This document shows, piece by piece, positions 1 to 64,000 of a DNA stretch of 64,000 bases. The stretch is from [Muricauda] lutisoli (nom. illeg.) (GTDB lineage: Bacteria; Bacteroidota; Bacteroidia; Flavobacteriales; Flavobacteriaceae), in contig NZ_JAFLND010000001.1 of assembly GCF_017313105.1 (NCBI RefSeq), forward strand, positions 1,517,600 through 1,581,599, given 5' to 3'. How positions within the stretch are numbered: position 1 is the stretch's first letter; each line of letters starts with the position of its first letter. Under the pieces are notes generated by a model, which was not told where the DNA came from, did no database searches, and saw nothing but the letters and a program-made list of their open reading frames with translations. The position numbers were made by a program, and so were the translations under genes.

Positions 1-686
1 GAATCATCTCAACCATAAACGATCTATCAAAATGGTTGGCAGCAAATATCAATCAGGATAATGTACTATTGAACAAAGGTTCATGGTCCGACCTTCACAC
101 TGCAACAACCGCTCAGGACAAAAAGTACTATACGTACCAACGGAATGGCTATAGTTTGGGTTGGGACATTGCGGAATATCAAAACAACAAGATTTTGACC
201 CGATTTGGAGGATTGGCCGGCATTAGCTTTCATATCTCTTTTATGCCCGATAAAAAAGTAGGAATCATCGCCTTTTCAAATGATAACAGAGCATACCTAT
301 TGCCTCATTTGATGGCAAATTATGGCTATAATCTAATCAACAAGCAATCTGCGGACAGTATTCTGAATATTGAAAAAACAGGACTTGATAAAAGTTTTGA
401 AAGGGAGGATGACATCCAATATCCTAATGATTCAGAATTGCTTATCGCCAACAATGATAACGAAAGTATTGTCGGCACCTATAAAAGCACCACAAACTGG
501 CCCACCATTGAAATTTACAGGGAAGATGACCACTACATTTTTAATTGGGGGGTATTAAAGGGTAAAATATTCGGAAATGATAAGGGTGGTTACAGTAGCT
601 ATCTCGGGGTTTTATCAAGAAACTTTAAAATAAGCAACGACACGCTTAAAACAGGTTCCTTGGTATATGAAAAAGTGAAATCCTAG
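1..686 (+). CDS. Serine hydrolase, beta-lactamase family (5' end outside window)
   Basis: This is the C-terminal part of a beta-lactamase/penicillin-binding-protein-fold hydrolase. The reading frame is already open at base 3 and reads IISTINDLSKWLAANIN, the usual helix of this family after the active-site region. The gene therefore begins upstream, and the TTG at 36 is not a start. The segment YSLGWDI followed by RFGGLAGISFHISFMPDKKVGI matches the family's third active-site region, although the usual HGG is FGG here. The SxxK nucleophile motif lies outside the window. The last 90 residues form a short extra domain often found at the end of secreted members. A hairpin with a T-run follows the stop. 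Substrate cannot be stated. Confidence 0.8.
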   Translation, partial: IISTINDLSKWLAANINQDNVLLNKGSWSDLHTATTAQDKKYYTYQRNGYSLGWDIAEYQNNKILTRFGGLAGISFHISFMPDKKVGIIAFSNDNRAYLLPHLMANYGYNLINKQSADSILNIEKTGLDKSFEREDDIQYPNDSELLIANNDNESIVGTYKSTTNWPTIEIYREDDHYIFNWGVLKGKIFGNDKGGYSSYLGVLSRNFKISNDTLKTGSLVYEKVKS

Positions 687-717
687 AACTTACATTGGAA
701 CATACTTTTTAATAGAG

Positions 718-748
718 CACCCGACCATTATTGGTAGGGTGTTTTTTT
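718..748 (+). terminator. Rho-independent terminator after the serine hydrolase
   Basis: The arms CACCCGACC (718-726) and GGTAGGGTG (733-741) pair with one mismatch around a 6-nt loop. Seven T follow at 742-748. It begins 32 bp after the stop codon. Confidence 0.8.
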
Positions 749-818
749 GTTTGCTTAAACCTGATCAGCGTCCATATCCGAGATTTAAAAATGAACGTAT
801 CCTAAATGGGAGCTGGGT

Positions 819-1349
819 TCAAGACATCAACAAAGTCATCATTCGTTCAAATTTATCTTGATATTCAACAGCAAGTGTTTTTGTGTCTTTGGCGTACAAA
901 TCCTGTATAACAATAGGTACGCTATAAGGTAAAGTCCAAGCCCTCAGGGTATTGGCAACTACGCGCATATTATCCACGCCTGTTGAGGCATTTCCGCCGT
1001 AGGCCCAGCAAATCAAAGCTACTTTTATGTGACTCAGATAAGGTTCTTTCTCTCGAGCACTTACAATCAACCAATCCAAACAGTTTTTCATAGCGCCCGT
1101 CATTCCTCCATGGTACAGGGGACTGAACCATATATGTCTTTCACAACTGCGGAACAGCTCCACCATTTTTAATACCGATGGGGGAACGCCCTCGCTATCT
1201 TCAGAAAAAAAAGGAATGCTGTTTTCGGCCAAATTAAAAACCACTACTTCAACACCCATGCCTTGCAAGGTTGCTTTAAAATAATCAACGATGTGGTTGG
1301 CGGCATTGGATTTGGTAGAATTTGTTCCGTTAAAAACAAGTACTCTCAT
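819..1349 (-). CDS. NADPH-dependent FMN reductase family protein
   Basis: A 176-residue flavodoxin-fold oxidoreductase of the NADPH-dependent FMN reductase family. The N-terminal strand MRVLVFNGTNSTKSN is the phosphate-binding loop for FMN. The segment PLYHGGMTGAMKNCLDWL (about residues 78-95) is the family's diagnostic P-Y-x-G-x-x-x-x-x-K-N-x-x-D-W motif. There is no signal peptide, so it should act in the cytoplasm, reducing flavin or a small electron acceptor with NAD(P)H. It stands alone between the serine hydrolase and the superoxide dismutase genes, and I see no obvious partner. Substrate is unknown. Confidence 0.85.
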   Translation of the reverse strand: MRVLVFNGTNSTKSNAANHIVDYFKATLQGMGVEVVVFNLAENSIPFFSEDSEGVPPSVLKMVELFRSCERHIWFSPLYHGGMTGAMKNCLDWLIVSAREKEPYLSHIKVALICWAYGGNASTGVDNMRVVANTLRAWTLPYSVPIVIQDLYAKDTKTLAVEYQDKFERMMTLLMS

Positions 1350-1433
1350 GTTTCCTTTTCTTGAGGGGTTTTTATACCAGGTAAAAATACCATTGCCAAT
1401 TTGAAATTGGAAGCCTGTAAATTATGGAATAAT

Positions 1434-1473
1434 AATTAAAATTAAATCCAGGACAGCAATGGCCATCCTGGAT
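1434..1473 (-). terminator. Probable terminator after sodA
   Basis: Perfect 8-bp arms ATCCAGGA (1446-1453) and TCCTGGAT (1466-1473) flank a 12-nt loop, 21 bp beyond the sodA stop. On the minus strand the stem is followed by the T-rich stretch TTAATTTTAATTATT. The T-run is interrupted, so it may be a weak terminator. Confidence 0.5.
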
Positions 1474-1494
1474 CAGTTCTAGGTCTAATCATTA

Positions 1495-2103
1495 TTATGA
1501 TATGGCCGCTAGATAACGTTTTTCCACTTCTTTCCAATTCACAAGGTTCCAAAATGCATCGATATACTCCGGTCTCTTGTTTTGATAGTTCAAGTAATAT
1601 GCATGTTCCCAAACATCCAGGGCCAAAATTGGAGTTCCCTGGTCCGAAGCCGTATCCATTAATGGGTTATCCTGGTTTGGTGTAGAAGTAACTTTTAAGT
1701 TGCCGTGCGTATCAACAATCAACCAAGCCCAACCTGAACCAAAACGGGTCGCCGCAGCATTGGAGAAGCTTGTTTTAAGCTCATCCAAGGAACCAAATGT
1801 TTTATCTATTGCCTTGGACAAAGTGGCTGGCATTTCAGAACCGTTTGGTGTTAATATGGTCCAGAATAAACAGTGGTTATAGTGGCCTCCACCATTATTT
1901 CTAATCGCAGTGGACAGTTTTGATATTTTTCCAAAAAGGCTATTCAGGTCCGTGCCCTCAATACCTGACTCTTCCAAAGCAGCATTTAATTTGTTTACAT
2001 AACCTTGGTGATGCTTGGTATGGTGAATTTCCATGGTTTTGGCATCAATGTATGGTGCAAGTGCATCGTAACTATAAGGTAGCTCTGGTAATTTGTAACT
2101 CAT
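1495..2103 (-). CDS. sodA: Superoxide dismutase, Mn type
   Basis: A 202-residue Fe/Mn superoxide dismutase, which turns superoxide into oxygen and hydrogen peroxide. The start is the ATG at 2103 ([10 protein letters not shown]); the frame is open further upstream, but that part is not family-like and covers the regulatory region. Metal ligands are visible: H27, H77 (in GGGHYNH), D163 and H167 (in DVWEH). Gly in GGGHYNH together with Gln144 in PNQDNP is the pattern of Mn-type rather than Fe-type enzymes. No signal peptide is present, so the protein is cytoplasmic. It is transcribed divergently from a putative Fe-S regulator through a shared palindrome, suggesting redox-responsive control. Confidence 0.93.
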
Positions 2104-2142
2104 AATATGTAGTTTTGAATTAAATAACTTTTTAAAACAGTA

Positions 2143-2173
2143 CAAAGATATTACATTTGTATAATAAACCAAA
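2143..2173 (-). promoter_or_regulatory. sodA promoter, Bacteroidota type
   Basis: On the minus strand, TTTG (2173-2170) is followed by exactly 19 bp and then TATCTTTG (2150-2143), an exact match to the TTTG-N19-TAnnTTTG consensus. The ATG lies 39 bp downstream. The -33 element falls inside the spacer of the 2161-2192 palindrome. Confidence 0.75.
2152..2159 (+). promoter_or_regulatory. -7 box for the divergent regulator gene
   Basis: TACATTTG matches TAnnTTTG on the plus strand. The expected -33 position, 19 bp upstream (2129-2132), reads TTTT, one base from TTTG. Transcription would start about 25 bp before the ATG at 2191, inside the palindrome. Confidence 0.5.
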
Positions 2174-2192
2174 TATTTACTTTGTTTATTAT
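2161..2192. promoter_or_regulatory. Palindromic operator between sodA and its divergent regulator
   Basis: Perfect 9-bp inverted arms ATAATAAAC (2161-2169) and GTTTATTAT (2184-2192) flank a 14-bp spacer. The element covers the sodA -33 box, the likely transcription start of the regulator and the first two bases of its ATG. A dimeric winged-helix protein bound here would block both promoters. Confidence 0.6.
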
Positions 2193-2823
2193 GAATAATA
2201 GTATTCCAGAAAATGAACGGGCTATTTGGATTCTCAAAAACGAAGGTGAAAAAACCTTGAAAGAATTGGCTCAAACTTTGGGGGTAACCACGGAAGGGGC
2301 CAGATTTCAACTTTTAAAACTGTCCAATGATGGGTATGTTAAATCTGAAAGTAGGGCTAAGGGAAGGGGGCGCCCAAAACAAGTCTGGTCCTTGACCAAA
2401 AAAGGGCATTCCAAATTTCCAGATACCCATTCTGAACTGACACTGAGACTTATCAATAAAATAAAGGAGCATCTTGGAGAGGATACATTGACCGAGCTTA
2501 TAAGTTCCACGGGGCAGGACAATCAACAGCACTATCGCAATGCCATTCCTGAAGAAGCAACTTTGGAAGAAAAAGTTAAAAAATTGGCCGAGTTGCGTAA
2601 AGAAGAGGGGTATATGGCCACGTACGAACAACATGGGAATGGTGACTACCTTTTGATAGAAAACCATTGCCCTATTTGCGCTGCGGCCACCATATGTCAA
2701 GGATTTTGCGACACTGAACTCAATACATTTCAATCGGTATTGGGACCAAATACCAATGTAGAGCGTGTCGATCACATCTTGGCCGGTGCAAGACGCTGTG
2801 CTTATCTAATTCAAGAAAAGTAA
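2191..2823 (+). CDS. Winged-helix regulator with C-terminal Cys cluster (SufR-like)
   Basis: A 210-residue transcription factor. Residues 10-75 form a winged helix ([23 protein letters not shown], then the basic wing [10 protein letters not shown]). The C-terminal part carries C160, C163, C168, C172 and C203 in [15 protein letters not shown] and ARRCAYLI, the layout of SufR-type regulators that sense Fe-S cluster status. I chose the ATG at 2191 over the upstream TTG (2182), because the TTG lies inside the operator and adds only three residues. It is divergent from sodA and probably represses sodA and itself while its cluster is intact, but this is inference. Another Fe-S or metal ligand set is possible. 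Confidence 0.8.
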
Positions 2824-2858
2824 AAGGCCGAACAATACAAAATTGCCCAGCCTTTTAC
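2820..2858. terminator. Shared hairpin between convergent genes
   Basis: Perfect 9-bp arms GTAAAAGGC (2820-2828) and GCCTTTTAC (2850-2858) lie between the stop codons of the regulator and of yceI. The T-rich arm on each strand could serve both genes. The 21-nt loop is large. Confidence 0.5.
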
Positions 2859-2880
2859 ATTAGGGTTGATATACACTATA

Positions 2881-3444
2881 CTATTGCTGAGCCATCTCCA
2901 GGTTTACCGTAAACTCTACCTCATCCCCCAATGTGGGGGTATCGCCTCCTACCCCAAATTCCAAACGGTCTACAGTTCCCGTCAATTTTAATCCGGCTTT
3001 TAACTTTTGACTACGCTGATCGGTGATAACACCATTCACTTTCCCATCCAAAGTGACCGACTTGGTAACCCCGTGCATGCTAAGGTCACCTGTCAAGGTA
3101 AAGGTCTTATCCCCTGTTTTTTCGAAGCTTGTACTTTTAAAGGTTATCGAAGGGTACTTCTCTGCATCGAAAAAGTCGGGGCTTTTTAAATGGTTGTCCC
3201 TGTTTTCATTATCGGTATCAATACTTGCCACTTTGATATCTACATCAAAAGAAGCATTATCAAAATCATCTTCCGCGGTGGCGGTAATATCAAATTCCCC
3301 GAAACTTCCCTCCACTTCAGAAATCATTAAGTGGGTAATACTGAATCCGACCTTGGAATGTGCATTGTCCGATTTCCAAGTGGATTGTGCTTGAATTGTG
3401 GTCCCTGCAAGAACCATTACTAGAAAAAATGACAGTTTTCTCAT
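2881..3444 (-). CDS. YceI family protein, exported
   Basis: A 187-residue YceI-domain protein, a lipocalin-like barrel that binds polyisoprenoid-type lipids in the periplasm. A Sec signal peptide (MRKLSFFLVMVLAGTTIQAQ) is followed by the family pattern: WKSDNAHSKVGFSITHLMISEVEGSF near the start, DNHLKSPDFFDAEKYPSITFKS in the middle, and LTGDLSMHGVTKSVTL. Length is normal. It lies 50 bp after the large GH78 gene on the same strand, so it may be the last gene of that transcript. I see no functional link to sugar use, and it may simply be a neighbour. Confidence 0.9.
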   Translation of the reverse strand: MRKLSFFLVMVLAGTTIQAQSTWKSDNAHSKVGFSITHLMISEVEGSFGEFDITATAEDDFDNASFDVDIKVASIDTDNENRDNHLKSPDFFDAEKYPSITFKSTSFEKTGDKTFTLTGDLSMHGVTKSVTLDGKVNGVITDQRSQKLKAGLKLTGTVDRLEFGVGGDTPTLGDEVEFTVNLEMAQQ

Positions 3445-3494
3445 ACGTTGTGATTGTTTAAATGTGATTGTATAGGTTTTATTTAAATTCTTTT

Positions 3495-6400
3495 TTACTC
3501 AACTTTTACTGTATTATCAGCAAGTGTGAAATTGAAGGTTCCAGAGCTTAATTCGTATACTCCTACCTCGATTCCATTACGTACCTCTGTTCCCGTGTAC
3601 GTTACTCCTTCTATCGCCTCAAAGGAATCGTTATCCCCTCCCATTGGCAAATACAGGGTGGCGCTGGTATTAGCGGGAACCGTGGTTTTGTAAGAGGTCA
3701 TATTCCCTTCTCCATCGGATGTCCAACTACTGTGAATGATTCCATAATTGGATTCGTAACTACCCGATAGGGATTCAAACTTACCTGCCACCTGTGGCTG
3801 CAACACAAAGTGTTTGTATCCAGCTTCTCCCGATTCATGGTCCGTTGTAATACCCAATTGAAACTCATACATCCATTGACCAACAGCACCAAGTGCAAAG
3901 TGGTTAAAGGAATTCATTCTGTTTTCGTTATTCCCCTTAAATGCTGCCGTAAATCCATTCCAGCGTTCCCAAATGGAAGTAGCCCCTTTGGTAACAGGAT
4001 AAAGCCAAGAGGTATAATCCGTACTTGAGAATAATTTATAAGCTTCATCGACCTTACCTCCCCTGCTTAAGGAGGGCAGGATATTCGGTGTTCCCGAAAA
4101 ACCTGTGGTTATGGTGTAGGGCAAGAAATCCTCGGTAACCTGTTCGCTATTCATTCCAAAACCGCCCAATGGTCCTTCTCTCATCGGATATTCCACTCGG
4201 GTACCATCTGCATTTGTATTACTGGAAGATGGCATCGATACCAGTTCCGCCAAATAAGCTTCTGCTTTGGGTCTGTTTTCTTCATTGAACACATTAAAGT
4301 TAAGTGGGGTTGCATAGGATGTTTGTGAATGTACAATAAGGCCATTAAGGTTCCTTGTCCTTCCCGACTCGGGATCGACAAAAAATTTGTTCCATTCATC
4401 CTTCGCCTTACTGTGTCTATCTCTTAGTTCATTTGCGTAGGCGGTTTCGCCAATGGCATCGGCCATAATCGCTGTAACCTCCATCATATAAATATAAATG
4501 GCATTGTTCACTAATTCTGGCGGCGTATTGTTATCCATGGCCAACCAATCGGCAAGCCCATCTGTTTTGGAGGACAAATAGGTATACTCTTCGTTAAAAT
4601 CATAATGGTCCATGCCATCCAACCATAGGCGCATGGTTTCCATATTCTCTTCGATAACCTTGGTATCGCCATACTGAACATACAACTGCCATGGCACCAT
4701 ACATACTGCCGCGGCCCAAGTTGTTCCATTGGCAAAGCTGGTATCGTCCTTCATATTGTACGTAGGCACCGTACTGCCTATACCTCCCGGAGCTTCTGTT
4801 TCACTACCTACACCTTGGTCATCGCGCAAAGCGACCATCCATTGTCTAAAAAAATTGTAAGTGTCCGAATTATAGGTACCTGTTCTTGTATAAGCTTGGG
4901 CATCTCCTGTCCACCCCATACGCTCGTTACGTTGTGGGCAATCGGTAGGGAGCGTAAAGAAATTCCCCAATTGACTGCGCTGTATGTTTTTGAAAAGTTG
5001 ATTGGCCAATTCCCCTGTTTCTTTGTCCGTAGTGGCCGCAACATAGGTTCCTGTGGGCAATTCGTCAGAAGAAAGCGATAAACCAATTACGTTTTCCAAA
5101 GGCAAAGCACCGGTATGATCGGGCAATGTAATTTGAATGTACTGATATCCCCTAAAAGTTGTTTTTGGCTGAATAACGGTCTGTGCTCCATCCTTGGCAA
5201 CATAAAAATCGGTTGCCATAGCAGCTCTGTAATTCTCGGTAAGTATTCTTCCCGCAATACCTTTTCCATTCTCGTAACCATACATGTCGATGTATTGGGG
5301 TTCATCACCATCCAAACCTGGATAAACCTGTTCTCCATATCTTAAAATAACGGTGTCCCCCTTTTTCAGCCATCCTTCAGGCACAGTAATTGAAGGCACC
5401 CCGACCATGTTTACCCCCATATTATAGGTATACGTTTTTTCGTCTGTGCTATGAACTTCCATGAGCTCCTTGGCCTGCAAGCGTTCCACTACGCGAACGG
5501 GTCGATCGTACCGGGAAACGATTTCAAAATCTATCCATTCACGAGGTTCAACCACTTCAGCATGGGCCCAACCATCGGCTTCGTAAGCCGTGGTGGTCCA
5601 ACCATTGGCATTACCATCAACAGCGATACGTTCTTCCTTGAGGGCATTATAGCGTTCCCCTTGGAAAAAACTTCCATACTCTACGGGGCCCTCGGTAAAT
5701 ATTTTCCAAGAGTCCGTGTTGGTGACCACGGTCTGTTCGGTTCCGTCAGCATACGTAATGACCAACTTGGCCAACAATGCCTCCGTATCTCCAAAAAAGT
5801 TAAAGTTGGAAGGGGTATACGTCATGTATCCCGTATACCATCCAGGAAAAATCAACGCACCAATGACATTCTCACCCTGATTCATCTGTTCGGTTACATC
5901 ATAGGCATAGTAACCCAAGGTTTCACGGAATTGCGTGGCCCCTGGCGCAAACCAATCCTCCCCTATCCTATCGCCATTTATGTAGACCTCGTTGGAACCC
6001 ATGGAGGTCGCATATAGTTTTGCCTTGGCAATAGCTTTATTTCCGGTATTGAACTCTGAACGGAGCATGGTCGCCGACCCATGACTAGGGTCTGCATATT
6101 GAATCAAGGTTTGGTCCGAATCATTGGTTACTTCTATATTACCTTCTTGATTGACGGAAACACCTTCAAACCCTTCAAATATGGAATAAGTTGCCCCTAC
6201 ATCCTTTCCAAAAACCGTATTGTTGTTCGGGTCGCTTTTCCCAGCGTTCAAAATTTTATAATCCTTAAAAACAACCCTACTCCCTGGCTCCGCACCAAAG
6301 CCAACGGAATTAATATGTGGATAGGTGAGAAAATTACCTCCACCACTGGAACCTGTTACCGAAAAACCAACCTCCCTAAATTGAGGGGGTACAGGGTTAT

Positions 6401-7259
6401 TGGGATCTTCAGGCTCCAACTGCAGCATTTCTCCATTGATCTTAATGACAATGTTGCTCGCATTCACCTCTATTTTGAGGGTGTTTTTTTCATTCTTGTT
6501 GCGTGATGTGATCAACTCATTGATATTGGTCTGAGGATAATTTTCTTTGGAAATCACCATATAAGGGATTTCCTCAGAATCGTTTACATCAAAGCCGACA
6601 CGATAAATTTTCAAAGCTGCTCCGGAAGCACTTCCCACCCCGGAAACATCCAGTTCCACTCTAAGATAGTTTTCTCCTTCAACATTATTGATATTCTGAA
6701 ATTTATCGTTAAACCTATAGTCGTTGGCACCGATGATCAACGATGCCGTGTTTCCTTCCAAGATCTGAACATCGGTTTCAACATCAAAAAGCAATGCCGA
6801 TGTCGCGTCCAATGTCAAGGTGTTGGTTCCAATAAATTGGGCACCATCCCAGGCAGACAAACTAGGGATCATTAAGCCTGTCTCAAAACCGGATGTCTGT
6901 GTATAGGTTTTTCCTTCCACATCCCAAACGGTCAAATTCCAGGTGTACGCGGTTTCGGGTTCCAAAGCATCTCCTTCGTACGCAACATTGTTGGATATAC
7001 CACTCTCTACCCTTCCGCTGTCCCAAACTGGGCTTCCATCAGACTTCATCACCTTTATTTGATAGGCTTGTTGTTCCTGTCCGACAACATCCGATTTCAT
7101 TTGCCAACCGAACAATGGGTTTTCATCTTCTACTGCCAAAGGTTTTTCTGCATAGGATATCCGTAGATTTTGTATTTCGGTACTTGGGGAACCGCAGGAA
7201 ATAACCATAAGAAAGCTACCCCAGATTAGGGCAGCAATTGTTTTCGGGAATGATTTCAT
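3495..7259 (-). CDS. GH78 alpha-L-rhamnosidase, large lipoprotein
   Basis: A 1254-residue family GH78 enzyme that removes terminal alpha-L-rhamnose. A lipoprotein signal ends at C22 (MVISC). An N-terminal fibronectin-like domain (25-130) comes next, then a beta-sandwich insertion (about 130-370), then the Bac_rhamnosid_N domain (about 400-560, AKAKLYATSMGSNEVYING). The (alpha/alpha)6 catalytic domain has TDCPQRNERMGWTGDAQ near 770, GLADWLAMDN near 900 and TSIWERWNGF near 1093, and a C-terminal beta-sandwich closes the protein. The acidic E of NER and the E of WERW are kept; the Asp usually before ER is Asn. It is probably surface-attached and co-transcribed with the esterase gene 27 bp upstream. 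Confidence 0.92.
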   Translation of the reverse strand: MKSFPKTIAALIWGSFLMVISCGSPSTEIQNLRISYAEKPLAVEDENPLFGWQMKSDVVGQEQQAYQIKVMKSDGSPVWDSGRVESGISNNVAYEGDALEPETAYTWNLTVWDVEGKTYTQTSGFETGLMIPSLSAWDGAQFIGTNTLTLDATSALLFDVETDVQILEGNTASLIIGANDYRFNDKFQNINNVEGENYLRVELDVSGVGSASGAALKIYRVGFDVNDSEEIPYMVISKENYPQTNINELITSRNKNEKNTLKIEVNASNIVIKINGEMLQLEPEDPNNPVPPQFREVGFSVTGSSGGGNFLTYPHINSVGFGAEPGSRVVFKDYKILNAGKSDPNNNTVFGKDVGATYSIFEGFEGVSVNQEGNIEVTNDSDQTLIQYADPSHGSATMLRSEFNTGNKAIAKAKLYATSMGSNEVYINGDRIGEDWFAPGATQFRETLGYYAYDVTEQMNQGENVIGALIFPGWYTGYMTYTPSNFNFFGDTEALLAKLVITYADGTEQTVVTNTDSWKIFTEGPVEYGSFFQGERYNALKEERIAVDGNANGWTTTAYEADGWAHAEVVEPREWIDFEIVSRYDRPVRVVERLQAKELMEVHSTDEKTYTYNMGVNMVGVPSITVPEGWLKKGDTVILRYGEQVYPGLDGDEPQYIDMYGYENGKGIAGRILTENYRAAMATDFYVAKDGAQTVIQPKTTFRGYQYIQITLPDHTGALPLENVIGLSLSSDELPTGTYVAATTDKETGELANQLFKNIQRSQLGNFFTLPTDCPQRNERMGWTGDAQAYTRTGTYNSDTYNFFRQWMVALRDDQGVGSETEAPGGIGSTVPTYNMKDDTSFANGTTWAAAVCMVPWQLYVQYGDTKVIEENMETMRLWLDGMDHYDFNEEYTYLSSKTDGLADWLAMDNNTPPELVNNAIYIYMMEVTAIMADAIGETAYANELRDRHSKAKDEWNKFFVDPESGRTRNLNGLIVHSQTSYATPLNFNVFNEENRPKAEAYLAELVSMPSSSNTNADGTRVEYPMREGPLGGFGMNSEQVTEDFLPYTITTGFSGTPNILPSLSRGGKVDEAYKLFSSTDYTSWLYPVTKGATSIWERWNGFTAAFKGNNENRMNSFNHFALGAVGQWMYEFQLGITTDHESGEAGYKHFVLQPQVAGKFESLSGSYESNYGIIHSSWTSDGEGNMTSYKTTVPANTSATLYLPMGGDNDSFEAIEGVTYTGTEVRNGIEVGVYELSSGTFNFTLADNTVKVE

Positions 7260-7286
7260 TGTTTACTTTTTAAATGTGCTGTTTAT

Positions 7287-8903
7287 TTAACGTTCGGCCA
7301 TCAAAGCCAAAAATTCTTTATCATGTTGTGGTTTTACCTCACAGGTGTTATCAAAGAACATGGTAGGCGTATTCTCCGTGTTGTATTGAGGCCATTGTGG
7401 CATGCCATCGTGATCAGGGTTTCCTGTTTTGGCAAAACTGATCCAGGCGCTGCTCATTTTATCGGCAAGCATATGAGCCTCCGATCCGCCACCTGTCATC
7501 TGTCTGGCTCTTTCTACATTATCAAATACAAATGGGAGTTCCATGCAATGTAGGGCCTTGTATTTCCCATCAAAAACAGGGGACTGCCACGTGAACATGT
7601 ACATGTAAACGGGTGCGCCATCCGCCAATTGTGACTTTTTATTGGCTTGGTACACTGCTCCTGGCCTAAAGGTGGCATCAATGTCCATTAAATCGGATGG
7701 TCTTGTGTCGTTTGGATAGGCTTTTTTTACAGCGGTTACATAATGATCCGCCTTATCCTTATAAGTTTCCTTGATATGCGCCATCACCTCATCTTCGGAT
7801 GCATTGAAAAAACGGCCGTTCCTAAAAGGGGTGAATTCATTTTTGGTGGTACCCACCATTAAGGGGATGTCCTTGGAAAGTTGAAACGCTTCGTCCGAAA
7901 ATAAGTCGTGGGGAAGGACATTGCCATCCATACTTGGCCCCCAGCTTAGACCGAATCCTACCGGTGCGTTGCCTTCTTCTCTCATTTTTTCGGCCACTAC
8001 TTCCAGAGCTGCCAATCCTGCCTTGCTCAATTCATCAAAAGGAACAGTTTGCAGACTATCTACTTGGTCTTCGGACAACGAAAGTTGGTTCAACACCTCA
8101 GCTGCAATCGCTCTAGTGGTTTCTTTTTTGGACAAGCTTCCCCTGAACGAACCACTTTGATTGATGGCTTTGTGGAATAATCCTTTTGCCCGTGGCATGG
8201 CCATTAAGGTGTTTACTTTGGCTCCTCCACCGGATTGACCAAAAATGGTCACATTGTTGGGGTCTCCGCCAAAATTGGCAATATTGGCTTTTACCCAATC
8301 CAATGCAGCAACAATATCCAACATACTATTGTTGGCAGTTTCTTTGTATTTATCACCATAAGCCGATAGATCCAAAAAGCCCAGGATATTTAATCGATGA
8401 TTGATGGAAACTACTACCACATCCCCTTTATTACTGAGGTTTTCACCATGGTAAGATGGCAATTCTTGGCTGGAACCTGCGGTAAAGCCTCCCCCATGAA
8501 TCCAAAAAAGGACAGGTCTTTTTTTATCATCGTCAATGCTAGGGGTCCATACATTCAGCCTCAAACAATCTTCACTGGTATAGCCCCAATCATGATCAAA
8601 AACGAACTCTGATTCATCTTGGACTTGAGTGGTCGGTGTCATCAACGGTGCTACCGGACCGTACATGGTAGAACTTCTTATTCCCTCCCACGGCTCCACT
8701 TTTTTAGCTGGCATAAAACGATCTGCCGTTGCATAGGGTATGCCCTTATAGGTATATATTCCGTTTTGGATAAACCCACGGACTTTTCCCGATTCGGTAT
8801 CGGTAACGGCCACATCCGCTCCTGTAACAACTTCACTTTGTGAGTGTAAAGAACTTGTTCCTACAACAATTAGGAACAAAAAAAGTGCTTTTTTCAATTT
8901 CAT
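7287..8903 (-). CDS. Type-B carboxylesterase, Sec-exported
   Basis: A 538-residue alpha/beta hydrolase of the carboxylesterase type-B family. A Sec signal (MKLKKALFLFLIVVGTSSLHSQ) precedes the fold. The oxyanion loop FWIHGGGF, nucleophile S224 in GQSGGGAK (the common form is GESAGG), acid E in TTKNEFTPF and His in ALHCMELPFVF form a complete triad. It probably removes acyl groups from a rhamnose-containing substrate before the GH78 enzyme encoded 27 bp downstream acts. The 16-bp repeat element at 9041-9056 lies 137 bp upstream of the ATG. A paralogue at 13338 uses a Tat signal instead. The true substrate is unknown. Confidence 0.9.
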   Translation of the reverse strand: MKLKKALFLFLIVVGTSSLHSQSEVVTGADVAVTDTESGKVRGFIQNGIYTYKGIPYATADRFMPAKKVEPWEGIRSSTMYGPVAPLMTPTTQVQDESEFVFDHDWGYTSEDCLRLNVWTPSIDDDKKRPVLFWIHGGGFTAGSSQELPSYHGENLSNKGDVVVVSINHRLNILGFLDLSAYGDKYKETANNSMLDIVAALDWVKANIANFGGDPNNVTIFGQSGGGAKVNTLMAMPRAKGLFHKAINQSGSFRGSLSKKETTRAIAAEVLNQLSLSEDQVDSLQTVPFDELSKAGLAALEVVAEKMREEGNAPVGFGLSWGPSMDGNVLPHDLFSDEAFQLSKDIPLMVGTTKNEFTPFRNGRFFNASEDEVMAHIKETYKDKADHYVTAVKKAYPNDTRPSDLMDIDATFRPGAVYQANKKSQLADGAPVYMYMFTWQSPVFDGKYKALHCMELPFVFDNVERARQMTGGGSEAHMLADKMSSAWISFAKTGNPDHDGMPQWPQYNTENTPTMFFDNTCEVKPQHDKEFLALMAER

Positions 8904-9040
8904 GTTAGTTTGTTTAGTTAGTGTTTTTATTGGTTAGAATCTACATTATTTTTTTATGATTCCAGAATAATCGGTTAAAGGTGCCAAGTTTTTCATTTCA
9001 CATATTCCAATCAATAATAAGATATAACAGCTGAATAACT

Positions 9041-9056
9041 GTTCTTGTCTGTTCTG
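9041..9056 (-). promoter_or_regulatory. Candidate GntR-type operator upstream of the esterase gene
   Basis: The minus strand reads CAGAACAGACAAGAAC, fitting NNNAACAGNNNAGAAC shared with sites at 23319 and 24432. GAATAAC (9034-9040) and GTTATTC (9068-9074) flank it as inverted arms. A TATCTTAT stretch (-7-like) starts 16 bp past the element. Its distance to the ATG (137 bp) equals that at susC. Confidence 0.5.
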
Positions 9057-9118
9057 CCAAAAACCTGTTATTCGTTACTTTCGTTGTTCCAAAGATTGAA
9101 TCATGCCCGTATTTTTCC

Positions 9119-9157
9119 AAAAAGTAAAGCTCCCGAAATTGATATCTCGAGAGCTTT
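9119..9157 (-). terminator. Terminator after the nitroreductase gene
   Basis: The arms 9126-9136 and 9147-9157 (AAAGCTCCCGA with TCGAGAGCTTT, one mismatch) are followed on the minus strand by a five-T run (9123-9119). It lies 26 bp beyond the stop at 9184. Confidence 0.65.
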
Positions 9158-9183
9158 GAAATTTGATTTTTAAGGAAGGCCAT

Positions 9184-9798
9184 TTAATGTTTCCATTCGC
9201 CTTTAAAAGCAAAATCCTTTTGTGGCATTCTTGTTCGTTCTGCCAGCTCACTTTCTTGTAAATCCTCGGACAAATCTTCCATGTTACCACCATAATAGCC
9301 TATAGCTATTGCAGTGCTTATGTGGTACCCTTCTGGAACGTTAAATACTTTTTGGGCCTTTTCCCAATCAATTCCGGCCATATGGTGCAAGGCTATATCC
9401 AAATATTGGGCCTGTGTTGTCATATTTCCCAAACTCAACCCAAGGTCGTGAAGGGCATGGAAGTTTTCCTTGCCGTCCTCGGTTTTCTCTTTATATGCGG
9501 TCAATAGTAAAAAAGGTGCATTAACCGCCCAGGATTTATTGAAATCGCTCAGACAATCAACCATTTTATCATAGGCTTCAGAGCCTTTTTCAGCATAAAT
9601 AAATCGCCATGGCTGTCGGTTAAAAGAACTTGCGGCCCATCGGGCAGCCTCAAATAATTGTCTGATGTGGCCAGATTTCAATTTCTCTTCTCTAAATATT
9701 CTGGGACTGTATCGCTGTTTGAGCAGCGCATAGATTTCATATTCCGTATCTGCTATGTTTCCTAATCTAATTTGGTCTTCTTCTGTTGTTATAATCAT
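9184..9798 (-). CDS. Nitroreductase family protein
   Basis: A 204-residue nitroreductase-fold flavoenzyme. The N-terminal motif LLKQRYSPRIF is the family's R-R/Y-S-x-R region, and AARWAASSFNRQPWRFIY is the FMN-contact motif A-P-S-x-x-N-x-Q-P-W-R-F. Near the C-terminus, YHISTAIAIGYYG is the usual hydrophobic strand before the FMN-phosphate contact. No export signal is present. It sits alone between two rhamnoside operons, with its own terminator and about 140 bp of A/T-rich sequence upstream, so it may be unrelated to sugar use. Substrate unknown. Confidence 0.9.
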   Translation of the reverse strand: MIITTEEDQIRLGNIADTEYEIYALLKQRYSPRIFREEKLKSGHIRQLFEAARWAASSFNRQPWRFIYAEKGSEAYDKMVDCLSDFNKSWAVNAPFLLLTAYKEKTEDGKENFHALHDLGLSLGNMTTQAQYLDIALHHMAGIDWEKAQKVFNVPEGYHISTAIAIGYYGGNMEDLSEDLQESELAERTRMPQKDFAFKGEWKH

Positions 9799-9942
9799 TT
9801 AGTTACTTTTTTTACAATGATAAGTATCCGAACAATTATTAATTGCCTCAATTCATGATCATATTAACGCAATTCATTTTTGGTTTTACATTCGACACTT
9901 TGACCTATTTAAATTATAACAAAACAAAATTTGGGAAGGCAC

Positions 9943-9985
9943 AAAAAAAAAGCTGGGCCAAATAGTTGTCCTATTGTAGCCCAGC
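9943..9985 (-). terminator. Strong rho-independent terminator after the GH106-GH78 operon
   Basis: The arms GCTGGGC (9952-9958) and GCCCAGC (9979-9985) enclose a further inner pairing AATAG/CTATT. On the minus strand the stem is followed by nine T. It ends the transcript running from 18401 to 10027. Confidence 0.9.
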
Positions 9986-10026
9986 GTATATAAAATCACC
10001 TTTATAAAAAAGGTTGTTTGGTTGGT

Positions 10027-10914
10027 TTATTCCAAAACCTTATCGAAACCAATGTTTTTCAAGCCTTTATGACTGATTCTTATTGCCTCCAATGGCTTAA
10101 GTCCATCAAAAACCCTGTCCTGCTCAACAAAGAAATACTGCATCCCCGACTTGTTTTTGCTCGCCAAGATCCTTTTAAAATCTATTTTTCCCTTCCCGAC
10201 TGGAGCAAACCTATCCTGTTCATCCATATCTTTCACGTGCCAACTTTTAAACCTGCCTGGATATTTTTCAAAATAGGCAACTGGGTCGGCATTGGCCCTT
10301 GTCATCCAGAACAGGTCCATTTGAAAATTCACATATTTTGGGTCAGTGTATTCCAAAAGGTAGTCCAAAGGTTTTACGCCATTCTCATCTGGCTTCAATT
10401 CCATATCATGATTATGATATAGAAGCTGAATACCCTCTATTTCGCATTTTTTTCCAAGTTCGGTCAGGAAATCAACAAAATCATCCAAGGTTCCTTTCAT
10501 TTTCATGGTTCTGGTTTCTCTATCTACCTCCACCAAACTTCTGGGTGGAGAAGGCACCACAAAGTATTTGAACCCTGCTTCTTTAACTGCGGCAACCATG
10601 GCATCGGTTTCCTCCATCTCAGTAACCCTTTGGTGGGTACTGATCGGCTTCAATCCTTTTGAACTCAACAATTCTTTGAAGTCGGCGGGCTCCATTCCAT
10701 AAAATTTACCTTCGGAATATCCAGCAGCCTCCACATAACCATATCCTACATCCGCAACTTCTTGAAGCGTAGCTTCAACATCAGATTTCATGTTGTCCCT
10801 TAGCGTGTACAAAGCCAAACCACCAAAGTTTTGTTGGGCATCCATCTTTGTAAATACCGCTGTGACCAATAAAGCCATCAGCCAATATGTTTTGATAAAA
10901 GAAGTACGAATCAT
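10027..10914 (-). CDS. Secreted sugar phosphate isomerase/epimerase-like TIM barrel
   Basis: A 295-residue protein of the xylose-isomerase-like TIM-barrel family (AP endonuclease family 2 fold). A Sec signal ends near residue 26 (TKMDAQQ). The barrel begins GGLALYTLRDNM, and its acidic and histidine metal ligands are visible in YGYVEAAGY, LYHNHDMEL and FQMDLFWM. Members of this exported subgroup are common in Bacteroidota polysaccharide loci, but their reaction is mostly unknown. It is the last gene of the GH106/esterase/GH78 operon, 27 bp after the GH78 gene, and is followed by a strong terminator. A role in modifying released sugar in the periplasm is inference. Confidence 0.87.
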   Translation of the reverse strand: MIRTSFIKTYWLMALLVTAVFTKMDAQQNFGGLALYTLRDNMKSDVEATLQEVADVGYGYVEAAGYSEGKFYGMEPADFKELLSSKGLKPISTHQRVTEMEETDAMVAAVKEAGFKYFVVPSPPRSLVEVDRETRTMKMKGTLDDFVDFLTELGKKCEIEGIQLLYHNHDMELKPDENGVKPLDYLLEYTDPKYVNFQMDLFWMTRANADPVAYFEKYPGRFKSWHVKDMDEQDRFAPVGKGKIDFKRILASKNKSGMQYFFVEQDRVFDGLKPLEAIRISHKGLKNIGFDKVLE

Positions 10915-10941
10915 AATTGTTTAGTTTATATGAGTTTTTAT

Positions 10942-13290
10942 TTACAGGTTGATTTTATTCTCACCCGCTTGCAATGCATTTACCTGTCCGTTCCAAACAA
11001 ATTCACCTTCAACTCCCTGAGGCAAGGTAATCGTTGCTTTCAGCTTTTTTCCAGATTTCTCATAATTTACAGAAATCATTCCAGATGGGTGTGGCATTTC
11101 CCCTCCAATCTTTTTGATGTCTCCCAAATTTGGAGCTATCCTAACGGTTTTAAAATTGGGCGAAGCACTTTCTATCCCCAAAAGAATCCTGAAAAATTCA
11201 ATGTTGGGACTAGAACCCCAAGCGTGGCAATCGGAACGCGTGGTCTCCACCTGGGAGGTCTCTCCCCATGTTGTCAAGCCAAGTTCCATGTTCTTTCTCC
11301 AAACGTCCAACCAATCCAAGTATTGGTTTCCGTAACCTGCCTCGTTAAGAGCCAAATGTAAGTAGTAGCTAAAATAAATGGAAGCTGGTGCCAACGACTC
11401 ATCCTCCAACAGTGATTTACCTATGGCCTTTTTTGTTTCCTCATCCACGATATTGGCCAAAATGGCCAACGAATTGGCATGTTGGGAATATTTGTCCTTA
11501 GCCGGTGTATCGGCAAACAATTGTTTGGATTCGTCCCAATACTTTCTTTTGATGGTCTCCGTCAACTGATCGGCCATTGTGGTATAAAGGGTAACGAATT
11601 CTGGTTTGCCCAATTCCTTTTCCAAAGCAATTCCGGATTGCAGCGCATGTAACATTTGAAGATCCAAGGCAGCTGAAGATCCATCCTCTGCCATTGGTGC
11701 CATACCAAAGTTCCATTCTGGCACCCAGTCGGTGTAATTCCAACCAGGAACATTCTTTAGGGAGCCATCATCATCCAAATACGTAATAAAGTAGTTCAAT
11801 ACTTGGCGGGACCCCATTAATTTTTCGGCAATAAAATCCGCATCACTTCCATACATCATATAATCGTAGAGCATGCTCACATACCATAAGGAATAGGTAG
11901 GGATCACCTGGTCCTGTCTGTCCGGATATCTACTCAACGTATGTCCATTGGGCTGTCTTGAATAATCGATTAGGTTGATGGCATTTTTGATCAAACGATC
12001 ATCCCCACTATTATAAAAGGATACAAAATGCTGGATTCTGGTATCTCCCACATACTGAAGCCTTTCGTAATAAGGACAGTCCATGTACGTATCCACTGCA
12101 CAGAGGCGAGCCGTTCTCCAACCAATTTCCATCATATCGGAAAGTTCTTCCCTGTCGGACATTAAATTGGCCTTCATTTGGAACGGATACCCTGTAAAAG
12201 TACCATAGATATCATTGATTGTCAAAGGTTCATTCTTGGTCTTTACATCCAACTCCACATACCTATATGTCCTGTAGGTCAAAGAAGTGTATTCCTGATT
12301 GTCCATTCCATTGGAAATAATACTATCCCTTCTTCCGGTCATGGTCTTTCCTTCGATAATGTCGCGATTGCCTTTGGCCCCTTCGCTATCGTAAAGTCCT
12401 TCGGCATAGGATAAAGTGATCACACTATTTTTTCCACCACTGAATAATAGACTTACGTAGGCATTGGTAAGATGTTCTTGGTCCAAAAGAATCTTTGCAC
12501 TGGAATTCGCATCAACCTTTATGGATGCAGGTTGGGCTGGAAAGGCAGATGGAACTTTCACCCCTTCGGATTTTCTCGTAGTCACCAAACGTTCCTCGGT
12601 CAATTCCATTTCAGGTAATATGGATGGAACCAAATTCCACCCTTCTTGCTGTCTGAATCCAAAACCCTGTTGTACTGCTTCAAAAACTGTATCTGCAGAT
12701 TCCCATGAGCTATCATCAAAATCCTGGGCCTTCCAGTTGGTCACCGCTTTGTTCATATCAATAAAATCACCCGCTCCAGCGGCATAGTATCCACGGATAT
12801 GCTGCTCCAAAGGCGTATAACTTTTATCCTCGGTCACTTTCCAACTCTTATCGGTATCAACGACTTTGGCCAACTCGGTCTGTCCCTGTAGGATCAATGC
12901 CGTTTTAAAGGAAAACTGTGCCACGGCACGTAGATCGGCCTCGTTCCAGACTTTTACTGCCAAGGTGTTTTCGCCCTGCTTTAAATGTGAGGCGATGTCC
13001 ATGGATTGGTAATTCCAATGTTTGATGTCCCCCCAGTTTGGGCCTACAGAAACCAATGTTCCGTTAACAAAAAGTTTATAGCGGTTATCAGCAGAAATGC
13101 GGATCGGGAATTCAGCTGGAACTGCATCCAGGTCGAATGATTTTCGGAAAAGATACATTCCGGCCGCTTCGGCATCTGCATCTCCCAACGTAATCCAAGT
13201 TGCGGTCCATTCAGTTTCGGCATCCGGTCTACGTTGAGCGGTTACGGCCAGGGCCGAAAATAAAATCAGTAATGCTAGTAAGTTTTTCAT
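10942..13290 (-). CDS. GH78-like alpha-L-rhamnosidase, secreted
   Basis: A 782-residue GH78-type enzyme. A Sec signal (MKNLLALLILFSALAVTAQ) is followed by an N-terminal beta-sandwich (SADNRYKLFVNGTLVSVGP, about residues 60-90). The (alpha/alpha)6 domain carries MDCPYYERLQYVGDTR, equivalent to the classical DCPQRDERxGWxGD motif with E and D kept. TTWGETSQVETTRSDCHAWGSSP supplies the second catalytic acid, and a C-terminal sandwich follows. It lacks a lipobox, unlike the larger GH78 protein at 3495. It lies between the Tat esterase and the TIM-barrel gene with gaps of 47 and 27 bp, so it is clearly operonic. Linkage specificity cannot be read from sequence. Confidence 0.9.
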   Translation of the reverse strand: MKNLLALLILFSALAVTAQRRPDAETEWTATWITLGDADAEAAGMYLFRKSFDLDAVPAEFPIRISADNRYKLFVNGTLVSVGPNWGDIKHWNYQSMDIASHLKQGENTLAVKVWNEADLRAVAQFSFKTALILQGQTELAKVVDTDKSWKVTEDKSYTPLEQHIRGYYAAGAGDFIDMNKAVTNWKAQDFDDSSWESADTVFEAVQQGFGFRQQEGWNLVPSILPEMELTEERLVTTRKSEGVKVPSAFPAQPASIKVDANSSAKILLDQEHLTNAYVSLLFSGGKNSVITLSYAEGLYDSEGAKGNRDIIEGKTMTGRRDSIISNGMDNQEYTSLTYRTYRYVELDVKTKNEPLTINDIYGTFTGYPFQMKANLMSDREELSDMMEIGWRTARLCAVDTYMDCPYYERLQYVGDTRIQHFVSFYNSGDDRLIKNAINLIDYSRQPNGHTLSRYPDRQDQVIPTYSLWYVSMLYDYMMYGSDADFIAEKLMGSRQVLNYFITYLDDDGSLKNVPGWNYTDWVPEWNFGMAPMAEDGSSAALDLQMLHALQSGIALEKELGKPEFVTLYTTMADQLTETIKRKYWDESKQLFADTPAKDKYSQHANSLAILANIVDEETKKAIGKSLLEDESLAPASIYFSYYLHLALNEAGYGNQYLDWLDVWRKNMELGLTTWGETSQVETTRSDCHAWGSSPNIEFFRILLGIESASPNFKTVRIAPNLGDIKKIGGEMPHPSGMISVNYEKSGKKLKATITLPQGVEGEFVWNGQVNALQAGENKINL

Positions 13291-13337
13291 ATTGTCAGTG
13301 TAATGCTAGTTATAATTTTTATGTTGAATCTTAATTA

Positions 13338-15044
13338 TTAGGGTAATCGACCAATCTCACGCCACATGGCCAATTCTTGTGAAAATCTGTCCTCAATAAC
13401 CACACACTCCGTATCGATTCGCATCATGGGCTTACTATTCAGGTTGTATTCGGGCCATGCTGGCAAATCCTCGGCATATGGTGTCCCCGTTTTGGCAAAG
13501 CCTGTCCAATAAGCGGCCATATTATGGGATGCCGTAAAGCGTTCAGGTCTTCCGCCTCCAAAGAAACTCGGGCGGTCAGGTTCTCCATCTTTTGGTGGTT
13601 GTTCATTATTGAACTTGAATGAGATATCCATGGCATGTGGTGTTCCCATGGGATAATCCGTTCCAGGTACCGGTTTTTCAGATTTATAACCAAAATTATA
13701 CAAATATACCGGTGCCCCATCCTGTTTTGCTTTTCGCTGGGCGATTTCAATGGAGCCCAGACCCATCATTACAATAGATGATACGGCCACAAAAATATCT
13801 GCTGGTGATGCCTCTGGGCGTGCTTTTCTATATACTTCGATTATTTTGGGGGTATCCTCGCCAAATTGAGGTGTCAATCTGGTTTTTAAACTTTCAAAAT
13901 CCAATGTGGCAAATTCCGTATCCTTTCTTTCCCATGCAAAAAAGGTGTACTCGTCCTCGTTCCAACCCACCATTAATGGCTTATCCTTCGAAATCTTTGG
14001 CGCGGTTGGGTCAAATGGATGGTTTGGAAGTACCGTTCCATCCACTACCGGTCCAAAACCACCAACGGCAGGATCTGTTAGACCTCCTGTGTTTTTCTTC
14101 TCTTGGAACGGTGGCACAAATGGAATTTTTGCCTGAACTTTTAAAATTTCATCCGTAGGAACATCCAATAGTTTTTTCCAATTGTTTTTGGAGATACCAA
14201 ACTCATTGAGGACCAACTCCGTGTTCTGGGCGCCCATATCCTTGGTGAGCATACGTACTCCGGGGCCACTTTCTATGGATGCTTTGTTAAAGTAAGGTGA
14301 TGCTTCGGGCATGGCATAAAGGCAAGAAGTTTTTGCACCACCGCCAGATTCGCCAAAGATCATCACATTATCCGGGTCTCCTCCAAATACATGAATGTTT
14401 TCGTTCACCCATTTCAATCCTTCGGTGATGTCCAAAAGTCCCATATTCCCGGAACCTTCATATTCGGGACCTGCTATCTCGTCCAAATACATGAAACCGA
14501 GCATTCCCAATCGATGATTGGTCTCCACGACCACTACATCAAAGTTTCGTGCCAAATTGGCTCCATCCTGTCCAGCTGAACCTCCCGAACCTATTACAAA
14601 TCCGCCGCCATGGCTGTAGAACATCACCGGGCGTTTCTTTCCATCATTGGCAGGTGTCCAAACATTTAGGAAAAGACAGTCTTCTGCCGGTGCCGGTTCG
14701 TTCCGTCTCGGCGCTTGGATAGCGGGAGGGCCCAATTCAAAGGTGTCCAACACCCCAGTCCATGCTTCCAAAGGTCCTGGTCTACGAAACCTTCGATCCC
14801 CTGATACTTTTCCGGCGTAGGGTATACCTTTAAAAATATTTACCCCTGCGGAACGCATTCCTTTTATTTTACCTTTCGAGATTTCAGCCTCGACCCATTC
14901 TTCAGGAATATCCCAGCTCTTATATCCAAAAGGCAGCATTGTACCTGGAAGGAACATCAAAGCTGATGACGCTCCAACTTTTTTTATAAAGTTTCTCCTT
15001 GTATTAATTTTAGTTATTCGTTTCGCTCCCAATCCTAAGGCCAA
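13338..15044 (-). CDS. Type-B carboxylesterase with Tat signal
   Basis: A 568-residue paralogue of the esterase at 7287. The N-terminus has a twin-arginine motif (NTRRNFIKKVG) and a hydrophobic stretch, so it should be exported folded by Tat. Nucleophile S233 lies in GESGGGAK, the oxyanion loop is FYSHGGGF, and the active His is in GTPHAMDISFKF, where the usual E is D. No ATG exists before the RR motif in this frame. TTG at 15044 is the best start, with TTG at 15032 as an alternative, and an in-frame TAA stands just upstream. It lies 54 bp after the GH106 gene. Substrate is probably an acylated sugar or aglycone ester (inference). Confidence 0.87.
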   Translation of the reverse strand: MALGLGAKRITKINTRRNFIKKVGASSALMFLPGTMLPFGYKSWDIPEEWVEAEISKGKIKGMRSAGVNIFKGIPYAGKVSGDRRFRRPGPLEAWTGVLDTFELGPPAIQAPRRNEPAPAEDCLFLNVWTPANDGKKRPVMFYSHGGGFVIGSGGSAGQDGANLARNFDVVVVETNHRLGMLGFMYLDEIAGPEYEGSGNMGLLDITEGLKWVNENIHVFGGDPDNVMIFGESGGGAKTSCLYAMPEASPYFNKASIESGPGVRMLTKDMGAQNTELVLNEFGISKNNWKKLLDVPTDEILKVQAKIPFVPPFQEKKNTGGLTDPAVGGFGPVVDGTVLPNHPFDPTAPKISKDKPLMVGWNEDEYTFFAWERKDTEFATLDFESLKTRLTPQFGEDTPKIIEVYRKARPEASPADIFVAVSSIVMMGLGSIEIAQRKAKQDGAPVYLYNFGYKSEKPVPGTDYPMGTPHAMDISFKFNNEQPPKDGEPDRPSFFGGGRPERFTASHNMAAYWTGFAKTGTPYAEDLPAWPEYNLNSKPMMRIDTECVVIEDRFSQELAMWREIGRLP

Positions 15045-15098
15045 ATTGTCAATTTAAACTTATAAAACAATCTATATCTAGGGATAATTTTATCCTGC

Positions 15099-18000
15099 TC
15101 ATTCCTGTTCCAGGATCTTAACATCTCCCATCAAACCAGAAGTCAAAAGTGGTTCGTTTCCTTGGTAAAAAGGCATGGTCGTATAGGTAATAGTTTTCTG
15201 GACATTAGGTTGCGCATCCCTTATCAATCGGTTGACCCAAACATTGGTGACTGCAACTTCAAGCTTATTCTCACCATTTTGCAATGCTTCGGTTATATCA
15301 ATTTTGAATGGTGATTTCCACAAAACCCCAATATCCTTTCCATTCAATTTGATTTCGGCAATATTCTTCACCTCACCTAAATCCATTATAAATGATGCTT
15401 CTTTATTGGTTTTGTCAAAATTGAAGGTTTTATGATACGTAGCAGTTCCGGAGAAATATTTTATTCCTTCATCCTCCTTCTCTGTCCAAGATGCCAAGGT
15501 TTCGAAAGTAGCAGATGACGGCGCACCTCTATTTTCTTGAAAAATCACTTCCCATGGCCCCTCTAAAGTTAAAATGGGTGATACTGAAATTGCGGGAACT
15601 GTATAAGTTTTTTCATTAGTATCGTCTAGAAAAACAACAAAATAAGCCTCCCAAGATTCAAATGGCAACTGAACCCAGGTAATTTCTTCCTCCATCGAAT
15701 AGCTTACATCCATGATTTCTCCTGTTTGCGGATGCCATAATTTTGGTTGTTTTCCCGTAACCCTAAAACCGATTCGAGTTTCGGTGGGTTTCACATTGCG
15801 ATTGTTCAACCAATAAATGTGTGAATCACCCTTTGCTCTGTGACGGAACAATATTTTATGATCTGTTTCAGTAACTTGAACATCGGGTAAGATGTCTAAA
15901 CTTACATCTTTCCCTACATTGGGTTTTCCCCAAATTTCATCGGCCAAAGATTGAAAAGCATCAATATCATCAGATAAGCTGGGAGTTGCCAAAGGCTTTG
16001 CACCTTTTATTTTTACTCCATTACTGGCCAGTTCCGCCAGTTTTTTCAGCGTGGCCATTGACATTTTTTGTGTGCCTTTATCCAATTGAAGCAATTCATA
16101 TGTAACCCCTCCGACAGCCTTTAATTTACCATCTTCTGCAGTGATTGCTTCTTGAAGTATGGTCGGGCTCACAAAATCAAACTCATACCCTTTAGGTATA
16201 TTAGGGAGGGTTTCCCTTGTAATCCAGGTTACGTTGTCGTTTTCTCCATATAAATACAGTACATCAGCTACATTCTGTCCTAGTTGCAACATATAACTGC
16301 TTTTCGACAAATAGTCGACCCATGACGCTGCTCCAGCACCGGACCAAGTTTCTTGACGGGTAAAATATTGTCCAAAAGGTCCCAAAGAGAATCCCGGCAT
16401 TTTATCGTCCAAGGGTTGATGTACCGATGTATGAATCACATATCGATTAAGACCGGAGGCCAGTTCCAAATCTGCCGTACGTTTCAATTTTTCGGGATGC
16501 CAAGAAAATCCATTTTGTATAGAGGTCATGGATTCAGCTGCCACATAAGGCTTCCCATAAATATGAGCTACAGAAGCCGATTCACGTATATCTCCTTCGC
16601 TTCGGACTTGTTCATCAGGTCCTTCCGAAAGACCCCCAGGGGTCCACATGGCAGCCATAGGCACATCGGCATTACGTTTCACATCCATTCCATCAGCCAA
16701 GAAAACTCTTCCATTTTCATGGCTTTCAGTATATCTTTTCATCCCACGTTTTTGGAGTTCTTCACCAATGATATCGTAGTGATTGTCCGCTATCATTTCA
16801 CCAATGGTCTTTCTAAAATCCCAAAGAAATTTTTCTGAGGCTTCCCTACTTTCAATTATTCGGCCCGTTAGTACCGGTATCCAAGGTTTTAAATCGTATC
16901 CTCGACGTGATAGGAATTCTTCGGACATATCATGAGTCCAATTCAAATGTCCAGCTTCATAGCTATCCAAAATAATATAACCCAATCCTGTCTCCCCCAT
17001 TTGTCCACCCGTGGCATCTTGATAAAGGTCTAGATAATGGTTGATGTATTTTCTAACGGCGTCTTCATCCAATTTATCCACTTCCAATCCAGTAGCTTCT
17101 GGAGAAGCAGGGTGATTTTCCCTCCCCGTTAAGGAATATCCCAACCTTATTATTTTCCATTTTCCTTGGGGAACATCCCAGGTAAGCGTTCCGTCTTCCT
17201 GTAATTTATCGGTCAAATCAATCACATCTTTACTTGCGATGGCATCAGCATCATCCCCCATTTCCAATTGAACATGCTCCCTCCATGGGGCAAATCCAGC
17301 TTTTCCTTCAAAACGTTCAATTCTTGATGTGTTGTTCAATATAAACTCGGACACATCCACACCTTCGGGCTTGAAATCTTCATTGCTTCCCATTAACACG
17401 GCCAGTCCTGATGGACCTGGAGGCAATGTTTCAAAAACAAAACGCCAATACTTCGCCGTTGTTTTAGGAAAAGACCCTGATGTTTGGGGAACCAAATTTC
17501 CAGGGATATCAACGACTTTTTTAAAGTTTTTACCATCATCGCTTACTTCGATAGACCTATTTTCGGGTGCTCCTCTAAAAACAGATAAACGACTGAGTTT
17601 AGACCCGACTACTGAGTAGCTCTTGAAAGCGACCGGGTTGTCAAATTCATATTGTATCCATGTTTTGCCTCCTACATCAGCGGGGGGAAGAAAACTACCA
17701 TTGTTTAAATCACCATCAGTTAGTTTTTTCAATGAGAAATTTCCACCACTTGAGCTCACTTTTGGATTAAGCTGAGCCAGAGATACTTCATCATTTGGCA
17801 TTTTATATGCAATTACGGCTGCGTCACTGTAAAACTGTGGTGTTTCCCGAACAGATTCATCCATGCTCAAGCCAGTTTCTGGAGGAACATTCTGGAATGT
17901 ACTGGTCTCCTTGGGTGGTTCTGGTAATATCCCGTCAAAAGTCTTACCTCCTTCCACTTCCAGTTCTGCCCAAACATATTTTTTCATTCCATCCCTAGGT

Positions 18001-18401
18001 TCAACCCAAGGTCCTCCAGTTTCAGACCATCCCGGCGAACCGGCTATGGCCATCTCAAACCCTTTTTCAATGGCCAAATCAGTTGTGAACTTGAAAGCTT
18101 CCCTCCACTTTGGTGTCATAAATACCAGTTTTTCATCAGTCACCAAAGGGGTAAAAAGGTTGGCATCAAAATTCTGGAACCCACCGATACCGGTACGTTC
18201 CATCCAATTAAGGTCTTTTTGGATTCCATCCTTCGTAATATTACCGTTCATCCAATGCCACCATACCCTGGGTCTGGCCTCATTGGGAGGGTTTTTAAAA
18301 TTTAATAGTAGTTCCTCCTTGTTAAAATTAACTTGTTGGGGGTTGTTATCACAAGCCAAAAAGGCGATGGCCAATAGGAAAATAAAAAGTACTTTTTTCA
18401 T
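15099..18401 (-). CDS. GH106-family alpha-L-rhamnosidase, lipoprotein
   Basis: An 1100-residue protein of the GH106 family (Glyco_hydro_106), which cleaves alpha-L-rhamnose with inversion. The lipoprotein signal ends at C17 (FLACDNN). The N-terminal (beta/alpha)8 domain starts with PRVWWHWMNGNITKDGI, and GYIILDSYEAGHLNWTHDM and AESMTSIQNGFSWHPEKL carry candidate catalytic acids. A galactose-binding-like domain (SFLPPADVGGKTWIQYEF) is inserted, and a C-terminal sandwich ends with VWVNRLIRDAQP. It is the first gene of the operon that runs to 10027. It is separated from susD by a strong terminator, so it has its own promoter; I found no clear TAnnTTTG there. Confidence 0.9.
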   Translation of the reverse strand: MKKVLFIFLLAIAFLACDNNPQQVNFNKEELLLNFKNPPNEARPRVWWHWMNGNITKDGIQKDLNWMERTGIGGFQNFDANLFTPLVTDEKLVFMTPKWREAFKFTTDLAIEKGFEMAIAGSPGWSETGGPWVEPRDGMKKYVWAELEVEGGKTFDGILPEPPKETSTFQNVPPETGLSMDESVRETPQFYSDAAVIAYKMPNDEVSLAQLNPKVSSSGGNFSLKKLTDGDLNNGSFLPPADVGGKTWIQYEFDNPVAFKSYSVVGSKLSRLSVFRGAPENRSIEVSDDGKNFKKVVDIPGNLVPQTSGSFPKTTAKYWRFVFETLPPGPSGLAVLMGSNEDFKPEGVDVSEFILNNTSRIERFEGKAGFAPWREHVQLEMGDDADAIASKDVIDLTDKLQEDGTLTWDVPQGKWKIIRLGYSLTGRENHPASPEATGLEVDKLDEDAVRKYINHYLDLYQDATGGQMGETGLGYIILDSYEAGHLNWTHDMSEEFLSRRGYDLKPWIPVLTGRIIESREASEKFLWDFRKTIGEMIADNHYDIIGEELQKRGMKRYTESHENGRVFLADGMDVKRNADVPMAAMWTPGGLSEGPDEQVRSEGDIRESASVAHIYGKPYVAAESMTSIQNGFSWHPEKLKRTADLELASGLNRYVIHTSVHQPLDDKMPGFSLGPFGQYFTRQETWSGAGAASWVDYLSKSSYMLQLGQNVADVLYLYGENDNVTWITRETLPNIPKGYEFDFVSPTILQEAITAEDGKLKAVGGVTYELLQLDKGTQKMSMATLKKLAELASNGVKIKGAKPLATPSLSDDIDAFQSLADEIWGKPNVGKDVSLDILPDVQVTETDHKILFRHRAKGDSHIYWLNNRNVKPTETRIGFRVTGKQPKLWHPQTGEIMDVSYSMEEEITWVQLPFESWEAYFVVFLDDTNEKTYTVPAISVSPILTLEGPWEVIFQENRGAPSSATFETLASWTEKEDEGIKYFSGTATYHKTFNFDKTNKEASFIMDLGEVKNIAEIKLNGKDIGVLWKSPFKIDITEALQNGENKLEVAVTNVWVNRLIRDAQPNVQKTITYTTMPFYQGNEPLLTSGLMGDVKILEQE

Positions 18402-18495
18402 GATTGCTTCTTTATTGATAATGTGTGTTTCGGTGGTTTCGAGTCCTTTTTTATCAGCACTTTAGGGAGAAATAGCTTAATATAAGATACCCTTA

Positions 18496-18530
18496 TAATA
18501 AAACTAACCCGGCATATTATGCCGGGTTAG
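18496..18530 (-). terminator. Strong terminator after susD
   Basis: A perfect 12-bp stem (18504-18515 with 18519-18530, CTAACCCGGCAT and ATGCCGGGTTAG) closes a 3-nt loop. TTTTATTATAA follows on the minus strand. It separates the SusC/D transcript from the GH106 operon. Confidence 0.88.
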
Positions 18531-18582
18531 ATTAACTAAACATAACCCTACTCAATTGCCAATTCTTCCATTAACCAGTGGG

Positions 18583-20073
18583 TTAAAAGTTTGGATTCAA
18601 CAATGTCTCACTTGCCGGAATCGGGAACAGTTCGCTAATGTTACCGTAAGCTGCTGGTGCTGGGCCTATTCCATTTGGGTAATAATAATCCTGTGGATTG
18701 GCCTGCACACGTTGTCCATAGGCGGACATTACGGATTGTGCATTTCCTGTGCGAACGAGATCGAGCCATCTTTTATTTTCAAACGCCAATTCTACCCGAC
18801 GTTCATCCAATATTGCCTGTCGCATTTCAGCCTGACTTAATCCGGTTACCGATGCAAGTCCTGCCCTATTTCTTACCTGGTTCAAATAAGGTTCTGCTGC
18901 TCCAGTCTGTCCGCTCTCATTTAATACTTCTGCGTAAAACAATAACGCTTCTGAATACCTATAAATAGGCATGTTCACACCAGTGAGTCCGGGATTGGAA
19001 TGAGGTTGCCAGAATTTATTTATATAAGGATAGAAGGTCCCCTCTACTTCGATACTATCAATAGAAACACTCTCTCTTAGGTCACCATCCTCGTAACTAC
19101 CCATAATATCAGGCGTTGGAATATTGAAGCCTTCCTCGTTTGCTGCCTGTGAATTAGGCACCCCTGTAATTTCAGCTACTTGTTCAGCAGTCAAAGGCAT
19201 TGGTAGCCATTCGTACATAAACGAACTGGCAAAACCTTCGGTTCCTTCCAAAAACTGCACTTCAAATATGGATTCGATGCTGTTTTTATTGCTTAAATCA
19301 AAGACATCTGCGTAGTCACCCAAAAGATCATATTCCCCTGAGGTAATTAAACTGGACAAGACGGTTTCGGCACTGCTCCAATTTTCTTGCACAATATAAA
19401 GGTTTGCCAACAGCATTTGGGCAGAGCCCCTTGTGGCTCTTCCTGCTTCTTGCTCCGATTTTGAAGGTAACAATGAAATGGCATCTTCCACATCTGAAAC
19501 GATTTGTCCAAATATTTCGTCTGTAGTTGATAACGGCAAAGCAGCCTCCTCTCGATTTATAACAGGGGTCAAATGCAACGGCACCTGCCCAAAGTACTGA
19601 ACTAGATCGAAATAGGCCAATGCCCTTAAAAACTGCGCTTGTCCCTTAACGTTATCCTTCACAGCAGCATCATCAAACTCTACCTCATCGATCAGGGATA
19701 AAATTTGGTTTGCCCTAGCAATAATTAAATAGTTATTATCGTATTTATTTTCGACGTAAAAATTAGCATCATTAACTAAAAAATCAGCCACATTTTCACC
19801 TGCTTGTACCGCTCTATAATTGGGATTGTACTTATAATGTGTATTATCGGACCGCATCTCTCCCATGGCATATGCTCCACCGACCCCAACATTTTGCAAA
19901 TTTCGCAATGGTGCATAAGTGGCATTGATGGCCTGGGCAAAATCTTCTTGTGTTTCAAAGAAAATAGTTTGACTCAATGAATCTTCTGGCGGTATCTCTA
20001 AAAAGTCTTCACTACAAGAATAAAATAATCCTGTAGCCATTGTTATGTATATGATTGAAATTATTTTTTTCAT
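18583..20073 (-). CDS. susD: SusD/RagB family nutrient-binding lipoprotein
   Basis: A 496-residue surface lipoprotein that binds glycan and caps its SusC partner. The lipobox ends at C20 (LFYSCSEDFLEIPP), and the mature N-terminus has the typical SusD start. The TPR-like helices (VKGQAQFLRALAYFDLVQYFGQVPL) and the C-terminal RagB/SusD domain (QVRNRAGLASVTGLSQAEMRQAILDERRVELAFENKRWLDLVR) are clear. The end of the protein (NISELFPIPASETLLNPNF) is canonical, so the gene is intact. It starts 6 bp after susC. Together they would take up a rhamnose-containing oligosaccharide or glycoside. Confidence 0.95.
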   Translation of the reverse strand: MKKIISIIYITMATGLFYSCSEDFLEIPPEDSLSQTIFFETQEDFAQAINATYAPLRNLQNVGVGGAYAMGEMRSDNTHYKYNPNYRAVQAGENVADFLVNDANFYVENKYDNNYLIIARANQILSLIDEVEFDDAAVKDNVKGQAQFLRALAYFDLVQYFGQVPLHLTPVINREEAALPLSTTDEIFGQIVSDVEDAISLLPSKSEQEAGRATRGSAQMLLANLYIVQENWSSAETVLSSLITSGEYDLLGDYADVFDLSNKNSIESIFEVQFLEGTEGFASSFMYEWLPMPLTAEQVAEITGVPNSQAANEEGFNIPTPDIMGSYEDGDLRESVSIDSIEVEGTFYPYINKFWQPHSNPGLTGVNMPIYRYSEALLFYAEVLNESGQTGAAEPYLNQVRNRAGLASVTGLSQAEMRQAILDERRVELAFENKRWLDLVRTGNAQSVMSAYGQRVQANPQDYYYPNGIGPAPAAYGNISELFPIPASETLLNPNF

Positions 20074-20079
20074 GATTTT

Positions 20080-23000
20080 CTAGAATGATAAATTAATACC
20101 TAATGTAAATGTTCTTGGAACCGGATATGAGGCCCAATCGTAACCCAAGGCAAGGGTTGATGCCTGTGTTCCTCCTGAGGTTCCACTAACCTCTGGGTTA
20201 GCTCCTTTATAACTTGTGAACACGAATGCTTGTTGTACAGAACCATACAACCTTGCTCGTTTTAAAAGTGATTCACTGCGCATTGGGAACGAATATCCAA
20301 CAGTGATATTTCTAACTGTTAAATAACTTCCATCTTGAATGAAACGCGTACTGAACCAATCACGCTCCATAAATGTTGCCGCCGTAGTTTTCCCATATTT
20401 TCCGTTACCGGGGTTTTCCTCGGACCTCCATCGGTTTTCAACCTCCTTTAATACATTGAATACCCCATCCAAATTTGTAGTACCTTGGTCAGAAGCCACA
20501 GCTATATCATTACCCACCGAACCTGAGATTACGATACTTGCATCCCAATTTTTATATTTAAAATCATTAGTAAATCCGAAAATATAGTCTGGAAAAGGGT
20601 TTCCAATTACAGTACGATCATCATTATCACCTCCATAGGTAATTTGCCCATCACCATTTACATCGGTAAACTTGACAGTTCCCACTTGTGATTCTGCAGC
20701 TTTTGGAGAGTTATCGAATTCTGCTTGGTTAGCATATACCCCATCGTGGATCAATCCCCAAAACTGCCCTAAGGGCTTTCCTGGCATCGTAACACTCGTA
20801 TAAGGTCCTGAATTAGTATACAATCTATCTACTCCATCTGCCAATGCCACTACCTCATTTCTGTTAAAAGAAATATTGAAGTTGGATGTCCAAGTAAAAT
20901 CCGGTTTGGAAATATTCCTTGAGATTACGGCAAATTCATGACCCCAAAACTTGATTTCACCTATATTATCATTAAAGTTTGTAAACCCTGATTCTTGTGG
21001 AACCGCAACATTGAACAACAAATCCGTGGTGTTCTTTTTATAGTAATCATATATAAATTCCACACGATCATCGAACAACCTTAAATCCAATCCGATATCC
21101 AATTGTTTGGTACGCTCCCATCCCAAATCGGAATTACCCAATGTGGTGACTGCCGCACCACTGGCAATAGTATTACCAAAAACAGCATTTAATGAATTAT
21201 CGACCAATGCGTATTGGGTATAATTCCCGATATTGTTGTTTCCAATTACACCATAGCTGGCTCTAAGCTTACCAAAACTGATAAAATCAGCTCCTTCCAA
21301 AAACGACTCATCAGAAAAAACCCAACCTACAGAGGCTGATGGAAAATTACCCCACCTATTATTGGAACCAAATCTTGATGAACCGTCCCTACGTAAAGAG
21401 AGTGTAGCCAAATATTTTCCTTTATAATCATAATTTACTCTGGAGAAATACGATGTTAAACTCCACTCGTTAATATTATTGAAGGAACGTGATCTATCAA
21501 TATTCAAAGCAGACTGAATTGTTCGAACCCTATCATCTGGGAAATCAGAAAGATATAGTTGAGAATTATCTCCTTCAAACTTTTGATAAGAAGCACCCAA
21601 TAGAACTTCTAAACTGTGATCTCCAAAGGAGGTAGAATAGTTTATCGTATTTTCATTCAACCATGTGATATATCTATTCTCTCTACGAATGGAAGTAGCT
21701 AAGACTGGAGGTAAACTTGCGAAAGTCGTGGAAGCCGTGGACGGACTGAAATTTAAAAAAGAAGTGTTTCCCAAATCACCGTTTAAGGTAGTTTTAAATT
21801 GAAGACCTTTAATTGGCTCATATTGCAATGACAGGTTACCTAAGATCCGTGTCTGTTTTGTCTCATTTGTTATTTCATTCGCGGATCTAATCCAGTTAGG
21901 CGCAGGGAATGCGCTTACCCCAGGTATCCAGGCTGTTAAAGGATATGTTCCATCCTCATTTTGAAAAGGTATTATAGGCCAAGCCAATAGTGAATTATTA
22001 ATCAATCCGCCAGGAATGCCCGCATCCACATTTGTTGCATAAAATGCCCCATCAGAACTAGGAACATTATTTATGGAATATGTTGGTGCTACCGAAAATC
22101 CGAGCTTAACCTTATCACCTAAATCAAACGAAGAGTTTGCTCTTAAAGAATATCTTTTAAAGTTTGAATTGATCATTACACCATCTTGATTGAAAAAGCC
22201 TGCTACTACAGCAACAGATGACTTTTCACCTCCAGCCGTCCAATTTAGATTGTAACTTTGAATCGGGGCCGTTTGCAACATGGCATCATACCAGTCATAA
22301 CCTTCCCCGTACTGCTCTGGATTTTGAAATGCTTCGGGCACAGGCTGCCCCAAGTCTTCAAAAGATTCCTTTTTAAATTGGGCAAATTCGGTTCCGTTCA
22401 TCATATCGGGTCGTCCTTTTTGCGGTACCACCTGAACACCTCCATAATAATTAAAAGATAAATTGTTAGATTCTTTTTTACCTCCCTTTGTGGTTATCAA
22501 GACAACTCCATTGGCAGCTCTAGAACCATACAAAGAAGTAGAAGCAGCATCTTTTAATACTGAAATACTTTCTATTTCATCCGGGTTTATTGTACTAATG
22601 TCTCCAACAATTGGGAAACCATCCACCACATACAATGGGTCACTACCTGCCAAAATAGAGGCTTGTCCCCTAACTCGGACCTGTAGTCCTTGTCCAGGTT
22701 TACCCGTAGTTTGATTAATCTGTACACCTACCAGTCTACCCTGCAATTTTTGGGTTACCTGTGGCACAGGTATATCAGCAAGCTGCTCAGAATCAATCTG
22801 TTGAACAGCACCGGTAACCTTTCTACTGGTCTGTGTACCATATCCAACAATCACAACCTCATCCAATTGTTGGCTGTCTACCGATAAGCTAAGGTTAATT
22901 TGTGACCTTCCGTTGACTGGTATGTTTTGCGCTGCATAACCCACGGAAGAAAAGGTCAATACTGCGTCTGAAGCAACATCAATAGAATAATTTCCATCAA

Positions 23001-23181
23001 AATCTGCACTTGTACCATTTGTGGTACCTTGCTCAACAACGGTTACCCCTGGTAAGGGTTGACCGGTTTCTGCATCTGTAACAGTTCCGCTTACGGTAAT
23101 CCGCTGTTGTGCATGGGCTGTAAAGCCACAGAAGATAGCCATAAAAAGAACCCCTAACCATAATGTCTTTTTAGTCCTCAT
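20080..23181 (-). CDS. susC: SusC/RagA family TonB-dependent transporter
   Basis: A 1033-residue outer-membrane TonB-dependent transporter. The Sec signal ends in AHAQQ. A carboxypeptidase-regulatory-like domain (residues 27-105, VSGTVTDAETGQPLPGVTV) is followed by the plug (VVIVGYGTQTSRKVTGAVQQI; GLQVRVRGQASILAGSDPLYVVDGFPI) and a 22-strand barrel ending in FTLGINLSF. There is no N-terminal STN domain, so it is not a sigma-factor-signalling type. It is paired with SusD and lies downstream of the GntR gene. The 196-bp upstream region contains the 16-bp repeat element and two inverted repeats, so it is probably the inducible first gene of this transcript. Confidence 0.96.
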   Translation of the reverse strand: MRTKKTLWLGVLFMAIFCGFTAHAQQRITVSGTVTDAETGQPLPGVTVVEQGTTNGTSADFDGNYSIDVASDAVLTFSSVGYAAQNIPVNGRSQINLSLSVDSQQLDEVVIVGYGTQTSRKVTGAVQQIDSEQLADIPVPQVTQKLQGRLVGVQINQTTGKPGQGLQVRVRGQASILAGSDPLYVVDGFPIVGDISTINPDEIESISVLKDAASTSLYGSRAANGVVLITTKGGKKESNNLSFNYYGGVQVVPQKGRPDMMNGTEFAQFKKESFEDLGQPVPEAFQNPEQYGEGYDWYDAMLQTAPIQSYNLNWTAGGEKSSVAVVAGFFNQDGVMINSNFKRYSLRANSSFDLGDKVKLGFSVAPTYSINNVPSSDGAFYATNVDAGIPGGLINNSLLAWPIIPFQNEDGTYPLTAWIPGVSAFPAPNWIRSANEITNETKQTRILGNLSLQYEPIKGLQFKTTLNGDLGNTSFLNFSPSTASTTFASLPPVLATSIRRENRYITWLNENTINYSTSFGDHSLEVLLGASYQKFEGDNSQLYLSDFPDDRVRTIQSALNIDRSRSFNNINEWSLTSYFSRVNYDYKGKYLATLSLRRDGSSRFGSNNRWGNFPSASVGWVFSDESFLEGADFISFGKLRASYGVIGNNNIGNYTQYALVDNSLNAVFGNTIASGAAVTTLGNSDLGWERTKQLDIGLDLRLFDDRVEFIYDYYKKNTTDLLFNVAVPQESGFTNFNDNIGEIKFWGHEFAVISRNISKPDFTWTSNFNISFNRNEVVALADGVDRLYTNSGPYTSVTMPGKPLGQFWGLIHDGVYANQAEFDNSPKAAESQVGTVKFTDVNGDGQITYGGDNDDRTVIGNPFPDYIFGFTNDFKYKNWDASIVISGSVGNDIAVASDQGTTNLDGVFNVLKEVENRWRSEENPGNGKYGKTTAATFMERDWFSTRFIQDGSYLTVRNITVGYSFPMRSESLLKRARLYGSVQQAFVFTSYKGANPEVSGTSGGTQASTLALGYDWASYPVPRTFTLGINLSF

Positions 23182-23215
23182 AGTTTGTTTTTAGTTAATT
23201 AATTTGTGTAATCGA

Positions 23216-23281
23216 CCCAATCTTTGTGCATGTAAATTGGGCCAAAAATGAATCACAATCACATGTTTGGCAATTGATTCA
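23216..23281 (-). repeat. Two inverted repeats in the susC upstream region
   Basis: CCCAAT (23216-23221) pairs with ATTGGG (23236-23241). TGAATCA (23249-23255) pairs with TGATTCA (23275-23281). Both lie between the proposed promoter and the susC ATG, and may be leader hairpins or a further protein site. Neither has a T-run. Confidence 0.4.
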
Positions 23282-23313
23282 CAACAATGTTAAGATAATG
23301 TTAGGGGAGAACT

Positions 23314-23345
23314 ATTCCGTTCTGTACTGTTCTGATACGGAATAA
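23314..23345 (-). promoter_or_regulatory. Candidate GntR-type operator upstream of susC
   Basis: The 16-bp core at 23319-23334 reads CAGAACAGTACAGAAC on the minus strand: two copies of GAAC 10 bp apart, one helical turn. It is enclosed by perfect 8-bp inverted arms, TATTCCGT and ACGGAATA. A -7-like TATCTTAA begins 21 bp past the core, so the core occupies the -33 region. Confidence 0.55.
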
Positions 23346-23377
23346 TTTTTAGCGTAATGAAATTTGAAGAATATATC

Positions 23378-24406
23378 CTAAAGCGAGTTTCTGGTAATCA
23401 CATAAAACGGATTTTCGGTATAAATGGTTTGGTTTTTCAAAACAATTTCCGCTGCCTTTTTTCCTAAATTCTCAAAATCCGTGGAAATTACCGTAATACC
23501 ATCCAACAATACCTCCTTTAAGGGAGTTTCATTGTAAGAAATGATTCCTACATCCTTACCCAATACATATTTGGATTGTTTGATTTTCTTTATTAAAATC
23601 ACAAGGTCGTTCTCCTTAAGGTTAATGTATACGGTTTCCTTTTCTATTTCACTGGATTCGATCTCTTCAATAATACCAAACTCATAAGCAAATTGCCCAC
23701 AGAACTTAATGAACCCTTTTTTGATCTCTATCGGATGATATGTTTTTTTTCGAAGAAGTAATTTGAGTTGTTTGTACTTTCTAAGTTTTGGATTCAATTT
23801 TACGAGGGCCGAATAAATGTCTTGCTCAAAATCCTGATAAATACTGGACACGGTATTGGGCAATCCATCCAGTCTTTTGTCCAGCACGATCAATTTTTCC
23901 AAAGGAATCTCCTTTTTTATAAAACTGAGCACATCATCCCCACCTTCTTCAAAGTGACTGATCACTACGTAATGTGTATAGGTATAGGACCTTGTTTTTG
24001 AATACAGGATCAATTCCTTAAAATGCCTGTAATTGTTTTCATAGATAAAAAAATCGATGGTTGCATTATCGCCCAAGGTCTTGGCAAATGCATCATAGAT
24101 TATTTTTTTATGGGGACTAAGTTTATTGAACAACAGAAAAACCTTGGCCTTCAGAGCCAGTTGATCTCTTTTCACATAATAGCCCTTTCCCGGAACCGAT
24201 TCAATGATCTTGTTTTTCTTAAGATGATCGTATGCCCTTACCACAGTATCCCGAGAAATATCAAATTCGATCAATAGTTCGTTCACCGATGGCAACCTAT
24301 CATCCAATTTTATCTTGCCATTTTCGATGGCGGCCAAAATGGAATCCACTATCTGTTTGTACTTGGGTACTTTAGATTCTTCTTTTATATCGATCAATTC
24401 CAACAT
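23378..24406 (-). CDS. GntR-family regulator with sugar-binding-protein-like sensor
   Basis: A 342-residue transcription factor. I chose the ATG at 24406 (MLELIDIKEESKVPKYKQI), because the open frame upstream overlaps the divergent aldolase gene and has no family character. Residues 12-75 form the GntR winged helix (LPSVNELLIEFDISRDTVVRAYDHL, then PGKGYYV). The remainder has the LacI/periplasmic-binding-protein-like pattern, ending VISTDFENLGKKAAEIVL. It is divergent from the rhamnose operon and upstream of susC, so it is the obvious candidate to sense rhamnose or a derivative and to control both. The shared 16-bp elements support that, but binding is not shown. Confidence 0.88.
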   Translation of the reverse strand: MLELIDIKEESKVPKYKQIVDSILAAIENGKIKLDDRLPSVNELLIEFDISRDTVVRAYDHLKKNKIIESVPGKGYYVKRDQLALKAKVFLLFNKLSPHKKIIYDAFAKTLGDNATIDFFIYENNYRHFKELILYSKTRSYTYTHYVVISHFEEGGDDVLSFIKKEIPLEKLIVLDKRLDGLPNTVSSIYQDFEQDIYSALVKLNPKLRKYKQLKLLLRKKTYHPIEIKKGFIKFCGQFAYEFGIIEEIESSEIEKETVYINLKENDLVILIKKIKQSKYVLGKDVGIISYNETPLKEVLLDGITVISTDFENLGKKAAEIVLKNQTIYTENPFYVITRNSL

Positions 24407-24431
24407 TTTACTAACTTTTAGGACAGGTTTA

Positions 24432-24447
24432 CTTAACAGTGCAGAAC
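24432..24447 (+). promoter_or_regulatory. Candidate GntR-type operator upstream of the rhamnose operon
   Basis: The plus strand reads CTTAACAGTGCAGAAC, matching NNNAACAGNNNAGAAC. It is in the same orientation relative to its target as the sites at susC and the esterase gene. A -7-like TACATTTA starts at 24469, 21 bp beyond the element, exactly the spacing seen at susC. The ATG lies 58 bp downstream. Confidence 0.5.
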
Positions 24448-24505
24448 ACTTAATAGAAAATGGGTAACTACATTTACCAACAACAATAATAAAAAAAATA
24501 ACCTG

Positions 24506-26605
24506 ATGGGGATAAAGACTTTTAAACACGTGGATTATCTATGGGACGAAAAAAAGGCCTTGGAACTTGGTGATGACCAAGTGGCCCTGTTCCTATATAG
24601 GTCCAATATTTTGGGCTCCGATTTAAGGATTACGAACTACGGAGGGGGAAATACAAGTTGTAAGACTATTGAAAAAGACCCTCTGACCAACGAAGACGTT
24701 GAAGTAATGTGGATTAAAGGATCTGGAGGTGATATCGGAACCCTAACCCGTTCAGGAATTGCAGGTCTTTATACCGAACGATTAAGAAATTTGAAGAAGG
24801 TCTACAAAGGATTGCACGATGAAGATAGGATGGTAGGACTATTCAACCATTGTATTTATGATTTGGACAGTCGAGCCCCCTCAATCGACACCCCATTGCA
24901 CGGATTACTTCCTTTTAAACATATTGATCACTTGCACCCAGATGCGTTGATTGCCGTTGCGGCCGCGAAGGACAGTGAAAAGGTCACCAAGGAAATTTGG
25001 GGAGATACCATGGGCTGGGTACCATGGCAACGACCTGGGTTTGACCTAGGGCTTCAATTGGAAAAATGTTTGAACGAAAACCCCGGTATAAGAGGTATTG
25101 TTTTAGGAAGCCACGGTTTGTTTACTTGGGGAGACACCTCTTATGAATGCTATATCAACAGTTTGGAAGTCATTGAAATGGCTTCTGAATACATTGAGAA
25201 AAAAATAAAGGAACAAGGTGAAGTTTTTGGAGGACAGAAAGTGAAATCTTTACCTGCAGATCAAAGAAAAGAGAAAGCGGCCCAGTTGATGCCACTTTTG
25301 CGAGGACTGTGTTCTTCTGAAAACCGTATGATCGGTCATTTTACCGATGCTGATGTGGTGATGGAGTATATCAACAGTAATGATTTGGAGAAACTTGCCC
25401 CAATGGGAACTTCGTGTCCAGATCATTTTTTAAGAACAAAAATCCAACCTTTGGTTTTGACTCTGGATGCAGAAGAAGATTTATCCAATGCAGAGGATGT
25501 TCTTAAAAAGTTAGAGCCCGCATTCGAACAATATAGAAAAGAATACGCAGCATATTATGAGAACTGCAAGCACGACAACAGTCCTGCCATGCGTGACCCC
25601 AATCCGGTCATCATTATTTATCCAGGTGTTGGAATGTTCAGTTTCTCAAAAAACAAGCAGACCACACGTGTAGCAAGTGAGTTTTACATCAACGCTATTA
25701 ATGTGATGCGTGGAGCAGAGGCAATTTCCGCCTATACCTCTTTACCAAGACAAGAGGCCTTCGATATTGAATATTGGTTGTTGGAAGAGGCTAAGTTGCA
25801 ACGTATGCCGAAGGAAAAGCCGTTATCCAGAAAAGTGGCATTGGTCACAGGCGCAGGGGGCGGTATTGGCAAAGCCATCGCAGATAAGCTTGCAGAGCAA
25901 GGAGCCAATGTGGTTTTAACCGATATTGCCGAAGACAGATTAAAAGAAGCTGTGGAAACCTATCCAAGGGATGTTGCAAGCTATGCCGTTTGTGATGTAA
26001 CGAACAAAGACTCCATAAGTAAAGCTTACAAAGATGCCTGTTTAGAGTTTGGAGGTGTGGATTTGGTGATTCACAGTGCAGGATTGGCTATATCAAAACC
26101 ATTGGAAGAGACCACCGAAAAAGATTGGGACCTACTCCAGAATGTGTTGGTAAAAGGTCAGTTCGAACTCTTTAAGCAAGGGGTCGATATTATGAACAAG
26201 CAAGACTTGGGCGGTGACATCATAAGTATTGCCAGTAAAAACGGCTTGGTATCCGGTCCAAACAATGTTGGCTACGGAACTGCCAAAGCAGCACAGATGC
26301 ACATGGTACGTTTACTAGCGGCAGAACTTGGAGGCAAAGGAATCCGCGTAAACACCGTAAACCCCGATGGAGTGATCGTAGGAAGCAAGATATGGGAAGG
26401 TGAATGGGCCGAAGGACGTGCCAAGGCCCATGGAATAAAAGTGGAAGACCTACCTGCACACTACGCGAAAAGAAATCTGCTCAACGAAATTATATATCCA
26501 GAAGATATCGCCAATGGGGTATTTGCCTTTGTTGGCCTACTGGACAAAAGTACTGGAAACATTATCAATGTGGATGGCGGCATGGCCAATGCATTTACAA
26601 GATAG
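24506..26605 (+). CDS. rhaEW: Bifunctional rhamnulose-1-phosphate aldolase / lactaldehyde dehydrogenase
   Basis: A 699-residue fusion of the kind found in rhamnose pathways. Residues 1-420 are a class II aldolase/adducin domain with metal-binding histidines in HLHPDALIAVAAA and VLGSHGLFTWG; it would split L-rhamnulose-1-phosphate into DHAP and L-lactaldehyde. Residues 435-699 are a short-chain dehydrogenase with cofactor loop TGAGGGIG, catalytic Ser in ISIASKNG and the YGTAK active site. It would oxidise lactaldehyde to L-lactate with NAD. It is the first gene of the operon, divergent from the GntR regulator. A hairpin terminator separates it from the isomerase gene. The pathway assignment rests on architecture and neighbours. 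Confidence 0.93.
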   Translation: MGIKTFKHVDYLWDEKKALELGDDQVALFLYRSNILGSDLRITNYGGGNTSCKTIEKDPLTNEDVEVMWIKGSGGDIGTLTRSGIAGLYTERLRNLKKVYKGLHDEDRMVGLFNHCIYDLDSRAPSIDTPLHGLLPFKHIDHLHPDALIAVAAAKDSEKVTKEIWGDTMGWVPWQRPGFDLGLQLEKCLNENPGIRGIVLGSHGLFTWGDTSYECYINSLEVIEMASEYIEKKIKEQGEVFGGQKVKSLPADQRKEKAAQLMPLLRGLCSSENRMIGHFTDADVVMEYINSNDLEKLAPMGTSCPDHFLRTKIQPLVLTLDAEEDLSNAEDVLKKLEPAFEQYRKEYAAYYENCKHDNSPAMRDPNPVIIIYPGVGMFSFSKNKQTTRVASEFYINAINVMRGAEAISAYTSLPRQEAFDIEYWLLEEAKLQRMPKEKPLSRKVALVTGAGGGIGKAIADKLAEQGANVVLTDIAEDRLKEAVETYPRDVASYAVCDVTNKDSISKAYKDACLEFGGVDLVIHSAGLAISKPLEETTEKDWDLLQNVLVKGQFELFKQGVDIMNKQDLGGDIISIASKNGLVSGPNNVGYGTAKAAQMHMVRLLAAELGGKGIRVNTVNPDGVIVGSKIWEGEWAEGRAKAHGIKVEDLPAHYAKRNLLNEIIYPEDIANGVFAFVGLLDKSTGNIINVDGGMANAFTR

Positions 26606-26638
26606 GTTTTGAGTTAGTTTATTTTAAATTCAAGTATT

Positions 26639-26669
26639 ACCGTAGGCCAGATCATGGCCTACGGTTTTT
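26639..26669 (+). terminator. Hairpin terminator inside the rhamnose operon
   Basis: Perfect 10-bp arms ACCGTAGGCC (26639-26648) and GGCCTACGGT (26656-26665) with a 7-nt loop are followed by TTTTTA. It stands between the aldolase and isomerase genes, so it should reduce expression of the downstream genes unless it is read through. Confidence 0.8.
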
Positions 26670-26686
26670 AAAGATGGCAAGACCTT

Positions 26687-27967
26687 ATGATTTTAAATAA
26701 AGAACAGATAACATCTCACAACCAAAGCAACTTTGATAAACACGATCAAAGTTTTGATTTTTTGGCCAACAACCTTACCAATAAGGGCCATGATGTTGAA
26801 AATATCCTAAAAAAAGTCGGAGACTTTCAGGTAGCTATTCCAAGTTGGGCCTTGGGTGCCGGTGGAACACGTTTTGGAAGATTCTCCTTTCATGGGGAAC
26901 CCGGAACTTTAGAGCAAAAAATTGAGGATGTCGGTCTTATCCATGCACTTACAAAATCCGCAGGAGCCATTTCGCTGCATATCCCATGGGATGTTCCCGA
27001 AGATGCAGAGAAGATCAAAGCCTTGACAAAATCGCTTGATCTTAAGTTTGATGCCATGAACTCCAATACCTTTCAGGATCAACCTGATCAAAAACATTCT
27101 TATAAATTCGGGTCGCTTTGCAGTACGGATGACAAATCAAGAGAACAGGCCATACAACACAATATCGATGTTATCCGCTTGGGAGAAAAATTGGGTTCCA
27201 AAAGTTTGACCGTTTGGCTGGCCGATGGTTCAAGTTTTCCCGGCCAGAACAATTTCCAGACCGTTCTCAAAAACACCCAGGACAGTTTACAGCAAATCTA
27301 CAAGACCCTACCCGAAGATTGGAAACTGTTTATAGAATACAAGCCTTACGAGCCAAACTTCTACAGCACGGTAATCCAAGATTGGGGCACTTCCTTTATG
27401 TTGGCCAATGAATGTGGACCAAAAGCCTATACCTTGGTAGATTTGGGGCATCACCTGCCCAATACCAATATAGAACAGATTGTGGCCACTCTAATGATGA
27501 AAGGTAAATTAGGAGGGTTTCATTTCAATGATAGCAAATATGGGGATGACGACCTCACGGTAGGTAGCATAAAACCATATTCCCTTTTCTTGATTTTCAA
27601 TGAGTTGGTGTACGGAATGGAGAACAATCCACAAAACCCTTACCCAGCTTGGATGATTGACGCTAGCCATAACATAAAAGATCCATTGGAAGATCTTATG
27701 CAATCCCTGGAAGCCATCCGTTCTTCATATGCGAAAGCGCTTTTGGTGGACCAAAAGGCACTTCGCGAAGCACAAAAAAATCACGATGTAACCCTATGTC
27801 AAGAAATTTTACAGGAGGCTTACCTTACCGATGTACGACCACTTTTGGAACGTGCACGGGTATCGAACGGAGGAGCTTTGAACCCATTGGACACCTACAG
27901 GCATTTGGAGGTTCGCAAAAAATTAGTGGACGAAAGGGGTAAACATACAATGGCAACAGGCCTATAA
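26687..27967 (+). CDS. rhaI: L-rhamnose isomerase, RhaI type
   Basis: A 426-residue sugar isomerase of the xylose-isomerase-like TIM-barrel superfamily, most like the Pseudomonas-type L-rhamnose isomerase. WALGAGGTRFGRF near residue 55 is diagnostic. Metal-ligand motifs follow in TVWLADGSSFPGQNN, LFIEYKPYEPNFY, LVDLGHHLPNTNIEQI and GFHFNDSKYGDDDL. It would convert L-rhamnose to L-rhamnulose in the cytoplasm. It lies 17 bp after the terminator hairpin's T-run and 10 bp before the kinase gene. Its kin also act on other rare sugars, but the operon makes rhamnose the likely substrate. Confidence 0.92.
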   Translation: MILNKEQITSHNQSNFDKHDQSFDFLANNLTNKGHDVENILKKVGDFQVAIPSWALGAGGTRFGRFSFHGEPGTLEQKIEDVGLIHALTKSAGAISLHIPWDVPEDAEKIKALTKSLDLKFDAMNSNTFQDQPDQKHSYKFGSLCSTDDKSREQAIQHNIDVIRLGEKLGSKSLTVWLADGSSFPGQNNFQTVLKNTQDSLQQIYKTLPEDWKLFIEYKPYEPNFYSTVIQDWGTSFMLANECGPKAYTLVDLGHHLPNTNIEQIVATLMMKGKLGGFHFNDSKYGDDDLTVGSIKPYSLFLIFNELVYGMENNPQNPYPAWMIDASHNIKDPLEDLMQSLEAIRSSYAKALLVDQKALREAQKNHDVTLCQEILQEAYLTDVRPLLERARVSNGGALNPLDTYRHLEVRKKLVDERGKHTMATGL

Positions 27968-27977
27968 TCCAAATCAT

Positions 27978-29351
27978 ATGGCAAAAGAAGTAATTGCGGT
28001 TTTTGACATTGGCAAGACAAACAAAAAGTTCTTTCTCTTTGACATGGACTTCAAAGAAGTCCATCGCGATTACACCTATTTAGAGCCTATCCAAGACGAG
28101 GATGGCCATCCCACGGAAAATCTGACCGAACTTCAAAACTGGATAAAGAATACCTTTCACAGCATTCTAAAGTCCAAGGATTATAAAGTAAAAGCTGTCA
28201 ATTTTTCATCTTACGGGGCAAGCTTCGTTCATTTGGATGATATGGGCAAAGTGGTCACCCCGCTCTACAATTACACCAAACCCATCAATAACGACATTGT
28301 TGAAAAGTTCTATGCGCAGTATGGACCGGAGATAAAATTTTGCAGGGAAACGGGCACCACACGAGAGGGCATGCTCAACTCGGGCATCCAACTCTATTGG
28401 TTAAAGCACGAAAAACCGGAGGTATTTTCAAAAATCAAGTATTCACTGCATTTACCACAATATCTGAGCTATTTGTTTACGGGAATTCCGGTCAGTGAAT
28501 ATACCAGTATTGGTTGCCATACTGCGCTTTGGAACTATGAAAAAGAGGATTACCACGAATGGGTCTACCAAGAGGAAATCCATAAGTTATTGCCTTCCAT
28601 CGTGGATACGGAGACCAGTATCAACACCAACTTCATGGGACATCAAATCAAAGTGGGCGTTGGGATACACGATAGTTCCTCGGCCCTTTTACCTTACATT
28701 CGAAGTATTGACAAAAAGTTCCTGTTGCTTTCCACGGGAACATGGAGCATTGCCCTCAATCCATTTTCCAAAGAACTTTTGACGGATGAGGATACCGATT
28801 CCAATTGCATTAATTATATGCGCATCAATGGTGAGCCCGTAAAGGCTGCACGATTGTTCCTGGGCAATGAGTACAACGAACAGATCAAGGAACTGGCAAC
28901 ACTATTCGGAGTTTCCGAAGATTATCACAAGACCGTAAATTTTGATGCCGATATCCATCAAAGGATAAAGGATAATTTTACCCATAAATTTAAATGGGCA
29001 AGTCTTGATGCAGCATCTCCGGACGTACAAGCACCAATGCAATTTAATTCCTATGAAGAAGCCTATCACCAATTAATGATGGAACTAGTGGAATTGCAAA
29101 TAGAAAGTATACAACGAGCTATCGGAAAGGATAACATCAAACAATTGTATATTGACGGAGGCTTTACCAACAATCAAATATTTGTGGAATTATTGGCCCG
29201 TGGATTTGATGGAATGAAGGTGAAGACCACGGATGCATCACTCGGTTCCGCCTTGGGAGCCGCCATTGTCATTTCCAACGTGGAACTGGACCAAAAGTTC
29301 CTAAAAAAGAACTACGCGTTAAAAAAACATAGACCCCTAATAACAAATTGA
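27978..29351 (+). CDS. rhaB: FGGY-family kinase, probable L-rhamnulokinase
   Basis: A 457-residue FGGY carbohydrate kinase with the actin-like ATPase fold. The phosphate-1 loop VFDIGKTNKKFFLF is at the N-terminus. NFSSYGASFVHLDDMG is the sugar-contacting region, LLSTGTWSIALNPF the phosphate-2 loop, and LYIDGGFTNNQIFVELLA the adenosine motif. FGGY kinases act on several sugars; position between isomerase and downstream genes makes L-rhamnulose the likely substrate, giving rhamnulose-1-phosphate for the aldolase. The gene starts 10 bp after the isomerase stop and ends 1 bp before the next gene, so translation is probably coupled. Confidence 0.9.
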   Translation: MAKEVIAVFDIGKTNKKFFLFDMDFKEVHRDYTYLEPIQDEDGHPTENLTELQNWIKNTFHSILKSKDYKVKAVNFSSYGASFVHLDDMGKVVTPLYNYTKPINNDIVEKFYAQYGPEIKFCRETGTTREGMLNSGIQLYWLKHEKPEVFSKIKYSLHLPQYLSYLFTGIPVSEYTSIGCHTALWNYEKEDYHEWVYQEEIHKLLPSIVDTETSINTNFMGHQIKVGVGIHDSSSALLPYIRSIDKKFLLLSTGTWSIALNPFSKELLTDEDTDSNCINYMRINGEPVKAARLFLGNEYNEQIKELATLFGVSEDYHKTVNFDADIHQRIKDNFTHKFKWASLDAASPDVQAPMQFNSYEEAYHQLMMELVELQIESIQRAIGKDNIKQLYIDGGFTNNQIFVELLARGFDGMKVKTTDASLGSALGAAIVISNVELDQKFLKKNYALKKHRPLITN

Positions 29352-29352
29352 T

Positions 29353-30498
29353 ATGGCCCAAAGTTTTGATACTCGATATCCTTCTGTTGATGATTTAAGG
29401 GAGAAAGCCAGAAAAAGAATTCCGCGCTTTGCCTTTGAATACTTGGATGGAGGCTGCAACGAAGATGTCAATATCCGCAGGAACACTTCCGAAATTAGAG
29501 ATATACAGCTTAAACCGATCTATATCAAGGATTTTAAGGGCGCATCCATAAAAACCACTTTGTTTGGGCAGGAATACGATGCCCCGTTCGGTGTGGCACC
29601 TGTTGGCCTTCAAGGGTTGATGTGGCCCAATTCGCCGGAAATTTTGGCCAAGGCGGCCAACAAACACAATGTACCGTTTATCTTGAGCACTGTGACCACC
29701 ATGGATATTGAAAGGGCCAGCGAACTCACCGAAGGTAAAGCTTGGTTTCAATTATACAACCCAGCGGAAGATGCTGTTAGAAATGATATTTTGGATAGAG
29801 CGGCCGCAGCAGGCTGTCCTGTTTTGGTCTTGCTTTGCGATGTACCCACCTTCGGTTACAGACCACGTGACTTTAAGAATGGGTTGGCCTTACCCCCAAA
29901 AATGACGATGGCCAATATTCTTCAAATATTAGGGAAACCAAATTGGGCGCTTCAAACCCTTAGGCATGGCATTCCCACATTTGAAACCTTAAGACCATAC
30001 ACACCAGAGGGACTCAACCTAAAGCAATTGGGCAAATTTATGGACAAAACCTTTTCGGGACGCTTGAACGAGGAGCGCATCAAACCGATCAGGGACAAAT
30101 GGAAAGGAAAATTGGTGTTGAAAGGTGTAGCTTCGGAAGAAGATACCGAACAGGCCATAAGATTAGGATTCGATGGAATTATCGTTTCCAACCACGGTGG
30201 CAGACAATTGGATGCGGGAGAATCCACGATTGCTCCTTTGACACGGATTGCTGCCAAATACAAGGACCAAATCACGGTAATGATGGACAGTGGTATGCGA
30301 TCAGGACCTGATATGGCGCGTTCCTTGGCGCGGGGGGCTGAATTTACCTTTATGGGGCGTTCCTTTATGTACGGTGCCGCTGCGATGGGCAAAAAAGGAG
30401 GCGACCACACCATGACAATTTTAAAGGTCCAACTACAACAAATTTTGGATCAATTGTGCTGCGAGAACATCCATGACCTTCATAAGCACCTGATCTAA
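29353..30498 (+). CDS. lldD: L-lactate dehydrogenase, FMN-dependent alpha-hydroxy acid oxidase family
   Basis: A 381-residue FMN-dependent alpha-hydroxy-acid oxidising enzyme. RIPRFAFEYLDGGCNED and APVGLQGLMWPNSPEILAKAA bind FMN. The catalytic His is H281 in VSNHGGRQLD, and MDSGMRSGPDMARSLARGAEFTFMGRSFMYG is the phosphate site. Oxidising L-lactate to pyruvate would finish rhamnose breakdown, since the dehydrogenase half of the first gene product makes L-lactate. It starts 1 bp after the kinase gene. Other 2-hydroxy acids are possible substrates, but this context is a good fit. Confidence 0.92.
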   Translation: MAQSFDTRYPSVDDLREKARKRIPRFAFEYLDGGCNEDVNIRRNTSEIRDIQLKPIYIKDFKGASIKTTLFGQEYDAPFGVAPVGLQGLMWPNSPEILAKAANKHNVPFILSTVTTMDIERASELTEGKAWFQLYNPAEDAVRNDILDRAAAAGCPVLVLLCDVPTFGYRPRDFKNGLALPPKMTMANILQILGKPNWALQTLRHGIPTFETLRPYTPEGLNLKQLGKFMDKTFSGRLNEERIKPIRDKWKGKLVLKGVASEEDTEQAIRLGFDGIIVSNHGGRQLDAGESTIAPLTRIAAKYKDQITVMMDSGMRSGPDMARSLARGAEFTFMGRSFMYGAAAMGKKGGDHTMTILKVQLQQILDQLCCENIHDLHKHLI

Positions 30499-30538
30499 CA
30501 AACAAGCACATAAATTTAACGATACAAACCAAACCCAC

Positions 30539-31948
30539 ATGAGCCAATATAATATTGATGAAGAAATCGAGGAGATAGCAGGCGGCGAATTTGAAAGAGA
30601 ACCTGTTCCGCAATCAAAACTGAAAAGTTGGAAAAGCTTTTTGGGGATGTATGCCGGCGAACATGCAGCAGGTACCGAATTTGTAATCGGCCCACTCTTT
30701 TTAACCACAGGTGTGAGCGCCTTCGATTTAATTGTTGGACTTCTTTTGGGAAATCTTTTGGCAGTATTGAGCTGGCGATTTCTTACGGCAGAAATAGCGG
30801 TGAAGTACCGACTTACCCTATACTATCAATTGGAGAAAATTGTGGGGAAAAATTTAGTGACGGTCTACAATCTTGCGAATGGAATCCTCTTCTGTTTTCT
30901 TGCTGGCGCTATGATCACGGTTTCGGCCACTGCAGTGGGTATTCCTTTTGATATGGAAATGCCCAAGTTAACGGACACCATGCCCAATGGAATTACATGG
31001 ATTGTAATTGTATTGGCGATTGGAGCGGTGATATCGTTGATTGCCGCAAAAGGATATGAGACTGTTTCCAAAGCGGCCAACTATATGTCACCTATAATTG
31101 TATTGGCATTTTTGGCCAGTGGCATTGTTGCCTTGCGTGACCTTGATGTGAACAGTTTTGCGGATTTTTGGAATATTTGGGGCGAGGGAAGTGAGCCTTT
31201 CCCAGGCCAAATTAAATATACATTTTGGCATGTTATGATTTGGTCTTGGTTTGCCAATGCAGCCATGCATGTGGGAATGTCCGACCTTTCCGTGTTCCGA
31301 TTTGCAAAAAAAGCAAGTTCTGGCTGGACCACCGCAGCAGGAATGTATGTAGGCCACTACATGGCATGGATTGCAGCAGCACTACTTTATGCTGTTTACT
31401 TGAAATCTCCCGAAGCACAGGCCGCTTTGTCGGATGGTACGGCGCCAACAGTTGCACCGGGACCCCTGGCTTACAACGCTTTGGGCATCTTTGGAGCCAT
31501 TGCCGTTGTTTTGGCAGGATGGACAACGGCCAACCCTACCATTTACAGGGCAGGATTGGCTTTTCAGGCCATTATTCCAAAAACCTCGACCTTCTGGGTA
31601 ACCATTATTGCAGGTAGTGTGGCCACCTTGGCCGGTCTTTTCCCTGCATTCGCGATGAAACTATTGGATTTTGTAGCACTTTACGGTTTTATTTTGGCGC
31701 CCATGGGAGCTATCATCGTATTTGAGCATTTTTATGGCAAAAAGGCCAATATCATCATAGATTACGCCGAAAAAATGAATATGAAGTTCAATCGGGCGGT
31801 ATTTTGGGCCTGGGCCATCAGTTTTGGAGTTTGTTACTTTATATCGGTAACTTTTGATGTCTTTTTATCCTTCATGACCTTGCCAGCGTGGTTGTTTTGC
31901 GGACTACTCTTTTTACTTTTTTCTAAAAAGAAAACTTTCAGCTCGTAA
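30539..31948 (+). CDS. NCS1/cytosine-permease-like membrane transporter, possible rhamnose permease
   Basis: A 469-residue polytopic inner-membrane protein with about 12 hydrophobic segments. The N-terminal stretch FLGMYAGEHAAGTEFVIGPLFLTTG and the GNLLAVLSWRFLTAEIAVKYRLTLYYQLEKIVG region resemble the NCS1 (purine/cytosine permease) branch of the APC-like superfamily. It is the last gene of the rhamnose operon, 40 bp after lldD, with no other inner-membrane sugar transporter in the window. I therefore infer that it imports L-rhamnose. A lactate or nucleobase role cannot be excluded. Confidence 0.75.
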   Translation: MSQYNIDEEIEEIAGGEFEREPVPQSKLKSWKSFLGMYAGEHAAGTEFVIGPLFLTTGVSAFDLIVGLLLGNLLAVLSWRFLTAEIAVKYRLTLYYQLEKIVGKNLVTVYNLANGILFCFLAGAMITVSATAVGIPFDMEMPKLTDTMPNGITWIVIVLAIGAVISLIAAKGYETVSKAANYMSPIIVLAFLASGIVALRDLDVNSFADFWNIWGEGSEPFPGQIKYTFWHVMIWSWFANAAMHVGMSDLSVFRFAKKASSGWTTAAGMYVGHYMAWIAAALLYAVYLKSPEAQAALSDGTAPTVAPGPLAYNALGIFGAIAVVLAGWTTANPTIYRAGLAFQAIIPKTSTFWVTIIAGSVATLAGLFPAFAMKLLDFVALYGFILAPMGAIIVFEHFYGKKANIIIDYAEKMNMKFNRAVFWAWAISFGVCYFISVTFDVFLSFMTLPAWLFCGLLFLLFSKKKTFSS

Positions 31949-32204
31949 AAAAACAGCAAATCATCACCATTTTATAAGGCATCGGTAATACGGGTATCTA
32001 TATCAGTAATAGTGGTATACCAATAGCTAGGTTTATCCCATAATTTTACTTGATTATCAACTCCACCGTTTTGACAAGGTACATCCAAGGACAAAACAGT
32101 AAGGTTTGATGATGACCGATTACATGGTAGAACCCATGGATTGGCATTAAAATTTACATGCCCTCAGCAATTAGCGGAGCACATAAAAAACAAACACCAT
32201 AATC

Positions 32205-32528
32205 ATGAAAAACAAATTTTTATTCGTGGCTTTAGGTTTGATGACCCTATCAACCTATGCCCAACAAGATCTTTTCAACGAACCAGCTCTGGTTTCCCCC
32301 GAAATCAACCCCGACAACACAGTAACCTTTCGCGTAAAGGCACCCTTGGCTCAAACAGTAAGTGTATCGGGCAGTTTGGATGGCGAACATGCCTTCGCTA
32401 CTATTTCCTATGAGATGGAAAAAGGGGAGAAAGGTATTTGGACCTTTACCACCCTCGAATTGCCATCAGAACTCTACCGTTATCATTTTTCCATAGACAG
32501 TGTTCGCACGGTCGACCCAATCCGATAA
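32205..32528 (+). pseudogene. 5' remnant of a CE1-like esterase gene
   Basis: Only 107 residues remain. A Sec signal (MKNKFLFVALGLMTLSTYAQQ) is followed by the E-set (immunoglobulin-like) N-terminal domain seen in CE1/enterochelin-type esterases: NPDNTVTFRVKAPLAQTVSVSGSLD, then YRYHFSIDSVRTVDP. Homology stops at VDP, where such proteins normally continue into the alpha/beta-hydrolase catalytic domain; here IR and a stop codon follow. It lies downstream of the rhamnose operon on the same strand, so a former role in deacylating rhamnosides is plausible. The 256 bp between it and the permease gene show no other gene. Confidence 0.75.
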
Positions 32529-32901
32529 GCCCAGACGAATAGCTGAAATTTTTATAAAAAATAGCCACATAGCCCCATGGAGCATAATAGGTAATATCAC
32601 CCTTGCTTGGTTCGTATCCGCTTGGCGCCCCACCTTTGGTCAATTTTCTTTCGGGATAGAATATTTTTTCGTTGCTGGCATAATCCTCCAGTTCCGTGGT
32701 AATGGGAAGCATGGAGATTAAATCCCTTGAAGTTGGATTGTCGTACAAGGTGGCGGTAAGTTCGGTATCCCCGAATGAGATTTTTAATTTCATATCATTA
32801 ATGGTTAGTTGTTCTTTTTCAGTGCTCATTTCTTTACCAGATAACCATAGGACAGTAAAGCAAAGGAACAGTGAAGTTGAAAACATGAGTGTTTTCATCA
32901 T
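32446..32901 (-). CDS. Cyclophilin-like fold protein with a damaged C-terminus
   Basis: A 151-residue exported protein from the ATG at 32901 (MMKTLMFSTSLFLCF). The cyclophilin-like domain (Cyclophil_like2 family) is clear: MKLKISFGDTELTATLYDNPTSRDLISMLP, then PSKGDITYYAPWGYVAIFYKNFSYSSGLIGLGR. Family members continue with I-D and about 20 further residues; here the frame runs into the reverse strand of the esterase remnant and ends after 17 unrelated residues. A -7-type TAACTTTG lies at 32955-32962. The gene may still make protein, but its last strand is lost. Function of the family is poorly known. Confidence 0.7.
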   Translation of the reverse strand: MMKTLMFSTSLFLCFTVLWLSGKEMSTEKEQLTINDMKLKISFGDTELTATLYDNPTSRDLISMLPITTELEDYASNEKIFYPERKLTKGGAPSGYEPSKGDITYYAPWGYVAIFYKNFSYSSGLIGLGRPCEHCLWKNDNGRVLMAIRGW

Positions 32902-33021
32902 CCTGAATTTATAGCCGTGATAAGGCATGTTCTGTTAGCCCTAAAAACACGATACAAAGTTAACTTACCTCTTTAGCTATAAGTTAATGATAATCGAATC
33001 AAAAATTAAGAAAATCAAATA

Positions 33022-33891
33022 TTAGGCGCGAATCGCCTTTGGAGTAGTACCTGTAAGTCTTTTAAAGTAGTTATTAAAGTAGGTAGGATAATCGAATCCA
33101 AGTGCATAAGCTATTTCGCTTACATTCCAATTGGTGTGCTGCAACAGTGCTTTGGCTTCGGTAACAATACGTTCAGATATATGGGTAGATGTAGATTTCC
33201 CCGTAACCTCTTTTATGGATTTATTCAAGTAATTCACATGTACGGAAAGATTATCGGCATAGTCTTGTGGACTTCTCAACTGCAATGGATTATCGGCAGT
33301 CTCTATAGGAAACTGTCTTTCCAAAAGCTCTAAAAACACATTGGTCAACCGTGATGCCGCACTCTGGTGCTTCACGTAGTTCTCCGAAGGTTGCATCTTT
33401 AAGGCTTCGTGTAAAATAAGGTGAATATAATTTCTAATCAAATCATCCTTAAAGGAATAGTCTGTTTGTTGTTCCTCCATCATTTTATCAAAAATGGAAT
33501 TCAGGAAAAGACGCTGATCCTCACTTATCTTCAAAACCGGTGTGCCGCCCAAACTGAACAATGGAGATTTTAAAATACTATCGGAACGTTCGGACATATT
33601 TAAAAATTCCTCCGAGAACAAACAGGTATAGCCAACGTAAGTGGTCGAAATAGTCTCCCACGAGTAAGGTATGTGTGGATTACCAAAAAATAGAATGGTG
33701 CCTTCCTGCTCAAAACTTCTATCGGAATAATTAATGATGCTCTTACCAGTGGTCAAACAAATCTTGTAAAAATCCTTACGACTGTAAATTTTGGTCGCAC
33801 TACTGTCCTCTTCAATTTTAAATATATTAAATCCTTTAAGCTTTAATTCGCTATTGAAGGGGGACACCGATTTTTCTGTTTTTGTTTGCAT
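33022..33891 (-). CDS. AraC-family transcriptional regulator
   Basis: A 289-residue regulator. Residues 1-160 form a cupin-like sensor domain (INYSDRSFEQEGTILFFGNPHIPYSWE). Residues 190-289 form the double helix-turn-helix AraC domain, ending with VSEIAYALGFDYPTYFNNYFKRLTGTTPKAIR. A TAACTTTG -7 box at 33896-33903 lies only 4 bp before the ATG, so the mRNA would be nearly leaderless or the true start could lie further inside. It sits between the damaged cyclophilin-like gene and the molybdopterin enzyme gene. Target genes are unknown. Confidence 0.9.
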   Translation of the reverse strand: MQTKTEKSVSPFNSELKLKGFNIFKIEEDSSATKIYSRKDFYKICLTTGKSIINYSDRSFEQEGTILFFGNPHIPYSWETISTTYVGYTCLFSEEFLNMSERSDSILKSPLFSLGGTPVLKISEDQRLFLNSIFDKMMEEQQTDYSFKDDLIRNYIHLILHEALKMQPSENYVKHQSAASRLTNVFLELLERQFPIETADNPLQLRSPQDYADNLSVHVNYLNKSIKEVTGKSTSTHISERIVTEAKALLQHTNWNVSEIAYALGFDYPTYFNNYFKRLTGTTPKAIRA

Positions 33892-33968
33892 GTTGCAAAG
33901 TTAAGAAATTCAAACCAGTGGGTAAATAAAACATTTTCCCAAACTTCTATTAAAAACCAAATATTGCC

Positions 33969-36206
33969 TTATAAAAAAGGCTGTCCATACAATCGTTTAC
34001 CGGTGGCCTTGTACATAGCATTGGCCAACGCTGGGAATATGGGTGGAAAGGCAGGTTCACCCAAACCAGTGGGGTCTATTTGGTTTTCCACAAAATGTAC
34101 CTCGATTTCTTTTGGGGCTTCCGACATCCGAATCATACGGTAGTCATCAAAATTTTCCTTGTTGGGCTTTCCATCCTTAATGCTCAATGATCCAAACATG
34201 GCATTCCCGATTCCGTCCACCACGGCACCTTCCAATAAATTCTTGGCGGCATCGGGATTGACTACAATGCCACAATCAACGGCACAATATACTTTGTCCA
34301 CTTTTGGTTGGCCATCTTCCATAATAAGGTCCAGCACTTGGGCCACATAGCTATTATGGCAGAAATATGCCGCTACACCACGGAAAACACCTGGTTTATC
34401 TTCCCCCCAATTGGATTTGTCCCTTACCAATTCCAAAACACCTTTATATCGGCCTGGGTCGTAATCGTTTCGTTCTCCAACAGGATCGGTTTCTGCCCGA
34501 CTCAACAATTCTAAACGTAGTTCGATGGGATCTTTTCCCATTGTTTCTGCCAATTCGTCCAAAAAGGTCTGCTCCGCACAGGCCATAAAATTAGATCTTG
34601 GTGCCCTAAAGGAACCCACGGTAATATTGGAGGGAATAGCCCAATCTTCGGCCAAGTAATTATCCAAAGTCCCTGCGGGAAAGCGATCGGCATACATGGG
34701 GCTTTCTGGCACGCCACCTGCATTTAAGTGCAAGCCTGTAATCTTCTTATCCCCATCCAGAGCTGCTTTATACGTAGCTCTGTATGCTGGTCGGTAAATT
34801 CCTGCGGTCATATCATCTTCGCGTGTATACATCAGTTTAACCGGTGCATTCATACGCTTGGAAACTATACCAGCCTCTACCAGCCAATGCGCATAGGACC
34901 TACGTCCGTATCCACCACCCAGCCGGGTCATTTTTATATCAATTTTATCCAAAGGAATGTCCAATCTCGAAGAGAGGGTCTTTTCTGTAAATTCAGGCTT
35001 TTGAAGCGGGCCTGCAAAATCGGCTTTTTCTTCAGTTACGTGGGCAAAAAAGTTCATGGGCTCCATACAGTTATGGGCCAAAAAGGGTGCGGTATAGGAA
35101 CGCTCCAAAACTTGGTCCGCTTCGCGCAAGGCCCTATCGGGATCGCCATCTTTTCTACGCTCGTCGCCCTTTTGGTTGGACATTTCCAACATCTTTTGGT
35201 TATGATCCGATGTATTTTCCAGTCCAGCCGGATAAACCATGGTGGTTTTGCTGCCAAATCGATCTCTGGCTATCTTCAGCTCGGGCCTGGTTTCCCATTC
35301 TATATGGGGTGCGAGTGCTTTTTTTGCATTCATGACCTCCCATGTGGAATCCCCCACCACTACGACCAATTCCAAAAAGGAATTGGTGTCAAAATATTGC
35401 CATTCGTAATCATCGGCATAGGTTTTTATGGAGAAAACATCTTTTATGCCGGGCATTCCCTTTAAGGATGATGCATCAAAACTTTTTAGGGTCAAACCAA
35501 AAGCAGGTGGGTGCACGATCATGGCGGTCAGCATCCCTTCTTGCATATAATCCATCCCAAACAAGGGCTTACCGGTGATTATTTTTTTTGTGTCCACATT
35601 CTTTTTGGAGGTACCAATTATGGTGAAGTCTTCAATATCTTTTAAAGAGACTGTTTCTGGCACTGAGAGTTGGGAGGCTGCAGTGGCAAACTCCCCATAA
35701 TGGCCTTTTTTACCACTTGCTGAATGTGTCAACTGTCCTTTTTCCGCCGTTATTTCCGTCATGGGCACGCCCCAGCTCTCCGCCGCGGCCTGCATCAACA
35801 TATATTTGGCCGATGCCCCGGCTTGCCGTAAGCGTTCCCAACTCTGCCGGATGGCCTGGCTACCTCCAATAAATTGACGCGTATATCGGTCGGTATCCAA
35901 TGGTGCTTGCTCCACCACAACCATGTCCCAATCCGTATCCAGCTCATCGGCCACGATCATGGGCATGGAAGTCTTAACGTTTTGACCGCCCTCTGGGTTT
36001 GGGGACATAATGGTCACCATGCCATTTTCTCCGATCTTAATGTAACCGTTCACCTCTATCCAATCCTCCGGCATTTCCATACCAACTTTTTTTGCTTGGT
36101 CTTTGCAGGAAATCATCCAACTAAAGCCGAGCAGCATACCTCCACCTGCAAGTGTGGATGATTTTAAAAATAATCGCCTATTCATTTGAGTTTTGGTAGT
36201 AGCCAT
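33969..36206 (-). CDS. Molybdopterin-binding subunit, isoquinoline-1-oxidoreductase beta type
   Basis: A 745-residue protein of the xanthine dehydrogenase/isoquinoline 1-oxidoreductase beta-subunit family. A Tat signal (MNRRLFLKSSTLAGGG) ends in a lipobox-like WMISC. Molybdopterin-contacting motifs appear as NPEGGQNVKTSMPMIVADEL, GGSQAIRQSWERLRQAGASAKYML, RLGGGYGRRSYAHWLVEA and VGSFRAPRSNFMACAEQTFLDELA, with a C-terminal catalytic Glu region GLGEPAFPPIFPALANA. These enzymes normally need a small [2Fe-2S] subunit; none is encoded nearby. The substrate is probably an aldehyde or N-heterocycle, but is unknown. Confidence 0.9.
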   Translation of the reverse strand: MATTKTQMNRRLFLKSSTLAGGGMLLGFSWMISCKDQAKKVGMEMPEDWIEVNGYIKIGENGMVTIMSPNPEGGQNVKTSMPMIVADELDTDWDMVVVEQAPLDTDRYTRQFIGGSQAIRQSWERLRQAGASAKYMLMQAAAESWGVPMTEITAEKGQLTHSASGKKGHYGEFATAASQLSVPETVSLKDIEDFTIIGTSKKNVDTKKIITGKPLFGMDYMQEGMLTAMIVHPPAFGLTLKSFDASSLKGMPGIKDVFSIKTYADDYEWQYFDTNSFLELVVVVGDSTWEVMNAKKALAPHIEWETRPELKIARDRFGSKTTMVYPAGLENTSDHNQKMLEMSNQKGDERRKDGDPDRALREADQVLERSYTAPFLAHNCMEPMNFFAHVTEEKADFAGPLQKPEFTEKTLSSRLDIPLDKIDIKMTRLGGGYGRRSYAHWLVEAGIVSKRMNAPVKLMYTREDDMTAGIYRPAYRATYKAALDGDKKITGLHLNAGGVPESPMYADRFPAGTLDNYLAEDWAIPSNITVGSFRAPRSNFMACAEQTFLDELAETMGKDPIELRLELLSRAETDPVGERNDYDPGRYKGVLELVRDKSNWGEDKPGVFRGVAAYFCHNSYVAQVLDLIMEDGQPKVDKVYCAVDCGIVVNPDAAKNLLEGAVVDGIGNAMFGSLSIKDGKPNKENFDDYRMIRMSEAPKEIEVHFVENQIDPTGLGEPAFPPIFPALANAMYKATGKRLYGQPFL

Positions 36207-36290
36207 GGTTACTTTTTATTTGCTTTTCGTATTGTCTTATCTAAGTTTCCCCTTAAAATAACGAATATTCAAGGTATCCTTCACCTATAG

Positions 36291-36854
36291 TTATTTAATT
36301 GTTTTTAAAACTTTCGCAGGAACACCTGCAACCACCGTGTTGGGCGGTACATCTTTATTCACAAGAGCCCCAGCGGCCACCACGGAGTTCTCCCCTATTG
36401 TTACTCCCGGTAGAATTGTTGCGCTCGCTCCAATCCAAACATTCTTTTTGATGAACACGGAACTCGGGCGCATACTCTTCCTTGTTTTGATGTCCGTTGG
36501 ATGGTTCTCCGAGGTAATGCTTACCCGCGGACCTATCATAACATCATCTTCAATGGTAATACCTCCCAGGTCCAAAAAACTACAGGCATGGTTGATGAAA
36601 ACATTCTTGCCCAAAGAAATGTTCTTTCCGTAATTGGTATAAAAAGGTGTAAAAAGTGTAGTGGTTTTATCCACCTCAACACCAATGATTTCACTTAATA
36701 CCGTTCTGATCTCATCCACGTTTTTGGAAGCGTTTAATTTAGTGGACAGTACAATGGTCTTGTTGACCCCAACTCCTATTTGTGCATAATCGGGGTCGTT
36801 CATTGGAATTTCTTCACCCGATGTCAATCTTTCAAATATATTCATTGCTTTCAT
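36291..36854 (-). CDS. Maltose/galactoside O-acetyltransferase-like protein
   Basis: A 187-residue left-handed beta-helix acyltransferase of the maltose/galactoside O-acetyltransferase group. A helical N-terminal part (MNIFERLTSGEEIPMNDPDYAQIG) is followed by hexapeptide repeats. The active-site His is in ITSENHPTD, and IKKNVWIGASATILPGVTIGENSVVAAGALV is the acetyl-CoA-binding coil. It would transfer acetyl from acetyl-CoA to a sugar hydroxyl in the cytoplasm. The gene is single, between the molybdopterin enzyme and barrel-protein genes. The acceptor is unknown. Confidence 0.9.
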   Translation of the reverse strand: MKAMNIFERLTSGEEIPMNDPDYAQIGVGVNKTIVLSTKLNASKNVDEIRTVLSEIIGVEVDKTTTLFTPFYTNYGKNISLGKNVFINHACSFLDLGGITIEDDVMIGPRVSITSENHPTDIKTRKSMRPSSVFIKKNVWIGASATILPGVTIGENSVVAAGALVNKDVPPNTVVAGVPAKVLKTIK

Positions 36855-36933
36855 TCAATTTTCTGATGGTCCTTTACCTTAAAAAAAGATACTTATGGGC
36901 TACTAAAAATAATCTTACACCTTATTGAATCTT

Positions 36934-37746
36934 TTAGAAACTATATACCAGGGAAACATTCCAAGTAAAATCGTCCTCGGGAACAATTTCCGTATCCAAA
37001 GCCTTGTTTAAAATAGCGGATATGGATAGTGGAAAATCCTTTTTCTTAAAGGATAAGAATCCGGCTAAATAATATCCTTGTATATCATCCGTAGCCAAAA
37101 AATAGGCCTGCGGAGTAATATCAAAGTAATATTGGTCCGTTACATAAAGGTTTTTAAACGTCGATGTAAAAACAACGAAGTTGGTCTGTTTCACACCGTC
37201 ATCAAACCCGCGGCCATGGAGATAATACATTCCGACATCTATGTTCTCTGCCACTTTAAACGTTGGAACCACTTCTGCCGCCAAATATCTCCTTGCCTCC
37301 AAAATATCCTCCGAAGCACCGTTCCTCATAATGGGTATGGTCCTAAAGTTAATGGCTGGATGCGCCCCGACCCGGAGAGAGAACTTCTCTTTTTCGATAG
37401 CTTTGTACCGCCACCAAAAAATAAATGTCCAAGGTTTGCCTTCCAAGGCAAAGCGCATATCTGGCTCAAAACTCAACCTCCCTTTTTTGAACTTAAGGTC
37501 AAAGATCAATGCCGGGTCTCCCAAAGAAAAAGATGGAATCAGCGAAATTCCATTGTTGGTAACACTTGCTGTTCCACTAAAATCATCCAAGAAGGGTTTT
37601 CTTTCCTCTTGGGCCAAAGAAACATTGTAAATGAGAAGACTACCAATTATAATAAAAAACCGGATAGGTCTTCTGCTGAGGAAAGAAGATAATGGTGAGA
37701 ATTGCAAAGCTCCGCACCTACTCCTTCTGGGGTCAATACTTGTCAT
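36934..37746 (-). CDS. Predicted outer-membrane beta-barrel protein
   Basis: A 270-residue protein I do not assign to a named family. After an unusual basic N-terminal stretch comes a hydrophobic signal (FFIIIGSLLIYNVSLAQ), then alternating polar/aromatic strands (FIFWWRYKAI, YYFDITPQAYFL) ending in WNVSLVYSF with a terminal Phe, as in outer-membrane barrels. The first 27 residues (rich in Arg, no hydrophobic core) look unlike a signal, so translation may start later at a non-ATG codon. A TATCTTTG -7 box lies at 37771-37778. It is divergent from an AraC regulator that may control it. Confidence 0.6.
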   Translation of the reverse strand: MTSIDPRRSRCGALQFSPLSSFLSRRPIRFFIIIGSLLIYNVSLAQEERKPFLDDFSGTASVTNNGISLIPSFSLGDPALIFDLKFKKGRLSFEPDMRFALEGKPWTFIFWWRYKAIEKEKFSLRVGAHPAINFRTIPIMRNGASEDILEARRYLAAEVVPTFKVAENIDVGMYYLHGRGFDDGVKQTNFVVFTSTFKNLYVTDQYYFDITPQAYFLATDDIQGYYLAGFLSFKKKDFPLSISAILNKALDTEIVPEDDFTWNVSLVYSF

Positions 37747-37900
37747 GATGGGTTAGTTGGTTAATTTTCTCAAAGATAGCAGGAATGGTGATTAACTGTC
37801 GTACCCATTTTACAGAAAGATTTACCTTTTTTACGGATAATGACTCTGACCAACAGGTAACTATTGTTTTGGTTGATTGTTTTGGGTACATTGTGGTGAT

Positions 37901-38803
37901 ATGAGCGAGATCATCAACTTAGAGACCGTAAACGATTACTGTAATCGATTCAACCAAATCTCACAACATCCTTTGGTGAGTGTGATGAACCTGCACAATT
38001 TGAAAAGAAATTCGCAAAAGGGCATTGAAGCGCTCCGTTTCAATTTTTATGGAATATTCTTAAAACAGAACCCGGATTGTATTCTAAAATACGGCAGAAA
38101 GTATTATGACTTTCAAGAGGGTACTTTGGTATTCATAGGTCCTGGACAAATTGTCCAGATTGAAAACGGTGATGACTATGTTCCATCCGGTTATGCCTTA
38201 TTGTTTCACCCTGATTTACTGCGAAAAACCAATTTGGGTGAAATTATTTCCAAATATTCCTTCTTTTCCTATGAGTTGAGCGAGGCATTGCACCTATCTC
38301 AAAAAGAACGAGAAATTATTATTGATTGTATTGAGAAAATACGATTTGAACTGGAACGGGATATAGACAAGCATAGCAAAGAGCTCATTGTATCCAATAT
38401 AGAACTTTTTCTACGTTATTGCTCACGCTTTTACGACCGTCAATTTATTACCCGCGATGTCGTGAACGATAGTGTGGTCCATCAATTCAAAAGGTCGCTC
38501 CACCATTACCTCTATTCAGGAAAGGCCAGCGAGCAGGGCTGCCCATCTGTAGGACATTTTGCCCAGGAACAATATTTGTCCGCCAACTATTTTGGTGATC
38601 TTATTAAAAAAGAGACAGGAAAAAGTGCGCTCGAAATCATTCAGGCCAAACTTATCGAGGTCGCAAAAGAACGTATTTTCGATCCCTCGAAAACTGTTAG
38701 CGAAATTGCCTATGAACTTGGCTTTAAACATCCCCAACACTTCTCCCGTTTATTCAAGAGCAAGGTGGGCTACTCTCCCAACGAATATAGAATGATGAAC
38801 TAA
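37901..38803 (+). CDS. AraC-family transcriptional regulator
   Basis: A 300-residue regulator from the ATG at 37901 (MSEIINLETVNDY); the TTG at 37877 adds only eight unlikely residues. The N-terminal cupin-type sensor includes YYDFQEGTLVFIGPGQIVQIENG. The C-terminal AraC domain ends with VSEIAYELGFKHPQHFSRLFKSKVGYSPNEYR, a very standard second helix-turn-helix. It is divergent from the barrel-protein gene, with 154 bp between the two ATGs, and is the best candidate regulator for that gene. Its ligand is unknown. Confidence 0.9.
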   Translation: MSEIINLETVNDYCNRFNQISQHPLVSVMNLHNLKRNSQKGIEALRFNFYGIFLKQNPDCILKYGRKYYDFQEGTLVFIGPGQIVQIENGDDYVPSGYALLFHPDLLRKTNLGEIISKYSFFSYELSEALHLSQKEREIIIDCIEKIRFELERDIDKHSKELIVSNIELFLRYCSRFYDRQFITRDVVNDSVVHQFKRSLHHYLYSGKASEQGCPSVGHFAQEQYLSANYFGDLIKKETGKSALEIIQAKLIEVAKERIFDPSKTVSEIAYELGFKHPQHFSRLFKSKVGYSPNEYRMMN

Positions 38804-38960
38804 CATCAGCATCTTTCATACTCTCCTTATTCAAACTTTTACACAGAGATAAAATAGATCGAAGTAAAAAGGACCAAGGTTAAGTTCATGCTCAGCTATG
38901 GGTTTATCGTAGTCCTTCTTATTCCATAAAATTTCTTCAGATACTGATAAATGTCATTAA

Positions 38961-39023
38961 ATGAAGACTTTACTTTCAATAATTTTAGTGGCAATTGCTA
39001 ACAACTGTTTTGGTTCTCTATAA
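38961..39023 (+). pseudogene. Short signal-peptide-like open frame, possible gene remnant
   Basis: A 20-codon frame encodes MKTLLSIILVAIANNCFGSL and then a stop. It has the charged start, hydrophobic core and small residues of a Sec signal peptide but no mature protein. It may be the fossil start of a deleted secreted-protein gene, a leader peptide or chance. The rest of the 238-bp gap from 38804 shows nothing clear. Confidence 0.25.
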
Positions 39024-39042
39024 CCAAATAAAAATATTTATT

Positions 39043-39414
39043 ATGGACACCAATCAAATCAAGACCAAATTCGAGCAGGCTGATCAGTTTCTTGAGGCAG
39101 CCCAAAGTGAGTTAAATCGACCAGCAGAAGATGTAGTACCCTATATGGTATGCAGAAGCGCCCGAAAATCTATTTCTCATTACTTAAACGGGTTTTTGTT
39201 AAAACATGGGGTTGAATCCAATGAGGATGATACCGTGGAAATATTGTTGAACAAATGCCAAACCATTAACAGTGAATTCAACAGTTTTGATTTGAGTCCC
39301 ATAACATTCACGATGGATGAGGAATACAGTGCAGAATTCGACAAGATGAAAAGCTGCATTGATTTGGCCGCCTATACCAAACAATTGGTCGGAGTTACAA
39401 ATTCAAAATTTTGA
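39043..39414 (+). CDS. Small helical protein, HEPN-like
   Basis: A 123-residue protein from the ATG at 39043 (MDTNQIKTKFEQADQFLEAAQSEL); the open frame before it reads as non-coding. The pattern of long helices with SARKSISHYLNGFLLKHG resembles HEPN-domain proteins, which often bind nucleotides or RNA, but the RNase R-x4-6-H motif is not clear. It lies 40 bp before the large PFOR gene on the same strand and is probably co-transcribed. A regulatory or assembly role is guesswork. Confidence 0.6.
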   Translation: MDTNQIKTKFEQADQFLEAAQSELNRPAEDVVPYMVCRSARKSISHYLNGFLLKHGVESNEDDTVEILLNKCQTINSEFNSFDLSPITFTMDEEYSAEFDKMKSCIDLAAYTKQLVGVTNSKF

Positions 39415-39454
39415 AAGCATACCTATTAATTAGTACAACATTAATCCTCATATT

Positions 39455-42400
39455 ATGAGCAAGTCAGTTTTGCAGAAAATTGGAGTACCCAAAAACATCA
39501 CAAAAGGCAAAGAGAAGAAATCATCCAAATTCAAATACCCTGGAAAACCAGTAGCAATGGACGGAAATACCGCCGCAATTATGTGCGAGCGCGAATCTAC
39601 CGATGCTGCTGGCGCATTCCCCATTACACCCTCTACGCAAATGGGGGAATACTGGGCCGATGCAGCTGCTAAGGGACATTTGAATATTTCGGACAAACCT
39701 TTGATATTTATTGAACCGGAAGGGGAACACGCCGCTGCTGCAGTTACCGCTGGCTTGTCCATGACCGGTTTGCGTGCTGCAAACTTTTCTTCCGGGCAGG
39801 GTATTGCCTACATGCACGAATCCCTTTATGCCGCAGTGGGTAAACGCCTTACCTATGTACTGAACATCGGTGCACGTGCCATGACCAAATCCACATTGAA
39901 CGTTCATGCCGGGCACGATGATTATCATGCTATTGACGATACTGGCTTTTTTCAAATGTTTGCCAAGAAGGCGCAACATGTGGCCGACCTTAACATTATT
40001 GCCCACCGCATTGCCGAATTGGCGCTGACTCCAGGTATTATCGCACAAGATGGGTTTTTGACCACACATTTGATCGAATCCTTCCTTTTGCCCGAACGTG
40101 AATTGATCAAAGAGTATCTGGGCCGTCCAGACGACATCATCAAAACACCAACACCTGCACAACGCATCATTTATGGTGATACGCGTAGACGTATTCCCGA
40201 ATTATGGGATGTGGATAACCCTGTGATGGCCGGTATTGTACAAAATCAGGATTCTTACATGCAAAGTGTTGCTGCCCAACGTCCATTTTTCTTTGACCAT
40301 ATTAAGGAGTTGGCAGATCAGGCGTTCAAAGAATACTACGAACTCACCGGAAGACACTATCAACGAGTAATGACCTATCGAGCAGAAGATGCCGATTACC
40401 TTATTTTAGGTCAGGGAAGTTTGGTTCCCAGTGCAGAAGTTGTTGTGGATTACTTACGCGAAACCAGAGGAATAAAAGTAGGTGTGGTCGACCTTGTTAT
40501 GTTTAGGCCATTCCCTTCCGATATGCTCGGAGAAATTTTAAAAGGTAAAAAAGCCGTGACTATTTTGGAAAGATTGGACCAACCATTGGCCGTCGACTCC
40601 CCAATTACACGAGAAGTACGCTCTGTTTTAAACAAGTGCGTTGAAAATGGCAGGGATAAAAAACACAAAGCCTATCCAGAGTTGAGTTCCTATTCCATAT
40701 CCGATATGCCCGCAATTTACTCGGGTTCCTTTGGTATGGGTAGCCGCGACTTACAACCGGAAGGCATCATAGGAGCAGTAGAAAATATGTTGCCCGATGG
40801 TAAACACAAAAAACAATTTTATCTCTCCATAGACTTTATCCGACAAATACCACATTCCCCCAAGCAAAAAGCATATCAGGAAAGTATCCAAGAATCCTAT
40901 CCACTTGTTAAGGAACTGGGCATTAGGGGCTCGGAAAACCCCAACCTTATGCCAAAAGACGCCATCACGGTACGCTTTCATTCCATTGGTGGCTGGGGTG
41001 CAATCACTACGGGTAAAAACCTCGCCATGACCCTATATGAGTTATTGGGGTACAATATTAAGGCCAATCCTAAATATGGTTCGGAGAAGAAAGGACAGCC
41101 CACAACATATTATCTCGCAGCCTCTTCGGAGCCCATCCGAATAAATTGCGAATACTACTTTGTGGATGTTGTATTATCCCCGGATCCCAATGTATTTAAA
41201 CATACCAACGCATTGGCCGGTCTTAAAAAGGGAGGGAATTTTATTATCCAGAGCGATAAACAAACACCTGATGAAGTTTGGGCGGATATTCCTGAACGCT
41301 ATCAAAAAATCATTATAGATAATGATATTCATGTGTTCTATATCGATGGATTTAAAATTGCGAGGGAAGAAGCCACCGACCCCGAACTACAACTACGTAT
41401 GCAGGGAATTGCCTTCCAAGGAGCATTTTTTGCCGCATCGCCCTTAATGAAGAAATCAGGGTTATCCGAAGAAAAATTATTGAAAGCCATTGAGGACCAA
41501 TTGCAACATAAATTTGGATCTAAGGGCCAACGTGTGGTGGATGATAATATGCGTGTGGTAAAACGTGGCTTTGATGAAGTTCATGAAATCACCAATAAAG
41601 TTTTGGGAGCAGGCAACAAGACCAATGGTGCTGTAAAAGAACCCCTTCCCATCCCAAGAATGATGAAGGAAATTCCACAAAGTGAATCACAGTTGAGCGA
41701 TATCCATCGTTTTTGGGAACAAACAGGTAATTTCTATCTGCAGGGAATGGGGAATGATAACCTCACCGATCCATTTATAGGCTTGAGTGTAATGCCAGCC
41801 GTTTCCTCCGTATTCCGAAATATGACCGGTATACGTTTCGAGCACCCTGAATGGGTACCAAACAATTGTACCGCATGCGGAAACTGCTACACGATATGTC
41901 CCGATACCGCAATACCCGGACTGGTAAGTGAAGTATCCGATGTTTTCGACACTATAGTGAAACGTGTAAAAAACAACCACGGTAAAGTTGAGCATTTGCC
42001 CAAAGCGGTCCGTAAAATGGAAGGGCATGTCAGAAAATTGTTTGCAGGTTCAAAAAACGGAGCAACCGTCAATGACTATATGCAGCATGCCATAGACATG
42101 ACGCTCGATGAGCTGGGCAATGGCAAGGAATTGACCCAAGAACTCGATTGGTTCAAAGAAGAGTTGGGCGAATTCAATTTCGCTTTAACCCGCCCCTACT
42201 ACGACCTACATGAGAAAAAAGAAGAAAATAGTGGCGGATTGTTCAGTATAACCATCAACCCGAACACATGTAAGGGATGCATGGAATGTGTTGCTGTTTG
42301 TAATGATGATGCTTTGATCAAAATACCACAGACCGAAGGGTCCATCGCCAAACTGAACAAAGAATGGGATTTTTGGCTAGATCTACCCAACACACCGCAA

Positions 42401-44425
42401 AAATTCAATCGAATCGATGATCTTGAAGAAAAAATAGGTCCACTGGAAACAATTCTATTGAACAAAGATGCCTACCTGAATTTTGCCAGTGGCGATGGAG
42501 CCTGTTTAGGCTGTTCCGAAAAATCGGTGGTACATATTTTCACGGCCACCGTGGAATCCCTCATGCAACCGCGTATAGAAAAACACATGGCCTATCTGGA
42601 AGAATTGACCAACAAATTGGAAAGACATATCCAAGGAAAATTGATGGACCGTGTGAATTTGACCGATTCGGAGGCCATGTCCAAAATAGTTTCCGAAATG
42701 AAAAATTCAGATTTGACCATGTCGGAGATTACCAGAAGGTTGGAATCTAAAAATGGAGGTGAACCCATTGATCAGGAATGGTTGCGCAATGTTACCCAAT
42801 TACTCGCTCAACTGAACAAACTTAAATGGAAATATACCAACGGAACCACCGGAAAAGGAAGGTCCAATATGGGTATCCTCAATTCCACTGGTTGTTCTTC
42901 GGTATGGGGAAGTACTTGGCCATTCAACCCTTATCCATTCCCTTGGGCCAACCACTTGTTCCAAGACTCACCTTCCATGGCGATGGGTGTTTTTGAAGGA
43001 CATATGGCCAAAATGGCCGATGGTTTCAAGACCATACGCAAAGCAGAATTGGAGCTCGAAGGGAAATACAATGCCGACGAACATGACGATTTCTTCACCT
43101 ATTTTACTTGGAAACAATTTACAGATGAAGAATGGTTGCTATGTCCTCCAGTGGTAACACTAGGCGGTGACGGTGCCATGTACGATATCGGTTTCCAAAA
43201 CTTATCAAGAATGATGGCTTCCGGCAAACCGATCAAAGTAATCGTACTTGATACACAGGTATATTCCAACACAGGTGGACAAGCCTGTACTTCTGGATTT
43301 ATTGGTCAAGTTTCCGATATGGCCCAATATGGTAAAGTATGGAAAGGTAAAAGTGAGCCTCGAAAAGAGATTGGTCTCATTGCCATGGCACACAGAAACA
43401 CTTATGTAATGCAAGCCACTTTGGCCAACACAAGTCAAATGATAGAAGGATTTATCGATGGCTTGATGACCAAGCGACCAGCTATTTTTAACCTGTACAC
43501 CACCTGCCAACCCGAACATGGTGTAGGTGATGACAAAGGGGCAAATCAAGCTAAACTTGCAGTAGAATCCAGGGCTTATCCTATATTCAAATACAATCCC
43601 GATCATGGAATAAAAGCCCGGGAAGCATTTGATTTAGCAGGCAACCCTGCCATGGATCAAATCTGGCCAACTTATAACTTAAAATATCTCGAATACGGTC
43701 AGGAACGCACCATGGAACTACCGATGACGTTTGCCGACTTTGCATTGACCGAGGCACGTTTCAGGAAACATTTCAGAAAAGTACCACGCAGCGCCTGGAA
43801 CGATAATATGATGCCCCTGGCAGAATTTTTAGAAATGGAAGAAAACGAACGTGAAGGCAAATTCCCTTATATCTGGGCAGTTGATAGAAATCAGAAACTT
43901 AATCGGGTATTGGTCGCAAAAGCCATTGTGGAGTCTTGCGAAGAACGTAGGGATTTCTGGCTGATGCTACGCGATATTGCCGGAGTGGAACCAGAAAAAC
44001 CACAAGAAGAAAACCTCGAAGAAAAAATAAGAAACGAGGTTGTCGGAAATATTGCACAGGGACTTATGCAACTTGCTGGTGGTAATGGGAATGGAAACGA
44101 TCTGTTAACAATGGCATTGGAAAAACCAGTTGAGAGCAATGGAGTTGCAGTAGAAGAACCATCATCAAATGGGGAATATATGGCCCCATGGCTGGAAACT
44201 GACGAATGCAGTTCCTGTGATGAGTGCATCAAGCTCAACCCCAACATTTTTGCTTATAACGAGGATAACAAAGCTTACATCAAAAATCCGAAGGCCGGAC
44301 CGTATGAAGACTTGGTCAAAGCAGCGGAAAAATGTACTGCAGGAGTGATTCATCCCGGATTACCTGCCGAACGATCTGCAAAAGATATGGAGAAATGGAT
44401 AAGTCGAGCTGAAAAGTATAATTAA
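39455..44425 (+). CDS. Single-chain pyruvate:ferredoxin oxidoreductase with extra ferredoxin domain
   Basis: A 1656-residue 2-oxoacid:ferredoxin oxidoreductase, some 450 residues longer than common single-chain PFORs. Order: alpha domain (about 30-260, AFPITPSTQMGEYWADAA; SSGQGIAYMHESLYAAVGKRLTY), domain II (about 265-450), gamma/CoA domain (about 500-700, VRFHSIGGWGAITTGKNLA), two [4Fe-4S] sites at C805/808/811/815 and C939/942/945/949, then the TPP domain with proximal-cluster cysteines C1017, C1020, C1147 and C1351 and the GGDGAMYDIGFQNL plus NTGGQ motif. A C-terminal single-cluster ferredoxin (C1585, C1588, C1591, C1627) is added. It would decarboxylate pyruvate to acetyl-CoA and reduce ferredoxin. 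It is followed 11 bp later by rnfC. Another 2-oxoacid could be the substrate. Confidence 0.9.
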   Translation: MSKSVLQKIGVPKNITKGKEKKSSKFKYPGKPVAMDGNTAAIMCERESTDAAGAFPITPSTQMGEYWADAAAKGHLNISDKPLIFIEPEGEHAAAAVTAGLSMTGLRAANFSSGQGIAYMHESLYAAVGKRLTYVLNIGARAMTKSTLNVHAGHDDYHAIDDTGFFQMFAKKAQHVADLNIIAHRIAELALTPGIIAQDGFLTTHLIESFLLPERELIKEYLGRPDDIIKTPTPAQRIIYGDTRRRIPELWDVDNPVMAGIVQNQDSYMQSVAAQRPFFFDHIKELADQAFKEYYELTGRHYQRVMTYRAEDADYLILGQGSLVPSAEVVVDYLRETRGIKVGVVDLVMFRPFPSDMLGEILKGKKAVTILERLDQPLAVDSPITREVRSVLNKCVENGRDKKHKAYPELSSYSISDMPAIYSGSFGMGSRDLQPEGIIGAVENMLPDGKHKKQFYLSIDFIRQIPHSPKQKAYQESIQESYPLVKELGIRGSENPNLMPKDAITVRFHSIGGWGAITTGKNLAMTLYELLGYNIKANPKYGSEKKGQPTTYYLAASSEPIRINCEYYFVDVVLSPDPNVFKHTNALAGLKKGGNFIIQSDKQTPDEVWADIPERYQKIIIDNDIHVFYIDGFKIAREEATDPELQLRMQGIAFQGAFFAASPLMKKSGLSEEKLLKAIEDQLQHKFGSKGQRVVDDNMRVVKRGFDEVHEITNKVLGAGNKTNGAVKEPLPIPRMMKEIPQSESQLSDIHRFWEQTGNFYLQGMGNDNLTDPFIGLSVMPAVSSVFRNMTGIRFEHPEWVPNNCTACGNCYTICPDTAIPGLVSEVSDVFDTIVKRVKNNHGKVEHLPKAVRKMEGHVRKLFAGSKNGATVNDYMQHAIDMTLDELGNGKELTQELDWFKEELGEFNFALTRPYYDLHEKKEENSGGLFSITINPNTCKGCMECVAVCNDDALIKIPQTEGSIAKLNKEWDFWLDLPNTPQKFNRIDDLEEKIGPLETILLNKDAYLNFASGDGACLGCSEKSVVHIFTATVESLMQPRIEKHMAYLEELTNKLERHIQGKLMDRVNLTDSEAMSKIVSEMKNSDLTMSEITRRLESKNGGEPIDQEWLRNVTQLLAQLNKLKWKYTNGTTGKGRSNMGILNSTGCSSVWGSTWPFNPYPFPWANHLFQDSPSMAMGVFEGHMAKMADGFKTIRKAELELEGKYNADEHDDFFTYFTWKQFTDEEWLLCPPVVTLGGDGAMYDIGFQNLSRMMASGKPIKVIVLDTQVYSNTGGQACTSGFIGQVSDMAQYGKVWKGKSEPRKEIGLIAMAHRNTYVMQATLANTSQMIEGFIDGLMTKRPAIFNLYTTCQPEHGVGDDKGANQAKLAVESRAYPIFKYNPDHGIKAREAFDLAGNPAMDQIWPTYNLKYLEYGQERTMELPMTFADFALTEARFRKHFRKVPRSAWNDNMMPLAEFLEMEENEREGKFPYIWAVDRNQKLNRVLVAKAIVESCEERRDFWLMLRDIAGVEPEKPQEENLEEKIRNEVVGNIAQGLMQLAGGNGNGNDLLTMALEKPVESNGVAVEEPSSNGEYMAPWLETDECSSCDECIKLNPNIFAYNEDNKAYIKNPKAGPYEDLVKAAEKCTAGVIHPGLPAERSAKDMEKWISRAEKYN

Positions 44426-44436
44426 TGTAATAAGGC

Positions 44437-45798
44437 ATGATGTCCCTTTTCAATCTTCATAAAGACTCGTTTAAACACGGTATTCACCCTCCGGAGAGTA
44501 AGGACGAGACAAGTGGTTTGCCCATTAGGCAATTTCCATTTGCGCCCCTTATAATTTTACCGATGGCACAACACATTGGTGCTCCTTCGGAAATTGTGGT
44601 GCGAGAAGGTCAGGAAGTGCAACGGGGTCAATTATTGGCCAAGGCAAATGGGTACGTTTCCGTGCCCATGCACGCACCTGTTTCCGGAAAGGTTCGCAAA
44701 ATTGCCAATGTGCCCACTATTTCAGGAAAAATGTCCACCGGTATTTATCTGGAAGCCTTTCCTTTTTCCACCCAAGAGGTTCTCGAAGGAAATCCAATAG
44801 ACCCCGATACGGCCACACCAGAAGAAATTCTGCAAGGAATTCAGGATGCCGGTATTGTGGGATTGGGAGGTGCTGCATTCCCAACACATGTAAAATTAAA
44901 GGTTCCAGAAGGCAAAACATGTGAAACCTTGATCATCAATGGAGTGGAATGTGAACCCTATTTAACCACGGACCATCGGGTAATGTTGGAACAGGAAAGC
45001 GATATTTTTACCGGAATCAAATACTTGTTGAAAGCTACGGGGGCAAAAAAGGCCATCATTGGCATTGAAGCCAACAAACAAGATGCTGCTGACCACTTGT
45101 CGAAACATATGCCCAAAGGATTGCCAGTTGCTGTACAAGTGCTTCCTGTAAAATATCCCCAGGGAGCGGAGAAAATGCTGATCACTGCCATACTGGGCAA
45201 GGAAATACCTTCGGGCAAGCTTCCTATTGAAGCTGGGGCAGTTGTTGTAAACGTGGCAACAACCGCAGAAATCGGCAGATTACTACCACACGGTCGCGGA
45301 ATCCAAGAACGCGTGATCACCATCACGGGACCAGGAGTTAAAAAGAAAGGAAATTATCTAATTCCAGTAGGTACTCCCCTGCGTTTTGTTTTGGAACAAG
45401 TAGGGGTTGACCAAGAAATCAGTGAAGTATATATGGGAGGTCCAATGATGGGTATGGCGGTTTCCAATCTGGACATATCCATTGTAAAAGGTACTTCGGG
45501 CATTTTAGTGTTCACAAAAAAAGATGTGAACCGGTCAACAACAATATATCCATGTATTAAATGTGGTGCCTGTGTCGATGCTTGTCCAATATTGTTGAAT
45601 CCATCAAAGTTGGGAATATTGGCAAAATTCGAAGCCTATGACGAAATGGCCTCCGATTACAATTTGATGGATTGTTTTGAATGCGGGTCGTGCACCTATG
45701 TGTGTCCTTCCCATATTCCCTTGGTCCAATATTTTAGATCGGCAAAACGGATAGTTCGAAAGCGGGAAGCAGATAAAAAAGAGAAAGTACATGCTTAG
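44437..45798 (+). CDS. rnfC: Rnf electron transport complex subunit C
   Basis: A 453-residue peripheral subunit that handles NAD(H) in the ion-pumping ferredoxin:NAD oxidoreductase. The N-terminal barrel-sandwich domain (HPPESKDETSGLPIR; SVPMHAPVSGKVRKI) is followed by the Rossmann-like FMN/NADH region (GIVGLGGAAFPTHVKL, NGVECEPYLTTDHRVMLE). Two [4Fe-4S] sites follow: C373/376/379/383 and C413/416/419/423. Length is typical of Bacteroidota RnfC and it lacks the long Ala/Lys tail of enterobacterial forms. It overlaps rnfD by 8 bp, so the two are translationally coupled. Confidence 0.95.
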   Translation: MMSLFNLHKDSFKHGIHPPESKDETSGLPIRQFPFAPLIILPMAQHIGAPSEIVVREGQEVQRGQLLAKANGYVSVPMHAPVSGKVRKIANVPTISGKMSTGIYLEAFPFSTQEVLEGNPIDPDTATPEEILQGIQDAGIVGLGGAAFPTHVKLKVPEGKTCETLIINGVECEPYLTTDHRVMLEQESDIFTGIKYLLKATGAKKAIIGIEANKQDAADHLSKHMPKGLPVAVQVLPVKYPQGAEKMLITAILGKEIPSGKLPIEAGAVVVNVATTAEIGRLLPHGRGIQERVITITGPGVKKKGNYLIPVGTPLRFVLEQVGVDQEISEVYMGGPMMGMAVSNLDISIVKGTSGILVFTKKDVNRSTTIYPCIKCGACVDACPILLNPSKLGILAKFEAYDEMASDYNLMDCFECGSCTYVCPSHIPLVQYFRSAKRIVRKREADKKEKVHA

Positions 45799-46810
45799 AA
45801 AAACCTTAAATATTAGCACATCGCCCCATATCAATAGTGGGAGGAGCACCGAACAGATCATGAAAAATGTGGTTTGGGCCTTGTTGCCCGTTGTATTTTT
45901 CTCTATCTATTCCTTTGGGTTGAATGCTTTGCTGGTCATTGGGACTGCAACCTTCGCCAGTGTGCTTACCGAACATGTGCTTTGCAAACTTTCAAAGAAA
46001 AAGACCACTGTTGGTGATTATTCAGCGGTTATTACTGGACTGTTATTAGGGCTCACCTTGCCTCCAAGTTTTCCATTATGGATGGCTTTTATAGGTGGAA
46101 TCATCGGAATCGCCCTTGGTAAATATATTTTCGGTGGATTGGGATATAATGTGTTCAATCCGGCACTCGTGGCAAGGGCTGTTTTACAAGCCGCTTTTCC
46201 TGTCGCCATTACCACTTGGCATCCCGCTTTTCTGACCGATCGTTTTTCAACCGTAGCAAGTTCGGTATTCACATGGCCCTTCATGGAGCCAAAATTTGAT
46301 GTGATCTCCGGGGCGACTCCCTTGTCAGCATTTAAGTTTGATGGAGTAACAACTTCAACTGTAGAACTGGCCTTGGGTCAAATTAGTGGTTCGGCAGGAG
46401 AGACCAGTGCTGTGATCATCATTATAGGGGGGCTTTATTTGATTGCACGGAATATGATGAATTGGAGAATACCGGCGGCCATATTATTAAGTGCATTTGT
46501 ATTGAGTGGTGTACTTTTTTTGATCAATAGTGAAATATATCCATCACCTTGGTTTATGCTGTTTTCCGGCGGGTTGATGCTAGGTGCGGTATTTATGGCC
46601 ACAGACATGGTCTCCTCCCCTATTACACCGCTCGGTTTATGGGTTTACGGGGCAATCATTGGCATTTTGACCATTGTGATACGAGTTTGGGGTGGTTTAT
46701 CCGAAGGAGTCATGTATTCCATACTATTGGCCAATGCCATTTCTCCGCATATTGATTCGGTCATCAAAAACAGAGTGTACGGAACCAAAAGAAAAATGAA
46801 AGCCGCATGA
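45791..46810 (+). CDS. rnfD: Rnf electron transport complex subunit D
   Basis: A 339-residue integral membrane subunit with about 9-10 hydrophobic helices. The covalent FMN site is visible as SGATPL, with T176 as the expected attachment residue for the flavin transferase ApbE, which is not encoded in this window. PSPWFMLFSGGLMLGAVFMATDMVSSPITPLG is the conserved C-terminal region. Its start overlaps the end of rnfC, and its stop overlaps rnfG in an ATGA. Confidence 0.95.
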   Translation: MLRKTLNISTSPHINSGRSTEQIMKNVVWALLPVVFFSIYSFGLNALLVIGTATFASVLTEHVLCKLSKKKTTVGDYSAVITGLLLGLTLPPSFPLWMAFIGGIIGIALGKYIFGGLGYNVFNPALVARAVLQAAFPVAITTWHPAFLTDRFSTVASSVFTWPFMEPKFDVISGATPLSAFKFDGVTTSTVELALGQISGSAGETSAVIIIIGGLYLIARNMMNWRIPAAILLSAFVLSGVLFLINSEIYPSPWFMLFSGGLMLGAVFMATDMVSSPITPLGLWVYGAIIGILTIVIRVWGGLSEGVMYSILLANAISPHIDSVIKNRVYGTKRKMKAA

Positions 46811-47508
46811 GTGAAGTCTCCAACATAGCGATGCAAAATCCTGCGAACAGTAAAAAAATGCTACTGGCCATGGTGGGTATAGGTATCATAAGTGCTTTTC
46901 TTATTGTGTTGACATATGAATTGACCCTTCCCCGTGTTCAGCGATTAAAGGCCGAGGCATTGGAAAAAGCAATTTTCGAAGTGCTTCCCGGAACAGATCA
47001 TACACAGGCCTTTGGACTGAACACTGATGGGACATTATTTAAAATCGAAGAAGGAGATAAATCTGAAGCAGCTCTCTATGCAGGATATGACAAAGATGAT
47101 AAACTGGTAGGCTATGCAGTGGAAGCTGCAGGTCAGGGTTATGCGGATATTATCAGAATTATCTACGGCTACGACCCTAATGAACAAATATTGATTGGGT
47201 TTCAGGTATTGGAAAGTAAGGAAACCCCTGGACTTGGAGATAAAATTGAAAAGGATGAAGCCTTTCTCAACAATTTTAAAGCACTGGATGTCAGCGTTTC
47301 CAACGATGGACAGCTACAAAACAAGGTTGTTACCGTAAAACAAGGTGAAAAGCAAAATGCTTGGGAAATTGACGGAATCACTGGAGCCACAATTTCCTCG
47401 CGGGCCATCGGGGATATCATTGGCAAAAGTACTATGGAAGTTGTTCCTATTCTCCATCAAAATTGTAAAAAGGACCAACATAAAATGGATAGCAATGAGC
47501 AACGATAA
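46807..47508 (+). CDS. rnfG: Rnf electron transport complex subunit G
   Basis: A 233-residue subunit with one N-terminal membrane helix (LLAMVGIGIISAFLIVLTYEL) and a periplasmic FMN-binding domain. GYAVEAAGQGYADIIRIIYGYDPNEQILIGFQVLESKETPGLGDKI is the family signature. The covalent flavin motif reads DGITGATISS (residues 189-198), so position 197 is Ser where the usual SGATxT motif has Thr. The last 14 bases overlap rnfE. Confidence 0.93.
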   Translation: MSEVSNIAMQNPANSKKMLLAMVGIGIISAFLIVLTYELTLPRVQRLKAEALEKAIFEVLPGTDHTQAFGLNTDGTLFKIEEGDKSEAALYAGYDKDDKLVGYAVEAAGQGYADIIRIIYGYDPNEQILIGFQVLESKETPGLGDKIEKDEAFLNNFKALDVSVSNDGQLQNKVVTVKQGEKQNAWEIDGITGATISSRAIGDIIGKSTMEVVPILHQNCKKDQHKMDSNEQR

Positions 47509-48127
47509 TTCAACATCAAAGCAAAAGGTCACCTCAACCGATGAGTTTATTAAAGGGTTGTGGCGTGACAATCCCGTATTTGTGCAAGTATTGGGAATGT
47601 GTCCGGTTCTGGCAGTTTCCAATACAGCAGAAAATGCACTTGCCATGGGGTTGGCCACAGCTTTTGTGCTATTGATGTCGAATATTTTGGTCTCGCTTTT
47701 ACGAAATTTTGTTCCCAAACAGGTGCGTATTGCATCATATATACTCATCATCGCCACATTTGTTACCGTAACCGATTATGCGATTCAGGCAATTAGTGTT
47801 GAGCTTCACAAGAGTTTGGGAGCGTTTATCTCACTTATAGTGGTCAACTGCCTGATATTGAGTCGAGCCGAGGCCTTTGCATCGAAAAATACGATAGGAC
47901 GATCTATCCTTGATGCATTGGGTATGGGGTTCGGATTTACGCTCGCCCTTTTTTGCTTGGGGGCCGTAAGGGAAATACTTGGCAATGGTTCAATTTTTAA
48001 TGTTCCACTTTTTTCCGAAGGTTATCAAAGTTGGATTGTGATGATATTACCTGCCGGGGGATTTTTCACCTTGGCACTTTGGTTACTTATAATTAATGCA
48101 CTACAAACAAGAAAAGTAAAATCATGA
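47495..48127 (+). CDS. rnfE: Rnf electron transport complex subunit E
   Basis: A 210-residue six-helix membrane subunit. The start is the ATG at 47495 (MSNDNSTSKQ), giving a 14-bp overlap with rnfG; the open frame upstream simply mirrors rnfG. NPVFVQVLGMCPVLAVSNTAENALAMGLA holds the conserved cysteine that, with its RnfA counterpart, binds the intramembrane iron site in Rnf and Nqr. The C-terminal region FGFTLALFCLGAVREILGNGSIF is canonical. It ends in an ATGA overlap with rnfA. Confidence 0.93.
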   Translation: MSNDNSTSKQKVTSTDEFIKGLWRDNPVFVQVLGMCPVLAVSNTAENALAMGLATAFVLLMSNILVSLLRNFVPKQVRIASYILIIATFVTVTDYAIQAISVELHKSLGAFISLIVVNCLILSRAEAFASKNTIGRSILDALGMGFGFTLALFCLGAVREILGNGSIFNVPLFSEGYQSWIVMILPAGGFFTLALWLLIINALQTRKVKS

Positions 48128-48705
48128 ATACAGAGTCCTTAGGTTCGATTTTTCTCAATGCCGCCTTGGTCAACAACTTTGTTTTGGCCTATTTCTTGGG
48201 TATTTGTCCATTTTTGGGGGTATCCGGAAAAATGGAAACTGCTACAAAAATGGGTGGTGCCGTAATGTTTGTAATGCTCATCAGTTCCATGAGCGCCTAC
48301 GGTATTCACGCATTTCTGGTAAGTATCGATGCTCCGTTCCTTCAATTGATCAGTTACATTGTAGTGATTGCTTCAACGGTACAGTTAGTGGAAATGTTCA
48401 TCAAAAAAATTAGTCCGGCGCTGTTTAAATCATTGGGGATTTTTCTCCCATTGATCACAACAAATTGTGCCATACTTGGAGTGGCCTTGTTTCAGACCAG
48501 TAAAGGATATGGGTTTTTAGAAAGTGTAATCTATTCTTTGGGTGCCGGAGCAGGATTTATGCTCGCACTGGTATTGATTGCCGGTATAAGGGAACAAATG
48601 AATTTTGCGGATGTGCCCAATATTTCCAAAGGAACAGCACTTACATTGTTCATAGCGGGAATTTTATCACTCTGCTTCATGGGCTTTGCAGGACTGGGCG
48701 CTTAA
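48124..48705 (+). CDS. rnfA: Rnf electron transport complex subunit A
   Basis: A 193-residue six-helix membrane subunit, homologous to NqrE. YFLGICPFLGVSGKMETATKMGGAVMFVMLISS and FLPLITTNCAILGVALFQTSKGY carry the two conserved cysteines of the intramembrane iron centre. GAGAGFMLALVLIAGIREQMNFADVP is the typical C-terminal section. Length is normal. It lies 16 bp before a small Cys-rich membrane protein gene, not the usual end of the rnf operon. Confidence 0.94.
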   Translation: MNTESLGSIFLNAALVNNFVLAYFLGICPFLGVSGKMETATKMGGAVMFVMLISSMSAYGIHAFLVSIDAPFLQLISYIVVIASTVQLVEMFIKKISPALFKSLGIFLPLITTNCAILGVALFQTSKGYGFLESVIYSLGAGAGFMLALVLIAGIREQMNFADVPNISKGTALTLFIAGILSLCFMGFAGLGA

Positions 48706-48721
48706 AAAAAATAAAGAAAGG

Positions 48722-48931
48722 ATGATTAAATCACTCATTATAGGAATTGGCTTAACCGTAACCATTGTATTGGCATGGGCACTTGTACAAACCCTGTGGA
48801 AAAAAACATTTCGGGAAGAATATTCGGAAGACGATGTTCTGGCCGGACGCAGAAGTTGCTCTAATTGTGGATGTACGGGCTTCTGCGAGAGAAAGGAAGT
48901 AACTAAAAAGGATACAAAAAATGTCCTTTAG
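48722..48931 (+). CDS. 69-residue Cys-rich single-helix membrane protein, NqrM-like in layout
   Basis: One N-terminal membrane helix (IKSLIIGIGLTVTIVLAWALVQTLW) is followed by an acidic linker and the cluster C46-x2-C49-x-C51-x3-C55 (SCSNCGCTGFCERK), then a Lys-rich tail. The layout (one helix plus four close cysteines) resembles NqrM, the factor needed to deliver iron to the NqrD/NqrE site, and also FeoB-associated Cys-rich proteins. Its place right after rnfA suggests a role in inserting iron between RnfA and RnfE. That is inference from layout and neighbours, as sequence identity to NqrM is not obvious. Confidence 0.75.
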   Translation: MIKSLIIGIGLTVTIVLAWALVQTLWKKTFREEYSEDDVLAGRRSCSNCGCTGFCERKEVTKKDTKNVL

Positions 48932-48976
48932 GGAAGAAAATCAATTAAAAAAATATAACATATACAATTTAAGAAC

Positions 48977-49834
48977 ATGGCACATTTATCTGATTTTGAT
49001 ACCGAAAAACGGTATAAGGCGGTCGTAAAAAATACAGTGCGGTTAACGCCACCCGACACCGATGAAGTGCGTGAGATCGTACTTGAAGTAAAAGATTCGC
49101 AATTTGAATGCGAAGTGGACCAAAGCTTTGGCGTATTGACCGAATCCACGGGAGAATTTGGAAACGAGCTTCACCATAGGTTATATAGTATAGCTGATTT
49201 GCCCAAGCATGCCAACGGAAACCCACAACTAACTATGTTAGTAAAACGCTGCTCCTATGTGGATGAATTCAGCGGTGAAAAATACGAGGGTATTTCTTCC
49301 AACTATTTATGTGATAGAAAAAAAGGTGATGAAATTACCGTTACAGGTCCATTTCAAATACCCTTTAGGGTACCCGAGGACAAGACAGCCAATCTTATAC
49401 TCATTGGTATGGGTACTGGAATTGCACCATTCAGGGCTTTTATTAAGCATATATATAAAAATGTAAAGGATTGGAAAGGAAAAATCCGGTTGTTCTACGG
49501 TGCGCGTAGTGGCTTGGAGCTGCTTTACCTCAACGATAAGGATGGTGACCTTACCAATTATTACGATGAGGAAACATTCGAAGCTTTTCATGCATTGAGT
49601 CCAAGGCCATATTGGGCCGATCCCATTGAATTGGAGAAGGCCCTCGAAGGACAGACCAAAGAACTGAAAGAATTGCTTTCCATGTCCAATACATACATCT
49701 ACGTTGCCGGATATGAAAAAATCCTTGACAAACTCAACAAGGCATTTTCCAAAATCTTAGGTTCGGAAGAGGCATGGCGACTCCGAAAAGCTGAATTGAT
49801 TGCCGGTAGAAAGTGGGCCGAAATTATTTTTTGA
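48977..49834 (+). CDS. Ferredoxin-NADP reductase-type flavoprotein
   Basis: A 285-residue plant-type ferredoxin-NADP(+) reductase fold. RLYSIA (about residue 75) binds FAD, LILIGMGTGIAPFRAF is the NADP-pyrophosphate loop, LFYGARSGLELLY follows the cofactor, YIYVAGYEK is the next motif, and the chain ends WAEIIF, where many relatives have a terminal Tyr or Trp. It would move electrons between ferredoxin and NADP(H). Its place inside the rnf cluster, between the Cys-rich gene and rnfB, means reduced ferredoxin from the PFOR could feed either NADPH or, through Rnf, NADH. Confidence 0.9.
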   Translation: MAHLSDFDTEKRYKAVVKNTVRLTPPDTDEVREIVLEVKDSQFECEVDQSFGVLTESTGEFGNELHHRLYSIADLPKHANGNPQLTMLVKRCSYVDEFSGEKYEGISSNYLCDRKKGDEITVTGPFQIPFRVPEDKTANLILIGMGTGIAPFRAFIKHIYKNVKDWKGKIRLFYGARSGLELLYLNDKDGDLTNYYDEETFEAFHALSPRPYWADPIELEKALEGQTKELKELLSMSNTYIYVAGYEKILDKLNKAFSKILGSEEAWRLRKAELIAGRKWAEIIF

Positions 49835-49886
49835 CCTGCACCGGGAAAAAGAAGAACCGTAATTGTAAACAAATTCGTGAATCATT

Positions 49887-50753
49887 ATGTCTATCGTTAT
49901 CGCAGTGGCCGCACTTGGAGGGTTAACCTTACTTCTTGCAATTATGCTGATCGTTGCAAACAAAAAGCTATTTGTATATGAGGACCCACGTATAGATAAA
50001 GTGGAGGACATGTTGCCCCATGCCAATTGCGGAGCTTGTGGCTTTCCTGGCTGTAGGCCCTTTGCAGAGGCATTGGTTCACGGGCGTGCCTTACCCGGAA
50101 AATGTACGGTAAGCACAGATGAAGGCCGACAAGCCATTGCTGATTTTCTTGGGGTCGATATGGGTGCGGAAGAAAAAAAAGTCGCTCGTCTTGCTTGTGC
50201 CGGTGGGACCAATGTGGCCATAAACCGGGCCCAATATGTGGGTATTGAAAGTTGCCAAGCCGCAGCTTTGGTATCCGGTGGTGGCAAAGGTTGTTTTTGG
50301 GGGTGTCTTGGCCATGGCGATTGTGAGGTTGTCTGCGATTTTGATGCCATTACCATGAACGAACATGGATTACCCATTGTGGACCAGGATAAATGTACGG
50401 CCTGTGGCGACTGCGTGGAAGCTTGCCCCAAAGATTTATTTTCCCTTCAACCTATAAGCCATCATCTTTGGGTAGCTTGTAAAAATCTTGAACACGGCGA
50501 AGCTGTTCTCGAAGATTGTCAAGTAGGATGTACCGCCTGTGGAAAGTGTGCCATGGATGCCCCGGGCGATCTAATAACAATCAAGAATAATTTACCAGTG
50601 GTGAATTACACTAAAAATCATAATACCCAAGTACCGATTCAGCGATGTCCTACCGGAGCCATTGTTTGGTTCAATGATGATGGGGAGCCCATCAAAGGGA
50701 AAGAAAGCAAGAAAATTATCCGTAAGGGCAGTAGATCTTTGGGAAATACTTAG
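49887..50753 (+). CDS. rnfB: Rnf electron transport complex subunit B
   Basis: A 288-residue ferredoxin-type subunit, the electron entry point of Rnf. An N-terminal helix (IVIAVAALGGLTLLLAIMLIVA) anchors it. The Fe-S domain has C48-GA-C51-GFPG-C56 and C73, then a run of further cysteines (SCQAAALVSGGGKGCFWGCLGHGDCEVVC). A typical [4Fe-4S] ferredoxin motif CTACGDCVEACP and a second CQVGCTACGKC with a downstream CPTGAIVW follow. It lies at the far end of the cluster, separated from rnfC by six genes, unlike the common rnfBCDGEA order. Confidence 0.94.
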   Translation: MSIVIAVAALGGLTLLLAIMLIVANKKLFVYEDPRIDKVEDMLPHANCGACGFPGCRPFAEALVHGRALPGKCTVSTDEGRQAIADFLGVDMGAEEKKVARLACAGGTNVAINRAQYVGIESCQAAALVSGGGKGCFWGCLGHGDCEVVCDFDAITMNEHGLPIVDQDKCTACGDCVEACPKDLFSLQPISHHLWVACKNLEHGEAVLEDCQVGCTACGKCAMDAPGDLITIKNNLPVVNYTKNHNTQVPIQRCPTGAIVWFNDDGEPIKGKESKKIIRKGSRSLGNT

Positions 50754-50863
50754 TCTGCTTGAAAAGGAAAAAACAACGCCTGATCTGAAGTTGCTAAAGT
50801 TTAAAAACCTAAGTATATTATAGGTAATGATCATCATTGATCTAATTTCAAAATAAAAGACAT

Positions 50864-51256
50864 ATGAGCTATTATTTTAGTACAACATTAAAGGAGAAAA
50901 ATTTCGAAAAAGCTATCGAAAAGGTAACTGTCGAATTGAAAAATGAGGGATTTGGAATACTTACTGAAATAAACATTAACCAAACCCTAAAGGACAAACT
51001 AGGTGTAGATTTTAAAAAATACAGAATCCTTGGGGCCTGTAACCCACCTTATGCTCATGAAGCATTGACCCAAGAAGAAAAAATCGGGCTCTTTTTGCCC
51101 TGTAATGTGGTTGTCCTGGAAAATGACAATGGCGAAATTGAGGTGGCCGCGGTGGACCCTGTTGCTTCGATGATGGCGGTAAAAAATGAGAAGTTGGCCC
51201 CCGTTGCCCAAGAAATACAACAAAAGCTTAAAAATGTGATCGAAAAACTTTCTTGA
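50864..51256 (+). CDS. DUF302 family protein
   Basis: A 130-residue protein of the DUF302 family. The N-terminal MSYYFSTTLKEKNFEKAIEKVTVELKNEGFGILTEI and the central YRILGACNPPYAHEALTQEEKIGLFLPCNVVVLE are diagnostic, with two cysteines that may bind a ligand. Residues after 90 (VDPVASMMAVKNEKLAPVAQEIQQKL) complete the domain. It is the last gene on this strand of the cluster, 110 bp after rnfB. The family's biochemical role is not known; some members lie near sulfur or metal genes. Confidence 0.92.
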   Translation: MSYYFSTTLKEKNFEKAIEKVTVELKNEGFGILTEININQTLKDKLGVDFKKYRILGACNPPYAHEALTQEEKIGLFLPCNVVVLENDNGEIEVAAVDPVASMMAVKNEKLAPVAQEIQQKLKNVIEKLS

Positions 51257-51300
51257 AAACCAGAAAGAAATTCTGTTCAAACAAAACGGCCAAGCGGCAA

Positions 51301-51338
51301 ACCAAAGTTGAACATGCTTTATTGTAAAAGCCTTTGGT
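51301..51338. repeat. Nested inverted repeat between convergent genes
   Basis: ACCAAAG (51301-51307) pairs with CTTTGGT (51332-51338), enclosing GCTTT/AAAGC (51316-51320 with 51327-51331). It lies between the DUF302 and P-type ATPase stop codons. Neither strand shows a clear T-run after it, so termination is uncertain. Confidence 0.35.
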
Positions 51339-51369
51339 CAACAAAAATTACGGTAGGTAAAGTCTGTTG

Positions 51370-53553
51370 TTAAACTTCATATTTCAACAGTCTCAAAGCA
51401 TTTAATACCACCAACACAGTGGACCCTTCATGGCCGACCACTGCAGGACCTATGGCAACCGTTCCGGTGATGGTCAATGGAACCAAAACAGCCACCATCC
51501 CCAAACTGATCACCAAATTTTGTTTGATTATTCGTTTTGCTTTTCGACTTAGCCCGATGGCAAATGGAAGAACGTTCAATTTATCCGACATCAAAGCGAT
51601 GTCCGCTGTTTCCAATGCAACATCCGAACCTGCTGCTCCCATAGCTATCCCCACAGTGCTTTTTGCCATAGCAGGGGCATCGTTGACACCATCTCCGACC
51701 ATTGCCACACTGCCTTCTTCTTTGGTCATTTTCTCAATGGCCTTCACTTTATCTTCTGGAAGTAGACTTCCCATTGGGTCCGTAATACCCAGATTTTTGG
51801 CAATTGCATCCGCAACCCTTTGATTATCCCCCGTTAGCATGATTATTCGTTTGATGCCTGTTTTCCTCAAGGAAGAAAGCACGGTGATAGCATCCGGACG
51901 GGCAACATCCATTACCGAGATGATGCCTAGATATTCCTTTCCCTTATGAACGATCATCGCAGTATGCCCCCCGGATTCCAATTCGAACATTTTTTGGTCT
52001 ATCTCTTTGGGTACCGAGTTCCCCGTCAACTCCTCGAAAAGTCTTCGATTACCCACATGAACCACATCTCCATCCCAATCGGCCTTGATACCCCTTGCAA
52101 CCAAGGCCTGTAAGTTCTCGGCCATAGGGATATCCTCACCTCCCAATTCCTTTTTTCCACCTTCAACAATGGCAATGGCCAAGGGATGGTCACTTAGTGC
52201 TTCTACCGCAATTGCAGCCGACAAGAGGTGTGTTTTGTCGGTTCTTCCAAATGGTATGGCATGGGTAAGTACAGGCCTACCTTCGGTAAGAGTCCCTGTT
52301 TTGTCAAAAGCAATGGCGCTCAGTCCACCCAAATCTTCAAGGGGACGGCCACCTTTAATGAGCACTCCCTGGCGTGCAGCCCTAGCTATCCCAGCCAATA
52401 CTGCACTTGGAGTGGAAATGGCCAAGGCACACGGTGATGCGGCAATCAATACGGACATGGCCCTATAAAAACTCTCCTTAAACGTTTCCTCAACAATTAA
52501 AAATGCAAACAATAAGAATAGCACCAGAGCTAAAACAGAGGGCACATAATATTTCTCAAATTTATCGGCCAAGTGTTGGGTCGGGGACTTTTGCGTTTCA
52601 GCTTCTTTTACCAATGTGATCAAACGGGAAAGGGTACTGTCCTTAGCTTCTTTCAACACTTTAACTTCGAGTACGCCGTTTCCGTTGATCGTACCTGAGA
52701 AGACCCTGTGTTCGGGCAAAAGTTTATTAATGTCCGTGGTACTTTGCCAATTGGGGCTTGCCCGCTTGTCCACAGGCACACTTTCGCCTGTTATGGATGC
52801 TTGGTTCACAGGGCTTGTTCCTTTTGAAACCACACCATCGGCAGCAATTTTTGAATTTGGCCTGACCACTATTATATCACCGACCCTTAATTTCTCGATA
52901 GGAACTTCTATCAGTTTGCCATTCCTTTTTACCATGGCCAACGGGGGTGCCAGATCGGAAAGTGCGGCAATGGACTTTTGAGCCCGACTCATGGCGTATT
53001 GTTCCAAGGCATTCCCCAGGCTGAACAAAAAGAGTAATAAGGCGGCTTCGCCCCATTTGCCCAAAAAAGCGGCGCCAACGGCTGCAAAAATCATAAGGAA
53101 GTCTATTTCAAACTTGCCCCTGAGCAGGTCTTTAACAGCATTGGACGTGGTAAAAATACTTCCGAAGACTGCCCCAACAACAAAAAGATACGTGGAATAA
53201 TCTTCCGGTATGGACGCTATAAATGAAAAAATAAGTCCCACTCCCCAAAATAAACCGCTTACAATGGCGAAATAGAGGTCTGCGTTGTTCTGTCTAAAAT
53301 GAAAAGGATAAGGACCATCGTCATTCTTATGAGGCGCATCATTCTGTATGTGAACAATCTTTAAGCCCATCCTTCTGATTTTTTTAATGATCAAAGATGG
53401 GTCCGTCTGATTTTCATCCCATTCCAATCGTATTTTGCCGGAAGCAGATACGGCCACTTGATGAACACCCTGCTGTTTTTCAAGTATCTGTTCAATCCTT
53501 CTGGCATTCCTGGAGTGATGGATTTTTTCAAGTTCAATGATTATTTTATTCAT
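51370..53553 (-). CDS. Heavy-metal P-type ATPase, P1B-4-like
   Basis: A 727-residue metal-exporting P-type ATPase from the ATG at 53553 (MNKIIIELEK). The N-terminal HMA-like domain lacks the CxxC metal site (KIHHSRNARRIEQILEKQQG). TGES is in the actuator domain, DKTGTLTEGRP the phosphorylation loop, and GDGVNDAPA the hinge. The membrane motif is SPCALAISTP rather than CPC, and the last helix has HEGSTVLVVLNALRLL. SPC plus HEGxT is the pattern of the P1B-4 group, which exports Co, Zn or Fe(II). It is convergent with the rnf cluster; metal specificity is inferred only. Confidence 0.9.
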   Translation of the reverse strand: MNKIIIELEKIHHSRNARRIEQILEKQQGVHQVAVSASGKIRLEWDENQTDPSLIIKKIRRMGLKIVHIQNDAPHKNDDGPYPFHFRQNNADLYFAIVSGLFWGVGLIFSFIASIPEDYSTYLFVVGAVFGSIFTTSNAVKDLLRGKFEIDFLMIFAAVGAAFLGKWGEAALLLFLFSLGNALEQYAMSRAQKSIAALSDLAPPLAMVKRNGKLIEVPIEKLRVGDIIVVRPNSKIAADGVVSKGTSPVNQASITGESVPVDKRASPNWQSTTDINKLLPEHRVFSGTINGNGVLEVKVLKEAKDSTLSRLITLVKEAETQKSPTQHLADKFEKYYVPSVLALVLFLLFAFLIVEETFKESFYRAMSVLIAASPCALAISTPSAVLAGIARAARQGVLIKGGRPLEDLGGLSAIAFDKTGTLTEGRPVLTHAIPFGRTDKTHLLSAAIAVEALSDHPLAIAIVEGGKKELGGEDIPMAENLQALVARGIKADWDGDVVHVGNRRLFEELTGNSVPKEIDQKMFELESGGHTAMIVHKGKEYLGIISVMDVARPDAITVLSSLRKTGIKRIIMLTGDNQRVADAIAKNLGITDPMGSLLPEDKVKAIEKMTKEEGSVAMVGDGVNDAPAMAKSTVGIAMGAAGSDVALETADIALMSDKLNVLPFAIGLSRKAKRIIKQNLVISLGMVAVLVPLTITGTVAIGPAVVGHEGSTVLVVLNALRLLKYEV

Positions 53554-53608
53554 GACAGACCAATAAACATGCATCCATTGCAATTAAACAAAATTGACAA
53601 GTTATGCT

Positions 53609-53848
53609 ATGATTAACTATGATTTTCAGCATAATTTCACACCTTTTTATCTAAAAATGGATGTTTGGTGGTTACATCCAGATTCAATTGAAGGATATTC
53701 CTCCGAAAAACATTTTCTTCAGCCCAATTTAAGGTTGTTGGACGTTCCCGATCATCCTCAACGTATTGAAGGTGAAAGGGCAGCCAAGTTATTTATGCCT
53801 TTATGGCTTGGGTATTACGATTCTTTTAAAAACTCCAACGAAGCCTGA
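53609..53848 (+). CDS. Small hypothetical protein
   Basis: A 79-residue frame from ATG 53609, MINYDFQHNFTPFYLKMDVWW onward, divergent from the ATPase gene with 55 bp between. Composition is protein-like (LFMPLWLGYYDSF near the end). It overlaps the 3' end of the next minus-strand gene by 23 bp. I do not recognise a family, and it may be a chance frame. Confidence 0.4.
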   Translation: MINYDFQHNFTPFYLKMDVWWLHPDSIEGYSSEKHFLQPNLRLLDVPDHPQRIEGERAAKLFMPLWLGYYDSFKNSNEA

Positions 53849-54980
53849 AAAACAAATTATGGCCTAAAGACCTGTATGCTTGGAACTCAAAAAAGGATTG
53901 GGCAATTACATCCATTTCCCAATTGGTGGCAAGGGAATAGGTAAAGGTAGGTATGGCTATTATCGATTGGTTGGTGGGGGAATACACCGTACTGAACGCC
54001 CCAGAAAAGATCGGGGAGAATTCCTTTACCAATTGCAGATAACCAGAGAACTCAAATGGCATTAAATTTTTCGCCGTAATTCCACTTAAGGCCAAGTTTT
54101 CAATACCTCCGCCCAAATTGGAAGCACTGCCACTGTAGAGTACCGACCCATACAGATAAAGTCCATTTTTTAATCCATAATCAAGGGATATAGAGGCGCT
54201 CCAAACATTTTCGGCATCCAAATAATTTGTTCGGGGAACAAAATAGGATACTTCGCCCTTAAACCCCATGTTTCCAATGTTTCCGGACCACCCTGTTCCC
54301 AGTACCCAATCGTTTTTATAGATTCCGGCAATCCATTGAAAATCATAAGACCATTTATTGAAACCATATAATAGAGCAATAATATGATCCTCCTCAAACC
54401 TACCCTTTTTGGCGGCCAATTCCACTTTACTAAAATCACCCGTATAGTATTGGATGCGTACGGCATCACTACCAGGCCGTTCTTCATAATCAAAATCGAG
54501 AAAATTATAGGTGTTGAAAATATCGTTTGGGTTCCATATCAGGTTTCGTCCCCAATTTATACGCTGCCTACCTAAGGTAATATCCCAATTGCCCTTGCTG
54601 TACCTTAGGGAGGCCCTATCGATAGATGTAACAAACAGCATATGCCCACTTTCCCCATAATTCCAGGTCATATCGCCCCATCCGTTGTCCATTCCCATCA
54701 ATTCGGAAAACCCGGGGAAATTTGACACCGCATCTCCATAAAATATCCGATTTCTGAATTCCAGTCGCATAGAGATGCTTTCTGAAGCCGTATACCCAAA
54801 ATTCAGCCTGTTATGGATCAAAGTTGTCCATTGTAATTGGTCTAAATTATCCACAAATTGCAATTGATGCAGGTTTTTGACATAACCGTTGAGAACCAGT
54901 TTATGCTCCTTCTCCTGCCCTGCCCCAAAAAAAGGAAAGAGCAAAACAAAAATGGACCATATGACCTTTGAAGGTTTCAT
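53826..54980 (-). CDS. Predicted outer-membrane beta-barrel protein of the ABC-export operon
   Basis: A 384-residue protein from the ATG at 54980 (MKPSKVIWSIFVLLFPFFGAGQ, a Sec signal). The body is a series of amphipathic strands with many aromatic ends (WDITLGRQRINWGRNLIWNPNDIFN; WIAGIYKNDWVLGTGWSGNIG), and the chain ends LFFRLRWSF with terminal Phe, as outer-membrane barrels do. It starts 5 bp after the ABC ATPase stop and is the last gene of the operon. It probably supplies the outer-membrane step of a trans-envelope lipid or lipoprotein pathway. I do not recognise a named family. Confidence 0.7.
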   Translation of the reverse strand: MKPSKVIWSIFVLLFPFFGAGQEKEHKLVLNGYVKNLHQLQFVDNLDQLQWTTLIHNRLNFGYTASESISMRLEFRNRIFYGDAVSNFPGFSELMGMDNGWGDMTWNYGESGHMLFVTSIDRASLRYSKGNWDITLGRQRINWGRNLIWNPNDIFNTYNFLDFDYEERPGSDAVRIQYYTGDFSKVELAAKKGRFEEDHIIALLYGFNKWSYDFQWIAGIYKNDWVLGTGWSGNIGNMGFKGEVSYFVPRTNYLDAENVWSASISLDYGLKNGLYLYGSVLYSGSASNLGGGIENLALSGITAKNLMPFEFSGYLQLVKEFSPIFSGAFSTVYSPTNQSIIAIPTFTYSLATNWEMDVIAQSFFEFQAYRSLGHNLFFRLRWSF

Positions 54981-54985
54981 AATGA

Positions 54986-55684
54986 TCACGCAGGCGTTTG
55001 ATCGACATCGGAATCTACCTTACCATCGACCAATGTAATCACTCTTCTGGCCTTCTCTATCACTCTTTGGTCGTGGGTTGAAAACAAGAAGGTGATTTTT
55101 TCTTCTTTGTTCAATTTTGCCATGATGTCCAATAAATTACTTGCTGATTTTGAATCCAGATTGGCCGTTGGTTCGTCTGCCAATATTATTTTGGGTTTGG
55201 AGGCCAAAGCACGTGCCACGGCGACCCTTTGTTGTTGCCCACCCGAAAGCTCACCGGGCCTACTGTCGATCTTTTCTTCCAAGTCAACTTCACGAAGCAG
55301 TTCCAGTACTCTTTTTTCCCTATCTTTTTTTGAGACCTTTTGTAATTGGAGTACAAAACCGATGTTTTCCCGAGAAGTGAGTACGGGTATAAGGTTAAAG
55401 GACTGAAATACAAAACCAATATTTTGAAGCCTGAAATCTATTAACTTGTTCTCTGGAAGCTTGGTAATTTCCACACCATCCACAAAAACAGTTCCCGAAG
55501 TGGGTTCGTCAAGGCCGCCGATCATGTTCAACAATGTGGATTTCCCCGAACCAGAGGGCCCCACCAGGGCAACAAATTCCCCTTCTTCAATGTGAAGGTG
55601 CACATCTTGTAATGCCCTTACAGGAACCGCCGTCTCTTTATATATCTTACTGACGTTATGCGCGTCTATGATTGTTTTTCCCAT
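54986..55684 (-). CDS. ABC transporter ATP-binding protein, LolD/MacB type
   Basis: A 232-residue ATPase of the LolD/MacB group. Walker A is GPSGSGKST, the signature LSGGQQQR, Walker B IILADEPTANLD, with the Q-loop at FVFQSFNL and switch His in FSTHDQ. It pairs with two FtsX-like permease subunits encoded 4 bp upstream. Such ATPases power extraction of a substrate from the inner membrane rather than import. The substrate is not identifiable. Confidence 0.95.
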   Translation of the reverse strand: MGKTIIDAHNVSKIYKETAVPVRALQDVHLHIEEGEFVALVGPSGSGKSTLLNMIGGLDEPTSGTVFVDGVEITKLPENKLIDFRLQNIGFVFQSFNLIPVLTSRENIGFVLQLQKVSKKDREKRVLELLREVDLEEKIDSRPGELSGGQQQRVAVARALASKPKIILADEPTANLDSKSASNLLDIMAKLNKEEKITFLFSTHDQRVIEKARRVITLVDGKVDSDVDQTPA

Positions 55685-55688
55685 GGTG

Positions 55689-56906
55689 CTAAATTTTTCG
55701 AATTGATTCTGCAGGATTTAATTGCAAAGCTCTATAGGCAGGATATATAGCCGACAACAGTGCGGTTATCAAACACATGATAGCCACGATCCAATAGTTC
55801 TGGCTGTCCAACGCTGGGTAGATAATGGAACTGAAACCATAGCTGGCCAATCCTTCTGAGAATATGGCAATGTTGATGCCGTACGTTCCCAGCACAAGAA
55901 CGCTCAACCAACCGACCAGAAGTCCGACAGGACATCCTATCAATGTCAGGAAAAGAGTTTCCAACATGATCATCAAAAAGATCTTTCTCTTATTGAGCCC
56001 AATGGCCATAAGCATGCCCAATTCCCTTATCCGTTCCAGTACGGACATGAGCATGGTGTTCACAATACCGAAGGTTAGCGCTAAAAGAATAATACCAGAG
56101 ATGATGTAGGTATATAGGTTGAAGGATTCTATCACCAGTTCCAAATCGGGGGCGAGATCTTTCCAATCTTCTACCTTTTGGTTGGGCATTAGCTGGCGAA
56201 CATAGGTGATGTAACTGTCCAGTGCAGACTCATCCTTCAACAAAATGGCCAATTCGTTACTTTGCGAATGCTGAAGACCTAAGAGGTTGTCCAAGGATTG
56301 TTTTTGGACATAAACATTCACTTCATCGAGGGAAAGGTTCCTGGATCTATATATCCCTCCCACCCGAAAGGCACCCGAAACTATACTGGCATGAATATCC
56401 GTAAAGGTCACTACTACCTTGCTCCGTAATTTGATCTTGAGTTTTTTGGCCAACTTCTCACCGATAAAGATTTCATTGTCCTTTCCAGAAGCAAAATAGT
56501 CTCCCTCTATCAAATTTTGGTTCAGGCCAATCTGTTTTATTTCCGTCTTTGGGGAGATCCCATAAATGGTTACTCCGGAAACGGTAGTAGGCGATGTGAT
56601 CATCCCTTTGACAATGGTGCGCATGCTTGCGGATTGAACCATGTCATCTTTTTTCAACATTGAAAGAATGGAATCGGAATTTTTTATGACATATTTGGAT
56701 TCCTGTTGATCGGCAAATCCAGGATGGTGTACCTGAATGTGGGACAACTGCCTGTTCACGGATTCATCAATATTGTTTTTGTAAAGTCCCCAAGCAAAGG
56801 CCAGAATAAAAATACTGGCCCACAAACCGACCACAATAGAGCCGATCACTACAAAACTCCTGGTTTTGTTGCGCCAAATGTTCCGCCATGCTATTTGAAC
56901 CAACAT
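55689..56906 (-). CDS. FtsX-like ABC permease
   Basis: A 405-residue permease from the ATG at 56906 (MLVQIAWRNIWRNKTRS). One N-terminal helix is followed by a MacB-like periplasmic domain (about 45-250), then three helices (FGIVNTMLMSVLERIRELGMLMAIG; the last near NYWIVAIMCLITALLSAIYPAYRALQLNPAESIRK). ABC permeases of the LolC/E and MacB class have this layout. It lies 2 bp after the sister permease gene and 4 bp before the ATPase. Confidence 0.93.
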   Translation of the reverse strand: MLVQIAWRNIWRNKTRSFVVIGSIVVGLWASIFILAFAWGLYKNNIDESVNRQLSHIQVHHPGFADQQESKYVIKNSDSILSMLKKDDMVQSASMRTIVKGMITSPTTVSGVTIYGISPKTEIKQIGLNQNLIEGDYFASGKDNEIFIGEKLAKKLKIKLRSKVVVTFTDIHASIVSGAFRVGGIYRSRNLSLDEVNVYVQKQSLDNLLGLQHSQSNELAILLKDESALDSYITYVRQLMPNQKVEDWKDLAPDLELVIESFNLYTYIISGIILLALTFGIVNTMLMSVLERIRELGMLMAIGLNKRKIFLMIMLETLFLTLIGCPVGLLVGWLSVLVLGTYGINIAIFSEGLASYGFSSIIYPALDSQNYWIVAIMCLITALLSAIYPAYRALQLNPAESIRKI

Positions 56907-56908
56907 AA

Positions 56909-58132
56909 TCAACTATTTATCGCGTCTACAGGTCTAAGCCTTAATACTTTAAATCCTGGATAAAGGGACAACAGGGTGGCCAATACCAGAACAATCAGGG
57001 TCTGGTAAATGAAGATTCGGATGTTGCCCGAAAAATAAATGATGGGCTCAAAACCATAATCTTCATAAACCTCCCTTAAGGATCCACTGAATTGAACTGG
57101 GTATTCGGTGAGCAAATGAACAATCAAAATACCCCCTAACACCCCCATCAAACAGCCCATCAATGAAATCATGATCGATTCCAACTGTATCACATAGGCC
57201 AAAAGGTGTTTCTTCATACCGATGGCAATCAGAATCCCGAATTCCCTATTCCTTTCAAAGGTCATCATCAATAAAGTGCCGAACAATCCAAAGGATATGA
57301 TGATATAGAGAATTCCGATTACGATATAATGCCCCGAACTGTCCGCCTCAATGAACTGATCCATCTCAGGCATCATTTGTTTCCAGGTCATCACTTCATA
57401 AGCCTCCGTGTCAATAACATTTTCAATTGCTTCTTTGGAACTTTCCAAATCGGAGGTTTTACCGAGCATAATGGACAGAGAGGTCAACCTATTTTCGGCG
57501 CCGTGCAGATATTGTGATGTTTTTAAGGGCATATAGATAACATTGCTGTTCAGCTCGGGAGACCCCAGTTTTAAAATGCCAACAATATTGAATTTACCAG
57601 CTGCACTGCTTGCATGGTATCCTTGTCCGATCAATACAAGGGTGTCGTTCACTTTGGCATTGAGCTGCTCTGCCAACCCACTCCCAATTAGTATTTGGTC
57701 CGCACTGTTACTTTCAAAGTATATACCTTCAACAACCTTTTCATTCAGTTGGTTTACTTTTTCTTCACTCGTCGGATCTATCCCCAACACCATAACTCCT
57801 TTGGTTTTATCAGCAAAAGATGATAGAGCAAATGTTTCTAATCGAGGCATTAGTCCAGTAACTCTGGGGTTGTCCAGCAATCTTTTGGAAAACTCTTCAT
57901 CGGCCTCAAAAGAATTTTCTATCGATTGTTCATCCCAGTAGCCTTTCTTATGTATTTGGAGATAACCCGATGAGTAGCTGACCACATTGTGGATCATGTT
58001 CTCATAAACCCCATCGGTAACCGAGCGAAAGGTTATGGCCAATAGCACGGCAAAAAAAACGGAGGCAACGGTGATCATCGTTCTCCGACCGTTGCGCCAT
58101 ATATTCAACCATGCCAATTTTAAGAACATCAT
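56909..58132 (-). CDS. FtsX-like ABC permease, second subunit
   Basis: A 407-residue permease with the same layout as its downstream neighbour: N-terminal helix (MMFLKLAWLNIWRNGRRTMITVASVFFAV), periplasmic domain, three C-terminal helices (FGLFGTLLMMTFERNREFGILIAIGMKKHLL), ending LYPGFKVLRLRPVDAINS. The two probably form a heterodimer, as LolC and LolE do. Its ATG overlaps the stop of the LolA-like gene (ATGA). Confidence 0.93.
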   Translation of the reverse strand: MMFLKLAWLNIWRNGRRTMITVASVFFAVLLAITFRSVTDGVYENMIHNVVSYSSGYLQIHKKGYWDEQSIENSFEADEEFSKRLLDNPRVTGLMPRLETFALSSFADKTKGVMVLGIDPTSEEKVNQLNEKVVEGIYFESNSADQILIGSGLAEQLNAKVNDTLVLIGQGYHASSAAGKFNIVGILKLGSPELNSNVIYMPLKTSQYLHGAENRLTSLSIMLGKTSDLESSKEAIENVIDTEAYEVMTWKQMMPEMDQFIEADSSGHYIVIGILYIIISFGLFGTLLMMTFERNREFGILIAIGMKKHLLAYVIQLESIMISLMGCLMGVLGGILIVHLLTEYPVQFSGSLREVYEDYGFEPIIYFSGNIRIFIYQTLIVLVLATLLSLYPGFKVLRLRPVDAINS

Positions 58133-58899
58133 TTTAGTTGCATCATGTTTCGTGTAGTAAAAAAACTATCGGGAATCTCCTCATCGTAAAGGAGATGGTT
58201 GTACTTGATCACGGTTTTATAACCTTCCTTGTCCGTCGGAATCATTTCAATCCGTGTAGTCACTTTTCTTGAACCAAAGACTTTGATGTCACTTGAATTC
58301 ATGATGTTGACCAATTGTCCATCTTCATCATAAAATTCAGCTTTGAGCTGAAGAAAATCTTGCGTATCGATCCATACGATCACCTTTTCCCAAACAATGG
58401 CCGCTGAGGGCTTAGGTATCAATTCAATCTTGTAGCATTCCTTACCTTGGATAAGTTCCCTGCCCAAATGTCTGTGGTCATAATCTTTTACCGATGAGGC
58501 TTCCTTCACCAAATCGTCATTGGTAAAGTCCGTACCCATCCAACTCTGCGACATCATCGAGGGCGGTAATTTAATGGTGCGTTCAATGGCAGGTATCCAG
58601 TTCCATACCTCCTTGTCCCTTTTTAGAAAAATCATGCCTTTTTCCTTGGCCGGTGCCTGCACAAGGATCAAGGTATAAACATCCCCTTTGGTCCATGCCT
58701 TCAGTTCCATTTCCCTTTGCCAAGAAGGACGTATGATCTGGATGGTAATATCCGCTTGGGAAGTATTTCCCCTTATGTTATCATCGGCCTTTTTAACAAT
58801 TTCCCTCGCGGTTAATTCCTGTGTGGGCATTGTAGCGGCAAGAAGCAACATACTTAGTCCAAAGGCCAAATAGCCAACCAATATTGATGCTTTTTTCAT
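58129..58899 (-). CDS. Outer membrane lipoprotein-sorting (LolA-like) protein
   Basis: A 256-residue exported protein: a Sec signal (MKKASILVGYLAFGLSMLLLAATM) followed by a LolA/LolB-like half-barrel. ADITIQIIRPSWQREMELKAWTKGD, LVQAPAKEKGMIFLKRDKEVWNWIPAIERTIKLPPSMMSQSWMGTDFTNDDLV and YKTVIKYNHLLYDEEIPDSFFTTRNM are typical of the outer membrane lipoprotein-sorting family. It is the first gene of a five-gene operon with two permeases, ATPase and barrel protein, so it is the likely periplasmic carrier of that system. Confidence 0.9.
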   Translation of the reverse strand: MKKASILVGYLAFGLSMLLLAATMPTQELTAREIVKKADDNIRGNTSQADITIQIIRPSWQREMELKAWTKGDVYTLILVQAPAKEKGMIFLKRDKEVWNWIPAIERTIKLPPSMMSQSWMGTDFTNDDLVKEASSVKDYDHRHLGRELIQGKECYKIELIPKPSAAIVWEKVIVWIDTQDFLQLKAEFYDEDGQLVNIMNSSDIKVFGSRKVTTRIEMIPTDKEGYKTVIKYNHLLYDEEIPDSFFTTRNMMQLK

Positions 58900-58985
58900 A
58901 GTTTGAAACTAGCTCAATAAATGGCTTTGGACAATGATATAAGTCAAGTGTTGCCTTGGGTGAAAAGTTTTGGATTAGCTATACT

Positions 58986-59738
58986 CTACAACTGAGAATA
59001 TGGAAGAGGTTTTAAAAATACCCGGATTATGTTGTTCATGGCATTTGCATATTCTTCCATGTTGGAGATTCGCTTCCATTCCGGATGTGGACCAAACTTG
59101 CCCCATGCTTCCGTGTGGGCCTGCTTGTCTTTGAAGGCCAGCATATACGTTAGGCACGGCATATGGTTCCCGGCAATGTTCGACCCAAAAAACACCGTAG
59201 GAAGGCCAACATCCTCAAAAATACCAAATTCACTGTCATTAAACATTTTCACCTTTCTGCGCAGGGCGTCCTCATTGTAACTTTCGTAAGTTCTAAGCTC
59301 AAAGAAGTTTGCACTATCCGCCGGTTTCTGTAGGTTTGGAAAACCTGTGGTGGATTGAATAAGATCCGTTGTAATTCTACTATACGGAATCAAGTTTTCG
59401 GATATTTTAAGATAAGGACTTGCATCCTCGATATATTTTTCATCCTCATTCAATAATTCGCCGCTTTTTTGAAACGCTACAATGTCATTATAAGGGATCA
59501 GTACATAAAGTTTTTTTGGCAAAGTTTCCCCCACTTCTTCAAATACCCCGATATTCTTTACACCTTGACGGTTCATGGCTGGAATAAATGCCTCTTTAAA
59601 ATAATCATGAAGTACTTGTTCCGGTCTGCCAAACTCCAATTCGTAGGTTCTCAATTCATATACTTGTTCCTGTCCTGCCAATTGAAAGTTCAGAATCAAA
59701 ATAAAAAGTATGGAAAAAACTCGTTTTATAATTTTCAT
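58986..59738 (-). CDS. NIPSNAP family protein, exported
   Basis: A 250-residue protein with a Sec signal (MKIIKRVFSILFILILNFQLAGQ) and two NIPSNAP (dimeric alpha/beta barrel) domains, VYELRTYELEFGRPEQVLHDYF and FFELRTYESYNEDALRRKVKMFND; each starts with the ELRTYE signature. The second contains PCLTYMLAFKDKQAHTEAWGKFGPHPEW. Length fits the family. It lies 86 bp upstream of the LolA-like operon on the same strand and could belong to it, but the gap suggests not. Function is unknown. Confidence 0.9.
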   Translation of the reverse strand: MKIIKRVFSILFILILNFQLAGQEQVYELRTYELEFGRPEQVLHDYFKEAFIPAMNRQGVKNIGVFEEVGETLPKKLYVLIPYNDIVAFQKSGELLNEDEKYIEDASPYLKISENLIPYSRITTDLIQSTTGFPNLQKPADSANFFELRTYESYNEDALRRKVKMFNDSEFGIFEDVGLPTVFFGSNIAGNHMPCLTYMLAFKDKQAHTEAWGKFGPHPEWKRISNMEEYANAMNNIIRVFLKPLPYSQL

Positions 59739-59790
59739 TGTTCAGTTATCTTGTTGAATAGTAAATAATTATACTGATATGCTATTCTAG

Positions 59791-60795
59791 TTATGCTTTT
59801 CCAGAAAGGATGTTTTCGATAGTGCTCAATTCCTCTTTATCAAATCCAGGTTTTTGTAGAGCTTGTAACGAGTCCTCCAATTGTTCGGGCCTACTTACAC
59901 CCAAAAGTACGGATGTAACCCGTGGATCTCGCTTTACCCAGGAAAGGGCCATTTGGGCCAAGGACTGGCCTCTTTCTTTGGCCACTTTATTCAATTTTGA
60001 TACCATCTCCAGTTTTTGGGGGGTGATCTGGTCGGCTTCCAAAGCACCGTTCCCACGTCCAGAGGCAGCTCTTGATGATTCTGGAATTCCGTGAAGATAT
60101 TTGTCGGTCAACAAACCTTGCTCCAAGGGCGAAAAAACAATGCTTCCAACGCCTTCTTGCCCCAGTACATCCAACAACCCATCTTCAATCCATCTATCGA
60201 ACATGGAGTAACGGGGTTGATGAATCAAACATGGAGTTCCCATTTCCTTCAGCATTTTTATGGCCGCCTTGGTCTCTTTGGCGTCATAGCTGGATATGCC
60301 AACATAAAGTGCTTTCCCTTGGCGAACTATCAAATCCAGCGCTCCCATGGTTTCTTCTAGAGGTGTGGACGGGTCCGGACGGTGGTGGTAGTATATATCA
60401 ACATAATCCAGCCCCATTCGTTTTAAACTTTGGTCCAAACTGGAAACCAAATACTTTTTGGAGCCAAAATCACCATAAGGACCCTCCCACATCTTCCATC
60501 CTGCTTTGGTGCTCACAATTATTTCATCCCGGTATTGGGCCAAATCCGATTTTAGTATTTTACCAAAAGTGGTTTCGGCCGACCCGGGCGGGGGACCATA
60601 ATTGTTCGCGAGGTCAAAATGGGTGATACCTGCATCGAATGCCTTGTGCACAATGGTACGAGCAGTATCAAAATCATCCATTTCACCAAAATTGTGCCAT
60701 AGCCCAAGTGAAAAAGCAGGTAGCAACAAACCGCTATCGCCACAGCGATTGTAGGTCATTTCATTATATCTATTCTTGTTCGGTTGGTAATCCAT
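59791..60795 (-). CDS. Aldo/keto reductase, YghZ-like
   Basis: A 334-residue aldo/keto reductase TIM barrel. The catalytic set is visible: Asp and Tyr in FDLANNYGPPPGSAETTFG, Lys in STKAGWKMWEGPYGDFGSKKYL and His in YYHHRPDPSTPLEE. NADPH-binding residues lie in SVLLGVSRPEQLEDSLQAL near the C-terminus. The GPPPGSAE and KAGWKMW segments are typical of the YghZ/glyceraldehyde-3-phosphate-reductase group. It is cytoplasmic and single, divergent from a Crp-like regulator gene with 225 bp between. The substrate is probably an aldehyde. Confidence 0.92.
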   Translation of the reverse strand: MDYQPNKNRYNEMTYNRCGDSGLLLPAFSLGLWHNFGEMDDFDTARTIVHKAFDAGITHFDLANNYGPPPGSAETTFGKILKSDLAQYRDEIIVSTKAGWKMWEGPYGDFGSKKYLVSSLDQSLKRMGLDYVDIYYHHRPDPSTPLEETMGALDLIVRQGKALYVGISSYDAKETKAAIKMLKEMGTPCLIHQPRYSMFDRWIEDGLLDVLGQEGVGSIVFSPLEQGLLTDKYLHGIPESSRAASGRGNGALEADQITPQKLEMVSKLNKVAKERGQSLAQMALSWVKRDPRVTSVLLGVSRPEQLEDSLQALQKPGFDKEELSTIENILSGKA

Positions 60796-61020
60796 AAACG
60801 ATTAAATTAAGATTCGACTTCATGTATCGTCCATAAACACGACAATTTTATGTCTTGGAGACTTAGAGTGTCATACACCGATATGTTGGGGTAGGTCCAA
60901 TTACATATAGTATATTACTGCAAAATCTTTGATACATTGCCAAAACAAATCTATCGGGTTTTTACATCCTTTTCATTGAACTAGGACAAGAAATCACCGG
61001 TACAGCCTCGACACCCATTT

Positions 61021-61599
61021 ATGAAGAATGAATTGAAAAACTATTTGGAACGTTTCATTAGCTTATCAGATAAAGAATCTGAGATGGCACTAGAGTTTTT
61101 TGAATATCGGAAGTATCCAAAAAATTCGCTGATTCTGCGTTCTGGGGACATCTGTAATTTTGAAGCATACATAAAACGAGGATGTGCCCGGGAATTTTTT
61201 ACAGACCATAAGGGAAACGAACATACGGTTGAATTTGCCATTGAAGATTGGTGGATAAGTGAAATCCATAGTTTTGAAAATAAGCTGCCCAGCCAAGTAA
61301 GTATCGAGACGTTGGAGGAAACCGAAATGCTAGTGCTATCCTTGGAGTCCAAAAAACAACTTTTGGAAGCAATTCCCTCCTTGGAGCATATGTTCCGAAT
61401 TATGATGCAACGCCACGTGCACGCCCTAAAAAAACGATTGCTTCAAAACATGTCAAGAAATGCCATGGACCGATATCAAATGTTCCTGGAGCTATATCCT
61501 ACCGTTGTTCAACGTGTTCCGCAATATCATATCGCATCCTATTTGGGGATTTCCCAAGAATTTTTGAGCAAATTGAGAAAGCGGAACATGGATTTGTAA
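61021..61599 (+). CDS. Crp/Fnr-family regulator
   Basis: A 192-residue regulator with a cyclic-nucleotide-binding-like sensor (residues 20-115, FEYRKYPKNSLILRSGDICNFEAYIKRGCAREFF) and a C-terminal helix-turn-helix (YHIASYLGISQEFLSKLRKR). The sensor lacks the cysteines of an Fnr-type iron-sulfur site and does not show the full cAMP contacts. It is divergent from the aldo/keto reductase gene and may regulate it. The effector is unknown. Confidence 0.88.
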   Translation: MKNELKNYLERFISLSDKESEMALEFFEYRKYPKNSLILRSGDICNFEAYIKRGCAREFFTDHKGNEHTVEFAIEDWWISEIHSFENKLPSQVSIETLEETEMLVLSLESKKQLLEAIPSLEHMFRIMMQRHVHALKKRLLQNMSRNAMDRYQMFLELYPTVVQRVPQYHIASYLGISQEFLSKLRKRNMDL

Positions 61600-61732
61600 A
61601 TAAAATGGCAACTACTGGCGATACGGGGTTATAAAGTTCCGAAAGTGATATTTCAGGAATTGGAATAATGGAAATAGTTTTTTAATAATCAGGGGACGTT
61701 TGAAACAAACCCATATCACTGCAAATCCTGGC

Positions 61733-62461
61733 CTAAAGATTTTTATAAACCTCTTCAAAAGGTACTCTGCAACGTTCACCCCAAATGCCCGAACCTTCTT
61801 TTCTTATGCCTACGGATATCACCATATTGATCTCCGCTCCCCTCGGTAATTTCAAAAGCCTCTTGACCAATTTGCTGTCAAAGCCCTCCAATGGACATGT
61901 ATCATATCCCTCATTCGCCATTGCAATCATAAATGTCTGTGCGGCCAATGCACATGATTTGTGAACTACGACCCGCATATCATTTTCAGACACTTGTCTG
62001 GTAATAGGACGAAAAATACCTATGACTTTGGTCAACAAAACCCGGAACAAACCAACAATCCCAAAAAACCTAGTGTACAATAGCGGCATTATTTTGCCAT
62101 AATACAGTTCTCTATCCTTGATTCGTTTTTCCTGCCGTTCGATAGGACTGTTCCGTTGGATGTTTCCCTTTTCAAATTCCAGAACAAATTTTGAACGTTT
62201 TTTATATAGATCCTGCCTTGTTACAAAAACAACGGCCTCAGCTGCAGTTGAAACTGCAGTTTGTCCCAAACAGGCTTTGGCAAGGTTTGCCAAAGTTTCA
62301 GGTTCAGTGATATGGTAAAATTCCCATAACTGCATATTGGAACTATTGGGTGCCAATGTTGCGAGTTCAAGACCATGTTTTACTTTTAGGGTATCAATCT
62401 TTTTTGTTTTATCGTATACACGTACGGAACGTCTATGATTTAAAACAGCTTCCAAATCCAT
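61733..62461 (-). CDS. Nitroreductase family protein
   Basis: A 242-residue nitroreductase-fold flavoprotein. The N-terminus NHRRSVRVYDKTKKID is the family's R-R-S-x-R segment, and LATLAPNSSNMQLWEFYHI is the FMN contact. VVHKSCALAAQTFMIAMANEGYDTCPLEGFDSKLVKRLLKLPRGAEINMVISVGIR forms the rest of the FMN site. It is longer than the nitroreductase at 9184, through a central insertion. It is cytoplasmic, single and not part of an operon. Substrate unknown. Confidence 0.9.
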   Translation of the reverse strand: MDLEAVLNHRRSVRVYDKTKKIDTLKVKHGLELATLAPNSSNMQLWEFYHITEPETLANLAKACLGQTAVSTAAEAVVFVTRQDLYKKRSKFVLEFEKGNIQRNSPIERQEKRIKDRELYYGKIMPLLYTRFFGIVGLFRVLLTKVIGIFRPITRQVSENDMRVVVHKSCALAAQTFMIAMANEGYDTCPLEGFDSKLVKRLLKLPRGAEINMVISVGIRKEGSGIWGERCRVPFEEVYKNL

Positions 62462-62778
62462 ATCTATCTTATTTTAAGTAAGTCCTTTATCCGACCACGT
62501 CTAATTTAGCGACTTATTTAGGTATGTCGGTTTTTACTTAAATACAATTTTTAAAGGAAATGGATTTTCCTAGGTATAGAATTTCATAATTTGTATTAAG
62601 CTTTAAATGTCAATAATCAAATCCCGACCCGATTGGCACACAATAATGGAATCATTGACAAGGCAGTATAAAGTATTGAATAAAAAACGATGGCCAACAA
62701 AGCCGTTGGGTGCATTGTAACAAAAACATTGATTCTTCGTCTTCCTCAAACAAACAAACGAACCAATCAAAAAACAAA
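62462..62778. other. 317-bp intergenic region with an attC-like imperfect palindrome
   Basis: A/T-rich sequence with no convincing frame or clear promoter. At 62687-62718 an imperfect palindrome (ACGATGGCCAAC with GTTGGGTGCATTGT) includes GTTGGGT, which fits the integron core-site consensus GTTRRRY. The opposite half does not fully fit RYYYAAC. Otherwise I see nothing in this stretch. Confidence 0.3.
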
Positions 62779-63633
62779 ATGCTTACAAATTCATCAGAAC
62801 GTAAAGAAGCTTGGAAAACCATTTTTCTATTTCTTGCACTCGTCGTTGCGCTTACTTCACCGTTCCATTATGCCATAGTAAATCTGTATCCTTCAAGGAT
62901 ATATGTCGGGGCTATTATGTGGTGTCCTGCAATAGCTGCTTTTATCACACTAAAAATTAAAGGACGCAAAATCTCATCGCTAAATTGGAATTGGGGAGAT
63001 TGGAAATACATCCGATGGTCTTACTTTATTCCTGCCCTATATGGTATAATCACCTACTTACTAATCTGGGTTTTCGGGTTTGGAGGTTTAGCAAATAGAG
63101 AAATAATAACAGAATGGGGAAAAGAACTTGGGTTGTTTGGGATAGGTACTTTAAATCCAACCTCAATAACAATCATAGCCATCATCTTGTTGGGGACTGT
63201 AGAAGTGATAAGAGCTTCTGCAACCACATTAGGAGAGGAAATTGGATGGAGGGGCTTTTTTATCCATGAATTAAGAAAGGTTCTTTCTTTTACCGGTGTA
63301 TCTGTATTTAGTGGACTTGTATGGGCCGCTTGGCATTGGCCGCTACTCGTTTACTATAGCAACAATGTGCTATTGGAATTTATCACATTCTTTATAGTGA
63401 TTATTTCGATGTCATTTATTATGGCCTACTACACTTTTAAATCTAAAAGTCTATGGCCAGCAGTAATTTTCCATGCAGTAAGCAATGTGTACATTCAAAA
63501 GATCATGCCTTCTTTAACCATGAAAATTGAGGGAACCGAACATTGGCTTGGCGAAAACGGAATTATGTTTGCCATTGTTACCAGTATTTTCGGGATTTAT
63601 TTTTGGAGAAAAGCTATTAAAGAAAAAATATAG
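62779..63633 (+). CDS. CPBP family intramembrane metalloprotease
   Basis: A 284-residue membrane protein from the ATG at 62779 (MLTNSSERKEAWKTIFLFLALVVALTS). Eight or so hydrophobic segments surround the CPBP/ABI motifs: LGEEIGWRGFFIHEL (the EExxxR motif), VWAAWHWPLLVYY, and IFHAVSNVYIQ near the C-terminus. In other bacteria such proteins cleave or modify substrates in the membrane or give immunity to bacteriocins. It is alone on the plus strand. Substrate unknown. Confidence 0.9.
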   Translation: MLTNSSERKEAWKTIFLFLALVVALTSPFHYAIVNLYPSRIYVGAIMWCPAIAAFITLKIKGRKISSLNWNWGDWKYIRWSYFIPALYGIITYLLIWVFGFGGLANREIITEWGKELGLFGIGTLNPTSITIIAIILLGTVEVIRASATTLGEEIGWRGFFIHELRKVLSFTGVSVFSGLVWAAWHWPLLVYYSNNVLLEFITFFIVIISMSFIMAYYTFKSKSLWPAVIFHAVSNVYIQKIMPSLTMKIEGTEHWLGENGIMFAIVTSIFGIYFWRKAIKEKI

Positions 63634-63740
63634 ACCAAACGGCCAGAGCGCCCAATATCCTTTGTAAATGCAAAGGTAAGTGCTACCCCCAACCACTTAT
63701 AACCGAACCCATCACCAAGGTTCAACTAAACGATATAAAA

Positions 63741-64000
63741 ATGTTCAAAATAAAAACTTACACAATAGTCATCCTTGGCATTTTCATTTCAACTCTTATT
63801 GGATCCTCTAAGGCTTTCTCCCAATCGAAAAAAAACAGTATTCAAAATCCGATTGAATACTTCAATAAAAGAACGGAAGCTTTAAGTTTAGTTAAAAACA
63901 AAAAATGGCAAGAGGCGATTCCTGTTTTGGAAAGTCTTACGCTACAATATTCAAATGACGCTGATCTATTTTATGTATTGGGACTGTCCTATTATGAGAC
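63741..64000 (+). CDS. Exported TPR protein, cut by the window end
   Basis: The first 86 codons are visible. A Sec signal (YTIVILGIFISTLIGSSKAFSQ) is followed by a linker and the first TPR-like helix pair, KKWQEAIPVLESLTLQYSNDADLFYVLGLSYYE. The rest lies outside the window, so the full product is unknown; TPR parts like this often lead a hydrolase or are the whole protein. Confidence 0.75.
   Translation, partial: MFKIKTYTIVILGIFISTLIGSSKAFSQSKKNSIQNPIEYFNKRTEALSLVKNKKWQEAIPVLESLTLQYSNDADLFYVLGLSYYE

Follow-up and report, generated by a model that had tools for sequence, protein, structure and literature searches.

Pyruvate:ferredoxin oxidoreductase (PFOR) and the Rnf complex are best known from anaerobes, and PFOR of the type considered here is usually oxygen-sensitive. 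What, then, might a cassette that joins the two do in an Allomuricauda/Flagellimonas relative? The cassette lies in a 64-kb stretch of DNA (the window) that also holds, as a preliminary description of this DNA had reported, a superoxide dismutase-type open reading frame (ORF; 1498-2313, - strand), called by a motif that we take to mark such enzymes. In the parts of the open-access literature consulted, we found no description of a module combining PFOR, Rnf and a ferredoxin-NADP reductase (FNR).

Layout and conservation of the gene cluster

The cluster at window positions 39043-50753 is real. All of its genes lie on the + strand: a HEPN-like gene, PFOR, rnfC-D-G-E-A, a gene for a 69-aa cysteine-containing (Cys) protein, FNR and rnfB. 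Domain and family models recovered every PFOR, Rnf and FNR gene named in the preliminary description, and the coordinates bear out its placement of rnfB at the far end, behind FNR. The overlapping or close spacing that it described also held, with neighbours from the HEPN-like gene through rnfB overlapping by up to 14 bp or separated by no more than 52 bp (taking the rnfE start as 47495). Its figure of ten genes between 39043 and 51256 has to be corrected to 11 ORFs. One of these, DUF302 (50864..51256), is separated from rnfB by 110 bp, lies outside the conserved cluster and was present in 1/80 loci (L013), some of the 80 lacking room for it; on this comparison, it is not conserved with the cluster and should be left out of the module. 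Scanning the window for Rfam families and tRNAs returned no matches, and promoter- and terminator-like scans gave chance-level signals only.

The HEPN-like protein (39043..39414, + strand; 123 aa) was recognized by alignment, with a Pfam HEPN score of 19.6 bits, below the cut-off of 22. Its gene comes first in 33 of the 45 Bacteroidota loci that have more than 900 bp upstream. We do not claim RNase activity for this protein, as RxxxxH, which we take to be the HEPN RNase motif, occurs in 5/26 family rows.

We assessed conservation in the best 80 of at least 563 relatives, scoring gene order only in loci with room for it. POR-C-D-G-E-A occurred in order in 55 of 56 such loci, confirming that the linked genes proposed earlier are conserved together. 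The 80 loci span Bacteroidota, Pseudomonadota, Planctomycetota, Calditrichota, Myxococcota, Acidobacteriota and Verrucomicrobiota, and because the same order recurs in other phyla, a chance arrangement is excluded. Within the Flavobacteriaceae, only 7/397 carry the long PFOR, and the cassette appears to be patchy and horizontally moved. A downstream ATPase, tried as an empty-site marker for mobility, was strong in only 6/70 same-genus genomes.

Features of the PFOR, Rnf and Cys proteins

The long PFOR (39455..44425, + strand) comprises 1656 aa with a fused C-terminal ferredoxin domain, as indicated by Pfam domains, NCBIfam and alignment. It contains POR_N, POR, PFOR_II and TPP_enzyme_C domains and two CxxCxxCxxxC motifs (residues 805-815 and 939-949). 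The C-terminal domain is of the single-cluster type (Cys 1585, 1588, 1591 and 1627) and matches Desulfovibrio africanus ferredoxin I (1dax, E 5e-5). Identity to the best 80 of at least 563 relatives is 64-98%. Against the TIGR02176 equivalog, the protein scored 409 bits and did not reach the cut-off of 911, a shortfall large enough to mark it as a divergent PFOR subfamily or a PFOR-like enzyme. T58, E91, R141 and N1272 align with Thr31, Glu64, Arg114 and Asn996 of Desulfovibrio PFOR, whose catalytic numbering and roles we assume here; the correspondence of the first three was read by eye from the alignment. All four residues are invariant in 18 Bacteroidota-type PFOR sequences.

The six Rnf subunits claimed for this locus each exceeded their NCBIfam subfamily cut-off, and all are encoded on the + strand. 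They are rnfC (44437..45798; TIGR01945, 500 bits vs 246), rnfD (45791..46810; TIGR01946, 318 vs 207), rnfG (46807..47508; TIGR01947, 103 vs 102), rnfE (47495..48127; TIGR01948, 242 vs 213), rnfA (48124..48705; TIGR01943, 233 vs 229) and the displaced rnfB (49887..50753, 288 aa; TIGR01944, 100 vs 69). RnfD carries SGAT at residue 173 and RnfG carries TGATIS at residue 192, presumably FMN-site motifs, while Cys 36 and 119 of RnfE and Cys 28 and 115 of RnfA are presumed cluster ligands. In a tree built by a quick method and rooted at the midpoint, 31 module rows formed one clade placed among Rnf (SH-aLRT 100), and 14 NQR rows were separate from it (SH-aLRT 100). On our tree, rnfB moved once. Its place in the module is unusual, the order being rnfCDGEA...B with FNR inserted; an rnfCDGEAB order has been published for Melioribacter and is compared there with Firmicutes (PMC3534657).

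The 69-aa protein (48722..48931, + strand) has a hydrophobic membrane-type helix followed by CxxCxCxxxC, a layout resembling that of NqrM, the maturation protein of NQR. It matched no Pfam family, and for its 35-member family NqrM (PF04400) was absent among the matches listed, which covered 25 of 29 Pfam families. We accordingly rejected its assignment to Pfam NqrM and retain a weak resemblance: by hhalign, the two aligned with a probability of 71 (E 3.6e-5), the match being confined to the Cys motif. A search for NqrM in 39 related genomes gave no match, as did its control; the same search of 24 module genomes gave matches in 2.

Putative operators upstream of the module

A putative CRP/FNR-type operator, TGATAAATGTCATTAA (38945..38960, + strand), lies 98 bp before the first gene. 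The TGA-N6-TCA pattern, which we take to fit CRP as well as the Fnr regulator, was first noticed in the window's own alignment and then tested on other loci, making it post hoc for the window. Upstream TGAY-N4-RTCA sites occurred in 39/49 Bacteroidota loci, which are related and hence not independent, vs 13/207 control regions, and frequently came as pairs with a 22-bp spacing. Among Pseudomonadota with rnfB first, 4/12 had the pattern; it was seen at none of nine loci from Calditrichota, Myxococcota, Planctomycetota and Verrucomicrobiota, nor at the M. buryatense locus. An earlier search for the stricter FNR box TTGA-N6-TCAA had given a single site in the window, away from the module, against a chance expectation of 2.7. 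Elsewhere in the same genome, the gene for an Fnr-like regulator and the ccoI-S-NO-P-G-H genes of a cbb3 oxidase flank a similar site; the best NCBIfam match of this regulator is Fnr, at 113 bits vs a cut-off of 228. CRP/FNR homologues in Flavobacteriales and Saprospiraceae bins are treated as likely carbon sensors in one study (PMC8510549). In the Bacteroidota, the module is preceded by a putative DNA switch of the kind that oxygen- and carbon-responsive regulators recognize. If these candidate operators act in this way, low-oxygen expression may resolve the paradox of an oxygen-sensitive PFOR.

Proposed electron flow and its alternatives

The module's own genome encodes a full NQR (6/6 subunits over cut-off) and PDH E1-alpha, PDH E2 and OGDH E1 over cut-off, which makes the module an addition and not a substitute. 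Each of the 30 module genomes searched (30/30) contains four or more Rnf-Nqr genes, which would suffice for a second pump; of 20 further clusters taken from 17 of these genomes, 13 are NQR. PFOR and Rnf are joined here in a single cassette, in bacteria equipped with a further pump of Rnf/NQR type.

We lean, somewhat, towards reading the module as an ion-pumping pyruvate:NAD+ oxidoreductase system for low oxygen, under a regulator shared with the cbb3 oxidase. The long PFOR would convert pyruvate to acetyl-CoA and CO2, and low-potential electrons would pass from its internal clusters through its own fused ferredoxin domain to RnfB. From there they would reach RnfC and NAD+ by way of the membrane core of Rnf, with export of Na+ or H+, and the resulting NADH would feed the genome's NQR and respiratory chain. 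Such ion pumping from pyruvate agrees with the established chemistry of Rnf. The 69-aa Cys protein may aid assembly of the RnfA/RnfE iron-sulfur site, as NqrM does for NQR, and FNR may give ferredoxin electrons an additional way in or out through its flavin. At low oxygen, the module would be turned on jointly with the cbb3 oxidase by a regulator of the CRP/FNR family. If so, carriers would obtain energy from pyruvate when oxygen is low by a route that metabolic models would leave out, and the chemistry of PFOR in a respiring host could be tested in cultured carriers, which include Allomuricauda profundi, Algoriphagus kandeliae and Methylotuvimicrobium buryatense.

Rnf is reversible, so the sequence does not set the direction of the module. 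Run in reverse, a respiratory ion gradient would push NADH electrons through Rnf onto ferredoxin. PFOR would then make pyruvate from acetyl-CoA and CO2, fixing carbon during growth on C2 substrates, or reduced ferredoxin would go to biosynthesis. The PDH genes are available for forward oxidation, and reversed Rnf is described as a ferredoxin supply for nitrogen fixation in aerobic Azotobacter (PMC12174285). Low-oxygen-type operators, if truly such, sit uneasily with a reaction dependent on a large respiratory gradient, and we consider reverse operation unlikely.

The preliminary description also had the module yielding NADPH, which is unsupported as stated. The reductase (48977..49834, + strand; 285 aa) belongs by sequence to the plant/cyanobacterial-type FNR family, its best structural matches are ferredoxin-NADP reductases, and FNR is present in 54/56 loci with room among the best 80 of at least 563 relatives. 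These observations would suit a module whose main product is NAD(P)H made by FNR for biosynthesis or stress defence, with Rnf merely balancing pools. Its nucleotide-specificity segment is atypical, however: what we take to be the plant-type NADP 2'-phosphate motif is replaced by S-[PSK]-[RK]-P-x-[WL] in all 20 rows (19 loci and the window), leaving the NADPH branch unproven, and the protein reached none of the NCBIfam FNR, BoxA or NqrF cut-offs. We regard this reading as improbable. Least probable is another 2-oxoacid as the substrate, with the module serving amino-acid or 2-oxoglutarate breakdown: the score far below the PFOR equivalog cut-off and the korA/korB-like or other divergent PFOR genes adjoining near Rnf sister clusters favour it, but the four PFOR catalytic positions are conserved and the same genome has a separate korA/korB set.

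Returning to the ion-pumping pyruvate:NAD+ oxidoreductase, a bolder form, possible though doubtful, is a single physical supercomplex. PFOR would dock on Rnf via its fused ferredoxin domain to form a pyruvate:NAD+ ion pump in the membrane, served by a dedicated maturation protein and flavin subunit. It would be an energy device of the kind used by anaerobes, adapted to bacteria that respire under oxygen limitation and passed between phyla as a block. Such a supercomplex would provide extra ion export per pyruvate, unattainable by PDH.

Comparison with known systems

The long PFOR shares its domain plan and catalytic residues with PFOR/NifJ of Desulfovibrio africanus and Moorella, but differs in its length of 1656 aa, its fused ferredoxin I-type domain and its long inserts. 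It is only 25-29% identical to ordinary Bacteroidota PFORs of about 1200 aa. As in other Rnf complexes (RnfABCDGE, ferredoxin:NAD+ oxidoreductase), the module has six subunits over cut-off, FMN-site motifs and the RnfA/RnfE cysteines; unlike them, its Rnf forms a clade of its own, tied to PFOR, the Cys protein and FNR.

The order C-D-G-E-A followed by a membrane Cys protein and an FNR-fold reductase parallels nqrA-B-C-D-E, NqrM and NqrF of Na+-NQR. Two sources model NQR as derived from a copy of rnf in which rnfB was lost and an FNR-family monooxygenase-reductase gene was acquired (PMC4014512, PMC12174285). This parallel suggested the module as a missing link to NQR, but we dropped direct descent: the module falls within Rnf and apart from NQR in our tree, and is therefore no direct intermediate on the way to NQR. 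Nor is the module itself an NQR, as its rnfC product scores 36 vs 321 bits for nqrA and its FNR 58 vs 295 bits for NqrF. The cassette does bear on how FNR-type and NqrM-like parts joined Rnf/NQR-type pumps. Its Cys protein, like NqrM, has a hydrophobic helix and then four cysteines, but these are spaced CxxCxCx3C in place of Cx7CxCx3C. Its FNR, unlike NqrF, has no 2Fe-2S domain match and scores higher against BoxA and PetH than against NqrF, and, unlike Na+-NQR, the module retains rnfB.

Gene content of the module

Open reading frames and domain or NCBIfam matches bore out the preliminary description of a PFOR, all six Rnf subunits and an FNR on one strand of the window (G000:C1:1517600-1581599 of a 3.42 Mb genome). 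A HEPN-like gene (39043-39414, +) precedes a 1,656-aa PFOR (39455-44425, +), followed by rnfC, rnfD, rnfG, rnfE and rnfA in that order (44437-48705, +), a 69-aa Cys protein (48722-48931, +), FNR (48977-49834, +) and rnfB (49887-50753, +), which indeed sits at the far end behind FNR, as first proposed. These gene facts are firm. All six Rnf subunits exceed their NCBIfam cut-offs; the PFOR falls short of its equivalog cut-off (409 vs 911 bits), and the window FNR reached the cut-off of none of the NCBIfam models listed for it. The nearest named PFOR relatives among the matches listed are Allomuricauda and Flagellimonas.

A DUF302 gene (50864-51256, +) adjoins the module and, among the best 80 loci, was found only in A. 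profundi (L013), the only one of those loci with a match (98%) to the AraC-type regulator directly upstream (37877-38803). Downstream, a heavy-metal P-type ATPase (51370-53583, −) has a strong match in 6 of 70 same-genus genomes, its own included.

The window PFOR retains the Desulfovibrio PFOR catalytic positions and has two CxxCxxCxxxC motifs; its C-terminal ~78 residues form a single-cluster ferredoxin domain akin to D. africanus ferredoxin I. Elsewhere in the genome, an 814-aa protein adjoining korB/korA (L094:3073-5517; G000:C1, about 21.1-23.5 kb) resembles the C-terminal third of PFOR, with 25% identity to residues 1171-1655, a TPP site that appears decayed and a similar ferredoxin-type C-terminal piece. 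It is possibly an accessory subunit of the 2-oxoacid enzyme. Given the similar ends, two 2-oxoacid oxidoreductases of one cell seem to use a common electron-exit part.

The top structural matches of the module FNR are ferredoxin-NADP reductases. Because its usual NADP-phosphate-reading segment is of the ALSPRPxW type in the 20 aligned rows shown (19 loci and the window), we regard NADPH production as a possibility only.

Conservation and spread

Scanning the genome collection with PFOR confirmed at least 563 relatives, of which we retained the best 80; 56 of these have at least 7.6 kb 3' of PFOR. The shared neighbourhood sought in other genomes was present, with rnfC-D-G-E-A in order in 55 of these 56 loci and FNR in 54. 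FNR was not found at L072, and rnfC is present only in part at L075. The latter locus, from Myxococcales bin5, lies ~1 Mb from an rnfE/rnfA-type pair (G056:C1:501031-502226), and the module may be split in two there. By NCBI phylum, the best 80 comprise Bacteroidota (50), Pseudomonadota (16), Planctomycetota (4), Calditrichota (3), Myxococcota (3), Acidobacteriota (2), Verrucomicrobiota (1) and one unplaced. Many are metagenome bins, certain of which may be mis-sorted, such as Rickettsiales L046, whose PFOR groups with Marinoscillum.

Across the 56 loci, rnfB lies downstream in 37, upstream in 18 and was not found in one. On the 81-row PFOR tree, its place changes once among the 63 rows where it is known. 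The Methylotuvimicrobium buryatense PFOR nests within a Cyclobacteriaceae group (SH-aLRT 100), a position that implies cassette transfer. Distribution is patchy: at E < 1e-200, module PFOR occurs in 7/71 same-genus genomes (one in two pieces) and 7/397 Flavobacteriaceae, and module-type PFOR in 2/395 sampled Bacteroidota, each count including the own genome. The module rnfC adjoins in both of the last; more distant PFORs are common in that sample.

We built an RnfD+E+A tree of 64 rows by a quick method (midpoint root, no bootstrap), covering 31 of 61 module rows (every second, plus the window), all 19 other Rnf sets and all 14 NQR sets. Module Rnf formed a single clade (SH-aLRT 100), and NQR a separate one. 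The closest non-module Rnf sets (L056, L059, L140, L146, L185) adjoin divergent PFOR-like or kor-type genes; at L185 (genome G202), korA-korB-kor814-rnfB-PFOR-like-rnfCDGEA are consecutive. All 30 module genomes searched carry at least four Rnf-Nqr genes, and 17 of them yielded 20 further clusters: 13 NQR, 5 Rnf in rnfABCDGE order and 2 divergent PFOR-linked. The own genome encodes a complete NQR (6/6 subunits above cut-off), PDH E1-alpha (437 vs 394 bits) and E2 (454 vs 445 bits), OGDH E1 (1222 vs 764 bits) and kor genes. In this NQR set, a 122-aa protein (L093:10818-11186) is encoded between the nqrF and apbE-like genes.

A putative shared operator and a proposed low-oxygen reading

Of 49 Bacteroidota module loci, 44 have TGA-N6-TCA in the 259 bp before their first module gene, vs 30/207 control regions (those preceding other genes at these loci, from our own ORF picks); the stricter TGAY-N4-RTCA is present in 39/49 vs 13/207. 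Shuffled upstream sequences gave a mean of 3.6/49 and a maximum of 10. Paired sites in Bacteroidota are spaced by 22 bp (15 times), 23 bp (3 times) or 82 bp (once). Elsewhere, the pattern occurs in 4/12 rnfB-first Pseudomonadota (two Halieaceae among them with TTGAGCTTGATCAA), 1/3 PFOR-first and 1/1 HEPN-first Pseudomonadota, 1/1 unplaced and 0/9 Calditrichota, Myxococcota, Planctomycetota and Verrucomicrobiota loci.

Scanning the own genome with the extended pattern (at most one mismatch) returned 21 sites vs 10 with the reversed control; two are exact, including the module's own. Of the 19 examined, 12 fall between genes; one separates the gene for a CRP/FNR-family regulator from that for a ccoI-type ATPase, which is followed by ccoS, fused ccoN-O, ccoP, ccoG and ccoH. 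Sites before ompW (C1:590159) and methionine sulfoxide reductase (C1:434934), and between a FadL-type porin and thioredoxin (C3:348649), possibly mark further regulon members. The cbb3-side regulator's top NCBIfam match is Fnr (113 bits, under the cut-off of 228); it has a CxxC near its N-terminal start and a CFIP further on, which we take to resemble the cysteines with which E. coli FNR senses oxygen. One study ties FNR to cbb3 at low oxygen in Rhodocyclaceae and suggests that the homologues in Flavobacteriales may sense carbon instead (PMC8510549), which calls for caution over a low-oxygen role for this regulator.

PFOR activity is lost fast in air, according to one report (PMC13252398). As the own genome has PDH, the cell would not need PFOR there. 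A low-oxygen programme common to the module and the cbb3 oxidase would account for both the operator and the coexistence. The explanation that fits best is a low-oxygen pyruvate:NAD+ ion pump, in our judgement somewhat better than an even call, and marked down slightly because the regulator falls short of the Fnr cut-off. We infer the module's direction, ion, signal and complex formation.

The small Cys protein and NqrM

A profile detected the small Cys protein in 49/56 loci having both rnfA and FNR. Five of the seven misses have, by eye, a hydrophobic helix and cysteines in the rnfA-FNR gap; at L056 and L076 neither profile nor eye found one in that gap. In a separate set of 49 Cys proteins picked by pattern, 43 carry CxxCxCx(2-4)C. 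RnfA and RnfE carry the cysteines expected for a membrane cluster like that of NQR, presumably its ligands. Searching the own NQR set and 39 genomes for NqrM gave no match, and the control was equally silent. Profile comparison likens the Cys protein to NqrM (probability 71, spanning the Cys motif only), a protein described in PMC12174285 as aiding insertion of the NQR membrane cluster.
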